A DNA stretch of 64,000 nt. Source: Ornithinibacillus sp. 4-3 (GTDB lineage Bacteria > Bacillota > Bacilli > Bacillales > Amphibacillaceae). The position numbers and the translations under genes are program-made. Positions within the stretch are counted from its first letter, which is position 1, and each line of letters begins with the position of its first letter. The stretch covers positions 2,514,001 through 2,578,000 of the forward strand of contig NZ_CP162599.1 of assembly GCF_040958695.1 (NCBI RefSeq), written 5' to 3'. This document shows positions 1 to 64,000 of the stretch, one piece after another. The notes below the pieces were generated by a model. That model had not been told where the DNA came from. It did no database searches and saw only the letters and a program-made list of their open reading frames with translations.

Positions 1-2786
<2,786 letters not shown>

Positions 2787-2807
2787 CTACTGATCCCTCC
2801 TACCTTA

Positions 2808-3593
2808 TTATGCTTTATTACCAACTGTTTCGTCTTCAATACCTAGTTCTTCTTTAATCCACTCATAGCCTTCAGCCTCTAAGCGCTGTGCTAATTCTGG
2901 TCCACCAGACTTAACAATACGACCTTGCATCATTACGTGAACATGATCAGGCTCAATATAATTTAATAATCTTTGGTAGTGAGTGATCATCAAGCAACCA
3001 AAGTTTTCAGAACGCTGTTGGTTAATTGCTTTAGATACAACTTTTAATGCATCAATATCTAGACCGGAGTCAATCTCATCTAGAATAGCGATTGCTGGAT
3101 TCATTAATGTTAATTGAAGAATCTCATTACGTTTTTTCTCTCCACCTGAGAATCCTTCATTTAAATAGCGTTGTGCCATATTTTGATCAATTTCTAATAA
3201 ATCAAGTGCATTATCCATCTCTTTGATGAATTTCATTAATGGAATTTCATCGCCTTCTTCACGACGAGCGTTGATAGAAGAACGTAAGAAATCTGATGTT
3301 GTTACCCCACTAATTTCACTTGGGTACTGCATTGCTAAAAATAAACCAGCACGAGCGCGCTCATCTACTTCCATTTCTAAAACATCTTCTCCATCTAAAT
3401 GAATGCTTCCTTCAGTAATTTCATAATTTGGGTGTCCCATAATAGCTGAAGCAAGTGTAGACTTACCTGTACCATTTGGTCCCATTACTGCATGAAATTC
3501 TCCACCTGTTATTGTAAGGTTTACACCTTTTAATATCTCATTATCTTCAACTGAAACATGAAGATTTTTAATTTCTAGTGTTGATCCTGCCAT
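2808..3593 (-). CDS. sufC: Fe-S cluster assembly ATPase SufC
   Basis: A 261-residue soluble ABC-type ATPase that powers the SufBCD scaffold. Walker A is GPNGTGKST at residues 38-46, the signature is FSGGEKKR near 150, and Walker B is AILDEIDSGLD near 170. It has no membrane segment. It is the first gene of the minus-strand suf operon; its Shine-Dalgarno sequence is GGAGGT just upstream of the ATG, followed upstream by a 424-base gene-free leader. Confidence 0.97.
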   Translation of the reverse strand: MAGSTLEIKNLHVSVEDNEILKGVNLTITGGEFHAVMGPNGTGKSTLASAIMGHPNYEITEGSIHLDGEDVLEMEVDERARAGLFLAMQYPSEISGVTTSDFLRSSINARREEGDEIPLMKFIKEMDNALDLLEIDQNMAQRYLNEGFSGGEKKRNEILQLTLMNPAIAILDEIDSGLDIDALKVVSKAINQQRSENFGCLMITHYQRLLNYIEPDHVHVMMQGRIVKSGGPELAQRLEAEGYEWIKEELGIEDETVGNKA

Positions 3594-4017
3594 ATTAATA
3601 CCTCCAATTTGCTGGTGATGATATAGATTTTTAAAAAATCTATTCTCAATTTATTCTCATTATAATCTTAATGCATTACACACGATTTATCAACTGTTAT
3701 GAATAATTATTATAAATAAGAAATGAACATAAAATATTTTAAGTGATTAAATTCCTAATCTTACTAGTGTAAATGTCTATTTCAAGGGTATAGATGTATG
3801 TCATGTCAGCATTTCTTGAAATTAACCGAATTACCCACCACGACGGACAAAACACCCTAACATCTGAGTCAATTCCAGAGCATAACCAGCTTTAGTCTAC
3901 ATTTTAAAACTAATAAATTTCATTTGTTCTATCTCTTATTTTATATTCTCTTAACACATGTTCATAAATCTTCTACCCTATTTTATTCAACAAAAGTATT
4001 TACTTTTCTTCCTACTA
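3594..4017 (-). other. Gene-free region upstream of sufC
   Basis: No convincing reading frame was found. On the minus strand about 70 bases before sufC there is a TATAAT hexamer (3659-3664) followed by two direct copies of TGAGAATA 11 bp apart, a possible promoter and regulator site. No good -35 hexamer was found at the usual distance, so the promoter is tentative. The middle (about 3780-3900) is somewhat richer in GC, with no recognised structure. Confidence 0.3.
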
Positions 4018-4347
4018 TTATTCCTCGTCTTTAATGAATCGCTCTGGCTCATGATAAATTAAATGTTTGAAAATATTCGATACCGATCGAAATGCGTAGA
4101 TTTTTTCTTTTGTTTCATTATCCTTACGAATTAATAAGCAAGGAACGCTTTCTATCTTATGTTCCTGCATAAATTCTGGAAAGAATGAGGCATTCATTTC
4201 ATAGAAAAATTCCTCATGATAAATAGATTCAATTTGATCTAACATCGAACGCGCAACATGGCATGTTCCGCAGAACGGAGAGTTAATAAATAAAAAATAA
4301 CTATCCTGCTTTAATATATCATTTGTAACTTTCTTCAAAAAAATCAC
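4018..4347 (-). CDS. yusE: Thioredoxin-like protein, YusE family
   Basis: A 109-residue thioredoxin-fold protein with a CGTC redox pair (C26, C29) after a short first strand, and a cis-proline region in SVPCLL near residue 70. It has no signal peptide, so it is probably cytoplasmic. It lies 14 bases after the toprim protein gene, and the order yusE-yusF-gcvH-yusI is the same as in B. subtilis; the symbol rests on that synteny and the motif. Its electron partner and substrate are not known from sequence. Confidence 0.8.
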   Translation of the reverse strand: MIFLKKVTNDILKQDSYFLFINSPFCGTCHVARSMLDQIESIYHEEFFYEMNASFFPEFMQEHKIESVPCLLIRKDNETKEKIYAFRSVSNIFKHLIYHEPERFIKDEE

Positions 4348-4361
4348 CCAAATTCCAGTCT

Positions 4362-4718
4362 CTACAAATATGCTATATTTACTTCTATGTTTTTAGCTAC
4401 TAATGCAATGGCTAAATCCTTTTCTGGAGTTGTTGCCACTTCTTTATATACCTTATTCACATGGATATGCTTTGCATGTGGTAGCTCTCTACTTAACTGT
4501 TTTCGCAGTTTTAATCCTGTCTTATCTTCATCCACTAATATATATACATCTTGATCATCTAATTCGTACTTATACAAAAGCTCATCAAATTGTTCTACAC
4601 CTAATGTACCATTCGTGCATATAACCGTTACATCAGGATCAATAATTACTTTTTCAATTTTCTTCTTATCTGAACGACCTTCAACAATAATTATTTTCTC
4701 TAATCTATCTTCCCACAT
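4362..4718 (-). CDS. yusF: Small toprim-domain protein, YusF family
   Basis: A 118-residue protein that is almost entirely a toprim domain: the first acidic motif is IIVEGRSDK (residues 9-17) and the second is ILVDEDKTG near residue 61, the E and DxD metal-binding pattern of primases, topoisomerases and RNase M5. It has no extra domain, so a stand-alone nucleic acid enzyme related to RNase M5 (RnmV) is possible but not shown. It is probably cotranscribed with yusE downstream. Confidence 0.78.
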   Translation of the reverse strand: MWEDRLEKIIIVEGRSDKKKIEKVIIDPDVTVICTNGTLGVEQFDELLYKYELDDQDVYILVDEDKTGLKLRKQLSRELPHAKHIHVNKVYKEVATTPEKDLAIALVAKNIEVNIAYL

Positions 4719-4798
4719 ATTTATACACCCTTTATTTTGAGTTAAGAAACATAGATTGAAGCAATAGATCTAGCAAGATATATATAATATTAACGAAG

Positions 4799-4836
4799 AA
4801 AGGCTGATTGCAACCTATAGGTGCTAATCAGCCTTT
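4799..4836 (-). terminator. Rho-independent terminator after gcvH
   Basis: A perfect 11-bp stem (4799-4809 with 4826-4836) encloses a 16-base loop. On the minus strand it is followed by a mixed T-rich tail. It ends gcvH transcription before yusF and could also act in the other direction. Confidence 0.85.
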
Positions 4837-4902
4837 TATACCAATAAAATATTAGCATAAGCATAACTAGCCTGTTAAATAGACCAGTCTTCCTTTATTT
4901 AA

Positions 4903-5286
4903 TTAGTCTTCTTGAACGAATGATGCATATTCATCTGCTGTTAATAACTCATCAAGCTCAGCTGGATCAGATACTTCTACAACAATCATCCATGCACTCT
5001 CATAAGGAGATTCATTTACATATTCTGGACTATCGTCAAGGTCTTCGTTTATTTCAACAACTTTTCCGCTTACTGGAGCATATAATTCTGAAACTGTTTT
5101 AACAGATTCTACACTACCAAACGGCTCGTCAGCTTCTACTTCGTCACCAACTTCAGGAAGTTCAACGAAAACGATGTCTCCAAGCTCAGACTGAGCAAAG
5201 TCTGTAATTCCGATTCGTACTTTATCTCCTTCTTTTTTAACCCACTCATGTTCTTCTGAATACAATAAATCCTCTGGTAAATTCAT
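4903..5286 (-). CDS. gcvH: Glycine cleavage system H protein
   Basis: A 127-residue lipoyl carrier. K63 in ESVKTVSEL is the lipoylation site, flanked by the usual DEPFGSVE and [11 protein letters not shown] strands, and the N-terminal EEHEW motif is typical. In Bacillaceae GcvH also serves as the octanoyl donor/acceptor in the LipM-LipL lipoate pathway, so it is often encoded away from gcvPT, as here. It is monocistronic, between two terminators. Confidence 0.97.
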
Positions 5287-5377
5287 TAAAAATCCCTCCG
5301 TTAATAAAATCTAATTTATTATACAAGCTATCTATAATTATTGCTAGCTTATAAACTTATAGTATGTGTTCAATTAA

Positions 5378-5425
5378 AAACAAGCCAACATAGAAAGTCA
5401 CCTTATTATGTTTGTTGGACTGTTT
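5378..5425 (-). terminator. Terminator after yusI, a degenerate GTTCAAA-family repeat
   Basis: On the minus strand a stem of 6 bp plus 5 bp, interrupted by two mismatches, joins 5378-5390 to 5413-5425 and is followed by a T-rich tract. The outer sequence GTTCAAACAGTCCAA differs at one base from the terminal sequence of the large repeat at 20036-20365, so this looks like a worn copy of the same element family. Confidence 0.55.
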
Positions 5426-5435
5426 GAACTTCCTA

Positions 5436-5792
5436 TTATAACCAATTTTCTTCAAACATTGCTTCATTAAAACCAACAGTTACTTTCTCACCATCTGTTG
5501 TAATAGGACGCTTTACAAGCATTCCATTAGAAGCTAAATATGTAGCCATTTCCTCTACGCTTGCATCCTTTAACTTATCTTTCATTCCTTGCTCACGATA
5601 GACTTTCCCACTAGTGTTAAAAAACTTTCTTTCTGGTACATCTGCTTTTTCGAAGTAATCTAGAAACATTTCTTTTGAAGGTGTTTCTTCCACAATATGC
5701 TTTATTTCAAAATCTTTATTGTTTTCCTCTAACCACTTCTTTGCTTTTTTACATGTACCACAATTTGGATACCAATAAAAAGTTAAAGCCAT
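5436..5792 (-). CDS. yusI: ArsC/Spx-family protein YusI
   Basis: A 118-residue ArsC-fold protein with CGTC at residues 11-14 and the conserved KRPITT segment near residue 94, as in Spx, MgsR and YusI. Length and position after gcvH favour YusI over Spx. Members of this fold are either arsenate-reductase-like thiol enzymes or RNA polymerase-binding regulators; the sequence does not decide which. It is followed by a terminator. Confidence 0.82.
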   Translation of the reverse strand: MALTFYWYPNCGTCKKAKKWLEENNKDFEIKHIVEETPSKEMFLDYFEKADVPERKFFNTSGKVYREQGMKDKLKDASVEEMATYLASNGMLVKRPITTDGEKVTVGFNEAMFEENWL

Positions 5793-6020
5793 TCTATTCT
5801 CTCCCTACTGTTGTCTACTCAATGACATATTACCACATATTTTCATCCTATACCTTCTTTTTTCTTAGTTTATATAAGAAAATTAAAAAGCATTTTTAAA
5901 ATTATCCTCCGGAAAATTTAGAAGACTTGATTTTAACACATTATGTATTAAATTTAGTTGATGAAAATGTGTCAATCCCTTGTCTCATAACTATCAATAA
6001 AAATAATAAAGAGAATAATT

Positions 6021-7214
6021 TTATGACTTTAATGCGAAAATTCTTCTAGAAATTTCTTCACCAATTTGTAGTGATGCTGTCGCTGCTGGAGAAGGCGCAT
6101 TACAAATATGAATACTTCTTTTTCCATCAATAATTTGAAAATCATCTACTAAGCTTCCATCAGAAAGCAATGCTTGAGCACGCACACCTGCTGGAGCACT
6201 AATCAGATCATCTTCTGTTATCTCTGGAATTAACTCTTGTAGACTTTTAACAAATAATCCTTTGCTAAAGGAGCGCTTCATTTCCTCAAGTCCTTCTTTC
6301 ATGTACTTACCAGCTAATTTCCAAAACCCTTTATACATTAATGTTTCTCCAAGATCTTTTACGTGAAAATCAGTTTTTCGATATCCTTCACGTTTAAAGC
6401 TCAGTACAGCATTAGGTCCTGCTTCTACTTCTCCATCAATCATCCGAGTAAAATGAACGCCTAAAAAAGGAAAATCTGGGTTCGGAACAGGATAAATTAA
6501 ATTTTTTACTAAATAACGCTTTTCTGGCTTTAATTTATAATACTCCCCACGAAATGGAACGATCTTCAAATCAGCATGATATCCAGCCATTTTTGCTATT
6601 CGATCACTATGCAACCCAGCACAATTGACAAGCAGCTTTCCTTTATAGTTTCCACGTTTTGTTTCTACAACAACTTCATCTGGATTCTCAGTAATTGCTT
6701 GAACTGGCGATTCTAAAAGGATTTCCCCTCCAGCTTCACGAATTAATTCTCCAAGTTTTTCGCTTACCTGTTTATAATTAACAATTCCTGCAGCAGGGAC
6801 AGAAATACCTTCTATGCCATTCACATGTGGTTCTAATTCTCGCAATTCATCTTGATTTATTTTTTTAATAACAAGCTCGTTTTGCTGCCCGCGTTCATAT
6901 AAATTTTGCAGTAATGGTAACTCCTCTTCTTTTGTTGCTACAATAATTTTCCCACACGGATCAAAATCAATACCATGTGCTTCACAGAACGCCTTCATAG
7001 ATTCATTTCCTGCTTTAGCAAACCTTGCTTTATAACTACCTGGTTGATAATAAATACCTGAATGGATGACTCCACTATTATGCCCTGTTTGATGCTTTGC
7101 TAATTCATCTTCCTTTTCAAGTAAAAGAAGTTTAGCGTCTGGCTTCTGTTTTAATAACTCATAACTTACGGAAAGTCCGACAATCCCTCCACCGACTACG
7201 ATATAATCAAACAT
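6021..7214 (-). CDS. lhgO: L-2-hydroxyglutarate oxidase LhgO
   Basis: A 397-residue FAD-dependent oxidoreductase of the DAO family. The dinucleotide-binding GGGIVG is at residues 8-13; HNSGVIHSGIYY near 45, VNCAGLHSD near 198, and GVRAQ with NAPSPAATAS at the C terminus are characteristic of LhgO. The enzyme oxidises L-2-hydroxyglutarate to 2-oxoglutarate and passes electrons to the quinone pool at the membrane. It stands alone between gaps; csiD is not beside it. Confidence 0.9.
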   Translation of the reverse strand: MFDYIVVGGGIVGLSVSYELLKQKPDAKLLLLEKEDELAKHQTGHNSGVIHSGIYYQPGSYKARFAKAGNESMKAFCEAHGIDFDPCGKIIVATKEEELPLLQNLYERGQQNELVIKKINQDELRELEPHVNGIEGISVPAAGIVNYKQVSEKLGELIREAGGEILLESPVQAITENPDEVVVETKRGNYKGKLLVNCAGLHSDRIAKMAGYHADLKIVPFRGEYYKLKPEKRYLVKNLIYPVPNPDFPFLGVHFTRMIDGEVEAGPNAVLSFKREGYRKTDFHVKDLGETLMYKGFWKLAGKYMKEGLEEMKRSFSKGLFVKSLQELIPEITEDDLISAPAGVRAQALLSDGSLVDDFQIIDGKRSIHICNAPSPAATASLQIGEEISRRIFALKS

Positions 7215-7394
7215 ACGAGTCCTCCTTATATATAATTAACGTATACTATGTTTAAAATTATCATTAAAAAATCAACAGATTTCAAGAAAATTTGGAACAA
7301 AATTTCATCTGCTTCTTAAGCCATCTTTTCTCTTCTATAGGTATCTGTTTATTTAATTCGTATCGTTAATTTTAATATTATCATAATTTAAATA

Positions 7395-7440
7395 AGGGAG
7401 TAGCATTCAAAATATTACAAACTTTTGAGATGCACTCCCT
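7395..7440 (-). terminator. Terminator after the peptide-binding lipoprotein gene
   Basis: A long inverted repeat (AGGGAGT near 7395 with ACTCCCT ending at 7440, continuing inward with small bulges) lies between the 7485 stop and lhgO, with T-rich sequence on both sides. It probably works in both directions. Confidence 0.7.
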
Positions 7441-7484
7441 TTTTCATTCAACCTCTATTGCCAATTTAAGGTCTAAGTTAATAC

Positions 7485-9059
7485 CTATTCTTTACTGACA
7501 TTCCAGAATACATGAGATAAAGAATAGTCATACCCTTTTATATTGCTTCTAGTGGCATGAATATTTTTGGTATCTCCATACTTAACTAAAGGTAAATAAT
7601 TATAAAACTCATCCTGAAGTTCACCAAAATAATCACTTGCTTCCTCTGGTGAAGCGGCTGTTCTTATTTGTTCAATAAAACTATCTATTTCAGGGCTATT
7701 TGTCCAACCAGGATATTGTGTTGCTGAATCAAGCCATATATTATTCAATGGATGTGGTTCATAACTAAATCCTGTTGCAAACATATCCCATGCTGTTTCA
7801 TCTTCACGATGTGTTAATAAAGTCGCCCAATCATACACATCTAATTTAACATTTATCCCGACTTCTTTTAGTTGTTGTTGAACAGAAACTGCTGCATTAT
7901 AATGATCTTCGTATGCTCTACTTACCAAAAACACTATTTCTTCACCATCATAACCTATCTCATCAAGTAATTCTTTCGCCTTTTCAATATCCTTCTGATT
8001 ATATCTATCAATACCTTCTTCCCTGTAAAAACTTGTTTGTATCTCTGGAACTAATGCATGGGATGGTGCAGCAAATTTTTCACTTGAATAAGCCGCAAGC
8101 AACACCTCTTCTAAGTCTAAAGCATAGTTAATTGCTTGACGTGCTTTAACATCACTAAAGAATCCATGCTTTTTATTAAATACCATCATTGCAAATCCAT
8201 TATCAGGGGTATAAACCGTAATATTTGGATCATTTTCTAACCTATCATAATCATCATAAGGTAATAATGTTGCCATATCATACTGGCCACTGATAAGACC
8301 AGCGACACGTGTTGAAGCATCATCAACAATTTCGAGATGTAATTCATCTACTAAAACTTCTTTTTTTCCTGCAAAACCATCTGCTGGTGTTGATAAAGGT
8401 TGATAATCCTCAAATTTTTTCAGATGTAAATATTGATCTGCCCTCCATTCTTTCACTTCATAAGGGCCTGTACCAACATATTCTGTAACCCCATCAGCTC
8501 CAGCATTATCAACAATTTCTTTCGGCATAATTGCCAAATATTGAATAGTATTGGAAAGCGCAATTAGTGTAACTGTATTTCTCTCAGGAAGTTGCATCAC
8601 AACCGTATAATCATCTTCCGCTTCAAAAGTTGCATCTGCAAAATTACTTTTTCCAAGAGAAGATACTTCTACCCATTTATCATAAGAAGCAATTACATCC
8701 TCTGATGTCATTTCTTTTCCATTATGAAATTTAACTCCTTCTCTTAATTTAAATGTGTATGTTTTCCCATCCTCACTAATTTCCCACTCTTCAGCTAGCA
8801 TAGGTTGTGGCTCTAACTCGCTATCTAGAGCTACAAGTGTTTCAAAAATTGGGGATGTGAAATCTTTGGTTATTGTTGCAGTGGTAATATGTGGATCCAA
8901 GCCAGGTGGCTTATTATCGTAAGCTACTGTTAATATATTTTTTCCATTTTGATCCTCTTGATTGTTATCATTTGTAGCATCTTCTTCTGAATTACAAGCA
9001 AGTAAACTTAAAATCACACCTAGATAGATTACTAACAAGATTGTTCGTTTATATTTCAT
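7485..9059 (-). CDS. Peptide/nickel-type ABC transporter substrate-binding lipoprotein
   Basis: A 524-residue SBP_bac_5 (DppA/OppA-type) protein. The N terminus is a lipoprotein signal with lipobox LLAC (Cys22) followed by an acidic Asn/Glu/Asp linker. The family signature region is LAEEWEISEDGKTYTF near residue 103. No permease or ATPase gene is adjacent, so it must share a transporter encoded elsewhere. The placement next to a nitrilase, GntR and M20 peptidase genes suggests that it captures peptides or acyl-amino acids for this region. The ligand is unknown. Confidence 0.88.
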   Translation of the reverse strand: MKYKRTILLVIYLGVILSLLACNSEEDATNDNNQEDQNGKNILTVAYDNKPPGLDPHITTATITKDFTSPIFETLVALDSELEPQPMLAEEWEISEDGKTYTFKLREGVKFHNGKEMTSEDVIASYDKWVEVSSLGKSNFADATFEAEDDYTVVMQLPERNTVTLIALSNTIQYLAIMPKEIVDNAGADGVTEYVGTGPYEVKEWRADQYLHLKKFEDYQPLSTPADGFAGKKEVLVDELHLEIVDDASTRVAGLISGQYDMATLLPYDDYDRLENDPNITVYTPDNGFAMMVFNKKHGFFSDVKARQAINYALDLEEVLLAAYSSEKFAAPSHALVPEIQTSFYREEGIDRYNQKDIEKAKELLDEIGYDGEEIVFLVSRAYEDHYNAAVSVQQQLKEVGINVKLDVYDWATLLTHREDETAWDMFATGFSYEPHPLNNIWLDSATQYPGWTNSPEIDSFIEQIRTAASPEEASDYFGELQDEFYNYLPLVKYGDTKNIHATRSNIKGYDYSLSHVFWNVSKE

Positions 9060-9140
9060 ATGCTCACCTTTCCTGAACGTGGAGTTAAGTGCTTCGTATA
9101 TATAACAAATATAAACAGGTTCAATATAGATGAAATAAGC

Positions 9141-9968
9141 TTATAACTGATAATATTCTGGTTTACGATGTTCAAAACATGGGATTGTATTTCGAAACTC
9201 ATCAACTTTTGTAATATCAATATCGGCTGTAATGATACCTTCGCCTTCTGGAGCTCTTGCAATAACAGTTCCCCAAGGGTCAACAATCATACTACTACCG
9301 TATTTTGCATCCTCCACCCCTTCTCCAGTATCATAAAAACCATACTGTCCTGTCGCAATCACATAACATTGATTCTCTACAGCTCTTGCTCTAATAAGCA
9401 ATTCCCAATGTAGATATCCGGTATAGATAGGAAAAGCAGCTGGAATAAACATAATTTGAGCTCCTTGAAGTGCTAATGAACGATATAATTCTGGAAATCT
9501 TACATCATAACATATGCTTAATCCCATTTTTCCAACTGGAGTATCTACTACTGATAATTCCGTTCCTGGCTTAATTGCGTCAGATTCTTTGATTGAAATT
9601 CTATCTTCCATTTCAACATCATATAAATGCATTTTTCGATAAGTCGCAATGATTTCACCTTGGTCATTAAAAAGAACACTAGTATTATAGGAGCGGCCAT
9701 CATCAGCCTTTTCCATAAAACTTCCACAGTTTATATAAATTCCTAATTCCTTAGCTTTTTCACTAAAAAGATTAGTAGTTGGGCCAGGAATTGTCTCACT
9801 AATCTTTTGCTTCAATTCCTTATCATCTGGCCCCATATAGTCAATATACTCTGGTAAACATACTAATTTTGCTCCTTCTTTAGCTGCTTGATCAACAAAT
9901 TTAAGGGCTTTTTGAATATTTTTCTCTTTATCCTCTCGCACATTCATTTGAATGGAAGCTACCTTCAT
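9141..9968 (-). CDS. Carbon-nitrogen hydrolase (nitrilase family)
   Basis: A 275-residue amidase with the complete nitrilase triad: E40 (CLPEY), K112 (YRKMHLYD) and C153 (SICYDVRFPELYR). A second Glu follows in the HWELLIRARA segment. It resembles the NIT2 omega-amidase and carbamoylputrescine amidase group; the natural substrate cannot be read from the sequence. ATG 9968 is chosen over a TTG three bases upstream because of the AGAGG seven bases before it. It is close to the peptide-binding lipoprotein gene (81 bases) and probably cotranscribed with it. Confidence 0.86.
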   Translation of the reverse strand: MKVASIQMNVREDKEKNIQKALKFVDQAAKEGAKLVCLPEYIDYMGPDDKELKQKISETIPGPTTNLFSEKAKELGIYINCGSFMEKADDGRSYNTSVLFNDQGEIIATYRKMHLYDVEMEDRISIKESDAIKPGTELSVVDTPVGKMGLSICYDVRFPELYRSLALQGAQIMFIPAAFPIYTGYLHWELLIRARAVENQCYVIATGQYGFYDTGEGVEDAKYGSSMIVDPWGTVIARAPEGEGIITADIDITKVDEFRNTIPCFEHRKPEYYQL

Positions 9969-10098
9969 CAAATATCCTCTCCTTAATTTTCAAGTGTAAT
10001 CGTTTACATTTTCCAACTTAAAGATACTATCATTTTCATTTGTGCTGTAATAACCTATTTAAGAATATCGAAGTTATCACCTCCATTAATGGTAACTT

Positions 10099-10803
10099 TT
10101 AAAGATTATCTCCAATTTTCTTCCTTACTGTATGAAGATGTTTTCTCATTTTTAATGCTGCTAATTTTGAATTTCTCGCTTTAATAGCATCAAAAATAGC
10201 CTTGTGTTCTTCGTATATATGTTCTCTTTTTAATTTCAAACCAATATTTTGTTTTAAGGAAAATTGTAATGCTTTATGATATAGCTCAGAAGTATTTTCA
10301 ATGGTTTGGACTAAAAATGAGTTGTATGAAGAACGAATAATAATTTTATGGAAATTATAATCTGCTTCATCACCAAGGATTGTATCATCATTTACGAAGG
10401 TCTCTTTAAGTGTATATAATGCCTGTTCCAGTTCAATAATATCCTCTTGTTTATGCCTAATTGCCGCAAGAGCAGTTGCTTCTGTTTCAATAATCGTTCG
10501 TAATTCTAGCAATTCATAAACCTTTTCAATATCTAGCATTTCTAATCTTGCTTTTTCTAACATATCTGTAACTCTTACTTCTCTTACCCAGTTCCCTCCA
10601 CCTTGCCTCTGTTCAACTATTCCAATTGCAGAAAGTATGCTTAGTGCCTCTCTCACTGGTGAACGACTAATTTTAAACATTTTCGCTAATTCAGTTTCTG
10701 AAGGAAGCTTAGTGTTTACTGGAAAAGTGCCATCCTGTATTAATATTTTTAAATTATCAAATACTTGTTCAGAAATTTTACGACGATCTATAGTGAAGGA
10801 CAC
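10099..10803 (-). CDS. GntR-family regulator, FCD (FadR) subfamily
   Basis: About 234 residues: an N-terminal winged helix (LPSETELAKMFKISRSPVREAL) and an alpha-helical FCD ligand domain with the metal-binding positions near EAT, DYNFH and H-rich C-terminal helices. FCD regulators usually sense small carboxylic acids. A GTG at 10803 is preferred over the GTG at 10812 because AGGGG then has proper spacing. It lies between the nitrilase and M20 genes, which are plausible targets. Confidence 0.87.
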   Translation of the reverse strand: MSFTIDRRKISEQVFDNLKILIQDGTFPVNTKLPSETELAKMFKISRSPVREALSILSAIGIVEQRQGGGNWVREVRVTDMLEKARLEMLDIEKVYELLELRTIIETEATALAAIRHKQEDIIELEQALYTLKETFVNDDTILGDEADYNFHKIIIRSSYNSFLVQTIENTSELYHKALQFSLKQNIGLKLKREHIYEEHKAIFDAIKARNSKLAALKMRKHLHTVRKKIGDNL

Positions 10804-10935
10804 AGTATTCACCCCTACCTAATTTCATTATTATAACTTGAATGATTGTATGTTGTATGACAAGCATACATCTATATTCAGAAAATTACAATACTGTTTT
10901 TTCTAAAAATATTAACTATTTAGATTTCGCGCATA

Positions 10936-10965
10936 AAAAAGCGCAAAGATTACTTTGCGCTTTTT
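10936..10965 (-). terminator. Rho-independent terminator after the M20 gene
   Basis: A perfect 13-bp stem (10936-10948 with 10953-10965) has GCGCAAAG in its arm, a 4-base loop and an A/T tract on both sides. It ends the M20 gene that stops at 10994 and insulates the GntR gene. Confidence 0.92.
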
Positions 10966-10993
10966 AAGGTAATTATTTAATTCAAACCGCTAC

Positions 10994-12343
10994 CTATTTC
11001 TGATAAAATTCTGCTAATGCTTCAATTACATGACATGTACAACGAATTCCATTAAAGAAATTATCTACTCCAATATTTTCATTTGGAGAATGATTAGCTT
11101 CATCAAAATTCGCATATGGAACAATTACAGAGGGAACTTCTAAAACTTGTGTCCAGACATAGTCAGGTAATCCTCCGCCAAGGCTTGGTTGCATCACAGG
11201 CGGTTGCTTATAAGATTTTTCTACAGCATCTCGAATAACTTGAACAATTTCTTGATCTGGTGATGTGCGAGAAGGATGACGCATACTATGGACTTTAATT
11301 TCCATATCTGGTGCATGCTTTGCTACATGTTTTTTGAATTTCTCTAAAATATCATATGGATCTTGGTCTACAACGAGACGCATATCCATTTTTAGCACTG
11401 CTTTTCCTGGAATAATTGTCTTTCTACTTCCACAATTAAATCCAGCAATATTCATTGTCGGTTCTAAAGTCAGCTTACGGTAGTATTCTTCTCCAGTCAT
11501 CTGAAGGTCCTTATAACCAATTTTTTCTCCTAATTCTTCTTGGTTATATGGTAAGGTTTTTAGTAATTCTAATTCGGTTTCTGTTGGTGTACGGACATCA
11601 TCATAGAAACCTTCAATCAATACATTACCTTCTTTGTCTCGCATTGTATTTAATAACTCTACTAACTTCCATGCAGGGTTTGGTACGATATTTCCTTTGT
11701 TTCCTGAATGATTATCCCAATCAGCACCATGAGCTTCAAGTTCAACATAAACAATCCCTCTTGCTCCGAGTAAAACAAATGGTGCTCCACTATCATGCAT
11801 AGGTCCATCAGAAGTATATGCTAAATCTGCTTTTAGTAATTCTTTATGCGCTTCTACAAATGGGATAAGGTTAGGACTCCCCTTTTCCTCTTCTCCTTCA
11901 AAAACAAACTTAATATTAATTGGCAGTTCTCCTGCTACCTCTTGATATGTCTTCACTGCTAGAAGCTGTGCCATAAGTTGTCCCTTATTATCTCCTGCTC
12001 CACGACCATAAATTCTTCCATCACGAATGGTTGGCTCAAATGGTGGGCTATCCCATTCTTCAATAGGATCTGGTGGCTGTACATCATAATGACCATAGAT
12101 AAGCAATGTAAAATACTCAGGGTCATTGATAATTTCTCCATAAATCACAGGATGACCAGCAGTTGGAATAATTTGCGTTTTAATTCCAATCTCTTCCATC
12201 ATTTTTGTTAATAATTCTCCTGTTTCAGCAATACCAATATTCTGAGCACTGATACTTTTTTGTCTTAAAAGGGTAAAAAGTGTTTCTAAGTATTCCTCTT
12301 GTTTTTCTTTGATTCGATTCTCTATTGCTGCAATTACCATCAT
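10994..12343 (-). CDS. M20-family dipeptidase
   Basis: A 449-residue dizinc peptidase of the M20 CNDP/DUG1-like type. The metal and catalytic residues are present: GHYDVQP near 84, GAGDNKGQ near 115, the EGEEEKGSP catalytic Glu pair near 149, YTSDGP near 176 and the final His in EANHSPNEN near 423. It has no signal peptide and is probably cytoplasmic. It is the downstream half of a tandem pair with the gene at 12436-13800. Specific substrates (dipeptides, acyl-amino acids) are not determined. Confidence 0.9.
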   Translation of the reverse strand: MMVIAAIENRIKEKQEEYLETLFTLLRQKSISAQNIGIAETGELLTKMMEEIGIKTQIIPTAGHPVIYGEIINDPEYFTLLIYGHYDVQPPDPIEEWDSPPFEPTIRDGRIYGRGAGDNKGQLMAQLLAVKTYQEVAGELPINIKFVFEGEEEKGSPNLIPFVEAHKELLKADLAYTSDGPMHDSGAPFVLLGARGIVYVELEAHGADWDNHSGNKGNIVPNPAWKLVELLNTMRDKEGNVLIEGFYDDVRTPTETELELLKTLPYNQEELGEKIGYKDLQMTGEEYYRKLTLEPTMNIAGFNCGSRKTIIPGKAVLKMDMRLVVDQDPYDILEKFKKHVAKHAPDMEIKVHSMRHPSRTSPDQEIVQVIRDAVEKSYKQPPVMQPSLGGGLPDYVWTQVLEVPSVIVPYANFDEANHSPNENIGVDNFFNGIRCTCHVIEALAEFYQK

Positions 12344-12397
12344 TCATCCACTCCTCGTAAATATCTAAGATTGTCTTCTATGTATGTAAAAAGTGAT

Positions 12398-12426
12398 AGG
12401 TGAAAAGCGTTACACACCTTTCACCT
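12398..12426 (-). terminator. Weak terminator between the tandem M20 genes
   Basis: An 8-bp stem AGGTGAAA/TTTCACCT (12398-12405 with 12419-12426) is followed on the minus strand by a short T run. It may only attenuate readthrough from the upstream paralogue into the downstream one. Confidence 0.5.
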
Positions 12427-12435
12427 ACCTATCCA

Positions 12436-13800
12436 CTATTTCTTTTCAGAATGATATTTAGCTAATTCTTCGATCACATGACATGTACAAATAATTCCAT
12501 TGAAGAAATTATCTACGCCAATGTTCTCATTTGGTGAATGGTTTGCTTCATCAAAGTTTGCATATGGCACTACAACAGATGGCGCACGTAAAATTTGTGT
12601 CCATACATAATCAGGTAAGCTTCCGCCCATACTTGGCTGCATAACTGGCTTTTGGCGATATGCTTTTTCTACTGCATTTTTCACTGCCTCAACCACTGGT
12701 GAGTCTGCAGGTGTACGAGAAGGTTTCATCGCACCTTGATCAACTACTTCGACATGTGGTGCATGCTTAGCTACATGCTTTTTAATTTTTTCTAAAATAT
12801 CAGCAGGATCTTGATCAATAATCAGACGAGTATCCATCTTCACTGTTGCTGTTGCTGGAATAATTGTTTTCGAACCTTCACCAGCATATCCACTTGTGAA
12901 ACCATTAATTGTAAAGGTTGGCTCTAAAGATAATTTTTGATAATATTCTTCACGTGTCATGTCAAAGCCTTTATAACCAATTTGTTCAGCTAATTCTTCT
13001 TTATTAAATGGTAATGTTTTAAGAATTTCTAACTCTGTTTCTGTCGGTGCAATAATATCATCGTAGAAACCTTCAATTAAAACTTTTCCGTTTTCATCAC
13101 GCATTGTATTTAATAATTCTACTAAGTCCCAAGCTGGGTTTGGTACGATATTTCCTTTGTTTCCTGAATGATTATCCCATTCTGCCCCCTTAGCAGTTAG
13201 GTCAAAAGATAAAATACCACGAACACCTAATAATACAAACGGCGCACCACTATCATGCATAGGTCCATCTGAAGTATAGACTAAATCAGCCTTTAAAAGC
13301 TCTTTGTTTTCCTCAACAAATTTAGCTAAATTTGGGCTTCCACTTTCTTCTTCACCTTCAAAAACAAATTTAATATTAATCGGAAAATCTCCAACTACTT
13401 CCTGATATGTTTTAATTGCTAAAACTTGTGCCATTAATTGGCCTTTATTATCTCCTGCACCACGACAATAAATTTTCCCATCACGAATCGTAGGCTCGAA
13501 TGGTGGACTTAACCATTCATCGATAGGATCTTCAGGCTGCACATCATAATGACCATAAATAAGTAATGTAAAATTGCTAGGGTCATTAATAATTTCTCCA
13601 TAAACAACTGGGTAACCATCTGTTGGGATTGCTTTCGTTTTAATACCAACGTCCTCCATCATACCCTTTAACATCTCACATGTTTCTTCCATTCCGATAT
13701 TTTGTGCACTAATACTTCTTTGTCTTAGAATGGTAAATAATGTATCTAAGTACTCGTCCTTTTTTGCAGTTACAAGCTCTCTTACTTTTTCCATGCTCAT
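12436..13800 (-). CDS. M20-family dipeptidase, paralogue of the downstream gene
   Basis: About 454 residues with the same zinc-site motifs as its neighbour (GHYDVQP, GAGDNKGQ, EGEEESGSP, YTSDGP, EANHSPNEN). The two are clearly duplicates. A 44-base stretch (13136-13179) is identical at DNA level to 11676-11719, although flanking third positions differ, which suggests local gene conversion. The ATG at 13800 is preferred over the GTG nine bases upstream because GGAG then stands ten bases before it. In this copy GAGDNKGQ is preceded by a Cys (YCRGAG) where the paralogue has Gly. Confidence 0.9.
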   Translation of the reverse strand: MSMEKVRELVTAKKDEYLDTLFTILRQRSISAQNIGMEETCEMLKGMMEDVGIKTKAIPTDGYPVVYGEIINDPSNFTLLIYGHYDVQPEDPIDEWLSPPFEPTIRDGKIYCRGAGDNKGQLMAQVLAIKTYQEVVGDFPINIKFVFEGEEESGSPNLAKFVEENKELLKADLVYTSDGPMHDSGAPFVLLGVRGILSFDLTAKGAEWDNHSGNKGNIVPNPAWDLVELLNTMRDENGKVLIEGFYDDIIAPTETELEILKTLPFNKEELAEQIGYKGFDMTREEYYQKLSLEPTFTINGFTSGYAGEGSKTIIPATATVKMDTRLIIDQDPADILEKIKKHVAKHAPHVEVVDQGAMKPSRTPADSPVVEAVKNAVEKAYRQKPVMQPSMGGSLPDYVWTQILRAPSVVVPYANFDEANHSPNENIGVDNFFNGIICTCHVIEELAKYHSEKK

Positions 13801-14055
13801 TACTTTCACTCTCCATTGTATAAAATCAGTTTTATGTTCACTGGTCTATTCCAGATTCTCTTCAACTGATTTCTTTATTTCAATAGAATGCTTTTTTATG
13901 TATTTTCAAATAATTCTACTTTTAAAAATTCAGAAGCAATTCTATCGTTTATCACACACTAACTAAAATTATAAATTGATTAGCATAAAATCGCAAGCGG
14001 TCAATAAAGTATCCGTTTACATAAGAATTTTGCAGAGAAAAAGAGTTCTAAGTCA

Positions 14056-14064
14056 TGCTATAAT
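14056..14064 (+). promoter_or_regulatory. Extended -10 promoter of the P-loop/Asp23 gene
   Basis: TGC-TATAAT is an exact extended -10 about 40 bases before the ATG. No good -35 is visible, as is common for this promoter class. The AGGAGG ribosome site follows at about 14088. Confidence 0.65.
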
Positions 14065-14101
14065 AGGACTAACGCAAATTTCACACTAGGAGGAATGGAA
14101 A

Positions 14102-14911
14102 ATGAAGGTATACGCATTAAGCGGTTCAAGTGGTACAGGAAAAAGCACAAGTGCACTGCTTTTTGCACATAATCATGACATTCCTGTAATCATCGATGAT
14201 GGCCTACTTATTTATAATGGAACAAAGATTGCTGGAAGCTCTGCAAAATACGAGCAAAATACGATTACAGCAATTAAACGTGCTGTTTTTTTCTATGAGG
14301 ATCATCGCTATGAAATTATTAATAAATTAAAAGATATTAATCCGCATAAAATTTTGCTTATAGGAACATCTAAACGAATGGTTAAGCAAATTGCTGAAAG
14401 ATTAGAGCTTGGAGAAATTGATCAGCATATCGATGTAACAGATATTCGTACTTCAAGTGAAATCAAAATGGCAGAATTTATTCGAAGAACACAAGGGGAA
14501 CATGTTATACCTATCCCTTCTATACAAATTGAGCACGGTCTTTTTAAAAAATTAATTTTAAAAGGGACACAGGTCTTTTCTAAACAGCGCAAAATAATTG
14601 GGGAGACAACTGTTGTTCGACCAAATTTCCAATTAGGGTCTATTTCCATCTCTCCTGATGTATTAAAACAAATTGTTGCCTATCGTTGTCGACAAACAAA
14701 CGAAATCGAAAGCTATCAACACATTAAAATTACATTAGATAATTTCTTACCTATTATAAAACTACAGATTGAAATCAAAGCTGAAAAAGATGCAAACATT
14801 TCAGCAATCATCAAGAATCTTCAAGATGCCCTACGCCAAGATTTCTTACAGCATCTAAATGTTGAAGTTTATACCATTGATACCCAAGTAACAAAAATGA
14901 ATTTTGTATAA
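14102..14911 (+). CDS. P-loop NTPase with C-terminal Asp23/Gls24-like domain
   Basis: A 269-residue protein. Walker A GSSGTGKS is at residues 8-15, followed by DDGLL near 33 and a cluster of Lys/Arg. The last ~100 residues (from GSISISPDVL to the end) have the strand pattern of the Asp23/Gls24 (alkaline shock) fold: hydrophobic alternation in ITLDNFLPIIKLQIEI, then a helix and a final VEVYTIDTQV strand. Families of this build occur widely in Bacillota without known function. It is monocistronic, with its own promoter and terminator. The domain call for the C terminus is by pattern, not by search. Confidence 0.75.
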   Translation: MKVYALSGSSGTGKSTSALLFAHNHDIPVIIDDGLLIYNGTKIAGSSAKYEQNTITAIKRAVFFYEDHRYEIINKLKDINPHKILLIGTSKRMVKQIAERLELGEIDQHIDVTDIRTSSEIKMAEFIRRTQGEHVIPIPSIQIEHGLFKKLILKGTQVFSKQRKIIGETTVVRPNFQLGSISISPDVLKQIVAYRCRQTNEIESYQHIKITLDNFLPIIKLQIEIKAEKDANISAIIKNLQDALRQDFLQHLNVEVYTIDTQVTKMNFV

Positions 14912-14912
14912 G

Positions 14913-14973
14913 AAAAACATACTAAGGTTTAATAGTGACTCTAAGCTACACTACTAAACATTAGTATGTTTTT
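14913..14973 (+). terminator. Bidirectional terminator
   Basis: A perfect 13-bp stem (14913-14925 with 14961-14973), A-rich on the left and T-rich on the right, sits between two convergent genes. The stop codon of the minus-strand reading frame (14972-14974) lies in its right arm. Confidence 0.88.
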
Positions 14974-15426
14974 AATTTGCCTCTTCTATTATCTCTCCCA
15001 ATCTATCAAAAAAAGGGTATCCAAATGAAAAATAAGTAAAATCATCATATAAAACTACATAATCATCATTCATTGTAAACCAGCCACCATTGGTCTTTAC
15101 TTTTGCAATCGCCTTTTCTGTTTTGGGTGTTAGGATTTTGTATTTAGCAAGCACTTTATCTTCTTTTAGAAAAGCAATTCCATATTTCGTTTTCATACGA
15201 AATCGATTTAAACCCAGTTGTCCAGTATCATAAAGCCCAGTCCCAAACCCTTCTTTGAACAGCAAACTAGGATCATCTATTTCCCAAAATACTTCTCCAT
15301 CTTTCTCAATTAAAATTTTATCGCTTGGGAGAACTCTTCAAAAGCAGGAGTAGAAATATCTAAAATAGTATCGATACAAACAAATAAAAGGATCACAATG
15401 ATACCTAATTTAATTTTTTTCTTCAT
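14972..15426 (-). pseudogene. Frameshifted gene for a small exported or membrane-anchored protein
   Basis: From ATG 15426 (GGAAG upstream) a frame encodes a typical hydrophobic N-terminal segment (MKKKIKLGIIVILLFVC...) and stops after about 38 codons. A different frame opens right where the first loses sense, reading LPSDKILIEKDGEVFWEIDD and running on without an ATG through KYGIAFLKEDK and GGWFTMNDDY to the stop at 14972. Joining the two near 15325-15345 by a one-base shift gives about 150 residues. No good start exists for the 3' part alone (only a TTG at 15265 inside the conserved-looking sequence). This is either a recent frameshift or a sequencing error. The family was not recognised. 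Confidence 0.7.
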
Positions 15427-15543
15427 AAGCTGTACTTCCATTGGTCTTCATCCATCTTAAATAACTAACAAAAAATCCTATAGAGTAAGCCATTTAAAAT
15501 GTCTACTCTATAGGATGCTATTCATGCTATGTTAAGTCTAAAA

Positions 15544-16725
15544 TTATTTAGTAACTCCTGCTTCTTTTAATGCGGTAATTTCTTCATCACTATATCCTAA
15601 ATCTTTTAATACCGAATCTGAATGTTCTCCTAGCCCTGGTGGTACAGTATTGATTTCTCCAGGTGTACGAGAAAGTTTCACTGGAATCCCTAACATGCGT
15701 AGATTTCCAACTGTTGGATGTTCCTTCTCCACAACCATTTCTCTATATTTAATATGCTCATCTTCAAGGATATCTGAGAATTTATTCACAGGCCCAACTG
15801 GAATTTTAGCATTTTCAAAGATTTCAACCCATTCTTTAACTGTGCGATTAGCGAAAAGCTCCTCTAACAATGCAAGTAATGTCTCACGTTGTTCTACACG
15901 CTGTGGGTTCGTTGCGTATTTTTCATCACGCAGAATATCCTCATCCATCGCTTCTACAAATGACTTCCAAAGGTTATCATTACCTACAGCTAGGATGAAA
16001 TGTCCATCAGATGCACCAAACACTTGATATGGAACGATATTTGGATGTGCTCCTCCTAGAGGCTTTGGATCTTCTCCTGTTGCAAAATAGTTTCCTGCTA
16101 GATAAGTTTGCCATGATACCATTGTATCAAGTAAAGAAGCATCCACCCATTGTCCTTCACCAGAAATATCTCTTTCTCTTAATGCAGACAGAATACCAAT
16201 AATCGCCCACATTCCTGTACCAATATCTGCAAGTGAATAACCACCCTTCACTGGTGGTCCATCAGGTTCACCTGTCACCGACATTAATCCACCCATACCT
16301 TGGGCTAATACATCATAGCCTGGTTTTAATGCGTACGGTCCTGTTTGCCCAAAGCCAGAAATAGAGGCTAATACTATACCAGGATTTAACTCTTTTAATG
16401 TGTCATAGTCTGCACCTAGACGCTTTAGTGTTCCTGGACGGAAGTTTTCTACTACGACATCTGCGTCTTTCACTAATTTATAAAATACTTCTTTACCTTT
16501 TTCTTCTTTTAAGTTCAACACGATACTTTTCTTATTACGGTTTACACTTAAATAATACGCACTTTCTTCATTAATAAATGGAGGACCCCATTGTCTTGTA
16601 TCGTCTCCATTTGGTGTTTCAATTTTAATTACTTCCGCACCTAAGTCTGCAAGTGTCATTGTACAGAATGGGCCGCTTAGAATTCTTGTTAAATCAATTA
16701 CTTTTATACCTTGAAGTGGTAACAT
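15544..16725 (-). CDS. CaiB/BaiF family III CoA-transferase
   Basis: A 393-residue family III CoA-transferase: N-terminal GIKVIDLTRILSGPFCTM, VENFRPGTLKRLG, and the catalytic Asp at D138 in KPGYDVLAQGMGG, then DASLLDTMVSW. These enzymes move CoA between carboxylic acids. It lies upstream of nothing on its strand but just after the enoyl-CoA hydratase-like gene, so the two may act on one acyl-CoA; the substrate is unknown. A paralogue at 56496-57689 lacks the Asp. Confidence 0.9.
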   Translation of the reverse strand: MLPLQGIKVIDLTRILSGPFCTMTLADLGAEVIKIETPNGDDTRQWGPPFINEESAYYLSVNRNKKSIVLNLKEEKGKEVFYKLVKDADVVVENFRPGTLKRLGADYDTLKELNPGIVLASISGFGQTGPYALKPGYDVLAQGMGGLMSVTGEPDGPPVKGGYSLADIGTGMWAIIGILSALRERDISGEGQWVDASLLDTMVSWQTYLAGNYFATGEDPKPLGGAHPNIVPYQVFGASDGHFILAVGNDNLWKSFVEAMDEDILRDEKYATNPQRVEQRETLLALLEELFANRTVKEWVEIFENAKIPVGPVNKFSDILEDEHIKYREMVVEKEHPTVGNLRMLGIPVKLSRTPGEINTVPPGLGEHSDSVLKDLGYSDEEITALKEAGVTK

Positions 16726-16814
16726 ATTTTTTCCTCCCCTTACTTCTATATATCTATCATAATTTATTGTAAGATTTCAGCCAAGCATTAGCTTGTTGAA
16801 TAGCATATAGAGGA

Positions 16815-16850
16815 TGTTCAAAAGACCAACAAAAATGACCTTTTTGAACA
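16815..16850 (-). repeat. Short GTTCAAAAAG-ended repeat, likely terminator
   Basis: TGTTCAAAAG (16815-16824) is inverted against CTTTTTGAACA (16840-16850). The left side reads ATAGAGGAT before GTTCAAAA, matching the outer edge of the 330-bp repeat at 20036-20365, so it is a solo or shrunken member of that family. It stands directly after the enoyl-CoA hydratase stop on the minus strand and is well placed to terminate it. Confidence 0.65.
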
Positions 16851-16862
16851 CGTACATATATT

Positions 16863-17651
16863 TTATTTAAAATTAGGTTTTCTCTTTTCTTTAAATGCTA
16901 GCACACCTTCTGGGAAGTCATGTGGATCAACATTTGACTCAAAATGACTTGGATATGGAATGTCAATAGAATGTGTTGCATAAGCTACGCCTTCCTTCAC
17001 TGCACGTAAGGAAGCTGGTGATTGTTCTTTAATTTTATGAGCCATATTAATAATGAAGTTACTTGGATTCTCATCTTCTGTTACTAAATAATTAAGCAGT
17101 CCCCATTGATATGATTCTTCTGCATCTAAAAGCCTTCCTGTAAACACGAAGTCTTTCGCTCTACTTGGTCCCACCATTTCAACAATTCTTTTGACAAACT
17201 TTTTACTTAATGTAATTCCAAGACCACCTACAGGAATACCCATTTTAGTCTCATGTGTACCAATTCTTAAATCACATGCTAATGCTAATTGAAATCCTGC
17301 ACCAATTCCGTATCCATTAATTAGTCCAATGGTAGGGATCGGTAGTCTTTCAAAAGTAGAAATTGCATCTTCCATAATACGAAACGCTTCATCTGCTTCC
17401 TCTAATGTCATACGTGAAAATTCTTTAATATCTGATCCTGCGGTAAATGAACCTTTAGAACCTTTTAGGACAACAACTCGAGTGCGCGGATTTTTCGGTA
17501 TTTCCCGACCTATGGATGCCAATTCATTCCACATTTTCTTTGTCATCGCATTTTTGAAGTTTGGGCGATGAATCGTTACAATTGCAATTCCAGCACTTTC
17601 CTGTAATGTAATTTTCCCATCTTCTTCAATTCTTGTGATTTTTACACGCAT
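16863..17651 (-). CDS. Enoyl-CoA hydratase/isomerase family protein with atypical active site
   Basis: A 262-residue crotonase-fold protein. The oxyanion-hole segments GSFTAGSDIKEF (near 70) and YGIGAGFQLALACDLRIG (near 115) are present. In the region that holds the first catalytic Glu of true hydratases, this protein reads MGIPVGGLGITLS, with Val at the Glu position by my alignment, so it may be another crotonase-fold enzyme (isomerase, hydrolase or racemase-like). It follows the GntR gene by 17 bases and precedes a CoA-transferase gene. A role in catabolism of an unusual acyl-CoA is inferred. Confidence 0.82.
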   Translation of the reverse strand: MRVKITRIEEDGKITLQESAGIAIVTIHRPNFKNAMTKKMWNELASIGREIPKNPRTRVVVLKGSKGSFTAGSDIKEFSRMTLEEADEAFRIMEDAISTFERLPIPTIGLINGYGIGAGFQLALACDLRIGTHETKMGIPVGGLGITLSKKFVKRIVEMVGPSRAKDFVFTGRLLDAEESYQWGLLNYLVTEDENPSNFIINMAHKIKEQSPASLRAVKEGVAYATHSIDIPYPSHFESNVDPHDFPEGVLAFKEKRKPNFK

Positions 17652-17668
17652 ATGTGTTTTCCCCTTCC

Positions 17669-18343
17669 TTAGCCACTCGTGACTAAATTATCTTTTAAAT
17701 GAACCTCAATGCGCTTCATGGATTCTTCATTGTGACGAACTAATATTTCTGTTGCAGCAGCTATCTCGTTTTCTTCTAATTTCTTAACAATTTCTTGATG
17801 CTCTTGTACAGACTTATCTATATTTCTTTCACCAAGAAAAGATATACGTTGTAGTGAAAGCAGTGGTCTTCCTAGCCTTGCATACATATTTTTTATAATT
17901 TCACTTTCACCCATACTAATGATGCAATTATGAAATTTTTGATTTAGCAAAGCATAAGCCTCTATATCTTCCTTATTTCTTTTCATCTCTTGCAATAAAT
18001 CAATCATTACTTGTAATAGCTCTGTTTCAACACCGTTCTCTGCAATTCTTTTCATTGCTAGAGATTCTAAAAGCATGCGAATTTCTAGCAAATTACGAAT
18101 CTCTGCTTCTGAATATCCTTTTACTACCGCACCCTTTCTCGGTATTCTCTCAACTAATCCTTCTATGGTTAAAAGATATAATGCTTCCCTAACAGGTGCT
18201 CTACTTGTGCCAAATTCTTCTGCATAGACAGTTTCAACGATTTTCTCTCCTGGCTGTAATGTACCAGTGATAATTTGTTCTGTGATTTTTTCGGCAATGA
18301 TATGAGATAGCGAATTATTATCTATAATTTGATTTTTACTCAC
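17669..18343 (-). CDS. GntR-family regulator, FCD subfamily
   Basis: About 225 residues: a winged helix (GTSRAPVREALYLL near residue 50) and an FCD domain. The GTG at 18343 is taken as start because AGGAG stands eight bases before it and because the longer frame would begin inside a strong promoter (18399-18427). It heads the unit with the enoyl-CoA hydratase-like gene and is divergent from the amidase at 18580; both are probable targets. Ligand unknown. Confidence 0.87.
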   Translation of the reverse strand: MSKNQIIDNNSLSHIIAEKITEQIITGTLQPGEKIVETVYAEEFGTSRAPVREALYLLTIEGLVERIPRKGAVVKGYSEAEIRNLLEIRMLLESLAMKRIAENGVETELLQVMIDLLQEMKRNKEDIEAYALLNQKFHNCIISMGESEIIKNMYARLGRPLLSLQRISFLGERNIDKSVQEHQEIVKKLEENEIAAATEILVRHNEESMKRIEVHLKDNLVTSG

Positions 18344-18375
18344 TTTAGCAACTCCTATCTCTTTCTTTTTAAAAT

Positions 18376-18427
18376 TGTCGACAGTCAACTTTATACTGAT
18401 TATACGAGTAAAAACGTTCTTTTTCAA
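18376..18427 (-). promoter_or_regulatory. Sigma-A promoter and candidate operator of the GntR gene
   Basis: On the minus strand, TTGAAA (18422-18427) and TATAAT (18399-18404) are separated by exactly 17 bases. About ten bases after the expected start of transcription lies the palindrome TGTCGACA (18376-18383), within TTGACTGTCGACAA. This is a likely autoregulatory site for the encoded GntR protein. Confidence 0.72.
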
Positions 18428-18579
18428 GATTTTTTTACTAATTTTGTCACAATTATTTCTTCTTTATCTGAATTTCAATTTTTCAGACAATATTGCAAAA
18501 TATTATATTTTATCATATACTCAAATTGATTATGAAGAGAAAACGTTTACACAATACGCACAACTAGAGGAGGTAAAAA

Positions 18580-19998
18580 ATGAATTTAGATATTTGTTTT
18601 CTTTCAGCAAAAGAGTTAGCACATAAAATTAAAAATCGTGAATTAACAGCACGTGAAGTGATGGAAGCCTTTTTAGCACAAATCAAAAAAGTAAATCCAG
18701 AAGTAAATGCCATTGTAAATTTAAATGAAGAGCAAGCATTAAAGGATGCAGATTTAGCAGATAAAAAATTACAGGCTGGTGAAGAGATAGGACCTTTCCA
18801 TGGACTTCCTATCGCAATTAAAGATACATATAATGTGAAGGGTTTACCTACAACTAGTGGATTTAAACCCTTTAAGGACAACATTGCCCAACAGGATGAT
18901 ATAGTGACAGAACGTTTACGAAACGCCGGCGCTATTATTATTGGTAAAACAAATGTACCAGAATTTGCAGCTGGATCTCATACGATTAATAAATTATTTG
19001 GTCCAACAAGAAATCCATATAACTTAGCAAGATCTGCAGGTGGAAGTAGTGGAGGAGCTGCTGCTGCACTAGCTAGTGGGATGTTACCATTTGCTGATGG
19101 AAGTGATATGGGTGGGTCTTTAAGAAATCCTGGATCATTTAATAATGTTATTGGTTTTCGCCCTTCACCTGGGCGTGTTCCATCTATACCAAGATCAGGA
19201 CTATATGCAACAATGGGTGTACAAGGACCGCTTGCTCGTAGTGTAGAAGATGTTGCTTTTATGCTTACTGTATTAGCTGGCCCAGATAATCGAGTGCCAT
19301 TAGCAATTGACGAGCCAGGCTCTATCTTCGAGCAATCATTAGATATTGATTTATCAGAAATAAAAGTTGCTTGGTCACCAGATTTAGACGGACAAATTCC
19401 TGTTCTTCCAGAGGTGCAAAAAGCAGTGGAAGAATCTGCAAAAGTATTTGAAAAATTAGGTTGTCAGGTAGTAAAAGCCTCACCAGATTTAACCGGAGCG
19501 GAAGAAGTATTCCAAACCATTCGTGCACATGAATTTGCTATAAATCATGAAGCAACTTATAAAAACTTTAAAGATGATTTGAAAGAAACGATGATTTGGA
19601 ATATCGAAAAAGGAATGAATTCTACTCGTGAGGATGTGGCTCGAGCTGGGCAATTACAGGTAGAGGTTTATAATAATATGCGTAATTTTTTCGGAGAATA
19701 CGATATTTTTATTATGCCAGTAAGTCAGCTTCCACCATTTGATGTAGATCTTGAATATCCTACAGAGCTAAACGGGGTAAAAATGGATAACTATATCTCT
19801 TGGATGCAATCTGCATATTTTGTAACCGTAACTGGTAGCCCTTCCATTTCTGTTCCAGCTGGATTTACAGAAGATGGCTTACCTATTGGATTACAAATTG
19901 TTGGCCCTCATCATGCTGATCTAAAAGTTTTACAGGTTGCCCATGCATTCGAACAAGCAACACAATTTGGGAAAATAAAACCTAAAATCGCTGAATAA
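18580..19998 (+). CDS. Amidase (amidase signature family)
   Basis: A 472-residue amidase with the Ser-cisSer-Lys triad: K81 in IAIKDTYN, cis-Ser S156 in AGGSSGG, and nucleophile S180 in SDMGGS. The Met before GGS replaces the usual Thr. It has no signal peptide. AGAGGAGG lies eight bases before the ATG. It is divergent from the FCD regulator and paralogous to the amidase at 34047-35465 (same length and same triad numbering). It hydrolyses an amide to acid and ammonia or amine; the substrate cannot be named. The repeat at 20036 follows it. Confidence 0.9.
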   Translation: MNLDICFLSAKELAHKIKNRELTAREVMEAFLAQIKKVNPEVNAIVNLNEEQALKDADLADKKLQAGEEIGPFHGLPIAIKDTYNVKGLPTTSGFKPFKDNIAQQDDIVTERLRNAGAIIIGKTNVPEFAAGSHTINKLFGPTRNPYNLARSAGGSSGGAAAALASGMLPFADGSDMGGSLRNPGSFNNVIGFRPSPGRVPSIPRSGLYATMGVQGPLARSVEDVAFMLTVLAGPDNRVPLAIDEPGSIFEQSLDIDLSEIKVAWSPDLDGQIPVLPEVQKAVEESAKVFEKLGCQVVKASPDLTGAEEVFQTIRAHEFAINHEATYKNFKDDLKETMIWNIEKGMNSTREDVARAGQLQVEVYNNMRNFFGEYDIFIMPVSQLPPFDVDLEYPTELNGVKMDNYISWMQSAYFVTVTGSPSISVPAGFTEDGLPIGLQIVGPHHADLKVLQVAHAFEQATQFGKIKPKIAE

Positions 19999-20035
19999 CT
20001 ATATATGGAAGATGGTTTTCCCTCTATTAGTTCGT

Positions 20036-20365
20036 GTTCAAAAAGGGCGATAAAAAGGACTGTCATCGGTTAAGTACGCAACGTCCTGTTGCAACACCGA
20101 TACTAGTACGTCCTGTACGTCGAAAGTTCAAGGCGACGTTATTTTTACGAACGGACTTGCGCGTGTGGTGGTGACTTCTGTGTTGCCCACAGGACGTGGG
20201 CGATTTTAACAGAAGTTCCTCTCTGCTTTTAAATACGTGAGTATCGGAAAAATGACGTCAACAACTTGCGCGTGATGTGATGACTTCGACGTTCGATACA
20301 GGACGTGTCGGAACTTAGTCGAAGTTCCTCTATTCATCGTGTCATTTTTATTGGACTTTTTGAAC
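20036..20365. repeat. 330-bp structured repeat with inverted ends and four AGGAC-loop hairpins
   Basis: This fills most of the gap between amidase and M20 genes. The ends GTTCAAAAAG (20036-20045) and CTTTTTGAAC (20356-20365) are inverted, and the similarity goes on inward (ATAAAAA). The 10-mer CCTCTATTAG flanks it directly (20021-20030 and 20368-20377). Inside are hairpins at 20078-20092, 20106-20118, 20185-20201 and 20294-20310. Each has the five-base loop AGGAC on one strand (minus for the first two, plus for the last two) and different complementary stems. The last two are nested in outer stems ACTTCTGT/ACAGAAGT and ACTTCGAC/GTCGAAGT. It is richer in GC than its neighbours. No protein is encoded. 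Confidence 0.85.
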
Positions 20366-20417
20366 ATCCTCTATTAGATTATTTTAATTTCACTTATTGA
20401 AGGGAGTATGTATAAAC

Positions 20418-21593
20418 ATGCTAGATTCTTTATTTAACAGATTAGAAGAAGTTTTTCCAGAGATAGTAGAATTCCGAAGAGATTTGCATATGTATCCTGA
20501 GCTTTCGCACACAGAGGTGAACACACCAAAGAAAGTTGCTGAGTACTTAACTTCATTAGGTATTGATGTAAAAACAGAAGTTGGTGGTCGTGGTGTTGTT
20601 GGGACACTTAAAGGCGGAAAACCTGGAAAGACAGTCGCTTTACGTGCCGATTTCGATGCACTTCCTATCCAGGAAGAAACTGATTTAGAATTCAAGTCAC
20701 GCGTACCTGGTGTCATGCATGCTTGTGGTCATGATATTCATACAGCTGGATTACTAGGCGTTGCAAAGGTGCTAAGTGAAGTTCGAGATGAAATCCCTGG
20801 TAATATCGTATTTATTCACCAATTCGCTGAAGAAGTAATTCCAGGTGGAGCAAAATTCATGGTTGAAGATGGTTGCTTAGATGGTGTAGATGTTGTCTAT
20901 GGTGCTCATGTTAGTTCTGCAAATCCATTAGGACAAATCAATTTAAAAGAAGGGGAAGCTATGGCATGTGGAGATACATTTGAAATAAAAATCTCTGGAA
21001 AAGGCGGACATGCTGCATCTCCTCATTTAGGTGTTGATCCACTCGTTGTAGGTAGCCAAATTCTATTAAACCTCCAACCAATTGTAAGTAGACAAGTTAA
21101 TCCTGTTAAGCCAGCAGTAGTTACTGTTGCTACATTCCAAGGTGGAGATAGCTTCAATGTTATTCCAGATACAGCGAGACTAGCAGGAACTGTACGAACA
21201 TTTGATGCAGATGTACGCGATCTGATTGAAGCTTCCATCGAACAAATTGCTACTTCAACGGCAAATGCACTTGGAGCAAAAATTGAATATAATTATGTTC
21301 GTGGTTATCCAGCAGTAGTGAATGATCCTGCGGAGACAAAACGCGTGGAACGTATCGCTACCAAATTATTTGGGGAAGAGAAAATTAAACATATTTCTAA
21401 ACAAATGGGAATGGAAGACTTTGCCTATTATCTATTAGAAAAACCTGGAACATTCTTCTGGGTTGGTGGAAAAGTAGAAGATGAGTCCAAAGTATTTCCA
21501 CATCACCATCCACGCTTTGATGTAGATGAAAAATCGATGCTTTATATTGGACGTCTATTTCTAGCAACTGTATTTGATTATTTAAACGAGTAA
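20418..21593 (+). CDS. M20-family amidohydrolase (N-acyl-amino acid / hippurate hydrolase type)
   Basis: About 391 residues. Key metal sites are HACGHDIHT near residue 94, the catalytic Glu pair in FAEEVIPGG near 132, the GAHV His near 156 and the last His in the HHHPRFD segment near 363. The MxxED motif GMEDFAYYL is also present. The ATG 20418 follows AAGGGAG by eleven bases; the in-frame TTG at 20397 precedes that site. Relatives hydrolyse N-acyl amino acids or indole-acetyl conjugates. It is monocistronic, with a strong terminator. Confidence 0.88.
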   Translation: MLDSLFNRLEEVFPEIVEFRRDLHMYPELSHTEVNTPKKVAEYLTSLGIDVKTEVGGRGVVGTLKGGKPGKTVALRADFDALPIQEETDLEFKSRVPGVMHACGHDIHTAGLLGVAKVLSEVRDEIPGNIVFIHQFAEEVIPGGAKFMVEDGCLDGVDVVYGAHVSSANPLGQINLKEGEAMACGDTFEIKISGKGGHAASPHLGVDPLVVGSQILLNLQPIVSRQVNPVKPAVVTVATFQGGDSFNVIPDTARLAGTVRTFDADVRDLIEASIEQIATSTANALGAKIEYNYVRGYPAVVNDPAETKRVERIATKLFGEEKIKHISKQMGMEDFAYYLLEKPGTFFWVGGKVEDESKVFPHHHPRFDVDEKSMLYIGRLFLATVFDYLNE

Positions 21594-21603
21594 AAATAGA
21601 AGC

Positions 21604-21640
21604 ATGCAAGAATAAGTGTTTATTTCACTTATTCTTGCAT
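21604..21640 (+). terminator. Rho-independent terminator of the M20 gene
   Basis: A perfect 15-bp stem (21604-21618 with 21626-21640), a 7-base loop and a T run. Confidence 0.95.
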
Positions 21641-21701
21641 TTTTTCATACCTCTATCCCCCTTCACCCTTCTCAGCACATTATTTTCCTTCTTTTTTTAA
21701 A

Positions 21702-21743
21702 AAATCGTAATCATTCTTATGTACAAATCGTAATGCTTACTAT
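21702..21743 (+). promoter_or_regulatory. Two tandem Zur-box-like operators before znuA
   Basis: AAATCGTAATCATTCTTAT (21702-21720) and AAATCGTAATGCTTACTAT (21725-21743) are direct repeats 23 bp apart. Both begin with the left half of the B. subtilis Zur box (AAATCGTAAT). The second overlaps the promoter region (TATAAA 21741-21746 or TATAAT 21761-21766). The operon they precede encodes zinc uptake and a Fur-family protein with zinc-site motifs, so zinc repression by that protein is a firm inference. Confidence 0.8.
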
Positions 21744-21783
21744 AAAATAGTTCAGTACTGTATAATAGTAGGAGGAACTGTTT

Positions 21784-22722
21784 TTGAGAAAATATTTAAT
21801 CATTACGATCATTGTCATCAGCTTATTACTTACAGCTTGTAGTTCATCTGAAAAAGAATTCTCTGATGATGATTTCGTTATATTTACTTCTATCTACCCT
21901 ATTCAATACATTGTGGAAAATATTGCAGGAGACGTGGCAATGGTTGAATCAATTTATCCACCAGGTGTAGATGCGCATACGTATGAACCAACTTCAAAGG
22001 AAATTACAAAAATGGCGAATGCTGATGCATTTATCTATCTAGGTGCAGGCATGGAGTCATTTGTAGAAACAGCAGCTGATGCACTCACATCACAAGATAT
22101 AACATTTGTGGAAATTGGCAAGCATGAAGAATTATTTATGGAGGCTGACCATGATCACACTCATGACCATGGCAATCATCACGAGCACGATGAGCATCAT
22201 CATTTTGATCCACATGTTTGGTTTGATCCATTGCGAATGATTGAAATGGGGAAAATCATTACAGAAGATCTAAGTGAATTAAATCCTGAACTACAGGAAA
22301 CTTTCACACAGAACTTTGCAACATTTGAAGCAAATATGAAAGAAATTGATCAAAAATATGTTGATACACTAGCAGATAAGCATCACCCTTCTATTATCGT
22401 GTCTCATGCAGCTTATGGTTATTGGGAGGAACGATATGGAATTGAACAAATTCCTGTGAGCGGGCTAACTTCTAGTGAAGAGCCATCACAAAAGGATTTA
22501 GTTGCAGTTACTAAAATGGCAAAGGAACAACAACTAAAATATGTTATATTCGAGCAAAATAGTTCTAATAAAACTGCTAAGATTATTCAAGAACATATTC
22601 ATGCAGATGCTTTAGAAATTCATAATTTAGAAATGTTAACAGCATCAGATATAGAAAATAAAGAGGATTATTTATCCCTAATGGAAAAAAATTTAGAAGT
22701 ACTCCGCAAAGCTACGGAGTAA
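21784..22722 (+). CDS. znuA: Zinc ABC transporter substrate-binding lipoprotein
   Basis: A 312-residue cluster A-I metal-binding protein, TTG start behind AGGAGG. The lipobox is LLTAC (C19). A His/Asp/Glu-rich loop around residues 120-145 (HDHGNHHEHDEHHH) is the zinc-trapping loop of ZnuA/AdcA proteins and separates them from manganese relatives. Metal ligands are in the VDAHTYEP, DPHVWFDP, SHAAYGYW and FEQNSS segments. It is the first gene of znuACB-zur. Confidence 0.95.
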   Translation: MRKYLIITIIVISLLLTACSSSEKEFSDDDFVIFTSIYPIQYIVENIAGDVAMVESIYPPGVDAHTYEPTSKEITKMANADAFIYLGAGMESFVETAADALTSQDITFVEIGKHEELFMEADHDHTHDHGNHHEHDEHHHFDPHVWFDPLRMIEMGKIITEDLSELNPELQETFTQNFATFEANMKEIDQKYVDTLADKHHPSIIVSHAAYGYWEERYGIEQIPVSGLTSSEEPSQKDLVAVTKMAKEQQLKYVIFEQNSSNKTAKIIQEHIHADALEIHNLEMLTASDIENKEDYLSLMEKNLEVLRKATE

Positions 22723-22738
22723 TAAAAGGTGGATATTC

Positions 22739-23494
22739 ATGAGTGATTCTGTCATTACTTTAAAAGATATCAATTATGCTTATGAAGATAAAATAGCACT
22801 TCGCAATATAAATTTAACCATCAAGCGTGGTACATTTATGGGACTCGTTGGTCCTAATGGTGGTGGGAAAACTACGTTAATTAAACTAATTTTAGGGGAA
22901 TTAAAAGTACAAAAAGGTTCTATTACTTTATTAGATAAACCTATTGATGCCTTTAAAGACTGGAATCGAATTGGATTTGTTTCCCAAAAGGCAAATTCCT
23001 TTAATAAAGGTTTTCCAGCAACCGTATTTGAAGTAGTTGCTATGGGATTAACTGCTAAAATTGGTTATTTAAAGTTTTTTAATAAAAAGCATAAAGAAAA
23101 AGTTATTCAAGCCATTCATCAGGTTGGCATGCAAGATTATATTCACAAAAATATAGGGCAACTTTCTGGTGGTCAGCAACAACGAGTTTTTATAGCTCGA
23201 GCATTAGTTAATGATCCTAAATTATTAATTTTAGATGAACCTACAGTTGGAATTGATATTAAAAATGTAGAACGATTTTACTCACTTTTACATGAGCTAA
23301 ATGTTAAGGAAAAACTTACACTCTTACTCGTTACACATGATACTGGAGTAATGACACAATATGCTACTGAGGTCGCATGTATAAATCAAACCTTGCATTT
23401 TCATGGTAAACCACAAGAATACTCTTCTTTATCAGAGAAAGAATTGTCGAAAATATACGGACATCCTGTACATGTCGTTGTTCACGATCATTAA
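22739..23494 (+). CDS. znuC: Zinc ABC transporter ATP-binding protein
   Basis: A 251-residue ABC ATPase: Walker A GPNGGGKTT near 37, Q-loop VSQKAN, signature LSGGQQQRVFIARAL near 140, Walker B LLILDEPTVGID, and switch His in LVTHDTG. The C terminus ends HPVHVVVHDH, a short His-rich tail. It starts 17 bases after znuA and energises the ZnuB permease. Confidence 0.95.
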   Translation: MSDSVITLKDINYAYEDKIALRNINLTIKRGTFMGLVGPNGGGKTTLIKLILGELKVQKGSITLLDKPIDAFKDWNRIGFVSQKANSFNKGFPATVFEVVAMGLTAKIGYLKFFNKKHKEKVIQAIHQVGMQDYIHKNIGQLSGGQQQRVFIARALVNDPKLLILDEPTVGIDIKNVERFYSLLHELNVKEKLTLLLVTHDTGVMTQYATEVACINQTLHFHGKPQEYSSLSEKELSKIYGHPVHVVVHDH

Positions 23495-23509
23495 TTTGGA
23501 GGAAATATC

Positions 23510-24358
23510 ATGCTAGCGGATTTTTTACAATTTGATTTTTTACGTAATACCTTCTTTACTGGCTTATTAACAGGGTTCATTGCACCATTATTAGGCTCCT
23601 TCCTTGTTGTGCGTCGGCTATCATTACTTGCTGATGCATTATCACATGTTACTTTAGCTGGTATTGCCTTTGGTTTATTTTTAGAAAAAACGGTGATGTT
23701 TACTTTTATTACACCTTTATATAGTGGAATGACTTTTTCCGTCTTTGGGGCAATTTTAATTGAGCGATTACGAAGTATTTACCAAAGCTATCAGGAGATT
23801 GGTATACCAATTATTTTATCGGCAGGGGTAGGATTAAGTGTTGTATTTATTTCTTTAGCAAATGGGTTTAATACGGATTTATTCGGATATTTATTCGGCT
23901 CAGTTTCTGCAGTAAGCCGTAATGATTTATACACTATTTTATTTATCACGATTTTTGTTGTTATTATTCTCTTTATTTTTTACAAAGAACTTGTTACCCT
24001 GTCCTTTGATGAAGAACATGCAAGAGTATCAGGTCTTCATTCAAAATTGATTCATTTTATTTTTATCGTATTAACAGCATTAGTGATTGCCGCTTCTATT
24101 CGAATTGTTGGTGTATTGCTTGTATCAGCCTTAATGACATTACCTGTTGCTGCAGCAATGCGTCTTGCCAATAGCTTTAAACAATTGATTTTTCTTTCCA
24201 TTGTTTTTGGAGAAACGGCTGTTATTACTGGATTAATTAGTGGTTATCATTTTAGTATTCCACCAGGAGGAACCATTGTTATCATTGCGTTAGTCATTTT
24301 GATCATCTCGATAGTATTGAAACGAATTTCACTTTCAAGACAAAGAAAATTTGTATAA
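23510..24358 (+). CDS. znuB: Zinc ABC transporter permease
   Basis: A 282-residue ABC-3 family permease with about eight hydrophobic segments. The family landmarks are GSFLVVRRLSLLADALSHVTLAGIA near the N terminus (broken here only by short loops) and VGVLLVSALMTLPVAAAMRLA near residue 200. It is encoded 16 bases after znuC and completes the transporter. Confidence 0.94.
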   Translation: MLADFLQFDFLRNTFFTGLLTGFIAPLLGSFLVVRRLSLLADALSHVTLAGIAFGLFLEKTVMFTFITPLYSGMTFSVFGAILIERLRSIYQSYQEIGIPIILSAGVGLSVVFISLANGFNTDLFGYLFGSVSAVSRNDLYTILFITIFVVIILFIFYKELVTLSFDEEHARVSGLHSKLIHFIFIVLTALVIAASIRIVGVLLVSALMTLPVAAAMRLANSFKQLIFLSIVFGETAVITGLISGYHFSIPPGGTIVIIALVILIISIVLKRISLSRQRKFV

Positions 24359-24376
24359 GAAAGAGGCGATGAATAG

Positions 24377-24802
24377 ATGGATGTCAAACAAGCGATGGAT
24401 ATTTTAGTTAGGAAAGGTTATAAAGTAACCAAGCGTAGAGAGGATATTGTCCATTATTTTTATGAAGCAGATGGTTATCGCACAGCTAAAGACTTAAATG
24501 AGTATATGGAAGCTAGATATAAAGGAATTAGTTTTGATACCGTTTATCGTAATCTCAGACTGTATCATGATTTAGGAATTTTAGAATCTACTGAGTTGAA
24601 TGCTGAGCGACATTATCGAATCAGATGTGATCATGCACATCATCACCATCATTTTATTTGCAATGAATGTGGAAAAACGAAAGCAATTAGTGTTTGTCCT
24701 ATGGATAAAGTGGAAAGTATGTTAACAGATTATGAAATAGAAGGCCATAAATTTGAAATTTATGGATTATGTCCTACATGTCAAAAAACATACGCCAAGT
24801 AA
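24377..24802 (+). CDS. zur: Fur-family zinc uptake regulator Zur
   Basis: A 141-residue Fur-family repressor: N-terminal winged helix (YKVTKRREDIVHYF, SFDTVYRNLRL), a His-rich dimer-interface stretch (HAHHHHHF near 87-94), and structural zinc cysteines CNEC and CPTC. Its place as the last znu gene and the Zur boxes before znuA identify it as Zur rather than Fur or PerR. It probably represses its own operon. Confidence 0.93.
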   Translation: MDVKQAMDILVRKGYKVTKRREDIVHYFYEADGYRTAKDLNEYMEARYKGISFDTVYRNLRLYHDLGILESTELNAERHYRIRCDHAHHHHHFICNECGKTKAISVCPMDKVESMLTDYEIEGHKFEIYGLCPTCQKTYAK

Positions 24803-25176
24803 ATACTTATCTTTTGATCGGCTGTGGAGGAATGATAGGCGCAACATTACGGTATACCCTATCTTTCCTCCTTCCTGTTACATATGGCTTTCCAGTAGCT
24901 ACATTCACTGCTAATATAATTGGTTGCTTTCTACTTGGTTTCATTTTTCATTTAGAAACTTTGAGAAAAAGAATTTCTCCACAAGTATTTACAGCAATTA
25001 CAGTTGGAATCATTGGTTCATTTACTACTTTTTCTGCATTTTCAATGGAAGCCGTTCAATTGTGGAAAACAGATTCCTTATTAGCACTTATCTATGTCTT
25101 ATCCAGTGTATTTCTCGGTATTTTCGTTTGCTGGCTCGGATATAAATGTGCATTAAGGAGGAAAATCAGGATATGA
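24769..25176 (+). CDS. crcB: Fluoride channel subunit CrcB/Fluc (first copy)
   Basis: A 135-residue protein with four membrane segments. GCGGMIGATLRY near the N terminus and TVGIIGSFTTFSAFSMEA near residue 85 are the Fluc signatures. The frame overlaps the end of zur by 34 bases, or 25 if the second ATG at 24778 is used. No separate Shine-Dalgarno is visible, so translation is likely coupled to zur. With the next gene it should form a heterodimeric dual-topology channel. Confidence 0.9.
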   Translation: MSYMSKNIRQVNTYLLIGCGGMIGATLRYTLSFLLPVTYGFPVATFTANIIGCFLLGFIFHLETLRKRISPQVFTAITVGIIGSFTTFSAFSMEAVQLWKTDSLLALIYVLSSVFLGIFVCWLGYKCALRRKIRI

Positions 25177-25520
25177 ATTTCATTATGGTTGCTGTTGGAG
25201 GATTCTTCGGCAGTATAACGCGTTTTGGATTAGCCAATTTGGTAAAGGGACATTTTATTGGCACGTGGCTTGCTAATATTTCTGGTTCAGGTTTGCTTGC
25301 CTTTCTTTTCTATCTTTACACTACAAATACTATCCACATGCCTATTTGGCTCTTAACAGGAGTAGGATTTTGTGGAGCTTATACGACCTTTTCTACATTT
25401 AGTAATGAAACCATTCAAATGCTAATAGAGAAAAAGTATATCCAAGCTATTATCTATGTGTGTAGCTCCATAGTAATAAACATTGGTATGTTTGCATTTA
25501 TTTTTTATCTACTCTCATGA
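25173..25520 (+). CDS. crcB: Fluoride channel subunit CrcB/Fluc (second copy)
   Basis: 115 residues, four membrane segments, GGFFGSITRFG near the N terminus and GVGFCGAYTTFSTFSNET near residue 65. The ATG at 25173 overlaps the stop of the first crcB (ATGA) and follows AAGGAGG; an upstream in-frame start is not needed. Paired crcB genes give antiparallel heterodimers in many Bacillota. No fluoride riboswitch was seen, so expression seems to follow the znu operon. Confidence 0.9.
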   Translation: MNFIMVAVGGFFGSITRFGLANLVKGHFIGTWLANISGSGLLAFLFYLYTTNTIHMPIWLLTGVGFCGAYTTFSTFSNETIQMLIEKKYIQAIIYVCSSIVINIGMFAFIFYLLS

Positions 25521-25832
25521 ACGAAAAGCGCAGAGCTCCCTTACAGGCTAAAAACGTGACTTCACGAGCACAACGTCCTGCACTAGCACGTCCTATGCGT
25601 CGAAAAACGTAGAGATTGGAGCGGCACAACCGAGATAAAGGAAACATGCCCCTTCAGGGGTATCCAACGTTAGGCTTGAGCCTGGTTTTAGTTGGGCCTC
25701 CTTATAAAACAGAACCGATGTTGACTTATTGTAGGGTGTGACGTGAAATCTCTTAGTTTTTGGCGCTCGGAGCTAGACAGCGCTATCTCTGCCTAAGAAT
25801 TAATTTGTGCAAATCCTTTATACTTTCTTATC
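25520..25832. repeat. Structured repeat, long copy of the 25.6/44.2-kb family
   Basis: It begins at the crcB stop codon with AACGAAAAGCGCAGAG and ends with TATACTTTCTTAT; the same start and end occur at 44155-44357. Three blocks of about 36, 25 and 35 bases are nearly identical in the two copies. AGAGATT (25611-25617) and AATCTCT (25747-25753) can pair, as can flanking GAGCG/CGCTC words, giving a long closed structure. This copy has two extra segments: 45 nt with two ACGTCCT motifs between direct repeats AAAAACGT (25550-25557, 25603-25610), and about 50 nt of hairpins around 25646-25700. No protein is encoded. Confidence 0.8.
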
Positions 25833-25839
25833 TCTAAGA

Positions 25840-25876
25840 AAACGAGACTAAGTCTCATTTTGCTTCAGTCTCGTTT
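25840..25876 (-). terminator. Terminator overlapping the 3' end of the DUF4129-like gene
   Basis: A 10-bp stem AAACGAGACT/AGTCTCGTTT (25840-25849 with 25867-25876) includes the TAG stop codon of the minus-strand gene at 25848; a T run follows on the minus strand. Confidence 0.8.
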
Positions 25877-27047
25877 CCATTTCTGTTAATTCATCTTTTA
25901 ATTGTTGGAGCTCTTCCTCGCTAATTTCCATATCTCCATAACGAACCCTTTGATAAATACCTATATCCGTATTTATCTCTATTCTCTTAAGCCATTCTTC
26001 AATCGTCTCAGAAGATTGACGACCTAATCCCTGCTTCTTAGCAAATCGTTCAAAGTGTAATACAGCTTTTCTTGCTGGATGCATAGAGCCTCTAAACATC
26101 TTACGCATACGCTCCGAAAAACTTTTTCGTTCTTCCTTTGTTTTTCCTGTTAACTGCTCATAAGTGACAGACTCAGAAGAGATTTCTTCTGTTTCTTCTG
26201 GTGTAAATTTTCTTTTCAGTAAACGCATCACAATAAATATTGCAATAACCGCTAAAATAATAAGAACTCCCCAAATTATGTATGGAAGGAAATTTGGTAA
26301 TTGAGAAGGTTCTAGATCTCCAATTAAATCATTATAATCTCCATCCACTTCTCCTTCTAACTCTGGTTGTTCACCTGGACTTATTTCAAAATCAAGAAAA
26401 GGAAGAATAAGTCGAGATACCTCTCTGATAACAAATAAAAATATGCTTTGAAGAATAAACCATACTTGTGCCACTAATCCTCTTAAAATATCAAATAGAA
26501 AATAGATAATAATCCCAACAGCAGACGAGATTCCTAGTAAGTAAAGCCAAGTTCGTGTCTGAAATTGTTTTTGATCTTCTTTTTCAATAACAAGAAGATG
26601 ACTCAATAAATATCCAATGATAATTATAAGAAATAAAAAAACAGCGTATAAAACGATTTCTATATCTTTGATCCAAAATACCAATACGACTGTTAACATA
26701 ACTGTGGAAACAATATAATTGACCTCTGTATATTCTACTTTTCCTTCACGAAGTAAAATATATCGCCATGTTAATAAAATAGGAATTACGGTACAAAAGA
26801 AGATTGGGAGTCCAATCCACCAAGCTATAACCATAAATATTGGGGCTGTAAGTATATAAATCGCTTGATGATTAGTTCGGGTATACAGCGTAAATAAGGC
26901 ACACATAAACCCGACCATTACTAAGTAGCTCCAGTAGGGTTTAAAATCATAGATGGCATGTAAAAACGGAAGACAAAGTAGAAAGAGAATGATTGCTTCA
27001 GACATAAAGCAATAAGCATTCGTTAATTGTGAATGTTTATTTCGCAT
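25848..27047 (-). CDS. Membrane protein with C-terminal DUF4129-like domain
   Basis: 399 residues with about six or seven hydrophobic segments in the first 210, an acidic external loop (EGEVDGDYNDL), one more membrane helix near 255-275, then a cytoplasmic tail with ARKAVLHFERFAKKQGL and ETIEEWLKRI typical of DUF4129. B. subtilis has a MoxR-DUF58-transglutaminase operon (yeaC-yeaD-yebA); here the third gene lacks any transglutaminase Cys-His-Asp core. It overlaps the DUF58 gene by 11 bp. Function unknown, probably envelope-related. Confidence 0.72.
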   Translation of the reverse strand: MRNKHSQLTNAYCFMSEAIILFLLCLPFLHAIYDFKPYWSYLVMVGFMCALFTLYTRTNHQAIYILTAPIFMVIAWWIGLPIFFCTVIPILLTWRYILLREGKVEYTEVNYIVSTVMLTVVLVFWIKDIEIVLYAVFLFLIIIIGYLLSHLLVIEKEDQKQFQTRTWLYLLGISSAVGIIIYFLFDILRGLVAQVWFILQSIFLFVIREVSRLILPFLDFEISPGEQPELEGEVDGDYNDLIGDLEPSQLPNFLPYIIWGVLIILAVIAIFIVMRLLKRKFTPEETEEISSESVTYEQLTGKTKEERKSFSERMRKMFRGSMHPARKAVLHFERFAKKQGLGRQSSETIEEWLKRIEINTDIGIYQRVRYGDMEISEEELQQLKDELTEMETRLKQNET

Positions 27048-28245
27048 TTATTCTCCCTCTTTTCCTTGGTGTCAAAACCGCTTGATTATTCTGTATTTCT
27101 AATTGCAGAACTCGGTGATGCTTCTCCCAATTGTCTACTATCTCTTTAGCCTCTGATGTGAGCTCTCCAATCAAAATAATCGTCTTTGATGTATGTAATT
27201 GTTGCCCAATTCGATAAAGCATATGTTCAAAAGGTACTACCATTGCTTCGTGAGGAATACGTGCAAGCATTTCTAAAGCATGTGCATAGTGGTTCTTTCC
27301 CTCTCCTTCTGGCAAATGCATATAAGGAGTCTTTCCTGGTCTTCGTGAATTGATATAAAGCTCATATGGAAATTCTTTCTCTGCAGCATATTTTGTTAAA
27401 AATGCTGCGTAGGATAAATAATCTTCGTAATCTGTTGCAGATTCATGACGCATCCCATAAAAGGCTCCGATATTCACAATAAATAGGAAAGACATATCGA
27501 TTACCCGTTCATAGACATTTGTCTGCATCTTTTGTGTCTTAGCTGTTGCCTTCCAATTGATCCGATGAAATGGATCACTATAGCTATACTCTCTTGTTCC
27601 AAGAGGGACTAACAAATCCTCCATTGGTGAAAAAGGAACTCTTTGGGATCCACCCTGATTTTGAAAAGCAATTTCTAATCGTTGTACAGGTAATAATTTA
27701 GGGAAAACAACAATTTCCAATAAATAAGGTGCATTGTAATCTATCCGCATGTTTTGAAATTGTAATAAGTGTGGAAAGGAATAATTTATATTACTTATCT
27801 TAGCAATTCCTCGATCCTCAGCTATAAATGGCAAAGCTAGTTTAATTTTCTTCCTACCAGTTATGGATAAAGGAACATCAATAATACGCCAATATTTGTC
27901 TGCTGGGCTCGGATGTTTGGTAAAACGAATATTACGATTGCTTCGAAATCGAAATTCGCCATTAATCATCGGAATAAAGGATTTATTTTGAAATTCAAAA
28001 ACAATATGCCCTTCTTCCTCTGGAAACAGCTTTATTGTCATTCGCTCATTTCTTAATTCTAGCCGATTCCCCACATATCGATCATATAAAATTGTAATAA
28101 GAAAATATGCTCCAATTAAACCTGTTAACAAATAGATAAAAGGCTGTTTCATAATCAAGCCCAAAATGGCTAGTGCTAAAATGATCAGAAGTAAAAAATC
28201 CATACTTCGCTGATTATGAAAATGAACATCTTTTCGCCACATCAT
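27037..28245 (-). CDS. DUF58-domain protein (YeaD type)
   Basis: 402 residues: two N-terminal membrane helices, a beta-rich extracytoplasmic section, and the DUF58 motif LVPLGTREYSYSDPFHRINWKATA near residue 215, followed by a von Willebrand-like domain (MSFLFIVNIGAFYG). DUF58 proteins are partners of MoxR ATPases. It overlaps both neighbours (1 bp and 11 bp), so the three products are made together. Confidence 0.85.
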   Translation of the reverse strand: MMWRKDVHFHNQRSMDFLLLIILALAILGLIMKQPFIYLLTGLIGAYFLITILYDRYVGNRLELRNERMTIKLFPEEEGHIVFEFQNKSFIPMINGEFRFRSNRNIRFTKHPSPADKYWRIIDVPLSITGRKKIKLALPFIAEDRGIAKISNINYSFPHLLQFQNMRIDYNAPYLLEIVVFPKLLPVQRLEIAFQNQGGSQRVPFSPMEDLLVPLGTREYSYSDPFHRINWKATAKTQKMQTNVYERVIDMSFLFIVNIGAFYGMRHESATDYEDYLSYAAFLTKYAAEKEFPYELYINSRRPGKTPYMHLPEGEGKNHYAHALEMLARIPHEAMVVPFEHMLYRIGQQLHTSKTIILIGELTSEAKEIVDNWEKHHRVLQLEIQNNQAVLTPRKRGRINAK

Positions 28246-29186
28246 TATCTTCCTTCTCCTGCTTCTACTGGGACAGGAATAGCATGCATAATCTCTTCAA
28301 TGACTTGACGTGATGTTTTCTTCATCATGCCATCCATTGTTAAAATCAAACGATGTTCAAACACATACGGAGCAAGCTGCTTAAGATCTTCAGGCGTAAC
28401 AAACTTTCTGTCATTTATATATGCTCTTGCCTGGGCTGCTCTCATTAGAGCAAGCATACCACGTGGACTAATTCCGATTTCTACATCAACATGATTTCGT
28501 GTAGCATGAACTAAATCAAGTAAGTAATTTGTCACTACATCTGATAATGTTAATGCTTTTAATTCATTTTGTAATTGCGTTAAATAGTCTAAGGTTAATA
28601 TAGATTCAATTGCATCATATGGATCATTCATTCGATAAGTTTGGAGAATTTGTAAATCTTCCTCTAAGGAAGGATACCCAAGATCTACTTTGAAAAGAAA
28701 ACGATCAAGCTGTGCTTCTGGTAGTGGAAAAGTACCATAATTACTTTCTACTGGGTTTTGTGTAGCTATTACGATAAATGGCTGTGGAATAGTAATTGTT
28801 TCCCCGTCTACTGTTGTTTGCTGTTCTTCCATAACCTCTAATAAACTAGACTGTGTTTTTGGTGTTGCACGGTTAATTTCATCTGCTAATAACACATTTG
28901 TTACTACAGGACCTACACGTAGCTCGAATTCTTGATTTTTTGGATTGAAAAACCGAATTCCAGTAACATCACTAGGTAATACATCTGGTGTAAATTGTAC
29001 ACGTTTATATGCCCCATCAATTACACGTGCAAAAGTTTTGGCTAATTTGGTTTTGCCTGTTCCAGGAACACTTTCCAGCAGCACATGTCCCTTAGCTAAT
29101 ATTGCGATAAATAATAAATCAATGACTTCTTCATTTCCAAAAATAACCCGGTTGACGGCTTCTTTCGCTTCATTTAGTTTTTCCAT
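28245..29186 (-). CDS. MoxR-family AAA+ ATPase (YeaC type)
   Basis: About 313 residues. Walker A is SVPGTGKTKLAKT, Walker B LLADEINRAT, sensor 1 VIATQNPVE, and sensor 2 region SPRGMLALMRAAQARA. The ATG 29186 is preferred because AAGGGG lies ten bases before it, while the longer frame starts at a TTG or ATG without a site. MoxR ATPases act as chaperones with their DUF58 partners. Confidence 0.93.
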   Translation of the reverse strand: MEKLNEAKEAVNRVIFGNEEVIDLLFIAILAKGHVLLESVPGTGKTKLAKTFARVIDGAYKRVQFTPDVLPSDVTGIRFFNPKNQEFELRVGPVVTNVLLADEINRATPKTQSSLLEVMEEQQTTVDGETITIPQPFIVIATQNPVESNYGTFPLPEAQLDRFLFKVDLGYPSLEEDLQILQTYRMNDPYDAIESILTLDYLTQLQNELKALTLSDVVTNYLLDLVHATRNHVDVEIGISPRGMLALMRAAQARAYINDRKFVTPEDLKQLAPYVFEHRLILTMDGMMKKTSRQVIEEIMHAIPVPVEAGEGR

Positions 29187-29237
29187 TTTATTAAAATCCC
29201 CTTTGGTTCTGTCTTTAAAGAGAGCTTGCATTATAGA

Positions 29238-29268
29238 AAAATAGAGGGAAAGATGCTCCCTCTATTTT
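29238..29268 (-). terminator. Terminator between the CapA gene and the MoxR operon
   Basis: A perfect 12-bp stem AAAATAGAGGGA/TCCCTCTATTTT (29238-29249 with 29257-29268), A/T-flanked on both sides. It lies just upstream of the MoxR start, so the MoxR promoter must lie within about 50 bases. Confidence 0.85.
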
Positions 29269-29385
29269 ATAAAATAAATCTCTTATCTTCATTCATCAAG
29301 TTCCACCAACTAGAATAGAATCGAAACATCTGGACTCTATTAATGAATAACTAGTGGAATGTATTTCTTTCCAACTGCAATAGAA

Positions 29386-30687
29386 TTAATCTAATACAAT
29401 TGTTCCTACACCGTCTTTAATATCAATTTTTGTGCCAAAAGGTTCAGACAGCTCTTGTAAATCTTTTAAGATTCTATCTGTTTTCACTAATGTTGGCCAA
29501 CCAATTTTATAACGTGGTTGCTTATATCCTAATTCGATTGGATATAGCTTCACTTCTGTTAATTTATCTCCTTGCATTTTCCATACTGGTACAATGGAAT
29601 CCCAAATTTTTTCGTTCACACCAAAGCCTTTAGTATTATTTTCAGTTCTTGTATCCAGCCCATCTGCAACAGTATGATCATTACCTAAACCATACTTTTC
29701 ATAAAAGTCTGCTGGTAAATGAGTTACTGTTTCATTTTGGAAAATAAAGTTTCCTAAACTATAGAAAATTGGACGTCCATTATAAATCTCAATTCCCCTT
29801 AATACATGGGGTCCATGTCCTACAATGGAATCAGCTCCACCATCGATACATTCTCTTGCAAAAGTTTTAAGGAATTCAGCTGGTACTGATTTATCCTCTC
29901 CTTGCATTTCATGAGCATGAATACTTACTACTACATAATCTGCTTGTCTTTTTGCTTCAGAAATAGATTTTAAAATACGTTTCATATCACGTGGATCTGG
30001 TGAAGTTTCTTTCCCTTCTGGAGATCCTTCAGCAAACACATACTGTCCAAACTCAAATTTCCCGTCTTTTTTCTCGACTACAAAGCCTTCTTTAATGGAC
30101 ATTTTCGTCACTGCATTAATATCCACTGTATCAGCGATTTCTTTCAAGGTTTCTAATTTCTCCTTTGAAATCTTATGCACTGATTTATGGCGTAGTGGGT
30201 TAATACCAGGACGCCCAGACATATCATTTCGTTGATCACCAGCAATCCATGTTTCATGGAAGCTAGAAGTAGCAGCAATTAATGCAACTCGACCAGCTGG
30301 TGTTTCTAAATATCTTGGTGCACTAGCATCTGCTAAATTTTTCCCAACACCTGCATGAACAAATTCATATTCATTTATATATCTTTCTGTCGCTTCAAGT
30401 CCACCATATAAATAATCTAGTGTATGATTATTTGCCCAAGGTAGTAAATTAAAACCGTAAGCTTTAATATCTCTTAGTGCAAGTGGAGAAGTAATAGCCC
30501 AAGTACCACCACTTGCTTGTCCTGGATAGCCTTCAAAGTTATGTGTTGTAATTTCTAAGTTCGTTAAACGAGCATCTGCACTTTTAATTAAGTTTGTTAA
30601 CTCGACAAAAGACTCAGAAGTTGTTGATGGTAATCGTCTAGTAATAAAGCTATCTCCTGTTGCTACAAATGAAATTGTCTGTTCCAT
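29386..30687 (-). CDS. CapA-family protein (metallophosphoesterase-like fold)
   Basis: 433 residues of the CapA/PgsA family (poly-gamma-glutamate synthesis protein fold). Metal-site motifs in order: ATGDSFITRR (8-17), NLEITTHN near 48, WANNHTLDY near 84, SIHAHEMQG near 235, GHGPHVLRGIEIY near 280 and FYSLGNFIF near 295. Unlike PgsA of capsule operons it has no N-terminal membrane anchor, and no pgsBC genes are near. Its place 26 bases after an M20 peptidase gene suggests a hydrolytic role in the same pathway. Confidence 0.84.
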   Translation of the reverse strand: MEQTISFVATGDSFITRRLPSTTSESFVELTNLIKSADARLTNLEITTHNFEGYPGQASGGTWAITSPLALRDIKAYGFNLLPWANNHTLDYLYGGLEATERYINEYEFVHAGVGKNLADASAPRYLETPAGRVALIAATSSFHETWIAGDQRNDMSGRPGINPLRHKSVHKISKEKLETLKEIADTVDINAVTKMSIKEGFVVEKKDGKFEFGQYVFAEGSPEGKETSPDPRDMKRILKSISEAKRQADYVVVSIHAHEMQGEDKSVPAEFLKTFARECIDGGADSIVGHGPHVLRGIEIYNGRPIFYSLGNFIFQNETVTHLPADFYEKYGLGNDHTVADGLDTRTENNTKGFGVNEKIWDSIVPVWKMQGDKLTEVKLYPIELGYKQPRYKIGWPTLVKTDRILKDLQELSEPFGTKIDIKDGVGTIVLD

Positions 30688-30713
30688 GAAAAAACCTCCA
30701 TCATTTTTCTTTA

Positions 30714-32069
30714 TTATTTTTGTAATCGTTTTGGAAAATCTTCCATAATAGCAGCTATATGTTTAATGCCATTAATAAAATCTTCCAGGAAAATATTCTC
30801 ATTTGGTGCATGATTTCGAGCATCAGGATGCCCTACACCAATAGACACTGATGGGATACCTAGCTTCTGACATAAATCATACATTGGTCCAGTTGCTGGA
30901 GACATCGGTACAGGATTTGGCTCTGTTCCATATACCTCGCGTGCTGTATCTGTAGCAGATTGTACCAATCTATCTGTCGGATCTGTTTTCGCTGCAGCTA
31001 CTCCTGAATGACTTATTATTTCAATATCAGAAAACCCATTTTTGTCTAAATGTGCCCTTAACAATTGTACCACTTCTTCAGGATCTTGGTGTGGAACAAG
31101 TCGAAAATCTATTTTAGCTCTTGCTTCATTCGGTAAAACTGTTTTTGCTCCTTCTTGAGTATAGCCTGAATAAAATCCACAAATCGTACATGTCGGTTGA
31201 TATACAAGCTTCTTCTTCAACTCTAAACCAGATAAATCAAGCAAGAAGCTATTTAGTTCTAATCGTTCTAATGTTTCCTTTTCCTGATAAGACATTTGCT
31301 CAAGCTGCTTTATCTCTTCCTCTGTTGGGATAGCCACCTTGTCATAAAACCCTTGAATATTTACATGCTCATCAGGAGTTTTTAATGTAGAAAGTGCCCA
31401 AGTTAATCTCCAAGCCGGATTTTCAATGACTGCTGCATTTGAGGAATGAAGATCTGTATTTGCACCTCGACATACTAATTCAACATAACACATTCCTTTT
31501 ACTCCACATGTTATGTTCATTCGTCCATCATTATCACGATAGCCAAATTCCCAAATGTTCCCGTCTGCTTCTATGAGTGACGGGTGATTCTCAATAAACT
31601 CATTTAAATGTACACTACCAATTTCCTCTTCTCCTTCAATGAGAAATTTAATATTGATAGGTAATTCTCCTTTTACTTTCTGATAGGCATCAATAGCAGC
31701 TAATCTAGCAACTAAGTTTCCTTTATTATCTGCTACACCACGACCATAGATTTTCCCATCATGAATTTCAGCACCAAAAGGCGGATAATCCCATAATTCA
31801 ACAGGATCCTCCGGTTGTACATCATAATGATTATAAAAGGACAGAATATGATTTTTTTCTGCATTAAATTCTCCGTAAACTACAGGATAGCCAGATGTAG
31901 GTACTTTTTGTGTTTTTCCACCGATGCTTTGAATCAATTGCTCTACCAGATCTGCTGTTTCCTTCATCCCTCGATTCTGTGCTGCTACACTTGGTTGTTT
32001 ACATAAATCTTGTAACCACTTAATATATGTATCTTTATTTTGCTCAATGTACTCAAATACTTCTTTCAA
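30714..32069 (-). CDS. M20-family dipeptidase
   Basis: 451 residues, TTG start eight bases after AGGAGG. Zinc-site motifs: YNHYDVQPED near 80, GVADNKGN near 112, EGEEEIGS near 147, and final His in RNHAPNEN near 423. More distant from the 11-13.8 kb pair than those are from each other (GHYD is NHYD, YTSD is WEFG). It is probably cotranscribed with the CapA-family gene that follows. Confidence 0.9.
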   Translation of the reverse strand: MKEVFEYIEQNKDTYIKWLQDLCKQPSVAAQNRGMKETADLVEQLIQSIGGKTQKVPTSGYPVVYGEFNAEKNHILSFYNHYDVQPEDPVELWDYPPFGAEIHDGKIYGRGVADNKGNLVARLAAIDAYQKVKGELPINIKFLIEGEEEIGSVHLNEFIENHPSLIEADGNIWEFGYRDNDGRMNITCGVKGMCYVELVCRGANTDLHSSNAAVIENPAWRLTWALSTLKTPDEHVNIQGFYDKVAIPTEEEIKQLEQMSYQEKETLERLELNSFLLDLSGLELKKKLVYQPTCTICGFYSGYTQEGAKTVLPNEARAKIDFRLVPHQDPEEVVQLLRAHLDKNGFSDIEIISHSGVAAAKTDPTDRLVQSATDTAREVYGTEPNPVPMSPATGPMYDLCQKLGIPSVSIGVGHPDARNHAPNENIFLEDFINGIKHIAAIMEDFPKRLQK

Positions 32070-32688
32070 TGGATAATCCTCCTAATTCAGGGATATTTAA
32101 GACCGTGTGACAACATTAATTGTAAGAATAATTTCCTAGGCAATAATTTAGACTAGATTAGTAATTATCATTAAGAAAATACCGCTTACAAAGCTACAAT
32201 CAAGATGGGAGGAGACAAAAGTATCTTTGATTAGTAGTTCCGAATATAAATGCTAAAATATCCGCTCCGGAAATATACTTCGCTTTCCATGGGCGATTGG
32301 AGAACCTCGACGGACAGGACGTCCTAGTGTTGGCGTTGGTCCTCGTGACGTGACCGACTTTAGCCGACGGGGAGTCTACGTATATTTCCAACACTTTTTT
32401 GTATTTTGTTCGGTTCTTTAAACTCAAAATTCCTTTTGCCCCAACCTCACTACTCTATATAAATCTGAAGTTCAATACTTTCTTAATGGACTAAAAAGTT
32501 AACATGAAATCACAAATTAAGTATAAACGAGCGAAAATCTAGTGTCAATATTGGTCATATTCTTACAATTCTCAAATTATTTCAATCAATAATTCACAAT
32601 TTGTTCAATTTTTATTGTATAATGAAATGGTGATTAAGAAAAATGATTCAATTTCATAAAGATGAAAACACAAGGGAGAGAATCTAGA
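32070..32688. other. Gene-free region between two M20 genes
   Basis: This holds a divergent promoter region about 600 bases long. A weak inverted repeat (ATCAAGAT/ATCTTTGAT) lies near 32191-32232, the repeat at 32269-32389 follows, and the rest is AT-rich. A TATAAT at 32618-32623, 66 bases before the downstream ATG, is a likely -10 for the plus-strand M20 gene, with a poor -35 (TTCACA, 19-base spacer). Confidence 0.5.
32269..32389. repeat. 121-bp Bacillaceae-type intergenic repeat with inverted ends
   Basis: The ends GGAAATATAC (32269-32278) and GTATATTTCC (32380-32389) are a perfect 10-bp inverted repeat. The inner words CGCTTTCCATGGGCG and GGGGAGTCTACG fit a pattern I know as frequent between genes in Bacillus and its relatives (CTTTCC..GGGC ... 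GGAGTCTACG); this is from memory. The centre contains hairpin GGAC-AGGAC-GTCC (32312-32324), the same loop as in the 20-kb repeat. No protein is encoded. Confidence 0.75.
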
Positions 32689-33990
32689 ATGAGCGAGATT
32701 ACAAAATTAGTGAAAGATTTATATCCTAGCCTAGTTGAGTGGAGACGTGATCTTCATAAACACGCTGAATCTGGCTGGGTAGAATTTCGTACAGCATCTA
32801 TTGTAGCTACAAAGTTAACTGAGTGGGGATATGAGGTTAAAGCTGGTAGTGAGGTAGTAAATGAAAGCGCTCGTATGGGAGTACCTGCTGCCGATGTATT
32901 AGCATACCATGAAAAACGTGCTTTAGAGCAAGGTGCTGATCCAAAATGGCTAGAGAAATTCTCAGGAGGATTTACTGGAGTTGTTGGTATAATAGATACA
33001 GGTAAGCCTGGACCAACAATCGGTTTCCGTTTTGATATGGACGCGCTTGATATTCAAGAATCTTTAGAAGCAGATCATAAACCTGTAGCTGAAGATTTTG
33101 TATCTATTAATGATAAAATGATGCATGCTTGTGGACATGATTCACATACTACAATTGGTCTTGGTGCTGCTAAAGTGCTTTCTGAAATCAAAGATCAATT
33201 ATCTGGTAAGATTAAAGTTATTTTCCAGCCTGCTGAGGAAGGCGTACGTGGTGCTAAGTCAATGGTTGAAGCTGGTGTAGTTGATGATGTAGATATTTTC
33301 ATTGCTGGACATATTGGTACAGGTGCTGCAACTGGAGTATTCTCCTGTGCAAGTAATGGCTATTTAGCAACTACAAAACTAGATGTAACCTTTACAGGAG
33401 TTGCTTCACATGCTGGTGGTAAACCAGAGGAAGGTAGAAACGCATTACTTGCTGCTTCTTCTGCTGCATTAAACTTGTATGCAATTACAAGACATAGTGA
33501 TGGTGCTTCTCGTATAAACGTAGGTGTTCTTGAAGCTGGAAGCGGGCGTAATATTATTGCTAATAAAGCTTTTATGAAGATTGAGACTCGTGGAGAAACT
33601 ACTGAAATTAATGAATTTATTTATGATCGTGCGGTTAAAGTATTAAAAGGTGCTGCAACGATGTATGATGCTGAGCTAGATATTGATATTGTAGGTGGAG
33701 CACAGACAAGTAATGCTAGCCCTGAATTACTTCCATTCGTTCGTGCACAAGCTGAAAAAGTAGCTGGATACCATACAATTCATGAGGGTACTAGTGCAGG
33801 TGGTTCTGAAGATGCAACATATATGATGACAAGAGTTCAAGAAAAAGGCGGACTTGCTACATACTGTACTTTTGGATCTGATATTGCCGCAGGACATCAT
33901 AATGAGCGCTTCGATATTGATGAGGATGCTATGCCTTTAGCAGTAGAATTTGTTGTAAACTGTGCATTGAATGCTAAAGAAGCTAAATAA
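32689..33990 (+). CDS. M20-family amidohydrolase, AbgA-like
   Basis: About 433 residues. HACGHDSHT near 152, the QPAEEG Glu pair near 184, AGHIGTG near 209 and final GHHNERFD near 405 form the zinc site. The long insert after the first strands (ARMGVPAADVLAYHEKRALEQGA) is typical of AbgA, the p-aminobenzoyl-glutamate hydrolase subunit, and related single-chain amidohydrolases. No abgB partner is adjacent. The ATG 32689 follows AAGGGAG; an earlier in-frame ATG at 32662 precedes that site. Confidence 0.87.
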   Translation: MSEITKLVKDLYPSLVEWRRDLHKHAESGWVEFRTASIVATKLTEWGYEVKAGSEVVNESARMGVPAADVLAYHEKRALEQGADPKWLEKFSGGFTGVVGIIDTGKPGPTIGFRFDMDALDIQESLEADHKPVAEDFVSINDKMMHACGHDSHTTIGLGAAKVLSEIKDQLSGKIKVIFQPAEEGVRGAKSMVEAGVVDDVDIFIAGHIGTGAATGVFSCASNGYLATTKLDVTFTGVASHAGGKPEEGRNALLAASSAALNLYAITRHSDGASRINVGVLEAGSGRNIIANKAFMKIETRGETTEINEFIYDRAVKVLKGAATMYDAELDIDIVGGAQTSNASPELLPFVRAQAEKVAGYHTIHEGTSAGGSEDATYMMTRVQEKGGLATYCTFGSDIAAGHHNERFDIDEDAMPLAVEFVVNCALNAKEAK

Positions 33991-34001
33991 TTTTATAATG
34001 T

Positions 34002-34040
34002 AAAAAATGAGGTGTGGATAAATTTCCACCCTCATTTTTT
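34002..34040 (+). terminator. Bidirectional terminator
   Basis: An 11-bp stem AAAAAATGAGG/CCTCATTTTTT (34002-34012 with 34030-34040) continues inward with GTGGA/TCCAC. It separates the convergent AbgA-like and amidase genes. Confidence 0.92.
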
Positions 34041-34046
34041 TGATGA

Positions 34047-35465
34047 TTATTTTGCAAGCTCTGGACGTGTTTTTCCATATTGCGTTGCTTGCTCAAAAGC
34101 ATGTCCAATACGTAGTACATCTAAATCTCGACGATGACCACCAACAATTTGTAAACCGAATGGTAATCCATCCGCTGTAAACCCACCTGGAACAGATATC
34201 GCTGGTGATCCAGATACAGTGATATAGTAACATGTTTTCATCCACTCTAAATACGTATTCATTTTTACCCCATCAATAGATAATGGATATTCTAAATTCG
34301 CATCAAATGGAGATACTGGACTTACTGGTAATAAAAATGCATCATACTTCGCAAAAAATGCTCGGAAACGATGGAATAATTCTGTACGCATACGATCTGC
34401 TTGACCAATTTGAGGTCCACGTAAATTACGTCCCATCTCAATATTCCAGATTAAGCTTGGCTTAAACAACTCACGGTGTTTATCCATTAAGCCTCCCATA
34501 GCAGTTTCAAATTCATGCGCACGGAAAACTTGGAAAATTTCTTCAGCATTCGTCATATCCGGATGAATTTCTTCTAACTTACAGCCCATTGCCTCAAAGA
34601 CTTCTAATTGTTTCATAAACTGCTCTCGAACTTGTGGTTCAATTGGAATTTCACCGCCAAAATCAGCTGAATACGCAATACGAGCACCTTTCATGTCTCT
34701 CTCTAATGACTCCAAGAAAATAGAACCTGGCTCCTCAATTGCGATTGGCGAACGGTTATCTGGTCCCGCAATAACTGATAGCATATAAGCCGCATCACTA
34801 GTGGTTCTTGCAATAGAACCTTGTACTGCCTGTGGAGAAAATGGGAAATCCTTTGGAAATCTAGGTACACGACCTGGTGATGTTCTTATGCCAACAACAT
34901 TATTAAATGCTGCAGGGAAACGTAAAGAACCACCTGTATCACTTCCATCTGCAATTGGTAGCATTCCAGTTGATACTGCTACTGCTGCTCCACCACTGCT
35001 TCCTCCTGCAGTTCTTCCTAGATTATATGGGTTTAGTGTTTTCCCAAAAACTTCATTAAAGGTATGAGCACCTGCACCAAATTCTGGCACATTTGTTTTT
35101 CCGATAATGATAGCTCCTGCCGCACGAAGCCTTTCTGTAGCTATATTATCCTCAGTTGCAATTCTATCTTTAAATAATAATGACCCGCTTGTCGCAGGGA
35201 ATCCTTTTGCTTGTTCCGTATCTTTAATTGCCATAGGTATTCCGTGTAACGGTCCTAGCTTTTCACCAGACTGAATTTTTTTATCTGCTAATTCAGCTTC
35301 CTTCATCGCTATTTCTTCATTTAATGAAACAATCGCATTTACTTGTGGATTCACTTTATTAATTTGGGCTAAATGTGCTTGCATCACTTCTTTGACAGAA
35401 ACATTGCGATTTTGGATAGCCTTAACAATTTCTCTTACCGAATTAAAATAAATATCATTTACCAT
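34047..35465 (-). CDS. Amidase (amidase signature family), paralogue
   Basis: 472 residues, the same length as the amidase at 18580 and clearly related to it. The triad is K81 (MAIKDTEQ), S156 (AGGSSGG) and S180 (SDTGGS), here with the usual Thr before GGS. The ending QYGKTRPELAK also parallels its paralogue. It has AAAGGGGAG upstream. It is the second amidase in the same catabolic region; the pair probably act on related amides. Confidence 0.9.
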   Translation of the reverse strand: MVNDIYFNSVREIVKAIQNRNVSVKEVMQAHLAQINKVNPQVNAIVSLNEEIAMKEAELADKKIQSGEKLGPLHGIPMAIKDTEQAKGFPATSGSLLFKDRIATEDNIATERLRAAGAIIIGKTNVPEFGAGAHTFNEVFGKTLNPYNLGRTAGGSSGGAAVAVSTGMLPIADGSDTGGSLRFPAAFNNVVGIRTSPGRVPRFPKDFPFSPQAVQGSIARTTSDAAYMLSVIAGPDNRSPIAIEEPGSIFLESLERDMKGARIAYSADFGGEIPIEPQVREQFMKQLEVFEAMGCKLEEIHPDMTNAEEIFQVFRAHEFETAMGGLMDKHRELFKPSLIWNIEMGRNLRGPQIGQADRMRTELFHRFRAFFAKYDAFLLPVSPVSPFDANLEYPLSIDGVKMNTYLEWMKTCYYITVSGSPAISVPGGFTADGLPFGLQIVGGHRRDLDVLRIGHAFEQATQYGKTRPELAK

Positions 35466-35550
35466 CTCGTATATACTCCCCTTTTACTATTACTTACTCA
35501 TTCAAGTATATCAAAAATTAGGAAGAAGCCTAAGAGAAATAATGATATCT

Positions 35551-36756
35551 CTACATACTTTTATAAGTTTTTGCTTTTGTGAATAATATTGCTGTAATAA
35601 TTAAACCAACCGACGCGAAGGTTAATAAAATCGCTTGAATAGGTATATTTACAGCAGATAGTCCTGAAACAAGCGCATAAGAAATTGGATCAAATCCATT
35701 CATCGCTAGAAAAATAATACTCATAACTCTTCCCATAATATAGGCTTCAGTCTGTTCTTGTGCAGCCGTAAAAAATGGAATAAATACAAATGACATGGAA
35801 AATCCAATAAAGAAAACAATGATTGTCAGCATCGCTAAATTAGAAACCAGTGCAAAAACAACATATGCAATTAATGCTCCCAGCAATCCAAATAATGACG
35901 TTTTTCCTTTTTTCTTTACTAATACAGAAGTTAGTATAGCTGTACCAGCTACTAAACCAATTCCAAGACTAGCTTCCATGTAGCTTAAATTAAGTGGTGT
36001 GCCTCCATAACTTTCTACTAAAAAAGGAATAGCAATATGCAATGTTCCAAATACAAAAAAGTTCAATGTAATTAAAACAACAATACCTGTCATCAGGAAG
36101 CTTGAGCTTCGAATATAGCTCATTCCTTCTTTAATCTCCTTAATTGGCTTCTGTTTTTCCTCAAGTGCAACGGGTCCTTCATTAATTAAACGTGGATAAA
36201 TAATTACCGCAGAAAATAAGGCTAAAATCATTGCGACAAAATAGCTTCCACTAATCCCAATCGATTCCATCAATAAACCTGCTATAATTGGACCTGCTAC
36301 AAATGAAATTTGATCTACACCTTGAAATAAAGCATTTGCTTTTTGAAGCTGATTTTTCTCGACAATTTTAGGAATCATTGATGAACTTGCTGGTCCAAAG
36401 AAAGCATCCAACATACCAAATCCAACTGCAATCAATAAAAGATAAGTAAGTGTTAATCCATCATTTTTCAGCAAAAGATATAAAATAAGCAATAAAACAG
36501 CCTGAGCAAAATTCGCCCAGAACATTATCGTTGTCTTTTTATAACGATCTGCCACAATCCCGCCAAAAATCATCATTGCAATTCTCGGAACTGTAGCAGC
36601 AATTAATACAATTCCTAAGGAACCTGCTGACCCACTCCCACTAATGACAAACCATGCTGTTGTAGTCAAAAACATACTAAAACTAACAACGCCAAAAATA
36701 CCAGCTACAAACAACAGCACAAATGTACGATTTTTAAATAAAGATTGTGTTCCCAT
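35551..36756 (-). CDS. Major facilitator superfamily transporter
   Basis: About 401 residues, twelve hydrophobic segments, MFS motif A in GGIVADRYKKTT near residue 60. It resembles the MFS_3 macrolide/enterobactin-exporter-like group. ATG 36756 is chosen because GGAGG stands nine bases before it, and because the longer frame runs into the promoter and operator of the divergent TetR gene. Likely an efflux pump repressed by that TetR protein; drug unknown. Confidence 0.85.
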   Translation of the reverse strand: MGTQSLFKNRTFVLLFVAGIFGVVSFSMFLTTTAWFVISGSGSAGSLGIVLIAATVPRIAMMIFGGIVADRYKKTTIMFWANFAQAVLLLILYLLLKNDGLTLTYLLLIAVGFGMLDAFFGPASSSMIPKIVEKNQLQKANALFQGVDQISFVAGPIIAGLLMESIGISGSYFVAMILALFSAVIIYPRLINEGPVALEEKQKPIKEIKEGMSYIRSSSFLMTGIVVLITLNFFVFGTLHIAIPFLVESYGGTPLNLSYMEASLGIGLVAGTAILTSVLVKKKGKTSLFGLLGALIAYVVFALVSNLAMLTIIVFFIGFSMSFVFIPFFTAAQEQTEAYIMGRVMSIIFLAMNGFDPISYALVSGLSAVNIPIQAILLTFASVGLIITAILFTKAKTYKSM

Positions 36757-36874
36757 ACTACCTTTCCTCCAATAAGTTTTAAAAGCATGTTTTCTCCATT
36801 TCATTAAATTCTTTGAATTGATTTTCAGATGACATGTAGATAAACTTACTTTATAATTAAGAAACAAACGGAAC

Positions 36875-36890
36875 ACGACCGACCGTTCGT
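36875..36890. promoter_or_regulatory. Candidate TetR operator between the MFS and tetR genes
   Basis: A 16-bp dyad of the form ACGANCGNNCGNTCGT (six of eight pairs match), the only GC-rich stretch in the divergent intergenic region. It is typical in size and place for a TetR-family operator controlling both genes. Confidence 0.55.
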
Positions 36891-36941
36891 TCTTTGAAAG
36901 ATTTTACCTGATAATAATCACTTTGTCAAAGGAGAATTTTC

Positions 36942-37523
36942 ATGCATACAAAAGAAAAAATACTACTTGAAGGAATGAAATTATTTGCAACACTTGGTTA
37001 CAACGGGACTTCTATGACCAAGATTGCTAGTCAAGTTGGTTTAAAAAAGTCTTCTCTTTATACACATTACAATAGTAAAGAAGCATTATTTTTAGATGTA
37101 ACAGCAGCTATAGCTGAAGATTATATTCGTTTTGTGAAATCTACTTTTGAAAATGAAGGAAAATCGACAGAAGAAAAATTATATCTTTCATTTCAAGCAC
37201 ATGTGGAAGATATGGCCAATCATGAGGATAGCCTTGAATTCTATAATCGTTTTTCATCTTACCCACCACAGGGTCTTGAGGACAAAGTATTAGAATTACT
37301 TCGTGAAAGTGAGAAACAAGCAAGAGAAGCTTTTAAGGATGTGGTTGAAAAAGCTCAAGAACAAGGGGATATTACAAGTGAGATTTCCGCAACAGAAATT
37401 GCTCATGCATTTTATGGTTTACTAGACGGCTTATCTTACGAAACCAATTATTTCAATTTTGATATTATTAAAAGTCATGGGGAATCTATGTGGAAAGTAT
37501 TTTGGCGTGGAGTGATGGCTTAG
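36942..37523 (+). CDS. TetR-family transcriptional regulator
   Basis: 193 residues. The N-terminal helix-turn-helix is GYNGTSMTKIASQVGLKKSSLYTHYNS in pattern (residues 19-45, with the standard Tyr-x-x-Phe/His-Tyr ending), followed by an alpha-helical ligand domain. It is divergent from the MFS gene, with AAGGAG before the ATG. Inferred to repress the transporter until an effector binds. Confidence 0.9.
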   Translation: MHTKEKILLEGMKLFATLGYNGTSMTKIASQVGLKKSSLYTHYNSKEALFLDVTAAIAEDYIRFVKSTFENEGKSTEEKLYLSFQAHVEDMANHEDSLEFYNRFSSYPPQGLEDKVLELLRESEKQAREAFKDVVEKAQEQGDITSEISATEIAHAFYGLLDGLSYETNYFNFDIIKSHGESMWKVFWRGVMA

Positions 37524-37551
37524 CAGTTTTCCAGGAATTATTAAAAAACAA

Positions 37552-37596
37552 AACGAACTAGTACAAAGCTATCCAATAGCTCCATACTAGTTCGTT
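37552..37596. terminator. Bidirectional terminator
   Basis: A perfect 12-bp stem (37552-37563 with 37585-37596, AACGAACTAGTA) with an inner AGCTAT/ATAGCT pairing, A-rich before and T-rich after. It separates the convergent tetR and CorC/HlyC-family genes. Confidence 0.92.
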
Positions 37597-37597
37597 A

Positions 37598-38893
37598 TTA
37601 TATATCACGTTCTAATGATACGATTTTAACTTTTTTCACTTGGTAATTCTCAATTTCTTCAACAATGAATTGGAACCCATTATGTTCGATCATTGTACCT
37701 TGTTCGGATTCTAAATCATTCATAATCAGCCATCCACCAATGGTATCTACTTCATCATCAGTAATGTCTGTATTTAATAATTCATCAAGCTCTTTTAAAC
37801 GAAGTTTTCCATCAGCCAATACCGTTCTATTATCAATTCTTTCGATCATCGGCTGTTCATTCACATCAAATTCGTCACGGATTTCTCCAACAATTTCTTC
37901 AAGAATGTCCTCAACTGTTACTAGTCCAGCAGTTCCACCATATTCATCGATAACAATCGCCATGTGGATTCTTTCTTTTTGCATTTTACGCAAGGCTTGC
38001 TTAATTGGCGTTACCTCTGAAATATGCAAGATTGGACGAATATATGATTCAATCGAATGTTCTTTATCACTGTAATAACCAGTAAAAACATGTTTTACAT
38101 TCACCAAACCAATAATATCATCTTTATCTTCATCTGCTACTGGAAATCTAGTGTATTGACCCTCACTCATGATTTTTAAGTTTTCTTCATAGGTGTCTTC
38201 TTTGTACAAGCAAACCATTTCTGTACGAGGAACCATAATCTCTTTCGCTAAACGATCATCAAACTCAAAAATGTTGTTCATGTATGTCATTTCAAGTTTA
38301 TTGATTTCACCGCTCTTATAGCTCTCAGAAAGTAATGAACGCAACTCTTCTTCACTATGTGCTACTTCATGACCATCAACTGGATTAATACCAAATACAC
38401 GGACAAGTAATCTAGCAGATCCGTTTAATACCCAAATAAATGGATACAAGATTACATAAAATGCAATCAATGGTTTTGCAAGTAATAACACTGTAGCCTC
38501 TGCCTTTTGGATAGCAATTGTTTTTGGAGCTAATTCTCCAACAACAACATGTAAAAATGTCATTAACAGGAATGCTAATCCTACTGTAATAACAGGAGAA
38601 ACAGCTGGATTCACACCAATTGCATCTAATATAGGACGAATAATTTGGCCTAATGTATGTTCTCCTAACCACCCTAAGCCGAGTGCAGTTACTGTAATTC
38701 CTAATTGACAGGCAGACAAGTACCCATCAAGATTATCTATTATTTTCTTTACTGAGACTGCTCGTTGATTTCCTTCTTCGATTAACTGGTTTATTCTTGT
38801 TGTTCTCACTTTAACAATCGCAAATTCAGTGGAAACGAAAAATGCGGTTAGCAAGATCAAAATTACAACTAAAGTAAAGTTAACAAATATCAA
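37598..38893 (-). CDS. CNNM/CorC-HlyC family membrane protein (DUF21-CBS-CBS-CorC_HlyC)
   Basis: 431 residues: an N-terminal DUF21 membrane domain with four hydrophobic segments (to about 150), two CBS domains (MVPRTEMVCL near 210 and the pair ending VTVEDILEEIVGEI near 330), and a C-terminal CorC_HlyC domain. B. subtilis relatives include MpfA (YhdP), a magnesium exporter, so cation export is a reasonable inference. The start is TTG, seven bases after AAGGAG, and that ribosome site is held in a hairpin (38901-38924). A 39-codon reading frame lies upstream in the leader. Confidence 0.88.
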   Translation of the reverse strand: MIFVNFTLVVILILLTAFFVSTEFAIVKVRTTRINQLIEEGNQRAVSVKKIIDNLDGYLSACQLGITVTALGLGWLGEHTLGQIIRPILDAIGVNPAVSPVITVGLAFLLMTFLHVVVGELAPKTIAIQKAEATVLLLAKPLIAFYVILYPFIWVLNGSARLLVRVFGINPVDGHEVAHSEEELRSLLSESYKSGEINKLEMTYMNNIFEFDDRLAKEIMVPRTEMVCLYKEDTYEENLKIMSEGQYTRFPVADEDKDDIIGLVNVKHVFTGYYSDKEHSIESYIRPILHISEVTPIKQALRKMQKERIHMAIVIDEYGGTAGLVTVEDILEEIVGEIRDEFDVNEQPMIERIDNRTVLADGKLRLKELDELLNTDITDDEVDTIGGWLIMNDLESEQGTMIEHNGFQFIVEEIENYQVKKVKIVSLERDI

Positions 38894-38900
38894 TTAGTAT

Positions 38901-38924
38901 CTCCTTATTAATATGAATAAGAAG
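38901..38924 (-). promoter_or_regulatory. Hairpin sequestering the Shine-Dalgarno of the CorC/HlyC-family gene
   Basis: In the minus-strand RNA, CUUCUUAUU pairs over nine positions (one G-U) with AAUAAGGAG around a six-base loop. The right arm contains the complete AAGGAG site, seven bases before the UUG start codon. Upstream in the same leader are another small hairpin, CACC-AGGA-GGTG, and the palindrome TACTTAGCTAAGTA (38960-38973) at the stop codon of the leader frame. Translational control is inferred. Confidence 0.6.
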
Positions 38925-38958
38925 ATTTCACCTCCTGGTGTATTTAAAAGTACTTTCG

Positions 38959-39078
38959 TTACTTAGCTAAGTACGTCTTTGTTAACCATTGATGATCCAA
39001 TGAGTCCATATAGTAACTAAAGAATCGTTGACTTAGCATTTTAGCAAATTGGCTTTGGATTTGTAAAAAATGAAACAT
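38959..39078 (-). CDS. Possible 39-residue leader peptide
   Basis: ATG 39078 to TAA 38959 encodes MFHFLQIQSQFAKMLSQRFF followed by SYYMDSLDHQWLTKTYLAK. GGGAAG stands a few bases before the ATG. It ends about 65 bases before the TTG start of the CorC/HlyC-family gene. Its aromatic and Gln-rich composition with a basic end looks like a real peptide, but it is short and unproven. If translated, the ribosome would end on a palindrome that can alternatively pair GTACTT with AAGTAC further downstream. Confidence 0.4.
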   Translation of the reverse strand: MFHFLQIQSQFAKMLSQRFFSYYMDSLDHQWLTKTYLAK

Positions 39079-39244
39079 CAACTTCCCATCGAATCACCCA
39101 CTTCCTTTCTTTTTATTATATTATTTTTTAATGATTTTTTCCATTATAAAACAAAGGAATTGCCTAAAAAATTCTTAAGCATTTCCTTTATTTTTTATAT
39201 TCATAGTATAGTCGCTTAAACTTGATTTGATTCGGCTTTCCTAT

Positions 39245-39832
39245 TTATTTACGAAAGACACCTTCAAAGACAAATTCTTCAATTGGCTTTCGATTTGAAG
39301 GAATCTCACGTTGCTGTAATGATTCATCAAGCATTTCCTTTTCACCTTTATATCCTATAGCAATAATTGCATGGACATCATAATTATCTGGAATTTCTAA
39401 TACTTCTTTAGCTTTTTCACGATTAAATCCACCCATTGCATGTGTATGTAATCCTTGACGTATTGCTTCTAAAGATAAGAAACCCCAAGCTGCACCTGTA
39501 TCAAATCCGTGTGTTGGATTAATATCGTCACTATCCACTTTCCAGTTTTTCAAAGAAGTCACAGCGACTAGAACTGGAGCTTTATCACACCATTTTTTAT
39601 TGCCATCATTAATAAATGTTAAAAACTTGGCACGATCTGTATCTGAACGGGCAATAATAAATCTCCAAGGCTGTACATTCGCTGCTGAAGGTGCCCATCT
39701 CGCTGCTTCAAATAAACAATTTAATGTTTCATCTGATATCTCTTTATTTAAATATGCACGTGGTGACCAGCGCTCTATATAAATTGGATTAATTTTGTAA
39801 TTTGCTTTTCTTTGATTATTAGTTTCTGTCAT
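39245..39832 (-). CDS. Nitroreductase-family flavoprotein
   Basis: About 195 residues. The family opening is IERWSPRAYLNKEIS with EAARWAPSAANVQPWRF near 35-50, and the FMN phosphate site GFNREKAKEVLEIP lies in the last third. FMN-dependent NAD(P)H reduction of nitro compounds, quinones or enones is typical. The ATG 39832 follows GGAGG; the longer frame has no ribosome site. Monocistronic. Confidence 0.87.
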   Translation of the reverse strand: MTETNNQRKANYKINPIYIERWSPRAYLNKEISDETLNCLFEAARWAPSAANVQPWRFIIARSDTDRAKFLTFINDGNKKWCDKAPVLVAVTSLKNWKVDSDDINPTHGFDTGAAWGFLSLEAIRQGLHTHAMGGFNREKAKEVLEIPDNYDVHAIIAIGYKGEKEMLDESLQQREIPSNRKPIEEFVFEGVFRK

Positions 39833-39945
39833 TATGAATTGCCTCCAACTTCTTATTTTGTTCTTCCAGTAATACCCAACCATTTCTAATATACCATTCT
39901 TTATCTAGACTTGCCCACATAGCTAATCGGTTTTTAGACATCAAA

Positions 39946-39977
39946 AAACCAGCCTTATTTCAGTCTAAGGCTGGTTT
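39946..39977 (-). terminator. Terminator after the NlpC/P60 gene
   Basis: A perfect 12-bp stem AAACCAGCCTTA/TAAGGCTGGTTT (39946-39957 with 39966-39977), 8-base loop, T run on the minus strand. Confidence 0.93.
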
Positions 39978-39988
39978 ATCATTTAATA

Positions 39989-41305
39989 TTAGTTAACTCT
40001 TCTTACGTGACCGTTAAACTTGCTCTTCCAGTAAGAATTGTCCATACTAGCTATTGCTAATCCAGTAGAGTTTTGTGCTCCAATCCAGTTACCATTACCA
40101 ACATAAATTCCTACATGACCATTCGTTTTGTATGTATCGAAAAATACAAGATCACCAGGACGAATATCACTATAAGAAACTTTGGTACCTACAGATTGTA
40201 AACCTGCTGTACTAGATGGGATACTATAACCTGCTTGCTTAAATGCCCATGATACAAATCCTGAACAGTCAAATCCACCTGGTCCTTTACCGCCCCATAC
40301 ATATGGTGTACCTAAATGTGCATTCCCAGCGGTAATCGCTTTACTAATGTTCTTACCAGTTGGTGGTGCTGGTGTACTAGATGCTGGCTCCGACTGCTTT
40401 TGAGTTTGTGGTTTTGCTTTAGTAGCATTGCTTGAAGCTGGTGCTTCATTATTTCCACTATTATTACTATTTCCACTTCCTGCGTTCTCTGCTGCTGTCG
40501 CACTAGCAACTTCTGGAGTAGGTTCTGGAACAGGAGTACGAGCAATTTCAATATCTGCTCTAACTTGAGCTTCTAGAGAAGCTAGATTACTATCTTTTGT
40601 TTCTAAATCAGCCTTTAAGCTTGTTAATTTTGATTCTTTTTCTTCTAATTCTGATTTCTTAGCTTCTTCTTCTTCTTTTTGATCTTTGATTAATTGAGCC
40701 ATTCCTTCCAACTCAACTTTTTCTTCATTTAAAACAATTAGTTTTTCTTCTACTTCTTGTTTCTTAGCTTCGACAATTTCTTTATCTGCTTCAATGCCTG
40801 CTAAAATATCAGCATCTGCATTTGTTAATTGAACTACAGCATTAGCATTACTAATAAAGTCAACAAATGACTTAGCACCAAATAATACTTCTAAATATTG
40901 AATATCTCCACCATTTTGCTGATAAGCTACTACTCTTTCTTTTAACTTATCAAAACGTAATTCAATACTTTCTTCTAAATCTGCAATTTCTGCTTCTAAA
41001 TCTGCAATTTCTTTTTCTGTTTTATCGATATTTTTCTCTGTTTTCTCAACTACTTTTTGGTTTTCAATTAAAGCTTGTTCCACGCGTGCAATTTCTTGAT
41101 TAATTTCTTTTAAATCAATTAAAACATCCGCAATTTCTGCTTCTGCTTTTGACAAATTAGCCTTTACTTCTTGTCTTTCATTTTGAATTTCTGTTTGTTT
41201 ATTTTCTAATTCTTTAACTGACTCAGCGTTTGCAGTATTCGTAAAAAAGACACTTCCTAGTCCAACTACAGTAACTGTAGTTGCTGTTATGATAAACTTT
41301 TTCAA
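39989..41305 (-). CDS. CwlO-like peptidoglycan DL-endopeptidase (NlpC/P60)
   Basis: 438 residues. It has a signal peptide (ending ANA near 27), then a long Lys/Glu-rich coiled coil (about 30-250), a Ser/Asn/Pro linker, and a C-terminal NlpC/P60 domain with catalytic Cys in GGFDCSGF and His in NGHVGIYVG. This is the CwlO architecture: the coiled coil is held by FtsEX-type complexes and the enzyme cleaves D-Glu-DAP stem peptides for cell elongation. The start is TTG. No WalR box of standard spacing was found upstream. Confidence 0.9.
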   Translation of the reverse strand: MKKFIITATTVTVVGLGSVFFTNTANAESVKELENKQTEIQNERQEVKANLSKAEAEIADVLIDLKEINQEIARVEQALIENQKVVEKTEKNIDKTEKEIADLEAEIADLEESIELRFDKLKERVVAYQQNGGDIQYLEVLFGAKSFVDFISNANAVVQLTNADADILAGIEADKEIVEAKKQEVEEKLIVLNEEKVELEGMAQLIKDQKEEEEAKKSELEEKESKLTSLKADLETKDSNLASLEAQVRADIEIARTPVPEPTPEVASATAAENAGSGNSNNSGNNEAPASSNATKAKPQTQKQSEPASSTPAPPTGKNISKAITAGNAHLGTPYVWGGKGPGGFDCSGFVSWAFKQAGYSIPSSTAGLQSVGTKVSYSDIRPGDLVFFDTYKTNGHVGIYVGNGNWIGAQNSTGLAIASMDNSYWKSKFNGHVRRVN

Positions 41306-41395
41306 CCCGTATTCCCCGCTTCCGAAATTTCTATTTTTTAACTCTCTATGTATGTTTTTATCAAATTTTATTTTCTTCTAAAGACAACTAAATGC

Positions 41396-41404
41396 ATTAT
41401 AGCA
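41396..41404 (-). promoter_or_regulatory. Extended -10 promoter of the CwlO-like gene
   Basis: On the minus strand TGC-TATAAT is an exact extended -10, about 90 bases before the start codon. Just upstream are TGTAAT (41412-41417) and TGTAAC (41434-41439), direct repeats with 16 bases between. They resemble the two halves of a WalR box but are spaced one helical turn too far apart, so WalR control is only a suggestion. The rest of the 41306-41675 gap holds no gene. Confidence 0.5.
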
Positions 41405-41595
41405 TGCGATAATTACATTCATATATTAATAATGTTACAGTTATATTTCAAAATATGTTTTTCTTCTACTTTCTATGAAATAAAACAAATAAAAGCACGT
41501 TTTCTATCATAAACCTAATCCACTATAAATTTCAATAGAAAATAAGTTTCGACATAAAAAGATATCTTGTCTGTATACGATAGAATAATAGACAA

Positions 41596-41663
41596 AAAAA
41601 GATGACATCCTTTTGATACAGTGCTTTCACAAGCATTTATATCAACTAAGATACCATCTTTTT
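41596..41663 (-). terminator. Long structured terminator of the lia operon
   Basis: AAAAAGATG (41596-41604) pairs with CATCTTTTT (41655-41663), and the hairpin goes on inward with TTGATA/TATCAA and TGCTT/AAGCA around the loop TCAC. T-rich on the minus strand after the stem. It follows liaR directly. Confidence 0.82.
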
Positions 41664-41675
41664 ATTTTGACAAAT

Positions 41676-42317
41676 TTATTTTTTATGTTCAACAAGCCCA
41701 TTTTGAAAAGCATAAACAACTGCTTGTGTACGATCTTGCACTTCTAATTTCCCTAATATATTGCTGACATGAACTTTAACTGTCTTTAATGCGATAAATA
41801 ATTCATCTGCTATTTCCTGATTTGTTTTTCCTTCTGCTATGAGCATTAAGATTTCTAGTTCGCGCTTTGTTAAATCATCATGTAATACTCTTTCTTGTCC
41901 ACTGCGCATCCGGTTCATTATTTTCCCAGTCACCTCTGGCTCCAGGATGGATTCCCCTTGATAAGTAGAGCGAATAGCATCAGCAATTTTATTTGCTGGC
42001 GATGTTTTTAATAAATAACTTGTAGCACCAGCTTCTAAAGCAGGATAAACTTTTTCATCATCTAGAAAGCTTGTAACAATAATGATTTTGGCTTCTGGCC
42101 ATGCTTGCATAATTCGCTTTGTTGCCTCTATTCCATCCATTTCCTTCATCACTAAATCCATTAAAATAATATCTGGCTTTAGTTGTAGGGCCTTCTCAAC
42201 TGCCACTGTTCCGTCATCTGCCTCCGCGATTACTTCCATATCTGACTGTGCTGATAGATAGGCTGAAACACCAATACGAACCATCTCATGATCATCTACA
42301 AATAATATTTTAATCAT
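41676..42317 (-). CDS. liaR: LiaR response regulator (NarL/LuxR type)
   Basis: 213 residues. Receiver domain with phospho-acceptor D54 (IILMDLVM), acidic pair near D8-D9 and the switch Lys in SYLLKTSP; C-terminal LuxR helix-turn-helix (LTKREIEILMLIAEG in pattern, then KTVKVHVSNILGKL). It overlaps liaS by 8 bp. With LiaS and LiaF it forms the cell-wall-antibiotic stress system of Bacillota. Confidence 0.94.
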   Translation of the reverse strand: MIKILFVDDHEMVRIGVSAYLSAQSDMEVIAEADDGTVAVEKALQLKPDIILMDLVMKEMDGIEATKRIMQAWPEAKIIIVTSFLDDEKVYPALEAGATSYLLKTSPANKIADAIRSTYQGESILEPEVTGKIMNRMRSGQERVLHDDLTKRELEILMLIAEGKTNQEIADELFIALKTVKVHVSNILGKLEVQDRTQAVVYAFQNGLVEHKK

Positions 42318-43347
42318 TTGCTTTATCCTCCTTTCCTACTTTAGGAATTTTCACTTCAAGCCTTGTCCCTTGATCCGGTATGCTAATTATTTTACATGTG
42401 CCACCTATTTCTACCGTTCTTTCCTTCATATTCTGTAAGCCATAGGAACTTGTTGGTGCTTCCTCCATATTAAAACCAATTCCATCATCTACTACGCGTA
42501 AAATAATTAATTCATCTCTTTCAATTAATAACACGTCTAGGCTTTCTGCTTTCGCATGGCGAAGTGTATTAGAAACGGATTCCTGCAGGATTCGAAATAA
42601 ATGATCTTCTATTCCCTTTTCTACAGAGAATTCTTCGATTTTCCATGTAATGTGTAAAGGAACTTTTTGCTGTAGCTCTAAGAGTAATTCCTTTGCACCT
42701 TCTTGTAGTGATTTTCCTTTAAGAGCTACTGGTCGTAAATGGAGCAATAATGCTCTCATTTCTAGCTGAGATTGATGAATCATATTTTCTACCATTACTA
42801 ATTGTTTCTTTATTCTTTCGTCCTGCTCAGGTGCTGCTTCATTAATTGCCGACATCATCATAGAAGCTGCAAATAATTGTTGACTGACAGAATCATGCAA
42901 TTCTCGTGCTAACCTGTTTCTTTCCTGTACTACTACTTCCTGTAGCCCTTGTTCACGTTCTTTTGTTCGCTCCGTTGCTAAACGCTGGGACAATTCTGTT
43001 TGCTTCACTAGCTTGTCCTGTACTTGTATAACCATCTTCTCTACTTTAAGGACTTCTTTTCTTGTAGTTGAAGAAGTTATTTTTTGGCCTTGTGTAAGCT
43101 CATTTAATTGTTTTTCAATATGACGATAATCTTGTCTCGTATTTAGACCTATAATTAAACCAAAGACAACCCCAAAAATAATCGGCACAATCGATGCAAG
43201 CATGATGAAAGGAATATCAAATAAAGTTCTATTAAATAATTCTTCCCAGCTATCTAATGGATAGACAAAGAATATGATTCCTAATAAGAATATGGTAGTA
43301 AATATACTAAGTAATACAGTAACTATCACATGTCGAAGTATCATCAT
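42310..43347 (-). CDS. liaS: LiaS sensor histidine kinase
   Basis: 345 residues: two membrane helices (about 8-30 and 45-68) with almost no external sensor region (intramembrane-sensing type), then a HAMP-like linker, HisKA_3 H-box LARELHDSVSQQ with H151, and an HATPase domain (VDDGIGFN near 300). The negative regulator LiaF is encoded just upstream, overlapping by 4 bp. Confidence 0.94.
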   Translation of the reverse strand: MMILRHVIVTVLLSIFTTIFLLGIIFFVYPLDSWEELFNRTLFDIPFIMLASIVPIIFGVVFGLIIGLNTRQDYRHIEKQLNELTQGQKITSSTTRKEVLKVEKMVIQVQDKLVKQTELSQRLATERTKEREQGLQEVVVQERNRLARELHDSVSQQLFAASMMMSAINEAAPEQDERIKKQLVMVENMIHQSQLEMRALLLHLRPVALKGKSLQEGAKELLLELQQKVPLHITWKIEEFSVEKGIEDHLFRILQESVSNTLRHAKAESLDVLLIERDELIILRVVDDGIGFNMEEAPTSSYGLQNMKERTVEIGGTCKIISIPDQGTRLEVKIPKVGKEDKAND

Positions 43348-44075
43348 ATGCGTCTCACCTCGATATCACCAGATATTAAGGAGCAGATGATTTTCACCCG
43401 TTGACGCTCTGCATCATAATCCTTCGTTTGATAAATTACTGTTTCATTCACCAAATTCTTTTGTGGATTGCCAAAAATAAATGCCTTTCCAAAAAACGTA
43501 CTATGATGAATACTAACTTCTACTTCATATGGAATATAAATCGTTATATTTCCAAATATTTGTCGAATGGAGATAATTGCTGTATCTTCAGGAAGGACTG
43601 TATTACTTAAATCGATGATTTTATCTCCATACAATCCTTGGATATTTACATCGCGCCATGCATAGACCGTTTCATTCGTTCTTTGTTCTTTCCATAATTT
43701 TTGTGAGAAAAACGGCTGAACCTCCATAACTTCTTCGCGCTCATGTTCATCCACAATAAGTAATTCTGCTCTTATTTTCTTGGATTCTTCTTTTGACTTA
43801 ATATAATGAAATACAAAAATAGCGATTGCTGCCAAGATCAAAAAACGAACCGCAAGCATGTTTAATATGCAGAAAATCACCAGAATAACCCCTACCCAGA
43901 AGCATACTTTTCCCCATAGTTGTAGGAAGTTTTTCCAGCCAAAATAAATAAGTCCTAAGCCTAATAATGCACCAACAATTAAACCACCATTGAAAAATAC
44001 CAATTCTATAACAAAGAGAATCACCCCAATAACGATAATCCAATTAATAATATCTGTAGGTATACGTTGTAACAT
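43344..44075 (-). CDS. liaF: LiaF-family negative regulator of LiaRS
   Basis: 243 residues with about four hydrophobic segments in the first 90 and a C-terminal cell-wall-active-antibiotic-response domain (IIDLSNTVLPEDTAIISIRQIFGNITIYIP near residues 155-185 in pattern). LiaF holds LiaS inactive until envelope stress. A GGAGGGTC ribosome site is upstream. A structured repeat separates it from liaH, where B. subtilis carries liaG. Confidence 0.92.
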   Translation of the reverse strand: MLQRIPTDIINWIIVIGVILFVIELVFFNGGLIVGALLGLGLIYFGWKNFLQLWGKVCFWVGVILVIFCILNMLAVRFLILAAIAIFVFHYIKSKEESKKIRAELLIVDEHEREEVMEVQPFFSQKLWKEQRTNETVYAWRDVNIQGLYGDKIIDLSNTVLPEDTAIISIRQIFGNITIYIPYEVEVSIHHSTFFGKAFIFGNPQKNLVNETVIYQTKDYDAERQRVKIICSLISGDIEVRRI

Positions 44076-44154
44076 GAGGTGACCCTCCTTTCTTTTTTCT
44101 ATGTAAGTAAGCAGACATTATAGCTAATGCCTGCTTTAGTATATCATTTTTCGA

Positions 44155-44357
44155 AACGAAAAGCGCAGAGCGCCCGCTTAAAAACGTAGAGATTGGAGCG
44201 GCACAACCGAGATAAAGGAAACACGGTGAGGTCACGAACCGATGTTGACTTATTGTAGGGAGTGACGCGAAATCTCTTAGTTTTTGGCGCTCGGAGCTAG
44301 ACATCGCTATCTCTGAATAAACATTACTTTGCGCAATTTTTATACTTTCTTATTTCG
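44155..44357. repeat. Structured repeat, short copy, inside the lia operon
   Basis: This is the same family as 25520-25832: it starts AACGAAAAGCGCAGAG and ends TATACTTTCTTAT, with the same three conserved blocks. GAGCGCC (44168-44174) with GGCGCTC (44286-44292), AAAAAC with GTTTTT and GAGATT with AATCTC pair to form one long stem that encloses the core. It lacks the 45-nt AGGAC segment of the other copy; the junction has a single AAAAACGT (44180-44187). It lies between liaH and liaF on the transcribed path and could reduce readthrough. No credible protein is encoded. Confidence 0.8.
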
Positions 44358-44367
44358 CTAGAAAAAT

Positions 44368-45003
44368 TTAATTTATTTCTTCTTTTGACTTTAGCTTTTT
44401 CTCAAGCTGCTCCATTTTATGATCAAAGGTATTACGGTAGTGATCACTATTTACTTTGTACTCTAGATTTTCAATATATCTTTCTAATTCTTCAAAACGA
44501 GAGAATGGCTTATCTGAAACCTCATTAATAACACGATTGATTTGATTACTTGCACGAACAATATTTTCTCTTCCCATTAATTCCATTCTTCTTAAGTGCA
44601 TGTCCTTTAATTTATTCTGCATTTCTGAATACTTTTGTTCTAACATTTCTAGCTGTTCTAGTGCTTCATCACGTAGTTTCTTCATTCTATCTGCACGAGC
44701 TTGATATTCCGTATGCTCCTTCATCGCAAATTCGTATAATTGCACTTCTCCTGCTTGTTCAGCAATATCTGCTTGCTTTCTACGTCTATTTGCATGATCT
44801 TCTGCTTGTAAGTATTCTTTTGTAAACTCGTCCTTCAAACGATATTGGCGTTCAATTAACTTTCTTACTTTTTCTTTCTCTCTTTCACTCTCACGTAAAT
44901 AATGATTTAAAGCTGTAATTGGATTTTTTTGTTCCTTATTGTCTAATAATTGATGTAAATCTGCTGAGATCGAATCTTTCATACGTGTAAAAATATTTGT
45001 CAT
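44368..45003 (-). CDS. liaH: PspA/IM30-family protein, LiaH-like
   Basis: 211 residues, almost entirely coiled coil, with the PspA opening (FTRMKDSISADLHQLLDNKEQK) and DPI/NPI-type segment NPITALNHYLRE. LiaH-type proteins oligomerise into rings on the membrane under envelope damage and are the main output of LiaRS. It starts 28 bases after liaI. Confidence 0.9.
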   Translation of the reverse strand: MTNIFTRMKDSISADLHQLLDNKEQKNPITALNHYLRESEREKEKVRKLIERQYRLKDEFTKEYLQAEDHANRRRKQADIAEQAGEVQLYEFAMKEHTEYQARADRMKKLRDEALEQLEMLEQKYSEMQNKLKDMHLRRMELMGRENIVRASNQINRVINEVSDKPFSRFEELERYIENLEYKVNSDHYRNTFDHKMEQLEKKLKSKEEIN

Positions 45004-45031
45004 GTAAATCTCTCCTTCTATTTTTTATTGA

Positions 45032-45376
45032 TTAACGATTATATTCCGCCCACTGCTTTTCAAAGTTTGTAAATGGATCATCTGTTTTCGAGTCAATGAT
45101 GTTATCATCATTTTTCCAATTCTTAATAATTAGATATAGACCGTAAACTGCTACGAGTCCAATCACTGCATAAATATTGGAAATACCTATCATTAAGACA
45201 ACTAGTCCAACAATTGTCCAACCAATCTTTCCTGCTGTCGTCTCACTTTTCATAAATTGCTTGAAGACAACATAAAGTAACCAAATGCTAACCCCTAATA
45301 AAATCATTGGTCCAAGACTACCTACTATAATTAATAGTAAAACTAGTCCTCCGATAAATAATAGAAACTGTTTCAT
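45032..45376 (-). CDS. liaI: Small membrane protein, LiaI-like
   Basis: 114 residues with three or four hydrophobic segments and a charged C-terminal tail (DPFTNFEKQWAEYNR). Size, topology and place directly before the PspA-type gene match LiaI, the membrane anchor for LiaH. The symbol rests on context and architecture, as the sequence family is divergent. Confidence 0.75.
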   Translation of the reverse strand: MKQFLLFIGGLVLLLIIVGSLGPMILLGVSIWLLYVVFKQFMKSETTAGKIGWTIVGLVVLMIGISNIYAVIGLVAVYGLYLIIKNWKNDDNIIDSKTDDPFTNFEKQWAEYNR

Positions 45377-45428
45377 GTTCCTCCTCCTTTCGTTTACCTT
45401 GATTTAATCTTATCGTGATTCTCTTTTT

Positions 45429-45487
45429 GTAATAATGAGCTAGAGCTATATTTTCAAATAAGACTTGAGGCTTAGTTAAGCTAAGTC
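45429..45487 (-). promoter_or_regulatory. Candidate LiaR-controlled promoter of liaIH
   Basis: On the minus strand TTGAAA (45452-45457) and TATTAC (45429-45434) have a 17-base spacer. Centred about 56 bases before the expected transcript start is an imperfect inverted repeat, GACTTAG-N5-CTAAGCC (45469-45487, six of seven pairs). Position and size suit a response-regulator activation site; identity as the LiaR box is inferred. Confidence 0.5.
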
Positions 45488-45509
45488 TTGCTATTTCAGA
45501 GCATAAAAA

Positions 45510-45547
45510 AGCTGTTCCACAATTAGCTAGCTAATTGTGGAACAGCT
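45510..45547 (-). terminator. Rho-independent terminator with perfect 19-bp arms
   Basis: AGCTGTTCCACAATTAGCT is followed directly by its exact complement (45510-45528 and 45529-45547), and a T run follows on the minus strand. It ends the gene that stops at 45562 and insulates the lia promoter. Confidence 0.93.
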
Positions 45548-45561
45548 CTACTATATTTTAA

Positions 45562-45900
45562 TTACCAAAACTTATACCAAGGGTCAGCACCATGACTATT
45601 AGTCACTCTAGTTTTCATTTCATATGCCATTAATGTTCGACTTGATCCTTGATCTACTACTTCAGTAAGATAATAGTTTTCGTCAGTCTGTACTTCGTAT
45701 AAATGATTTCCTTTATATGTTATTTTCTTCACCGCTGATTTATCTGCTATTTCTCCTGCTTCTTGTAGAGCTTCGAATAAGGGCAATACTTTATCTTCTG
45801 CATTGAAATGATCTAAAACTCGGTATGGACCGAGGAATACTATTCCAACCACAATTCCTAAGAGAACAATATAAAGTATTAGTTTTTTGATGATATTCAC
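45562..45900 (-). CDS. Small single-pass membrane protein, unknown
   Basis: 112 residues with one N-terminal membrane helix (KLILYIVLLGIVVGIVFLG) and a soluble domain ending in SHGADPWYKFW. The frame starts at a GTG that directly abuts AAGGGA, so the exact start is uncertain. No family recognised. It is monocistronic with a strong terminator. Confidence 0.65.
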   Translation of the reverse strand: MNIIKKLILYIVLLGIVVGIVFLGPYRVLDHFNAEDKVLPLFEALQEAGEIADKSAVKKITYKGNHLYEVQTDENYYLTEVVDQGSSRTLMAYEMKTRVTNSHGADPWYKFW

Positions 45901-45980
45901 TCCCTTATCCTTTTATTAAATTTCACTTATTATAACAAACTAGAGAAGAGAAGTATATGTATTAAAAAGATTCTGCCATT

Positions 45981-46505
45981 TTAGGTTCTACAAATTATAT
46001 GTCTTTCTATTCCATTTCCCTCATCATTCGCTAAAATCTGAAAGCCTAATTTTTCAGCAATTCTAATGGAACCTTTATTCGCAGATTCAATATCAGCCAC
46101 TATTTCTTTAATTATGAGATCATCAAGCGCGTAATCCAAAACTACTTTGGCAGCTTCTGTCGCATAACCCTTCCCCCAATATTGTCGTTTTAATCTCCAG
46201 CCAATCTCTATTTCGGGTCCTACCATATCCAGAGGTATCAACATAATCCACCCAATAAAATCTTTTTGCTTATCTTTTGTTTCTATTGTCCAATATCCCA
46301 TTCCACTTGGATATTCTGCAGTAATTCTATCTTTTACAAATTTTTTATGTACTTCTTTATTCGCTAAAGAACCTGCTACTAGTTTTGCTAGCTCTGGAAT
46401 GTATTTTATTACCTCTGGATCACTGTCCATCTCTACACATGCATCTAAATCCTCTAATGTTCTTTCTCGTAAGGTTAATCTATCTGTTTCAAAACTTTTT
46501 AACAT
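45981..46505 (-). CDS. GNAT-family N-acetyltransferase (RimJ/RimL type)
   Basis: 174 residues. FETDRLTLRERTLEDLD opening, IGWRLKRQYWGKGYATEA acetyl-CoA-binding motif near residue 105-122, and the NKGSIRIAEKLGFQ helix near 142. This subgroup acetylates protein N termini or small amines; the substrate is not predictable. Confidence 0.85.
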   Translation of the reverse strand: MLKSFETDRLTLRERTLEDLDACVEMDSDPEVIKYIPELAKLVAGSLANKEVHKKFVKDRITAEYPSGMGYWTIETKDKQKDFIGWIMLIPLDMVGPEIEIGWRLKRQYWGKGYATEAAKVVLDYALDDLIIKEIVADIESANKGSIRIAEKLGFQILANDEGNGIERHIICRT

Positions 46506-46549
46506 TTATTATCCTCTCTCTATTTAATATTTTTACAATCTTCCCTGTT

Positions 46550-46744
46550 TTATTTAGATAAAATACCTAACAAGAGTCTGAATGCCAGCAACAGATACGC
46601 TGCTTGAATAAGAATAAACATACTTATTTCAATGAATGTTAATTTTCTCTCTTTCTTAATCTTGCTTAAAGTAATAAAGTAAAAAATGTTAGTAATTAAT
46701 AGTAGAATCAATACTACACTATTTATGTTTTCTAAAAGATCCAT
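46550..46744 (-). CDS. Small two-helix membrane protein, unknown
   Basis: 64 residues: two hydrophobic helices (about 10-28 and 40-60) joined by a basic loop (KIKKERK), inside-positive. A GGGGCAGGG stretch lies before the ATG. It is encoded 44 bases before the acetyltransferase on the same strand. No family recognised; moderately likely to be real. Confidence 0.5.
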   Translation of the reverse strand: MDLLENINSVVLILLLITNIFYFITLSKIKKERKLTFIEISMFILIQAAYLLLAFRLLLGILSK

Positions 46745-46922
46745 AATTCACCCTGCCCCTTAATCGAACAATTTGCCTTTCATAAAAAGGATAACATATC
46801 TGAAATTAAACTTGAAAAACATCAAATTAAAATGGTGATTGGAATACAATTCTATTCATTGCCCTGACAGTCTCTGTTACACCTTAAAGGCAGGATTTGA
46901 AATCTCAAACTATCCACGAACC

Positions 46923-46950
46923 TTGAAAAAAAACTAAATTTGTGTATAAT
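46923..46950 (+). promoter_or_regulatory. Promoter of the guanidine riboswitch transcript
   Basis: TTGAAA (46923-46928) and TATAAT (46945-46950), 16-base spacer, about 30 bases before the first conserved riboswitch bases. Confidence 0.75.
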
Positions 46951-46978
46951 TCTATGTAACAAATGGCATAAATTAAAT

Positions 46979-47100
46979 GTTTTCTAGGGTTCCGCAATTT
47001 TTTTGGTCTGGTCCAAGAGAAAACTCACAGCTATAGCTGTGCCACGGAGGGACAAAAGCCTGGGAGAAACTGTTAAACAGTTATCTCTCAGGCTTTTTTA
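46979..47100 (+). ncRNA. Guanidine-I (ykkC) riboswitch with terminator
   Basis: The conserved elements appear in order: CTAGGGTTCCG (46984), TGGTCTGGTCCAAGAGA, a variable hairpin ACAGCTATAGCTGT, then GCCACGGAGGGACAAAAGCC. The last part overlaps a terminator stem (47057-47067 with 47084-47094, one G-U) with T run. Guanidine binding is expected to prevent the terminator and turn on the two SMR genes that follow. The class is certain from motif and context. Confidence 0.96.
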
Positions 47101-47133
47101 TTTTCTGGGAAGAATAAAATTGGAGGTTTTTAC

Positions 47134-47475
47134 ATGAATAAAAATTGGCTAAAAGTAATTATTGCCGCATTTTTTGAAGTTTTTTGGGTGATTGGATTAA
47201 AACATGCTGATAATTTTTGGGCATGGGGTGGTACCGTTATCGCAATTATTATCAGTTTCTATTTAATGATTATGGCTGGAAGAAACCTTCCTGTTGGAAC
47301 TGTTTATGCTGTTTTTGTTGGACTAGGTACTGCAGGAACTGTTTTTGCAGACATTGTTTTCTTTGGAGAAGCATTTAAGCTAGAAAAAATCATATTGATT
47401 CTATTTTTACTAGCAGGTGTCATTGGATTGAAATTAGTTACCAAGGAAAAAGAAATAGAAGGAGCTGAATCCTAA
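47134..47475 (+). CDS. gdnC: SMR-family guanidinium exporter subunit (YkkC/GdnC)
   Basis: 113 residues with four membrane helices. The key SMR glutamate is in [14 protein letters not shown] (E13), and [18 protein letters not shown] is typical. It is the first gene after the guanidine riboswitch. With the next gene it forms a heterodimeric proton/guanidinium exporter. TGGAGG precedes the ATG. Confidence 0.93.
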
Positions 47476-47789
47476 TGGCATGGGTTTCTTTAGTAGTTGC
47501 TGGTTTATTTGAGATGTTTGGTGTGGCGATGATTAATAAATTGCACAGAGATCGAAATTGGCAATCCCTCGCTTTGCTAATTTTTGGCTTTGGAGCGAGT
47601 TTCGTCTTTCTCGCATATGCAATGACTTCCTTGCCAATGGGAACTGCATATGCAATTTGGACAGGAATTGGTGCATCTGGTGGAGCTATTATGGGAATGG
47701 TTTTATACGGTGAGCCAAAAGACTGGAAAAGAATTATTTTCATTATGATGGTATTAGGTGCAGCAGTTGGTTTGAAGCTAGTGTCATAA
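47475..47789 (+). CDS. gdnD: SMR-family guanidinium exporter subunit (YkkD/GdnD)
   Basis: 104 residues, four membrane helices, the SMR glutamate in GLFEMFGV (E13) and LPMGTAYAIWTGIGASG. It overlaps the previous gene by one base (TAATG). It is the second half of the heterodimer. Confidence 0.93.
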   Translation: MAWVSLVVAGLFEMFGVAMINKLHRDRNWQSLALLIFGFGASFVFLAYAMTSLPMGTAYAIWTGIGASGGAIMGMVLYGEPKDWKRIIFIMMVLGAAVGLKLVS

Positions 47790-47794
47790 GTAAT

Positions 47795-47827
47795 CTCCCC
47801 TTTGAGATCAAATATTTCAAAGGGGAG
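47795..47827 (+). terminator. Terminator after gdnCD
   Basis: An 11-bp perfect stem CTCCCCTTTGA/TCAAAGGGGAG (47795-47805 with 47817-47827), then T-rich. It also faces the convergent methyltransferase gene. Confidence 0.92.
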
Positions 47828-47840
47828 TATTTTCTATCTA

Positions 47841-48608
47841 TCATAACTTAGCTGTGATCAATCGAAGAGCACAGGTAAAATTAGCTTTCGCTCTGTATTC
47901 TCCATATTTTCTATCCCATTCACCTGATTGTAGATCATCCGAAAGTCTTTTCACAAGCATATTCTCCGTTTCATCAGATAAAAATCCCCATGCTGACTGT
48001 GAGAGCCGTACTTCTTTTTCTAAAAAGGCTTCAGGACGTCCATAAAATGCTTCCTGAAATCCATCTATGCAATCAAATGGAACTGGAATTGTTTGTATAT
48101 CGCATTTCCCACCAAGTGCTTGTTTTATAAAATCTATCGTTGGATATCTTGCTTTCTCCACTTCAATAAGCTCAGGGAAATAGTGAGCATTCCAAAAGTT
48201 ACCCAAAGCATCCGGGTCAAAGGTCATTATTATGATTCGATCTTTTGTTACTCTTTTTAATTCATCTAATCCTTTACGAATATCTGGCCAGTGGTGGACA
48301 GTCACCATCGCCATAGAAGCATCAAAGGAATTATCATCAAATGGCAAAGCATCTGCTGTCGCTTGAATAGCTGGAACTTTTCCTAATTTCTGACGCTGGG
48401 AACGCATCACGAGTGAAGGTTCAACTGCCACGACATATCGATCCTCTGGTTCATAGGAGCCTGCCCCAGCACCTATATTCAATACTGTTTTTGCTGAATC
48501 TAAAGCTTGATGAACGTATGCAGCAATTCTCGGATCTGTTTGTCTATATCCTGAATATTTCTGTCCATGTTTATCATAGTTGAAAGAAGGATCATTCATT
48601 TCCATCAT
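47841..48608 (-). CDS. Class I SAM-dependent methyltransferase
   Basis: About 255 residues. Motif I is VLNIGAGAGSYEP near 35, motif II AVEPSLVM, and the DASMAMVTVHHW segment near 100 is post-II. The ATG 48608 follows GGAGG; an upstream in-frame TTG contains that site and is rejected. Substrate unknown (small-molecule or lipid type). Confidence 0.85.
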   Translation of the reverse strand: MMEMNDPSFNYDKHGQKYSGYRQTDPRIAAYVHQALDSAKTVLNIGAGAGSYEPEDRYVVAVEPSLVMRSQRQKLGKVPAIQATADALPFDDNSFDASMAMVTVHHWPDIRKGLDELKRVTKDRIIIMTFDPDALGNFWNAHYFPELIEVEKARYPTIDFIKQALGGKCDIQTIPVPFDCIDGFQEAFYGRPEAFLEKEVRLSQSAWGFLSDETENMLVKRLSDDLQSGEWDRKYGEYRAKANFTCALRLITAKL

Positions 48609-48701
48609 ATTTCCAGCCTCCAATTTTAGATTTCTTTAAATCATTATTGAATATTTACATTTTCTAATCAGATGCATAAAAAGATGAGAGTTACTATCAA
48701 T

Positions 48702-49127
48702 TTATTTTTTTCTGCTGCTGCGCATAGCGGGAAGTATTTTCAGTTCTCCAGTTCTATTCTCCGAAAATTGGGTATACTCAGGAGTCTCGATTCCATAAAG
48801 AGCGATTTTCCCTTCCTCATTAAAATGCATGCCCCATCCTAGCTTTTTAGGCAAAGTAGAAGCTCGTAAACAAGCATGGGATTTCGCAAAAAATGCCTTT
48901 TCTTCTGCTTCCATATTCTCCTTTGAAATCCCCTTATGCCTTATATGTACTTCAAAAAGCAACTCGCTTTGGCTATAGACATAGGGGTTAGTCGATAATA
49001 GTTCATATTCAATTTGAACTTTGGTTGGCTTTGTACCACGAGCTTTAGGAGTCTCTCCTGCTGTTGCTGTACTATCTGGTGCTACCGTAATAAATGTTTG
49101 ATAATAATTTAAATCATCTTTTGCCAT
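48702..49127 (-). CDS. DUF6157-like conserved protein
   Basis: 141 residues, no membrane segment. NYYQTFITVAPDS at the N terminus, AKSHACLRASTLPKKLGWG near 85-103 and GKIALYGIETPEY near 108 fit a small conserved family I associate with DUF6157. Function unknown. It stands alone. Confidence 0.72.
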   Translation of the reverse strand: MAKDDLNYYQTFITVAPDSTATAGETPKARGTKPTKVQIEYELLSTNPYVYSQSELLFEVHIRHKGISKENMEAEEKAFFAKSHACLRASTLPKKLGWGMHFNEEGKIALYGIETPEYTQFSENRTGELKILPAMRSSRKK

Positions 49128-49215
49128 CTACTTCTCTCCCTTTAGCTTCTAAGTATTAGTAACATGAAATTAAAGATACTGGCCATTTCCAAAAAACATG
49201 CTCTTTATTGACTGA

Positions 49216-49926
49216 TCATGCTTTATATCCCATATGCATAGCTGCACCTCCGCCAGCATAACTTTTCACATCTACCTGTTCGAACCCAGCATCTAAGAAC
49301 ATTTGCTTTAATTGCTGTTTTCCTGGAAAATCTTTTGCTGATTCCTGTAACCAAGAATATTCCTTATATTTTTTCACAATCATTTTAGCTAATAATGGCA
49401 TGATAAATCGGAAATAAAAATAATACAATTGCCTCCAGCCTATTAAAGTTGGTTGCGATGTTTCTAAGCAAACTACTTTACCACCTGGTTTTACAACACG
49501 ATGCATTTCCTTTAATACGGCCATATAATCTGGTACATTTCTTAAGCCAAATCCAATCGTCACATAGTCAAAATGATTATCTTCAAATGGGAGTTCCATA
49601 GCATTCCCATGAATCCACTCCATTTGATTTAATTCTTCATTTCGTGATTTTTCTTTAGCAACAGAAAGCATGTTTTCACTAAAATCAAGACCAATTACTT
49701 TACCGTCTTCTCCAACAGCTTCTGCTAAAGATATCGACCAGTCACCGGTACCACAGCATACATCTAATGCTGTATCTCCAAGCTGTACATTCATGCGTTT
49801 CATCGTGTCTTTCCTCCAGTGTTTATGCATCTGAAAGGAAATTACTGAGTTCATTGAATCATAGTTTTCATATACATTCTCAAATATATCATGTACTCGT
49901 TCTTCTTTTGATGAGTATTCCACCAT
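49216..49926 (-). CDS. menG: Demethylmenaquinone methyltransferase (MenG/UbiE)
   Basis: 236 residues. [15 protein letters not shown] opening, SAM motif [12 protein letters not shown] near 52, [10 protein letters not shown] near 123 and the ending [12 protein letters not shown] are diagnostic. It methylates demethylmenaquinone in the last step of menaquinone synthesis. In B. subtilis menG lies between hepS and hepT; here it stands alone, so either the cluster is split or this is a second copy. Confidence 0.9.
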
Positions 49927-50067
49927 AACACTTCCTCACTTGTTAAATCTGTTAGACCTATTATACCTGAAAGAAGAGACATATTTCTTGTCAACTTTAG
50001 CAAACTTGCTTCAAATAGAGTAATAGATCACCCTAAGAACAAACACCGCGTTTTTATCAGCTAAACG

Positions 50068-50110
50068 AAAAAGCATTCATTTCCCTATAATATAGAAAAG
50101 AATGCTTTTA
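50068..50110 (-). terminator. Terminator after the DmpA-type peptidase gene
   Basis: An 11-bp stem AAAAAGCATTC/GAATGCTTTTA (50068-50078 with 50100-50110, outermost pair mismatched), 21-base loop, T run on the minus strand. Confidence 0.85.
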
Positions 50111-50116
50111 TAAGTT

Positions 50117-51217
50117 CTACAAACGATTATATTGCTTCAATATATCAATTAATTGTTCATGATTAATAGCCTCTATCACTTTTCCGCTTGGTTTTAATGT
50201 CGTCATACTTTCTGCTGCAATCATAGCATTTACTACAGATTCATCAATCGCATGAACAGTCTGCTCATAAATCATATCGAAATGTTCATCATTGATAAAA
50301 TCCATATTCAAGGTTACATCATTCGTATGTAAAATTCCCATTTCATTTGCGGTTGAGAATGCTAAGAAAATATCACCAGAGCTATTTCCTCCTGGACTAC
50401 CTGTTCTGCTAATTCCGATCGCTGCACGTTTTGCTAAACGTTTTAATTGATGTGGCAACATGGGTAAATCAGTCCCAATAACAACAATAATAGAGCCCAT
50501 TTCCTTATCATCTGGATTATGCAATTTCTCCTCTTTCAAATGCTTACCCACCGGCACTCCCATAATTTGTAACCAATCGCGTTTTCCATAATTCGCTTGA
50601 ACAAGTGTTCCAATATGATATTCTTTACCATCCATCGTTATTTTTCGTGAAGAAGTTCCGGTTCCGCCTTTAAATTCATAGCAAATCATGCCAGTTCCGC
50701 CACCGACATTCCCTTCAGCAATCTCTCCACTTTTTGCTGAATTAAGCGCATTTAATACATGTTCTTCTTTAATATGTAGACCATTAATATCATTTAGGAT
50801 TCCATCATATGTTTCAGCAATGACAGGCATAGACCATAAATGCTGATTGTGATACTGCTCTTTATATTGTTCAATCATCCAACGAACAGTTGCTTGATGA
50901 GCTGTTCCAATAGCATGTGTATTCGTAATACAAATGGGGCTTAAGAAATATCCACCATCATTAATCCAGTGTGTTCCGGTCATTTCTCCATTGCCATTTA
51001 AAGCATAAGTACCTGCCCAAATTGGCTTTAATTCATTTTGTTTACCACGAGGAAGAACGGCAGTTACTCCGGTACGAATTGGTCCTTTGCCGACTTCTAG
51101 TTCCCCTTCTCCTTCAATAATCGTGGTATAACCTACCTCAACACCTGGTACATCTGTAATTGCATTATATTTGCCTGGATTTCCTGTAAATTTTAATCCA
51201 ATTGAGCGTCCAGCCAT
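50117..51217 (-). CDS. P1-family peptidase (DmpA / beta-peptidyl aminopeptidase type)
   Basis: 366 residues of the DmpA Ntn-hydrolase-like fold. Self-cleavage takes place at the Ser in SPGGNSSGDIFLAFST near residue 275, giving a large and a small subunit; GNVGGGTGM near 170 and GPIRTGVTAVLPRG near 43 are family landmarks. Such enzymes release N-terminal D- or beta-amino acids. It is monocistronic and adds another amide-cleaving enzyme to the window. Confidence 0.92.
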   Translation of the reverse strand: MAGRSIGLKFTGNPGKYNAITDVPGVEVGYTTIIEGEGELEVGKGPIRTGVTAVLPRGKQNELKPIWAGTYALNGNGEMTGTHWINDGGYFLSPICITNTHAIGTAHQATVRWMIEQYKEQYHNQHLWSMPVIAETYDGILNDINGLHIKEEHVLNALNSAKSGEIAEGNVGGGTGMICYEFKGGTGTSSRKITMDGKEYHIGTLVQANYGKRDWLQIMGVPVGKHLKEEKLHNPDDKEMGSIIVVIGTDLPMLPHQLKRLAKRAAIGISRTGSPGGNSSGDIFLAFSTANEMGILHTNDVTLNMDFINDEHFDMIYEQTVHAIDESVVNAMIAAESMTTLKPSGKVIEAINHEQLIDILKQYNRL

Positions 51218-51304
51218 GAATCATCCACCTCTCTAGTTATTTCCTTGCTTATAACTATACGTCAAAGTTATCCTAAGGTCACGCACGATAATATGGAATA
51301 GAAC

Positions 51305-51535
51305 TTATAAGAAAATAGGGGTACAGGACAAGACAAGTACAAATATTAATGGGAGCAATATAAGACCTGTAATGGAATTTCCTTTGATACCTAATAGATT
51401 CATTGGATTTTTTGCAGGAGCATAAACCCAATTCGCTAGTCGTTCCAACCTACTCTTTGCTGGAATTTCTGGTACTTCCACGTGAAATTCATCTAATCTA
51501 TTTTGTAGTTCAGTTGGAATATCCTTTTTATTCAT
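51305..51535 (-). CDS. Small C-terminally anchored protein, probable anti-sigma factor
   Basis: 76 residues: a charged N-terminal part (PTELQNRLDEFHVEVPEIP) and one C-terminal membrane helix (ITGLILLPLIFVLVLS). It overlaps the sigma factor stop by four bases (ATGA), the usual arrangement for an ECF sigma factor and its membrane anti-sigma partner, as with SigY-YxlC. Assigned by context only. Confidence 0.6.
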   Translation of the reverse strand: MNKKDIPTELQNRLDEFHVEVPEIPAKSRLERLANWVYAPAKNPMNLLGIKGNSITGLILLPLIFVLVLSCTPIFL

Positions 51536-52032
51536 TCTCTTACCTCCAATAATCCTTTTAATTTTCTTAGTGATGTATGCAGTCTTGATTTCACCGTACC
51601 TATTGGAATATCAAGAACTTCTGAAATATCCTTTTGCGTCATATCATGGTAATAAGTTAATAAGATAACAGCTCTTTGTTCATCGGGAAGCTGGAGAATT
51701 GCTGACTGAACAGTGATTTTATCTTCATGTGCTAAGGTGTGCTGCTGAGCTTGCACATATAAAAAGGGCAGGATTTTCTCCAATCGACTGCGCCTTTTTA
51801 GCCGATTAATCATAAGTTGATAAGCCATACGAAATAAATATGTTTTGATACTAGATTTTTCTTCATTAAAGTGCTTTTGATATTTTTGAAATCGTATAAA
51901 TGTATCCTGTACAAGATCTAAACATAACTGTTCATCCTGACAATATCGGTAGACAAACTGATAAATTGGCTTTTTATAAGTAATAAATAATTCTTCGATA
52001 TCTATAGATACATCCTTATTATTTAAACTCAT
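51532..52032 (-). CDS. ECF-type RNA polymerase sigma factor
   Basis: 166 residues. Region 2 is YQFVYRYCQDEQLCLDLVQDTFIRFQKY (with the usual DLVQDTF core) and region 4 is LPDEQRAVILLTYYHDMTQKDISEVLDIPIGTVKSRLH in pattern. Small size and gene context resemble SigY. It overlaps both neighbours and should control its own operon; no matching promoter was identified. Confidence 0.87.
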   Translation of the reverse strand: MSLNNKDVSIDIEELFITYKKPIYQFVYRYCQDEQLCLDLVQDTFIRFQKYQKHFNEEKSSIKTYLFRMAYQLMINRLKRRSRLEKILPFLYVQAQQHTLAHEDKITVQSAILQLPDEQRAVILLTYYHDMTQKDISEVLDIPIGTVKSRLHTSLRKLKGLLEVRE

Positions 52033-52390
52033 CAGACCACCGCTCTTTTATACCTTTAAATACAAATGCAATTCTAGTTATGAACCAAATAAAAGTGATT
52101 AATGAAAATACAAAGGTTTGATGAATGAAAAATTGTATCCAAGGGCTATCAATGTTATCACCACGAAGCAAAAATAATAAAAGACCATTTATACACAAAA
52201 ATGTATAAACTGCTGTTATAATGATGACATAATCCCATCTTGTCCAATGAAAATAAATGTCCGATTTACTAAAGTCAATATCTCCCTTTTTATCATGAAC
52301 AACTTTTTTATTCATTGTTATAATAATTATGAAAAATGTAGTTCCAAGAATTCCTGCTACAATCATACTGATTATCCAACCTAAACCCAT
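52019..52390 (-). CDS. Three-helix membrane protein in a sigma factor operon
   Basis: 123 residues with hydrophobic helices near 5-25, 52-72 and 88-108. It overlaps the sigma factor start by 14 bases and is the first gene of the unit. Family not recognised. It may be part of the sensing or anti-sigma complex. Confidence 0.6.
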   Translation of the reverse strand: MGLGWIISMIVAGILGTTFFIIIITMNKKVVHDKKGDIDFSKSDIYFHWTRWDYVIIITAVYTFLCINGLLLFLLRGDNIDSPWIQFFIHQTFVFSLITFIWFITRIAFVFKGIKERWSDEFK

Positions 52391-52499
52391 ATGTGATCAG
52401 CTCCTTTTCATCTTTTCACTAACTTATACATTCGGACATAAGAAAAGGTTCATTTTACTTTTATAGCCAAACTAATTTAATGAAAGAAGGAAAATCAAA

Positions 52500-52700
52500 A
52501 TGGCAAAAACAATTGTGAAATATATACTCTACATCATTTTCACCTTAATTTATCTTTGGTTAATTCAAACATTTATATGGAATCATTTACCTATTCATTC
52601 ATCTGCTGGCGTAACCATTGGTAGTATCATCGTCTTTATAATTTCTGCAGTGCTTGCGATATTGACGTCGGATAAAATTATTAAAATGCTGAAAGGTTAG
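52500..52700 (+). CDS. Small two-helix membrane protein
   Basis: 66 residues, two membrane helices (about 6-26 and 37-57), basic ends. GAAGGA precedes the ATG with good spacing and a clear terminator follows, so the gene is likely real. It is divergent from the sigma factor operon and might be one of its targets. No family recognised. Confidence 0.65.
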   Translation: MAKTIVKYILYIIFTLIYLWLIQTFIWNHLPIHSSAGVTIGSIIVFIISAVLAILTSDKIIKMLKG

Positions 52701-52709
52701 CTTGATATT

Positions 52710-52753
52710 AAATAAGGATTAGCAACCATTATTCTGGTCACTAATCCTTATTT
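52710..52753 (+). terminator. Terminator after the two-helix protein gene
   Basis: A perfect 13-bp stem AAATAAGGATTAG/CTAATCCTTATTT (52710-52722 with 52741-52753), then T run. Confidence 0.9.
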
Positions 52754-52798
52754 TTATAGCTTTTATTCAAGAATTCTCCCACTTTAAGCGTAACTAGT

Positions 52799-53290
52799 TC
52801 ACTCCACATGAACTACTCGAGTATTTCCAACCATATCATGTAATCCTTGCTTTTCTTTTGTAAAAGCAACAACGAAATATAAAAATTGTAAAACAAAGAA
52901 TGTCGTGTAGATGAATCTTACAATAACCTCGCGAAATAATAAATCACTCCAACGTAAGGATGTTTTATCCACACGTACAACTTTAATACCTAAAATCATT
53001 TTCCCTAATGTTTGCCCAAGCTTTTTAGTCATTAACACAAAATAAAGATAAAAGACTACAGAGCTAATGATGCCTTGCAATGTCCAATAACCTAGATGTA
53101 TTATTGTACCTTCATTATATAAATGAATAGTTCCAGTGATAAATCCACTCAAACTAGAAACTACTGCAAAATCAATCGCATAAGCCCAAAAACGCATCCA
53201 AAATCCTGCATAGCGTTGATTTTCTAATTGATTTTCATTTGAGACACTAGTTGTTGACTGGGTTTGCATATTTTCTTCTTCCATCGTCAT
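52799..53290 (-). CDS. RDD-family membrane protein
   Basis: About 164 residues. RYAGFWMRFWAYAIDF (the Arg and Asp of the RDD name), then membrane helices and LGQTLGKMILGIKVVR in the middle. ATG 53290 follows GGGGGTG; the longer frame would lie inside sppA. It is placed 11 bases after sppA, so the two are cotranscribed, as in other Bacillaceae. Confidence 0.87.
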   Translation of the reverse strand: MTMEEENMQTQSTTSVSNENQLENQRYAGFWMRFWAYAIDFAVVSSLSGFITGTIHLYNEGTIIHLGYWTLQGIISSVVFYLYFVLMTKKLGQTLGKMILGIKVVRVDKTSLRWSDLLFREVIVRFIYTTFFVLQFLYFVVAFTKEKQGLHDMVGNTRVVHVE

Positions 53291-53301
53291 CTTAGCACCC
53301 C

Positions 53302-54282
53302 CTAATGCGAATATAAGTACATTGCTCGAGGTCCACCAGCATTGCGTATTTCTTGTAATAAACCGCCCCATTCTTCCTTAGAACCTGAAAAATATTGTGC
53401 AGTTAATCCAAAGACACTTTGCAAGTTAAATCCAACCTCGTATTCAACTACTGTCGTATTTCCAAACTCAAAATCTTCTTCCATCGCAGTAATCACATCA
53501 TCTAGTGTTCCGATTTCATCAATTAATCCTAACTCTTGAGCCTGTTTTCCAGTATAAACACGCCCATCGCCAATTCTTCGTACTTCCTCTTCTGACATGC
53601 CTCGTCCTGCAACAATGACATCTACAAAGTCTGCATACAAATCATCAATCATTGTTTGCAGAATTTCTCTTTCTTCATCGGTCATAGGGCGAGATGATGA
53701 GAGAATATCTTTAAACTCACCGCTTTTTATTGTATTAAAATCAATTCCCACATTTTCAGCTAGTTCAGCGTAATTAATACTTTCCATAATCACACCAATG
53801 GAACCAGTTAATGTTGCTCGATTCGCAAATATTTTATCAGCGGGAGCTGCAATGTAATAACCACCAGATGCAGCAGTATTACCCATAGAAATATATACTG
53901 GTTTGTCATAAGCTTCCTGTGCTTCCACAATTTTTTCGTGAATCTCTGCACTTTCTACTACACCGCCACCAGGGGAATTAACGTTAATAATTAGCCCGTC
54001 TATCCCTGGATCAATTGCTGCTTTTTCTATCTTTTTCAAGAAATCCTTATGATTATAGGCTGAAAAAAATGAACTTCCAGTATCCATAATCACGCCATCT
54101 AAATGAATTACAGCAATTTTCCCAGCACCTAGGTTTCCTGTTTTCGTTACTTTTTCTACAAAATCTTCTGTTGAGAAAAAGCTATCTTGATTAGCTGTTT
54201 TATTCGTTGCTAATTGATAAAATGTTGAAATGAAAAACAAGGCGATTGCAATAATAAGTGCTGCCCATCGTTTACTACTCAC
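53302..54282 (-). CDS. sppA: Signal peptide peptidase SppA
   Basis: 326 residues, GTG start after AGGAGG. It has one N-terminal membrane helix, then an S49 protease domain with catalytic Ser in GNTAASGGYYIAAP near 145 and Lys in SGEFKDILSS near 195. It degrades signal peptides left in the membrane and, in B. subtilis, affects lantibiotic resistance. Confidence 0.94.
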   Translation of the reverse strand: MSSKRWAALIIAIALFFISTFYQLATNKTANQDSFFSTEDFVEKVTKTGNLGAGKIAVIHLDGVIMDTGSSFFSAYNHKDFLKKIEKAAIDPGIDGLIINVNSPGGGVVESAEIHEKIVEAQEAYDKPVYISMGNTAASGGYYIAAPADKIFANRATLTGSIGVIMESINYAELAENVGIDFNTIKSGEFKDILSSSRPMTDEEREILQTMIDDLYADFVDVIVAGRGMSEEEVRRIGDGRVYTGKQAQELGLIDEIGTLDDVITAMEEDFEFGNTTVVEYEVGFNLQSVFGLTAQYFSGSKEEWGGLLQEIRNAGGPRAMYLYSH

Positions 54283-54326
54283 TAAAATGTCCTCCTAATC
54301 TGTGCGTAAATTCTCTATGAGTGCAT

Positions 54327-54358
54327 GTTCAAAAAGATAAATAGTGGGCTTTTTGAAC
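54327..54358. repeat. Short GTTCAAAAAG-ended repeat, likely terminator of ltaE
   Basis: GTTCAAAAAG (54327-54336) is inverted against CTTTTTGAAC (54349-54358) with a 12-base core. CTCTATGAG on the left and CTCTATTAA on the right flank it, the same outer words as around the 330-bp repeat at 20036. It follows the threonine aldolase stop and can terminate it. Confidence 0.7.
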
Positions 54359-54366
54359 ACTCTCTA

Positions 54367-55398
54367 TTAAGTTAATATTTTCATCATACGATTCAGTCTT
54401 ACAACCACTTCTTCAATATTTTGTCGGCTCACATCAAAATGAGTGACAAAACGGACCGTATTTGGTCCAAAAGGGACAGCTAATATACCTTCTTGCTTTA
54501 ACTGTGCTAAAAATTCAGCAGCAGTAAGCTTTGCCGCTTCCGTATTTACTAAAACAATATTTGTTTCTACCTCATTCTCAATAGAAAGTCCTTTTATTTC
54601 ATTGATAGATTGTGCAAGAAGCTTCGCATGATTATGATCCTCAACTAAACGATCTACCTTTTCGCGTAAAGAAATAAGCCCTGGTGCAGCAAGGATACCT
54701 GCTTGTCTTAGTCCTCCACCTAGACGTTTTCTCCATTTTCTCGCTCGTTGGATAAAATCATTGGTTCCCGCAATAATAGAACCAACAGGTGCTCCTAGAC
54801 CTTTGGATAAGCAAAATTGAACACTATCTACTTGAGCAGCATATTTTTTAACATCTACTCCTGATGCTACAGCTGCATTAAATATTCGTGCGCCATCTAA
54901 ATGAATAGGTATATGATATTCTTTCCCAATTTCTGCAATAGCTTGCATATTCTCTAAAGGAATTATAGCTCCCCCTGCACGATTATGTGTATTCTCAATA
55001 CAGATAAGACCTGTCTCGGGTGCATGAACATCTTCCCCGCGAATTGCAGCCTTCACTTCTGCTGGGTTTAATGCACCTCGATTCCCCTTCAATGTTCTCG
55101 GCTGTACACCTGCAAACACAGACATTGCCGCCCCTTCATAAAAAAACAGATGAGACTCTTCTTCCACAATAATTTCCTGGCCACCTACACATTGGGTCAA
55201 CACTGCAATTTGATTCCCTTGTGTACCGCTTGTAACAAACATAGCTGCTTCTTTTCCTAACATATTTGCCGAGAGTTCTTCAAGTTCTAAAAGCGTAGGA
55301 TCTTCTCCATAAACATCGTCCCCTACTACTGCATCAAAAGCTGCCTGTCTCATTTCTGGTGTTGGCTTCGTAACCGTATCACTGCGCAAATCAATCAT
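54367..55398 (-). CDS. ltaE: Low-specificity L-threonine aldolase
   Basis: 343 residues, fold-type I PLP enzyme: IDLRSDTVTKPTPEMR opening, LDGARIFNAAVA near 168, PLP Lys in CLSKGLGAPVGS near 198, and RRKMGGG-like KWRKRLGGGLRQAG near 220. It splits threonine or allo-threonine into glycine and acetaldehyde. Monocistronic. Confidence 0.94.
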   Translation of the reverse strand: MIDLRSDTVTKPTPEMRQAAFDAVVGDDVYGEDPTLLELEELSANMLGKEAAMFVTSGTQGNQIAVLTQCVGGQEIIVEEESHLFFYEGAAMSVFAGVQPRTLKGNRGALNPAEVKAAIRGEDVHAPETGLICIENTHNRAGGAIIPLENMQAIAEIGKEYHIPIHLDGARIFNAAVASGVDVKKYAAQVDSVQFCLSKGLGAPVGSIIAGTNDFIQRARKWRKRLGGGLRQAGILAAPGLISLREKVDRLVEDHNHAKLLAQSINEIKGLSIENEVETNIVLVNTEAAKLTAAEFLAQLKQEGILAVPFGPNTVRFVTHFDVSRQNIEEVVVRLNRMMKILT

Positions 55399-55485
55399 AA
55401 AATCCCCTCCGATTGTATAATTTCAAGAAAATCATTATGAATATTTTATCATGATGAAATATTCAGAAACAAAATAACTTCTTTG

Positions 55486-56484
55486 TTAGAAAGAAAAAGC
55501 TTCTGCAATTAATTGATAAGAACGTAAACGTGCTTGAGGATCGTGAGTAATAGTTACAATCATCAGCTCATCTACCTTATAACTTGCCTGCAAACTTTTT
55601 AATTGTTCTCTCACCTGCAGTGGATTACCAAGTATCATTTTCTGTTTCGTTTTTTCTATAATCTCTCTATCTTCATCTGTAAATGTATATTGCTTCACTT
55701 CTTCTAAAGACGGAACACCATCTCTACGTATACCTTTTGTTTCTTGTATTCGTCTAAATATCGTACTCATTGCTAATTCCTCAGCTGCTTCCTTTGTTTC
55801 TGCACAAATTACGGAGATAGCCACAATTGACTCAGCTTGCTTATTCGGATGTAATTGCTGCATCTGATCTCGATATTCCTTCATAATTGTTGGACCATCT
55901 TTTTCTGTCATAAAATGTCCAAATGCATAATTCATTCCTTTTTCTGCTGCTGTTTTACTACTTTTCTCACTTGTTCCTAGTAACCAAACTGCTGGGGCGA
56001 CGCTCGGAACAGGGGTTGGAATCACAGAATGAAATAGATGGTCTTCTGGGAAGCTTTGTTCTATAAAGCGCATGACTTCATCTAGCTTCTCTGGCATCAT
56101 GCGGACTTGCTCCAGAAAATTTCCTGAAAGTGCTATCGAAGTTTCGGCAGATCCACCTGGAGCACGACCGATTCCTAAATCAACTCTTCCTGGATATAAG
56201 GTTGCTAGCAAATGATAGGTTTCCACAACTTTATAAGGTTTATAATGTGGTAATAGAACTGCTCCTGCACCAATCCGAATCGTATTTGTTTTAGAACCAA
56301 TGATCCCTAGCATCACATCAGGATTTGGACAAGCCAAACCTGTTAAATTATGATGCTCTGCTACCCAGTAACGATGGTAGCCTAGTTTCTCAGCTTCTAT
56401 AGCAAGCTGAATAGAAGAATCTAATGCACTTTTAGCTGATGCTCCACTTGGAATTGGAACTTGGTCTAATATGCTAAGTTTCAT
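55486..56484 (-). CDS. Luciferase-like (LLM class) flavin-dependent oxidoreductase
   Basis: About 333 residues. LGYHRYWVAEHHN near 40, RVDLGIGRAPGGS near 105 and the ending segment QLIAEAF are typical of the LuxA-like bacterial subgroup. It uses reduced flavin supplied by another protein. ATG 56484 follows GAGGAGGGG. It starts 11 bases after the CoA-transferase gene, so the two are one operon; the shared substrate is unknown. Confidence 0.87.
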   Translation of the reverse strand: MKLSILDQVPIPSGASAKSALDSSIQLAIEAEKLGYHRYWVAEHHNLTGLACPNPDVMLGIIGSKTNTIRIGAGAVLLPHYKPYKVVETYHLLATLYPGRVDLGIGRAPGGSAETSIALSGNFLEQVRMMPEKLDEVMRFIEQSFPEDHLFHSVIPTPVPSVAPAVWLLGTSEKSSKTAAEKGMNYAFGHFMTEKDGPTIMKEYRDQMQQLHPNKQAESIVAISVICAETKEAAEELAMSTIFRRIQETKGIRRDGVPSLEEVKQYTFTDEDREIIEKTKQKMILGNPLQVREQLKSLQASYKVDELMIVTITHDPQARLRSYQLIAEAFSF

Positions 56485-56495
56485 GCCACCCCTCC

Positions 56496-57689
56496 TCATA
56501 AAACTCCTTTTTCCATCAATTCCGCTAATTGCTCTTCATTAAACCCAAGCAGCCTTGCGTAAACTTCCTCGTTATCAGCTCCTAGTTTTATTGCACCAAC
56601 ATGTTTGACTTGCCCTGGTGTTCTACTTAGTTTCGGTACAATCCCTGGCATTGGAAACTCTCCTAAGACAGGATGCTCTGCATGAATTATCATTTCTCTA
56701 GCTTGATAATGCGGATCTTCAACAATTTCTTTCGCAGAATAAATTGGTCCTGAAGGCACACCATTTTCTTCTAAGACTGCCAAACAGTCTTGAGCTGGCA
56801 TAGTTCTCGTCCATTGCTCAATTAGCTGATCTAATTCTTCCATATTCTCTCCACGAGCAATATGTGTTGCATACTTTTCATTTACTGCAAGCTCTGGTTG
56901 TTCCATTGCTTGACACAATCGCTTGAAGATACCATCTGCATTTGCCCCAATGACAATATAAATATCATCCTTTGTCTGATAAATATTTGATGGTGCAATC
57001 CCCTTTAAGACATTTCCCATTCGCTCACGAACATAGTCAGCAAGTAAATATTCAGGAATTACACTCTCCATCACAGAAAACACGGATTCATATATTGCCG
57101 TATCGACAATCTGTCCTTCTCCAGATCTACTTCTTTCATGTACTGCAGTTAAACAACCTATTGTTGCAAACAAAGCAGCCAAAGTATCTCCTATCGAAAT
57201 ACCAATTCTTGTAGGTGGACGATCAGGAAATCCTGTCACATAGCGTAATCCACCCATTGCTTCGCCAACACTACCAAAGCCTGCTCGACTCTTATATGGT
57301 CCGTCTTGCCCAAATCCAGATGTACGAACCATAATAATACCAGGATTAATCTCTTTTAATGTGTCATAAGATAAATTCCATTTTTCCATTGTTCCAGGAC
57401 GGAAATTTTCAATAATGATATCTGCTTCCTTCACAAGCTTCTTAAAAATCTGCTGCCCTTCCTCAAGTCTTAGATTCAAAGTAATTGATTTTTTATTCCG
57501 AGATTGGACTGGCCACCATAATCCTTGCTCATCTTTTTGTTTTCCCCATTGTCTCATAGGATCTGCTTTATCAGGAGCTTCGATTTTAATAACATCTGCT
57601 CCAAAATCAGCTAGAAGTCTTCCAGTAAAAGGACCAGCGATTAACGTACCTAATTCTAATACTTTTATATCATCTAAAGGTAAACCCAT
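56496..57689 (-). CDS. CaiB/BaiF family III CoA-transferase-like protein lacking the catalytic Asp
   Basis: 397 residues with the family fold (IKVLELGTLIAGPFTGRLLADFGADVIKIE in pattern, VENFRPGT-type IENFRPGTMEKW). Where the 15544 paralogue has the catalytic Asp (PGYDVLAQGMGG), this protein reads AGFGSVGEAMGG, with Gly at the Asp position. It may still bind CoA, or use another residue. GGAGG precedes the ATG. It is paired with the flavin oxidoreductase gene. Confidence 0.85.
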   Translation of the reverse strand: MGLPLDDIKVLELGTLIAGPFTGRLLADFGADVIKIEAPDKADPMRQWGKQKDEQGLWWPVQSRNKKSITLNLRLEEGQQIFKKLVKEADIIIENFRPGTMEKWNLSYDTLKEINPGIIMVRTSGFGQDGPYKSRAGFGSVGEAMGGLRYVTGFPDRPPTRIGISIGDTLAALFATIGCLTAVHERSRSGEGQIVDTAIYESVFSVMESVIPEYLLADYVRERMGNVLKGIAPSNIYQTKDDIYIVIGANADGIFKRLCQAMEQPELAVNEKYATHIARGENMEELDQLIEQWTRTMPAQDCLAVLEENGVPSGPIYSAKEIVEDPHYQAREMIIHAEHPVLGEFPMPGIVPKLSRTPGQVKHVGAIKLGADNEEVYARLLGFNEEQLAELMEKGVL

Positions 57690-57724
57690 CTCTTACTCCC
57701 TCCATTTACATCCAGTACTCTGTC

Positions 57725-58282
57725 TTACAAACTAATTAAACGCATGCTTGTAACTTGTTTTCCATCATGCCAAAATTGTATCTGTATTTTTGCATCACGA
57801 TCTACATAATTTAAAGCTTCTCCATATTCCTTCTCTTTCAATCTATAATGATCCTCTCCATATGTAGATTTCACCTGCTCAATAGAATCACCGATTTTAA
57901 TTCCTCTTGCTGTTGTTTGATTTGTATCGTCTGTATGGATATAGATAATTTCTTTCTGCTGATTCACACCAATTATTAGATGTTCAAAAGCTAACCATTC
58001 TTCATACTGGAGTGATTCTAACTCTTCAAATTCTCCAAAAGCTTTTTTACGTTCTTCATCTAAAATTTCCAATAAAGCCACATCACTGAAACGTTCACCT
58101 TGTAAATCTGTATCCCCAACAAATTGATGATTTACTTGATAAAGCCATATCCCTACTGTAATAAGCATTCCTATAAACGGTAGACTAATTAAAATATGCG
58201 CTATCTTTCTTGAACGTTTTAGTAAAAAAATTCCTGCGATAATAGGAATTATAAACAAAAACATAATTATATTTGCAATCAT
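57725..58282 (-). CDS. Membrane-anchored protein, unknown
   Basis: 185 residues: two N-terminal helices (about 1-20 and 30-50) with a basic loop, then a soluble domain with IKIGDSIEQVKSTYGEDHY near 132, a motif like that of small-envelope-protein domains which fold against a helix. Family not recognised. It stands upstream of the CoA-transferase gene, 36 bases away. Confidence 0.65.
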   Translation of the reverse strand: MIANIIMFLFIIPIIAGIFLLKRSRKIAHILISLPFIGMLITVGIWLYQVNHQFVGDTDLQGERFSDVALLEILDEERKKAFGEFEELESLQYEEWLAFEHLIIGVNQQKEIIYIHTDDTNQTTARGIKIGDSIEQVKSTYGEDHYRLKEKEYGEALNYVDRDAKIQIQFWHDGKQVTSMRLISL

Positions 58283-58427
58283 GTTTTACACTCCTCTAGT
58301 CATTTGCCAATTATATGTATGTTCATCGTACCGAGTTTCGCTTCGCTTTGTCAATTCAGAGTCCTATCTATATATAAGTGATTTTATTTATAACAATTGG
58401 AGCTAAATAGTCTTAACCATAAAAAAA

Positions 58428-58452
58428 GCGACTGCCAGATAACGACAGTCGC
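58428..58452 (-). terminator. Terminator of the copAZ operon
   Basis: A perfect 7-bp GC-rich stem GCGACTG/CAGTCGC (58428-58434 with 58446-58452), then seven T on the minus strand. Confidence 0.9.
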
Positions 58453-58461
58453 GAATAATAT

Positions 58462-58668
58462 TTATTTTACATCATAGCCTTGATCTTCAATAGCTTCATG
58501 GATATTCTCTAATGATACCTTAGCATCATCATAGCTTACATCCACTTCACCTTTATCTAAATGAACAAGTACGCTAGAAACACCATTTAATTCATTTAAT
58601 GCTCCTTCTATCGCTTTTTGACAATGTCCACAAGACATTCCTTCTACTTTTACTGTTGCTTCCATCAT
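58462..58668 (-). CDS. copZ: Copper chaperone CopZ
   Basis: 68 residues, one HMA domain. The Cu(I) site is MSCGHC (C13, C16) and GYDVK ends the domain. It carries Cu(I) to CopA and to the CsoR-type repressor. It follows copA by 70 bases and shares its promoter. Confidence 0.95.
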   Translation of the reverse strand: MMEATVKVEGMSCGHCQKAIEGALNELNGVSSVLVHLDKGEVDVSYDDAKVSLENIHEAIEDQGYDVK

Positions 58669-58738
58669 TTAGCCTCCTAATATAATCTATTTTTTAGCCT
58701 CTCCTCCAGCGAATTTTGTCTGCCGGAAGCAATGCTTA

Positions 58739-61111
58739 TTATATCTTCACTCTTTTTAAACGAAGTGAGTTTGAAACTACACTTACAGAGCTTAATGCCA
58801 TTGCTGCCCCTGCAATCCATGGTGCTAGTAATCCAAGAGCTGCAATCGGAATTCCTGCACTATTATAGGCGAATGCCCAGAATAAATTTTGTTTAATATT
58901 ACGGATAGTTGCATGACTTAATTTAATCGCTTTAGGGATAAGTAGTAATTCTCCACCTAAAATGGTTAAATCTGCTGCTTCAATAGCTACTTCTGTTCCT
59001 GTACCAATTGCAATTCCAATATCTGCTATTGCTAAAGCTGGAGCATCGTTGATTCCATCTCCAACCATGGCTACTTTCTTACCTTCATCTTGTAGAGCTT
59101 TTATTTTAGCTGATTTTTCTTCCGGTAATACCTGTGCGATAACCCGAGTAATACCTACCTGTCTTGCAATAGCTTGGGCAGTTCTTTCATTATCTCCTGT
59201 AAGCATAATAACTTCCATGCCTTGATTTTGTAGCTGTTGAATAGCTGTTACTGCTGTTTCTTTTATCGTATCAGCAACTGCAATGATTCCTCTAAATTCT
59301 CCATCGATTGCAATTAGCATTGCTGTTTTTCCATCTTGTTCTAATTGCGTCATCGTATCTTCATTGTCCATCACAATTTGATGATCCTGCATTAATTTAC
59401 GGTTTCCTACTAAAATCGTTTTCCCAGCAATCTCTGCTGAAATACCATGACCAGGTATTGCTTCAAAATCATCTACTTCTAATAAGGAAATATCATTTGC
59501 TTGAGCATAAGTAACAATTGCTTCTGCTAGAGGATGTTCAGAACCTTTTTCAGCACTAGCAAGTAATTGTAATGCTTCTTCATCACCAGTAAAATCTGTT
59601 ACCTCAGGCTTTCCTTTTGTAATCGTTCCTGTCTTATCAAATACAATTGTATCCAATAGATGTGTACGCTCTAAATGTTCTCCACCTTTAAATAAAATAC
59701 CCTGTTCAGCTGCTTTACCAGTTCCTACCATAATAGATGTTGGAGTTGCTAACCCTAGAGCACATGGACAAGCGATTACAAGAACTGCAATAGAAGCCAC
59801 TAATGCAGACTCCAAATTACCTGGAGAAACAAGTGTAATCCAAATAATAAAAGTCAAGATGGCAATTCCTACAACAATCGGCACGAAATATCCGGAAATA
59901 ATATCTGCCATTCGCTGGATCGGCGCTTTCGAGCCTTGTGCATCTTCTACAGCACGAATAATGGAGGCAAGTACTGTATCCTTCCCAACCTTTTGGGCTT
60001 CCATTTCAATTGTTCCGTTTTTATTCATTGTTGAACCAATGACATTCATATCCAAACTCTTTTCAATTGGTATGGATTCACCTGTAACCATCGATTCATC
60101 TACATAAGTTTTTCCTTTAACTACAATACCATCTACTGGTATTTTTTCACCTGGTTTTACAATGATGCGATCTCCTAATACAACATCTTCTGTAGGAATC
60201 ATTACTTCATTTCCATCGCGAATAACTCTCGCTTGTTTTGCTTGAAGCTGTAATAATTCAGAAATTGCTGCTGTCGTTCTGTTTTTAGCACTTGTTTCTA
60301 AATATTTTCCAAATAAAATGAGTGTAATTAACATTGCGCTTGTTTCAAAGTATAGATGCGGCATATAATTTGGATTTCCTATTGTTAAGAAAGCTTCGTA
60401 TAAACTATAGAAATAAGCGGCGCTTGTACCTAATGCGACTAATACATCCATATTAGCTGATTTATTTCGTAAATTCTTATAAGCACCTACATAGAATTGC
60501 CAGCCGATAATGAACTGTACTGGAGTTGCTAATGCGAATTGAAACCATGGATTCATAAAGATTCCTGGTAAATGAATACCTAATAAATGATCAAGCATTG
60601 TTACTAATAGCGGCGCTGTAAGCAATGCAGAAATAATTAACTTTGTTTTCATCCGTTTTAATTGCTTTTCTTTACTTGATTGCTTATTTTCTTCTGATTC
60701 TTTTACTTTCGCTCCATAACCGAGCTTATCAACAACACTAATCAAGTTTGATACATCAACCATACTCGGATAAAATGTAACAGTTGCTCGTTCATTAGCT
60801 AAATTGACACTTGCTTGAACAACTCCATTTTGCTTGTTCAACGCTTTTTCTATTCGATTAGAACAAGCAGAACAAGTCATTCCAGTAATATCTAAATCTA
60901 CTCTTTCAGTAGCTACATCGTATCCTAATTTTTGAATTTTTTCTGTAACAGTCTCTATGGAATTTTCATCTGATTCAAAATCAATAGTTGCTTTCTCTGT
61001 TGCCAAATTTACCTTTGCTTTGACACCATCCATCTTATTCAATGTCTTTTCTATACGGGTTGAGCAGCTTGCACAAGTCATCCCCGTAATATCTATTGTC
61101 TTTTGTGGCAT
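58739..61111 (-). CDS. copA: Copper-exporting P1B-type ATPase CopA
   Basis: 790 residues. Two N-terminal HMA domains with MTCASC (C13, C16) and MTCSAC; membrane CPC in [10 protein letters not shown]; phosphorylation Asp in [11 protein letters not shown] motif in [17 protein letters not shown] hinge; and a last membrane segment with [17 protein letters not shown]. It exports Cu(I). It is the first gene after the CsoR-like operator. Confidence 0.96.
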
Positions 61112-61217
61112 CAGCTATCCTCCATTCTTTTTTCTAATACCTTTTCTAGCATGCACTTAAGCTGTGGAGACTAATGATTTGTTATAAAAATTCTTTCTAG
61201 TTAGCTCCCTTAAATAC

Positions 61218-61246
61218 ACTATACCCCTATAAGGTATTTTTGTAAA
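61218..61246 (-). promoter_or_regulatory. copA promoter with CsoR-like operator
   Basis: On the minus strand TTTACA (61241-61246) and TATAGT (61218-61223) have a 17-base spacer. The spacer holds ATACCTTATAGGGGTAT (61221-61237), the pseudo-inverted repeat form of CsoR boxes (TACCC..GGGTA). Copper would lift repression. No csoR gene is in the window. Confidence 0.8.
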
Positions 61247-61323
61247 CCCTAAAAACTTATTTTTTTATTTTTTTACGGAATACAGCATTCTAAAAAAATG
61301 GTTGAAGTCAAACTCACAAAAAA

Positions 61324-61355
61324 AGACACTGTTCGCTGATAACGGAACAATGTCT
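61324..61355 (-). terminator. Terminator after the DUF1646 gene
   Basis: AGACACTGTTC pairs with GAACAATGTCT (one mismatch) over 61324-61334 and 61345-61355; a T run follows on the minus strand. Confidence 0.82.
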
Positions 61356-61363
61356 TCTCTTAT

Positions 61364-62383
61364 TTAGCCAATAATTAATAACACAATAAAGTAAATAATC
61401 ATAACGATTAAACCAATAGGTGCTGCAACACGTGCATACTCTAAGCTAGTAATCTTAAGCTTACCTGCTGCAATAATATTAGGAATATTCCCTGGAATTA
61501 ACATTCCTCCACTGATGATTAAACCAAGTAAAATATCGCGAATAACCGGATTACTCATTGCAGGGCTAATTTCTGCTGCTGCTAATGTTGCATTATCTAG
61601 AATAGCAGACACAATATTAATCCAATATAAAACAAGTGGGCTTAAATCTAATAAATATCTTTCAATAAATGGCTGGAAACCAGCTCCTAAGAATGTTAAT
61701 GCCATTACAAATAAATAAATTTTCAAGCTTCGAATGATAATTTCACTATATGGTTCTACTTTTGTCTGGTTTGATAGCTTATTTTGTTTATTTTTATCTG
61801 GTGTTTTTACTACTAGAGCAGCTAAAATACCAAATCCAATCACGCCTGGAATAATATAAGCACCGATTAACTTTAATAAATAAAAGAATTCTTCATTTAA
61901 CTTTCCAATTACAATTGTTGAAAGTGGTTCCCCAATTGGAGTTAATGCTGCTCCCATCCCAATTGCGAAACAAGCTAAAACTACCGTCCAAATTTGCGAT
62001 TTGCGATCCATCTTCAGAACACTTAACACAGTTACTAGGATAATAGCAGCAATAATCGCTGTAATAATACTTGAGATAAAACCAAGAATAATAACAAATA
62101 ACCCAATAAATAATCGATAAGGGATGGCTTGGCTCATTGTTAAAATTGCTTTTTCCAACGGAGCCTGGAACCATCTAAAAAGTAAGCCAGCAATTAAAAC
62201 TGCTAAAGTAATATTAATAGGATGAATTAATGCTTCTTTCAATATATCCATAGTAAATGCTTGGCTTACAATAACAGCAGCAACTCCCATTATAAACAGG
62301 AAAACTTCTAAATTTCGTTCTACTAATTTTGTAAACGGTAAAAATAATACGAGAATTAATATAATTATTAATCCAATAATCAT
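61364..62383 (-). CDS. DUF1646-family membrane transporter
   Basis: About 339 residues with ten or so membrane helices. FAIGMGAALTPIGEPLS near 145 and NATLAAAEISPAM near 265 resemble the paired half-site motifs of the ion-transporter (NhaD/ArsB) superfamily, and the family appears to be DUF1646. Sodium/proton exchange or organic anion transport is possible. ATG 62383 is preferred over GTG 62395, which abuts the ribosome site. Confidence 0.78.
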   Translation of the reverse strand: MIIGLIIILILVLFLPFTKLVERNLEVFLFIMGVAAVIVSQAFTMDILKEALIHPINITLAVLIAGLLFRWFQAPLEKAILTMSQAIPYRLFIGLFVIILGFISSIITAIIAAIILVTVLSVLKMDRKSQIWTVVLACFAIGMGAALTPIGEPLSTIVIGKLNEEFFYLLKLIGAYIIPGVIGFGILAALVVKTPDKNKQNKLSNQTKVEPYSEIIIRSLKIYLFVMALTFLGAGFQPFIERYLLDLSPLVLYWINIVSAILDNATLAAAEISPAMSNPVIRDILLGLIISGGMLIPGNIPNIIAAGKLKITSLEYARVAAPIGLIVMIIYFIVLLIIG

Positions 62384-62395
62384 GAATGAAATCAC

Positions 62396-62929
62396 TCCTT
62401 CTTCATTTTTTAATACAATACCTTTGCATACCCTATTTCATTAAAATCATATTCAAAAAAAGCTTGTACCATAGGATGTACTTTCCCTTAATAACAGGCT
62501 CTTCCCTTTCCGAACAATAATTGAAATATAATAATTTTTAACACATAAGGAAAAATTTGAGCTATTTATATCTTAATTTATTTCATCATTTAAGTGCAAC
62601 ATAATGTCTTTAATAATTATATTTTTAAGCAAAATAATCTGTAGATAATTATCATTATTGATTTAATAAGCAAGTTTTTTCTATATTTTTGTAAAATTTC
62701 TTTGCGAAAATTGTATATATCAAGTCGTATTTATGAAAAAAATGTAAATATAATGTAAATTTTATCGTAAATACCTTATATGTGCTATACAAAAAGTTAT
62801 AGAATGGAATTACATATTTTTTAAATCACACGGTAATATGACTCTCTTTTTGTCTATCTAGTGTGGGACTACATAATTTTTAATAAAAAAATACTTATAT
62901 CACAGATGAAAGGGTTGAACTACTGGAAT
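62396..62929 (+). other. Gene-free AT-rich region upstream of the Na/Pi cotransporter gene
   Basis: No gene is seen. TGTAAA occurs at 62743-62748 and 62754-62759 (11 bp apart), with CGTAAA at 62766-62771 and another TGTAAA at 62690-62695. Read on the other strand these are TTTACA, which fits the PhoP consensus TT(A/T/C)A(C/T)A and its 11-bp period. They lie just upstream of weak -10-like sequences (TATACA 62786, TATAGA 62799). Control by PhoPR is suggested, not shown. Confidence 0.4.
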
Positions 62930-64000
62930 ATGAATGTACAAGAGATGATTTTCCAGTTCCTTGGGGGCTTAGGATTATTTTTATTCGCGATTAAATACAT
63001 GGGAGATGGTTTACAAAAAGCGGCAGGTGACCGTCTTCGTGACACGTTAGACCGATTTACTACAAACCCATTAATGGGAGTTCTTGTCGGGATTATCGTA
63101 ACCTGTCTTATCCAATCAAGCTCTGGAACAACAGTAATTACAGTTGGTTTAGTTAGTGCTGGATTAATGACATTACGTCAAGCTATTGGTGTAATTATGG
63201 GTGCTAACATTGGTACAACTATTACTGCTTTTATTATTGGGATCGATGTAGGTGCATATGCATATCCTATTTTAGCTTTAGGAGCTATCTGTTTATTCTT
63301 CTTTAAGAAAAACAAAGTGCAGAACGTTGGGCAAATCTTATTTGGTTTTGGTGGTTTATTTATTGGTTTAGAATTAATGAGTGGTGGAATGAAGCCACTT
63401 CGCGATTGGCAACCATTTATTGATTTAACTGTTCAAATGTCAGATTTACCAATTCTAGGTGTTATTGTTGGAACTGTCTTTACATTAATTGTCCAATCAT
63501 CTAGTGCAACTGTAGGTATTTTACAAGGACTATATGCAGAAGGTCTTATTCCATTGCATGGAGCATTGCCAGTATTATTTGGAGATAATATTGGTACAAC
63601 CATTACTGCAATTCTAGCTGCCTTAGGTGCTTCTATTGCTGCAAGACGTGCGGCAGCTGTACATGTCTTATTTAATGTTCTTGGTACAATTATATTTATG
63701 ATTTTCCTAAGTCTATTTACTAATTATGTAGAGTGGATTGCTGGAGTTTTAAATTTAGATGCTAAAATGCAAATCGCGTTTGCACACGGGAGCTTCAATG
63801 TTGTAAATACCCTGATTCAATTACCACTAGTCGGTGTCTGGGCTTATATTGTAACGAAATTAATTCCAGGTGAGGATTCAAGAATTGAGTATAAACCGAT
63901 GTATTTAGATAGAAACTTGATCGCAAAATCCCCTTCTGTGGCACTAGGACAAGCCAAAATGGAAATTCTCCGAATGGGTGAATATAGTGTTCAAGGACTT
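62930..64000 (+). CDS. Na/Pi cotransporter family protein (partial, 3' end off the window)
   Basis: 357 codons are visible. Two copies of the Na/Pi repeat signature are present, QSSSGTTVIT near residue 62 and QSSSATVGIL near 187, each followed by GxNIGTTITA, with about eight membrane helices. The cut-off C-terminal part would hold a PhoU-like helical domain, and the last visible residues look like the linker to it. The start ATG 62930 fits the family start, but the ribosome site is poor and an in-frame ATG exists at 62906. Confidence 0.9.
   Translation, partial: MNVQEMIFQFLGGLGLFLFAIKYMGDGLQKAAGDRLRDTLDRFTTNPLMGVLVGIIVTCLIQSSSGTTVITVGLVSAGLMTLRQAIGVIMGANIGTTITAFIIGIDVGAYAYPILALGAICLFFFKKNKVQNVGQILFGFGGLFIGLELMSGGMKPLRDWQPFIDLTVQMSDLPILGVIVGTVFTLIVQSSSATVGILQGLYAEGLIPLHGALPVLFGDNIGTTITAILAALGASIAARRAAAVHVLFNVLGTIIFMIFLSLFTNYVEWIAGVLNLDAKMQIAFAHGSFNVVNTLIQLPLVGVWAYIVTKLIPGEDSRIEYKPMYLDRNLIAKSPSVALGQAKMEILRMGEYSVQGL

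Follow-up and report, generated by a model that had tools for sequence, protein, structure and literature searches.

The AGGAC-loop hairpins found in the analyzed DNA of Ornithinibacillus sp. 4-3 (a stretch of 64,000 nucleotides, referred to below as the window) are the opposite-strand view of a known motif, the Bacillaceae-1 RNA (Rfam RF01690), and represent a rediscovery rather than a new class. In the RF01690 model, the large hairpin has the tip GUCCU and the small 3′ hairpin the tip AUCCU (RUCCU across copies); AGGAC is thus the complement of the large-hairpin tip. Four of the six hairpins fall in three copies that score above the Rfam gathering cut-off of 35 bits, and the other two are located in degenerate copies scoring below it.

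Bacillaceae-1 copies in the window

The first copy (20051..20119, + strand, 56.2 bits) contains the main hairpin 20078-20092 and the small hairpin 20106-20118 and is complete in its 5′ AAGGA and both RUCCU-loop hairpins. The second (20158..20225, − strand, 45.2 bits; Rfam match 20160-20225) and the third (20267..20334, − strand, 49.2 bits) include the main hairpins 20185-20201 and 20294-20310, respectively. Both have kept AGGA and the main loop, and their small hairpin is degenerate. The copy carried by the third repeat type (32311..32383, − strand; Rfam match 32311-32379) reaches 23.5 bits with the Rfam model, below the cut-off of 35, and 20.8 bits with our own model R1; it is degenerate except for the intact small hairpin 32312-32324. 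In a second kind of repeat, the stretch 25542..25599 (+ strand), with an intact small hairpin at 25586-25598, may be a further degenerate copy. Its score of 9.7 bits with our own model is weak when taken alone and no Rfam match was obtained up to an E value of 10, while reading it by eye along L110, where this repeat is better preserved (41.6 bits), supports the assignment. The 25.5-kb repeat also includes a second weak Bacillaceae-1-like match (25651-25707, − strand, 17.8 bits with our own model), which lies on the strand opposite to 25542..25599 and contains none of the six hairpins. Elsewhere in the window, a Guanidine-I riboswitch was detected (46973-47068, + strand, 80.8 bits).

The family is described as rRNA-associated with RUCCU loops. 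Bacillaceae-1 RNA is listed in Table 1 of Weinberg et al. 2010 (PMC2864571), and PMC8208703 reports eight Bacillaceae-1 structures in B. subtilis that were missing from the earlier annotation of this organism. In the literature searched, which included few subscription papers, there was no paper on the MITE context of Bacillaceae-1 or the precision of its junctions.

All six hairpins of the original prediction are present with the positions and stem pairs given there. The closing pair is C-G in five of them and U-G in one (25586-25598), the second pair is A-U throughout, and the third and fourth pairs agree with the earlier listing. They do not form a single type, however. The large Bacillaceae-1 hairpin contributes its inner stem and tip in three cases (20078-20092, 20185-20201, and 20294-20310), and the other three (20106-20118, 25586-25598, and 32312-32324) are the small 3′ hairpin. 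Eight AGGAC-loop hairpins with at least four pairs (G-U allowed) occur in the window, whereas 100 dinucleotide shuffles gave 1.44 on average and never more than 6. The two additional ones, at 29813 and 57392, have different stems and look like chance occurrences. Neither the word AGGAC in the window (75 observed, 64.7 expected) nor the pattern RYAGGACGTR in the genome (85 sites, 75 for the reversed control pattern) is enriched, and the signal therefore resides in the hairpin and not in the word.

Structure and covariation of the module

The module has a length of about 67 nt. Its 5′ AAGGA is followed first by a long hairpin, which contains an internal loop and has the GUCCU tip, and then by a small hairpin with the RUCCU tip. 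A covariance model was built from 33 copies and yielded 119 matches (91 distinct) in 100 loci, 95 of relatives and 5 of the own genome. The covariation claimed earlier is strong in this alignment, with a score of 0.594 (0.163 in shuffles, at most 0.151 with slid partners) and 91.5% of the cells paired; for the 65 matches found in the window together with 58 loci of the own genome, the score was 0.356 (0.148 in shuffles). These figures are not probabilities, because the structure was used to fit the alignments and their rows are related. The main loop is intact in only 35 of the 65 own-genome matches versus 94 of the 119 in the other set; the copies of the own genome are decaying.

In the copies located in rRNA/tRNA operons, the stems comprise 281 Watson–Crick pairs, 2 G-U, 3 A-C, and no other combinations (remaining copies: 915, 5 G-U, 17 A-C, and 11 other; 18 tRNAs used as control: 282, 12 G-U, 2 A-C, and 10 other). 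Both strands of the module look about equally constrained. As G-U pairs are nearly absent, wobble asymmetry cannot tell the strand; this test gave no signal even in the operon copies, whose strand is clear. Single-sequence folds of three copies were stable on either strand. In the fold of the first window copy, the 5′ AGGAC pairs with the GUCCU of the small hairpin, which consequently does not form.

Copy number and distribution

The search for further copies proposed earlier gave at least 69 RF01690 matches in the own genome at E values up to 0.001, at least 64 of them over the cut-off (150 of 458 candidates scored). With stricter filters and the own genome counted, matches were found in 30 of 41 close genomes (1 to 85 each) and in 25 of 121 genomes sampled across the class. 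The plasmid and phage collections contained no match to the module. The recurrence in different repeat backgrounds, seen before in three repeats, extends well beyond the window: the flanks of 184 matches from the own and related genomes fall into 25 single-linkage clusters, 11 with at least two members and 14 with a single one (a few of the latter from weak matches). Hence, the copies do not belong to one repeat family by descent; confinement to one such family was an outcome that, according to the original prediction, would have refuted it. The interpretation as a structured RNA module thus stands as far as structure, covariation, and multiple backgrounds are concerned; its novelty does not, the family being RF01690. 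Tandem arrangements were also observed, namely an array of Bacillaceae-1 copies with 145-bp spacing in G033 (L086, 742-1097) and an array in G037 in which large and small Bacillaceae-1 hairpins alternate (L094/L095).

Host repeats

The three clear copies of the window, one on the + and two on the − strand, are located within a single MITE-like element of 342 bp (20030..20371) with the imperfect terminal inverted repeats GTTCGTGTTCAAAAAG and CTTTTTGAACATCCTC. It is flanked by the target-site duplication TATTA (20025..20029 and 20372..20376), the offset of which was taken from a scan of paired elements. The ends of this element type are of the GAGGATGTTCAAAAAGTCC type and are accompanied by 5-bp duplications. 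At least 53 BLAST matches to the 20-kb element were counted in the own genome (40 of 75 candidates scored), and sites resembling the end sequence, with one mismatch allowed, numbered 130 compared with 8 for a control pattern. The own-genome loci examined contain 49 paired elements, 29 of which have an exact 5-bp duplication at a common offset; the same holds for 39 of 72 paired elements in 67 loci of named Oceanobacillus, Pseudogracilibacillus, and Gracilibacillus records; the median duplication offset among those tried was 0. The named records sharing the MITE ends are mainly from Oceanobacillus and Pseudogracilibacillus. The elements range from bare inverted ends up to forms with three modules, and the fold of the complete 20-kb element is better than that of its shuffles (z −6.3). 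In several own-genome loci (L056, L065, and similar ones), bare inverted ends stand back to back; these elements lack an interior, and their core measures just 34-37 bp. Among the 121 paired elements, identified in sequence stretches and not in whole genomes, no autonomous transposon or transposase with the MITE ends was found. Two long candidates for a parent transposon were discarded: the ORFs of L246 are amylase-like and membrane-protein-like as judged by eye, and of its two ends only the right one is genuine, while L299 seems to have no genuine element ends.

The 32.3-kb copy is carried by a different repeat (32269..32389) with the inverted ends GGAAATATAC and GTATATTTCC. By eye, it resembles the own-genome repeat L109, in which the module is also present, and a repeat of about 106 bp in G013 that is mostly without the module.

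Occupied and empty sites

In G013, a search with the joined flanks of the repeat gave 44 matches, 41 of which cross the site without a module. Most of the 29 module-free loci viewed have a mini-hairpin at this position, for example GTGC-GTTA-GCAC, and in the occupied repeats the module stands in place of GTTAGCAC. The arms of the mini-hairpin vary jointly among the G013 loci (L212-L241; GTGC/GCAC, GAGC/GCTC, and AAGC/GCTT) around the similar 4-base loops GTTA, GATA, and GGTA.

Interruptions of genes by the module were found as well. A PDDEXK_2 transposase gene is split into ORFs of 270 and 106 aa (L077), whereas its paralogue without the module (L181) is a single ORF of 349 aa, identical to the interrupted gene by 99% before and 82% after the site. 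The insertion adjoins an AAGGA that is also present in the uninterrupted paralogue, and no target duplication was seen. In three loci of G031, the module interrupts an OrfB_IS605-like gene, a family name that rests on the relative L174, and in the own genome one Bacillaceae-1 copy is nested in another (L107 compared with L110). An extra 5S copy in G028 is split by the module between positions 84 and 91, the loop of helix IV. In G021 (L120), the module and the 3′ part of 5S are duplicated in tandem, and the truncated 5S copy following the module contains a second, different insert (about 475-535). In the 23S-5S spacer of G017 (L083), about 18 nt (CTAGTTTTGAAGGT.CAT) are repeated on either side of the module.

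AAGGA was considered as a general insertion target. It is clean in one case only, the PDDEXK_2 gene, and arguable in the OrfB_IS605-like case, where the comparison is with a relative of 75% identity; it was not seen in the G013 repeat or in the nested copy. In the latter two, the AGGA-type 5′ end belongs to the inserted module itself, which takes the place of a hairpin's 3′ arm. No rule is therefore claimed.

Placement beside rRNA and tRNA genes

The window copies themselves have no rRNA genes in their neighborhood. Among 146 matches (alignments A3 and A4; 140 from relatives, 6 from the own genome), 35 are situated on loci with rRNA or tRNA genes, 33 of them at most 350 nt from such a gene. 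All of these 33 lie on the strand of the rRNA or tRNA gene, and so do the two more distant ones. Nineteen of the 33 end no more than 2 nt from the 5′ end of the next tRNA, 5S, or 16S. The 33 copies are not independent events and correspond to about a dozen junction types as judged by eye. The junction varies by genome and may be the 16S leader, the 16S-23S spacer, the 23S-5S region, or the space between two tRNAs: in three rRNA operons of G054 (L309-L311) the module abuts the start of the 16S rRNA model, in L312 and L313 it begins 2 nt past the end of the 23S model, and in G091 all seven matches found lie in rRNA/tRNA operons. Since the loci L116-L119 and L121-L170 were checked by ARAGORN and a BLAST search with 5S and 23S ends only, rRNA neighbors may have been missed there. 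The consistent orientation means that the co-transcribed form carries GUCCU loops and that AGGAC is antisense at these sites.

For matches away from rRNA and tRNA genes, the orientation was compared with that of protein genes. Between co-directional genes, 33 matches had the same and 24 the opposite strand, with 19 in convergent and 2 in divergent positions (one match per locus: 31 same, 20 opposite, 15 convergent, and 2 divergent). This count covers 85 of the 119 matches, those outside rRNA/tRNA loci and ORF calls; it is based on a crude ORF finder and includes near-identical copies. A clear strand bias is thus missing at these sites.

Possible origin and role of the module

Taken together, we consider it fairly probable that Bacillaceae-1 is an independently folding, non-coding, and probably selfish RNA module. 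It would spread chiefly inside MITEs, as their cargo, and its presence between processed RNAs would be tolerated because RNase P, RNase Z, and rRNA maturation would excise it from the precursor, leaving a discrete RNA. A host function, if there is one, would be expected on the GUCCU strand and not on the AGGAC strand. Several observations fit this interpretation less well. There is no clear strand preference beside protein genes (33 same versus 24 opposite), and the near absence of G-U pairs even in operon copies is odd for selection on a single RNA strand; the small excess in the non-operon copies (17 A-C, 5 G-U) leans to the AGGAC strand. Furthermore, the 121 paired elements did not include a transposase with the MITE ends, and the operon copies, not being independent, represent roughly a dozen types of junction. 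Selection against AGGAC hairpins in rRNA could likewise account for the sense bias.

The close spacing at the junctions (2 nt or less in 19 of 33), the exclusive sense orientation, and the confinement of all seven G091 matches to rRNA/tRNA operons would also suit an element of rRNA/tRNA operon processing or assembly, selected to guide cleavage or folding by the 5′ ends of tRNA, 5S, and 16S, with the MITE copies as escaped or decayed cargo. We regard this as unlikely, because many of the sampled genomes also have copies away from rRNA/tRNA genes, 11 of the 41 close and 96 of the 121 class genomes have no match at all, and the junction differs between genomes. Similarly doubtful is a gene-less minimal mobile unit of about 58-67 nt, which would insert in a structure-directed manner at the borders or tips of structured RNAs by pairing of its RUCCU loops with AAGGA present there; the proposed targets are the 5′ ends of tRNA and 5S, hairpin apices, and other Bacillaceae-1 copies.

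The two protein-based readings of the original prediction fared worse. Binding of CsrA to the GGA loops had already been proposed in 2014 for the reverse complement of Bacillaceae-1, with the strand given as uncertain; according to that publication, the reverse complement matches a CsrA-site model strongly (PMC4333381). In this scenario, transcription yields the AGGAC strand, whose paired GGA-loop hairpins are predicted to bind or titrate CsrA. The gene search suggested earlier returned one csrA match in the own genome and csrA in 40 of 41 genomes, and in 24 of the 57 co-directional copies off rRNA/tRNA loci, read-through transcripts would present AGGAC; the slight A-C excess in the copies off these loci points in the same direction. 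However, none of the 33 operon copies has the GGA-loop orientation on the transcribed strand. All 11 genomes without the module still have csrA, and G006, with five weak module matches, has none. As csrA occurs with or without the module, co-occurrence does not discriminate. In addition, many own-genome copies have lost the main loop, which is intact in 35 of 65 matches. We consider a CsrA role quite improbable. Least likely, and already disfavored by the data, is a single-stranded DNA hairpin without RNA role that is recognized by an IS200/IS605 or RAYT (Y1) transposase. The Watson–Crick-only stems would be in accordance with it, as would the PDDEXK_2 gene insertion beside an AAGGA shared with the uninterrupted paralogue, where a target duplication was not seen. 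Y1 domains were found in 34 of 41 genomes, but G012 and G014, with 4 and 27 module matches, gave no Y1 match, and the module is at the ends of none of 19 Y1 loci. One of these 19, L209, has a copy about 350 bp away; two further matches at Y1 loci were insignificant (14.5 bits with E 0.26 and 12.8 bits with E 0.66), and the 20th locus of the set (L211) is OrfB_IS605-like. Y1 elements also differ in their mode of insertion from elements with terminal inverted repeats and 5-bp duplications, the type that hosts the window copies.

Bacillaceae-1 has been a motif without known function since 2010 and was later proposed as an opposite-strand CsrA sponge. That it sits between tRNA, 5S, and 16S genes suggests which strand is relevant and bears on the strand uncertainty expressed in PMC4333381. 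This placement also predicts a processed RNA of about 67 nt from rRNA operons. The nesting in MITEs implies that the copy number of the family, and perhaps its covariation, partly reflects mobile DNA. Worth keeping, in our view, are the evidence on the strand, the close fit of the module between stable RNAs, and its nested mobility.

Comparison with known systems

The module agrees with Bacillaceae-1 (RF01690) in sequence, two-hairpin structure, GUCCU/RUCCU loops, and 5′ AAGGA; the window is special in having three copies in opposing orientations within one MITE and two more that are degenerate and below the cut-off. With bacterial MITEs, the host element shares inverted ends, an AT-rich 5-bp duplication, short length, and tens of copies, but it carries nested, exchangeable structured RNA modules, and its parent transposase was not found. 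REP elements with RAYT (Y1) are likewise short dispersed palindromes, whereas Bacillaceae-1 is not associated with Y1 genes here. If the antisense strand is read, the paired GGA-loop hairpins resemble those of CsrA sponges of the CsrB/CsrC/RsmZ type; in contrast to these, the operon copies have no GGA in the loops of the transcribed strand, and transcription of the AGGAC strand is hypothetical. Rickettsia palindromic elements and rRNA intervening sequences are small folded inserts in RNA and protein genes, as is Bacillaceae-1. Their sequences are different, and Bacillaceae-1 is mostly located between mature RNAs rather than inside them.
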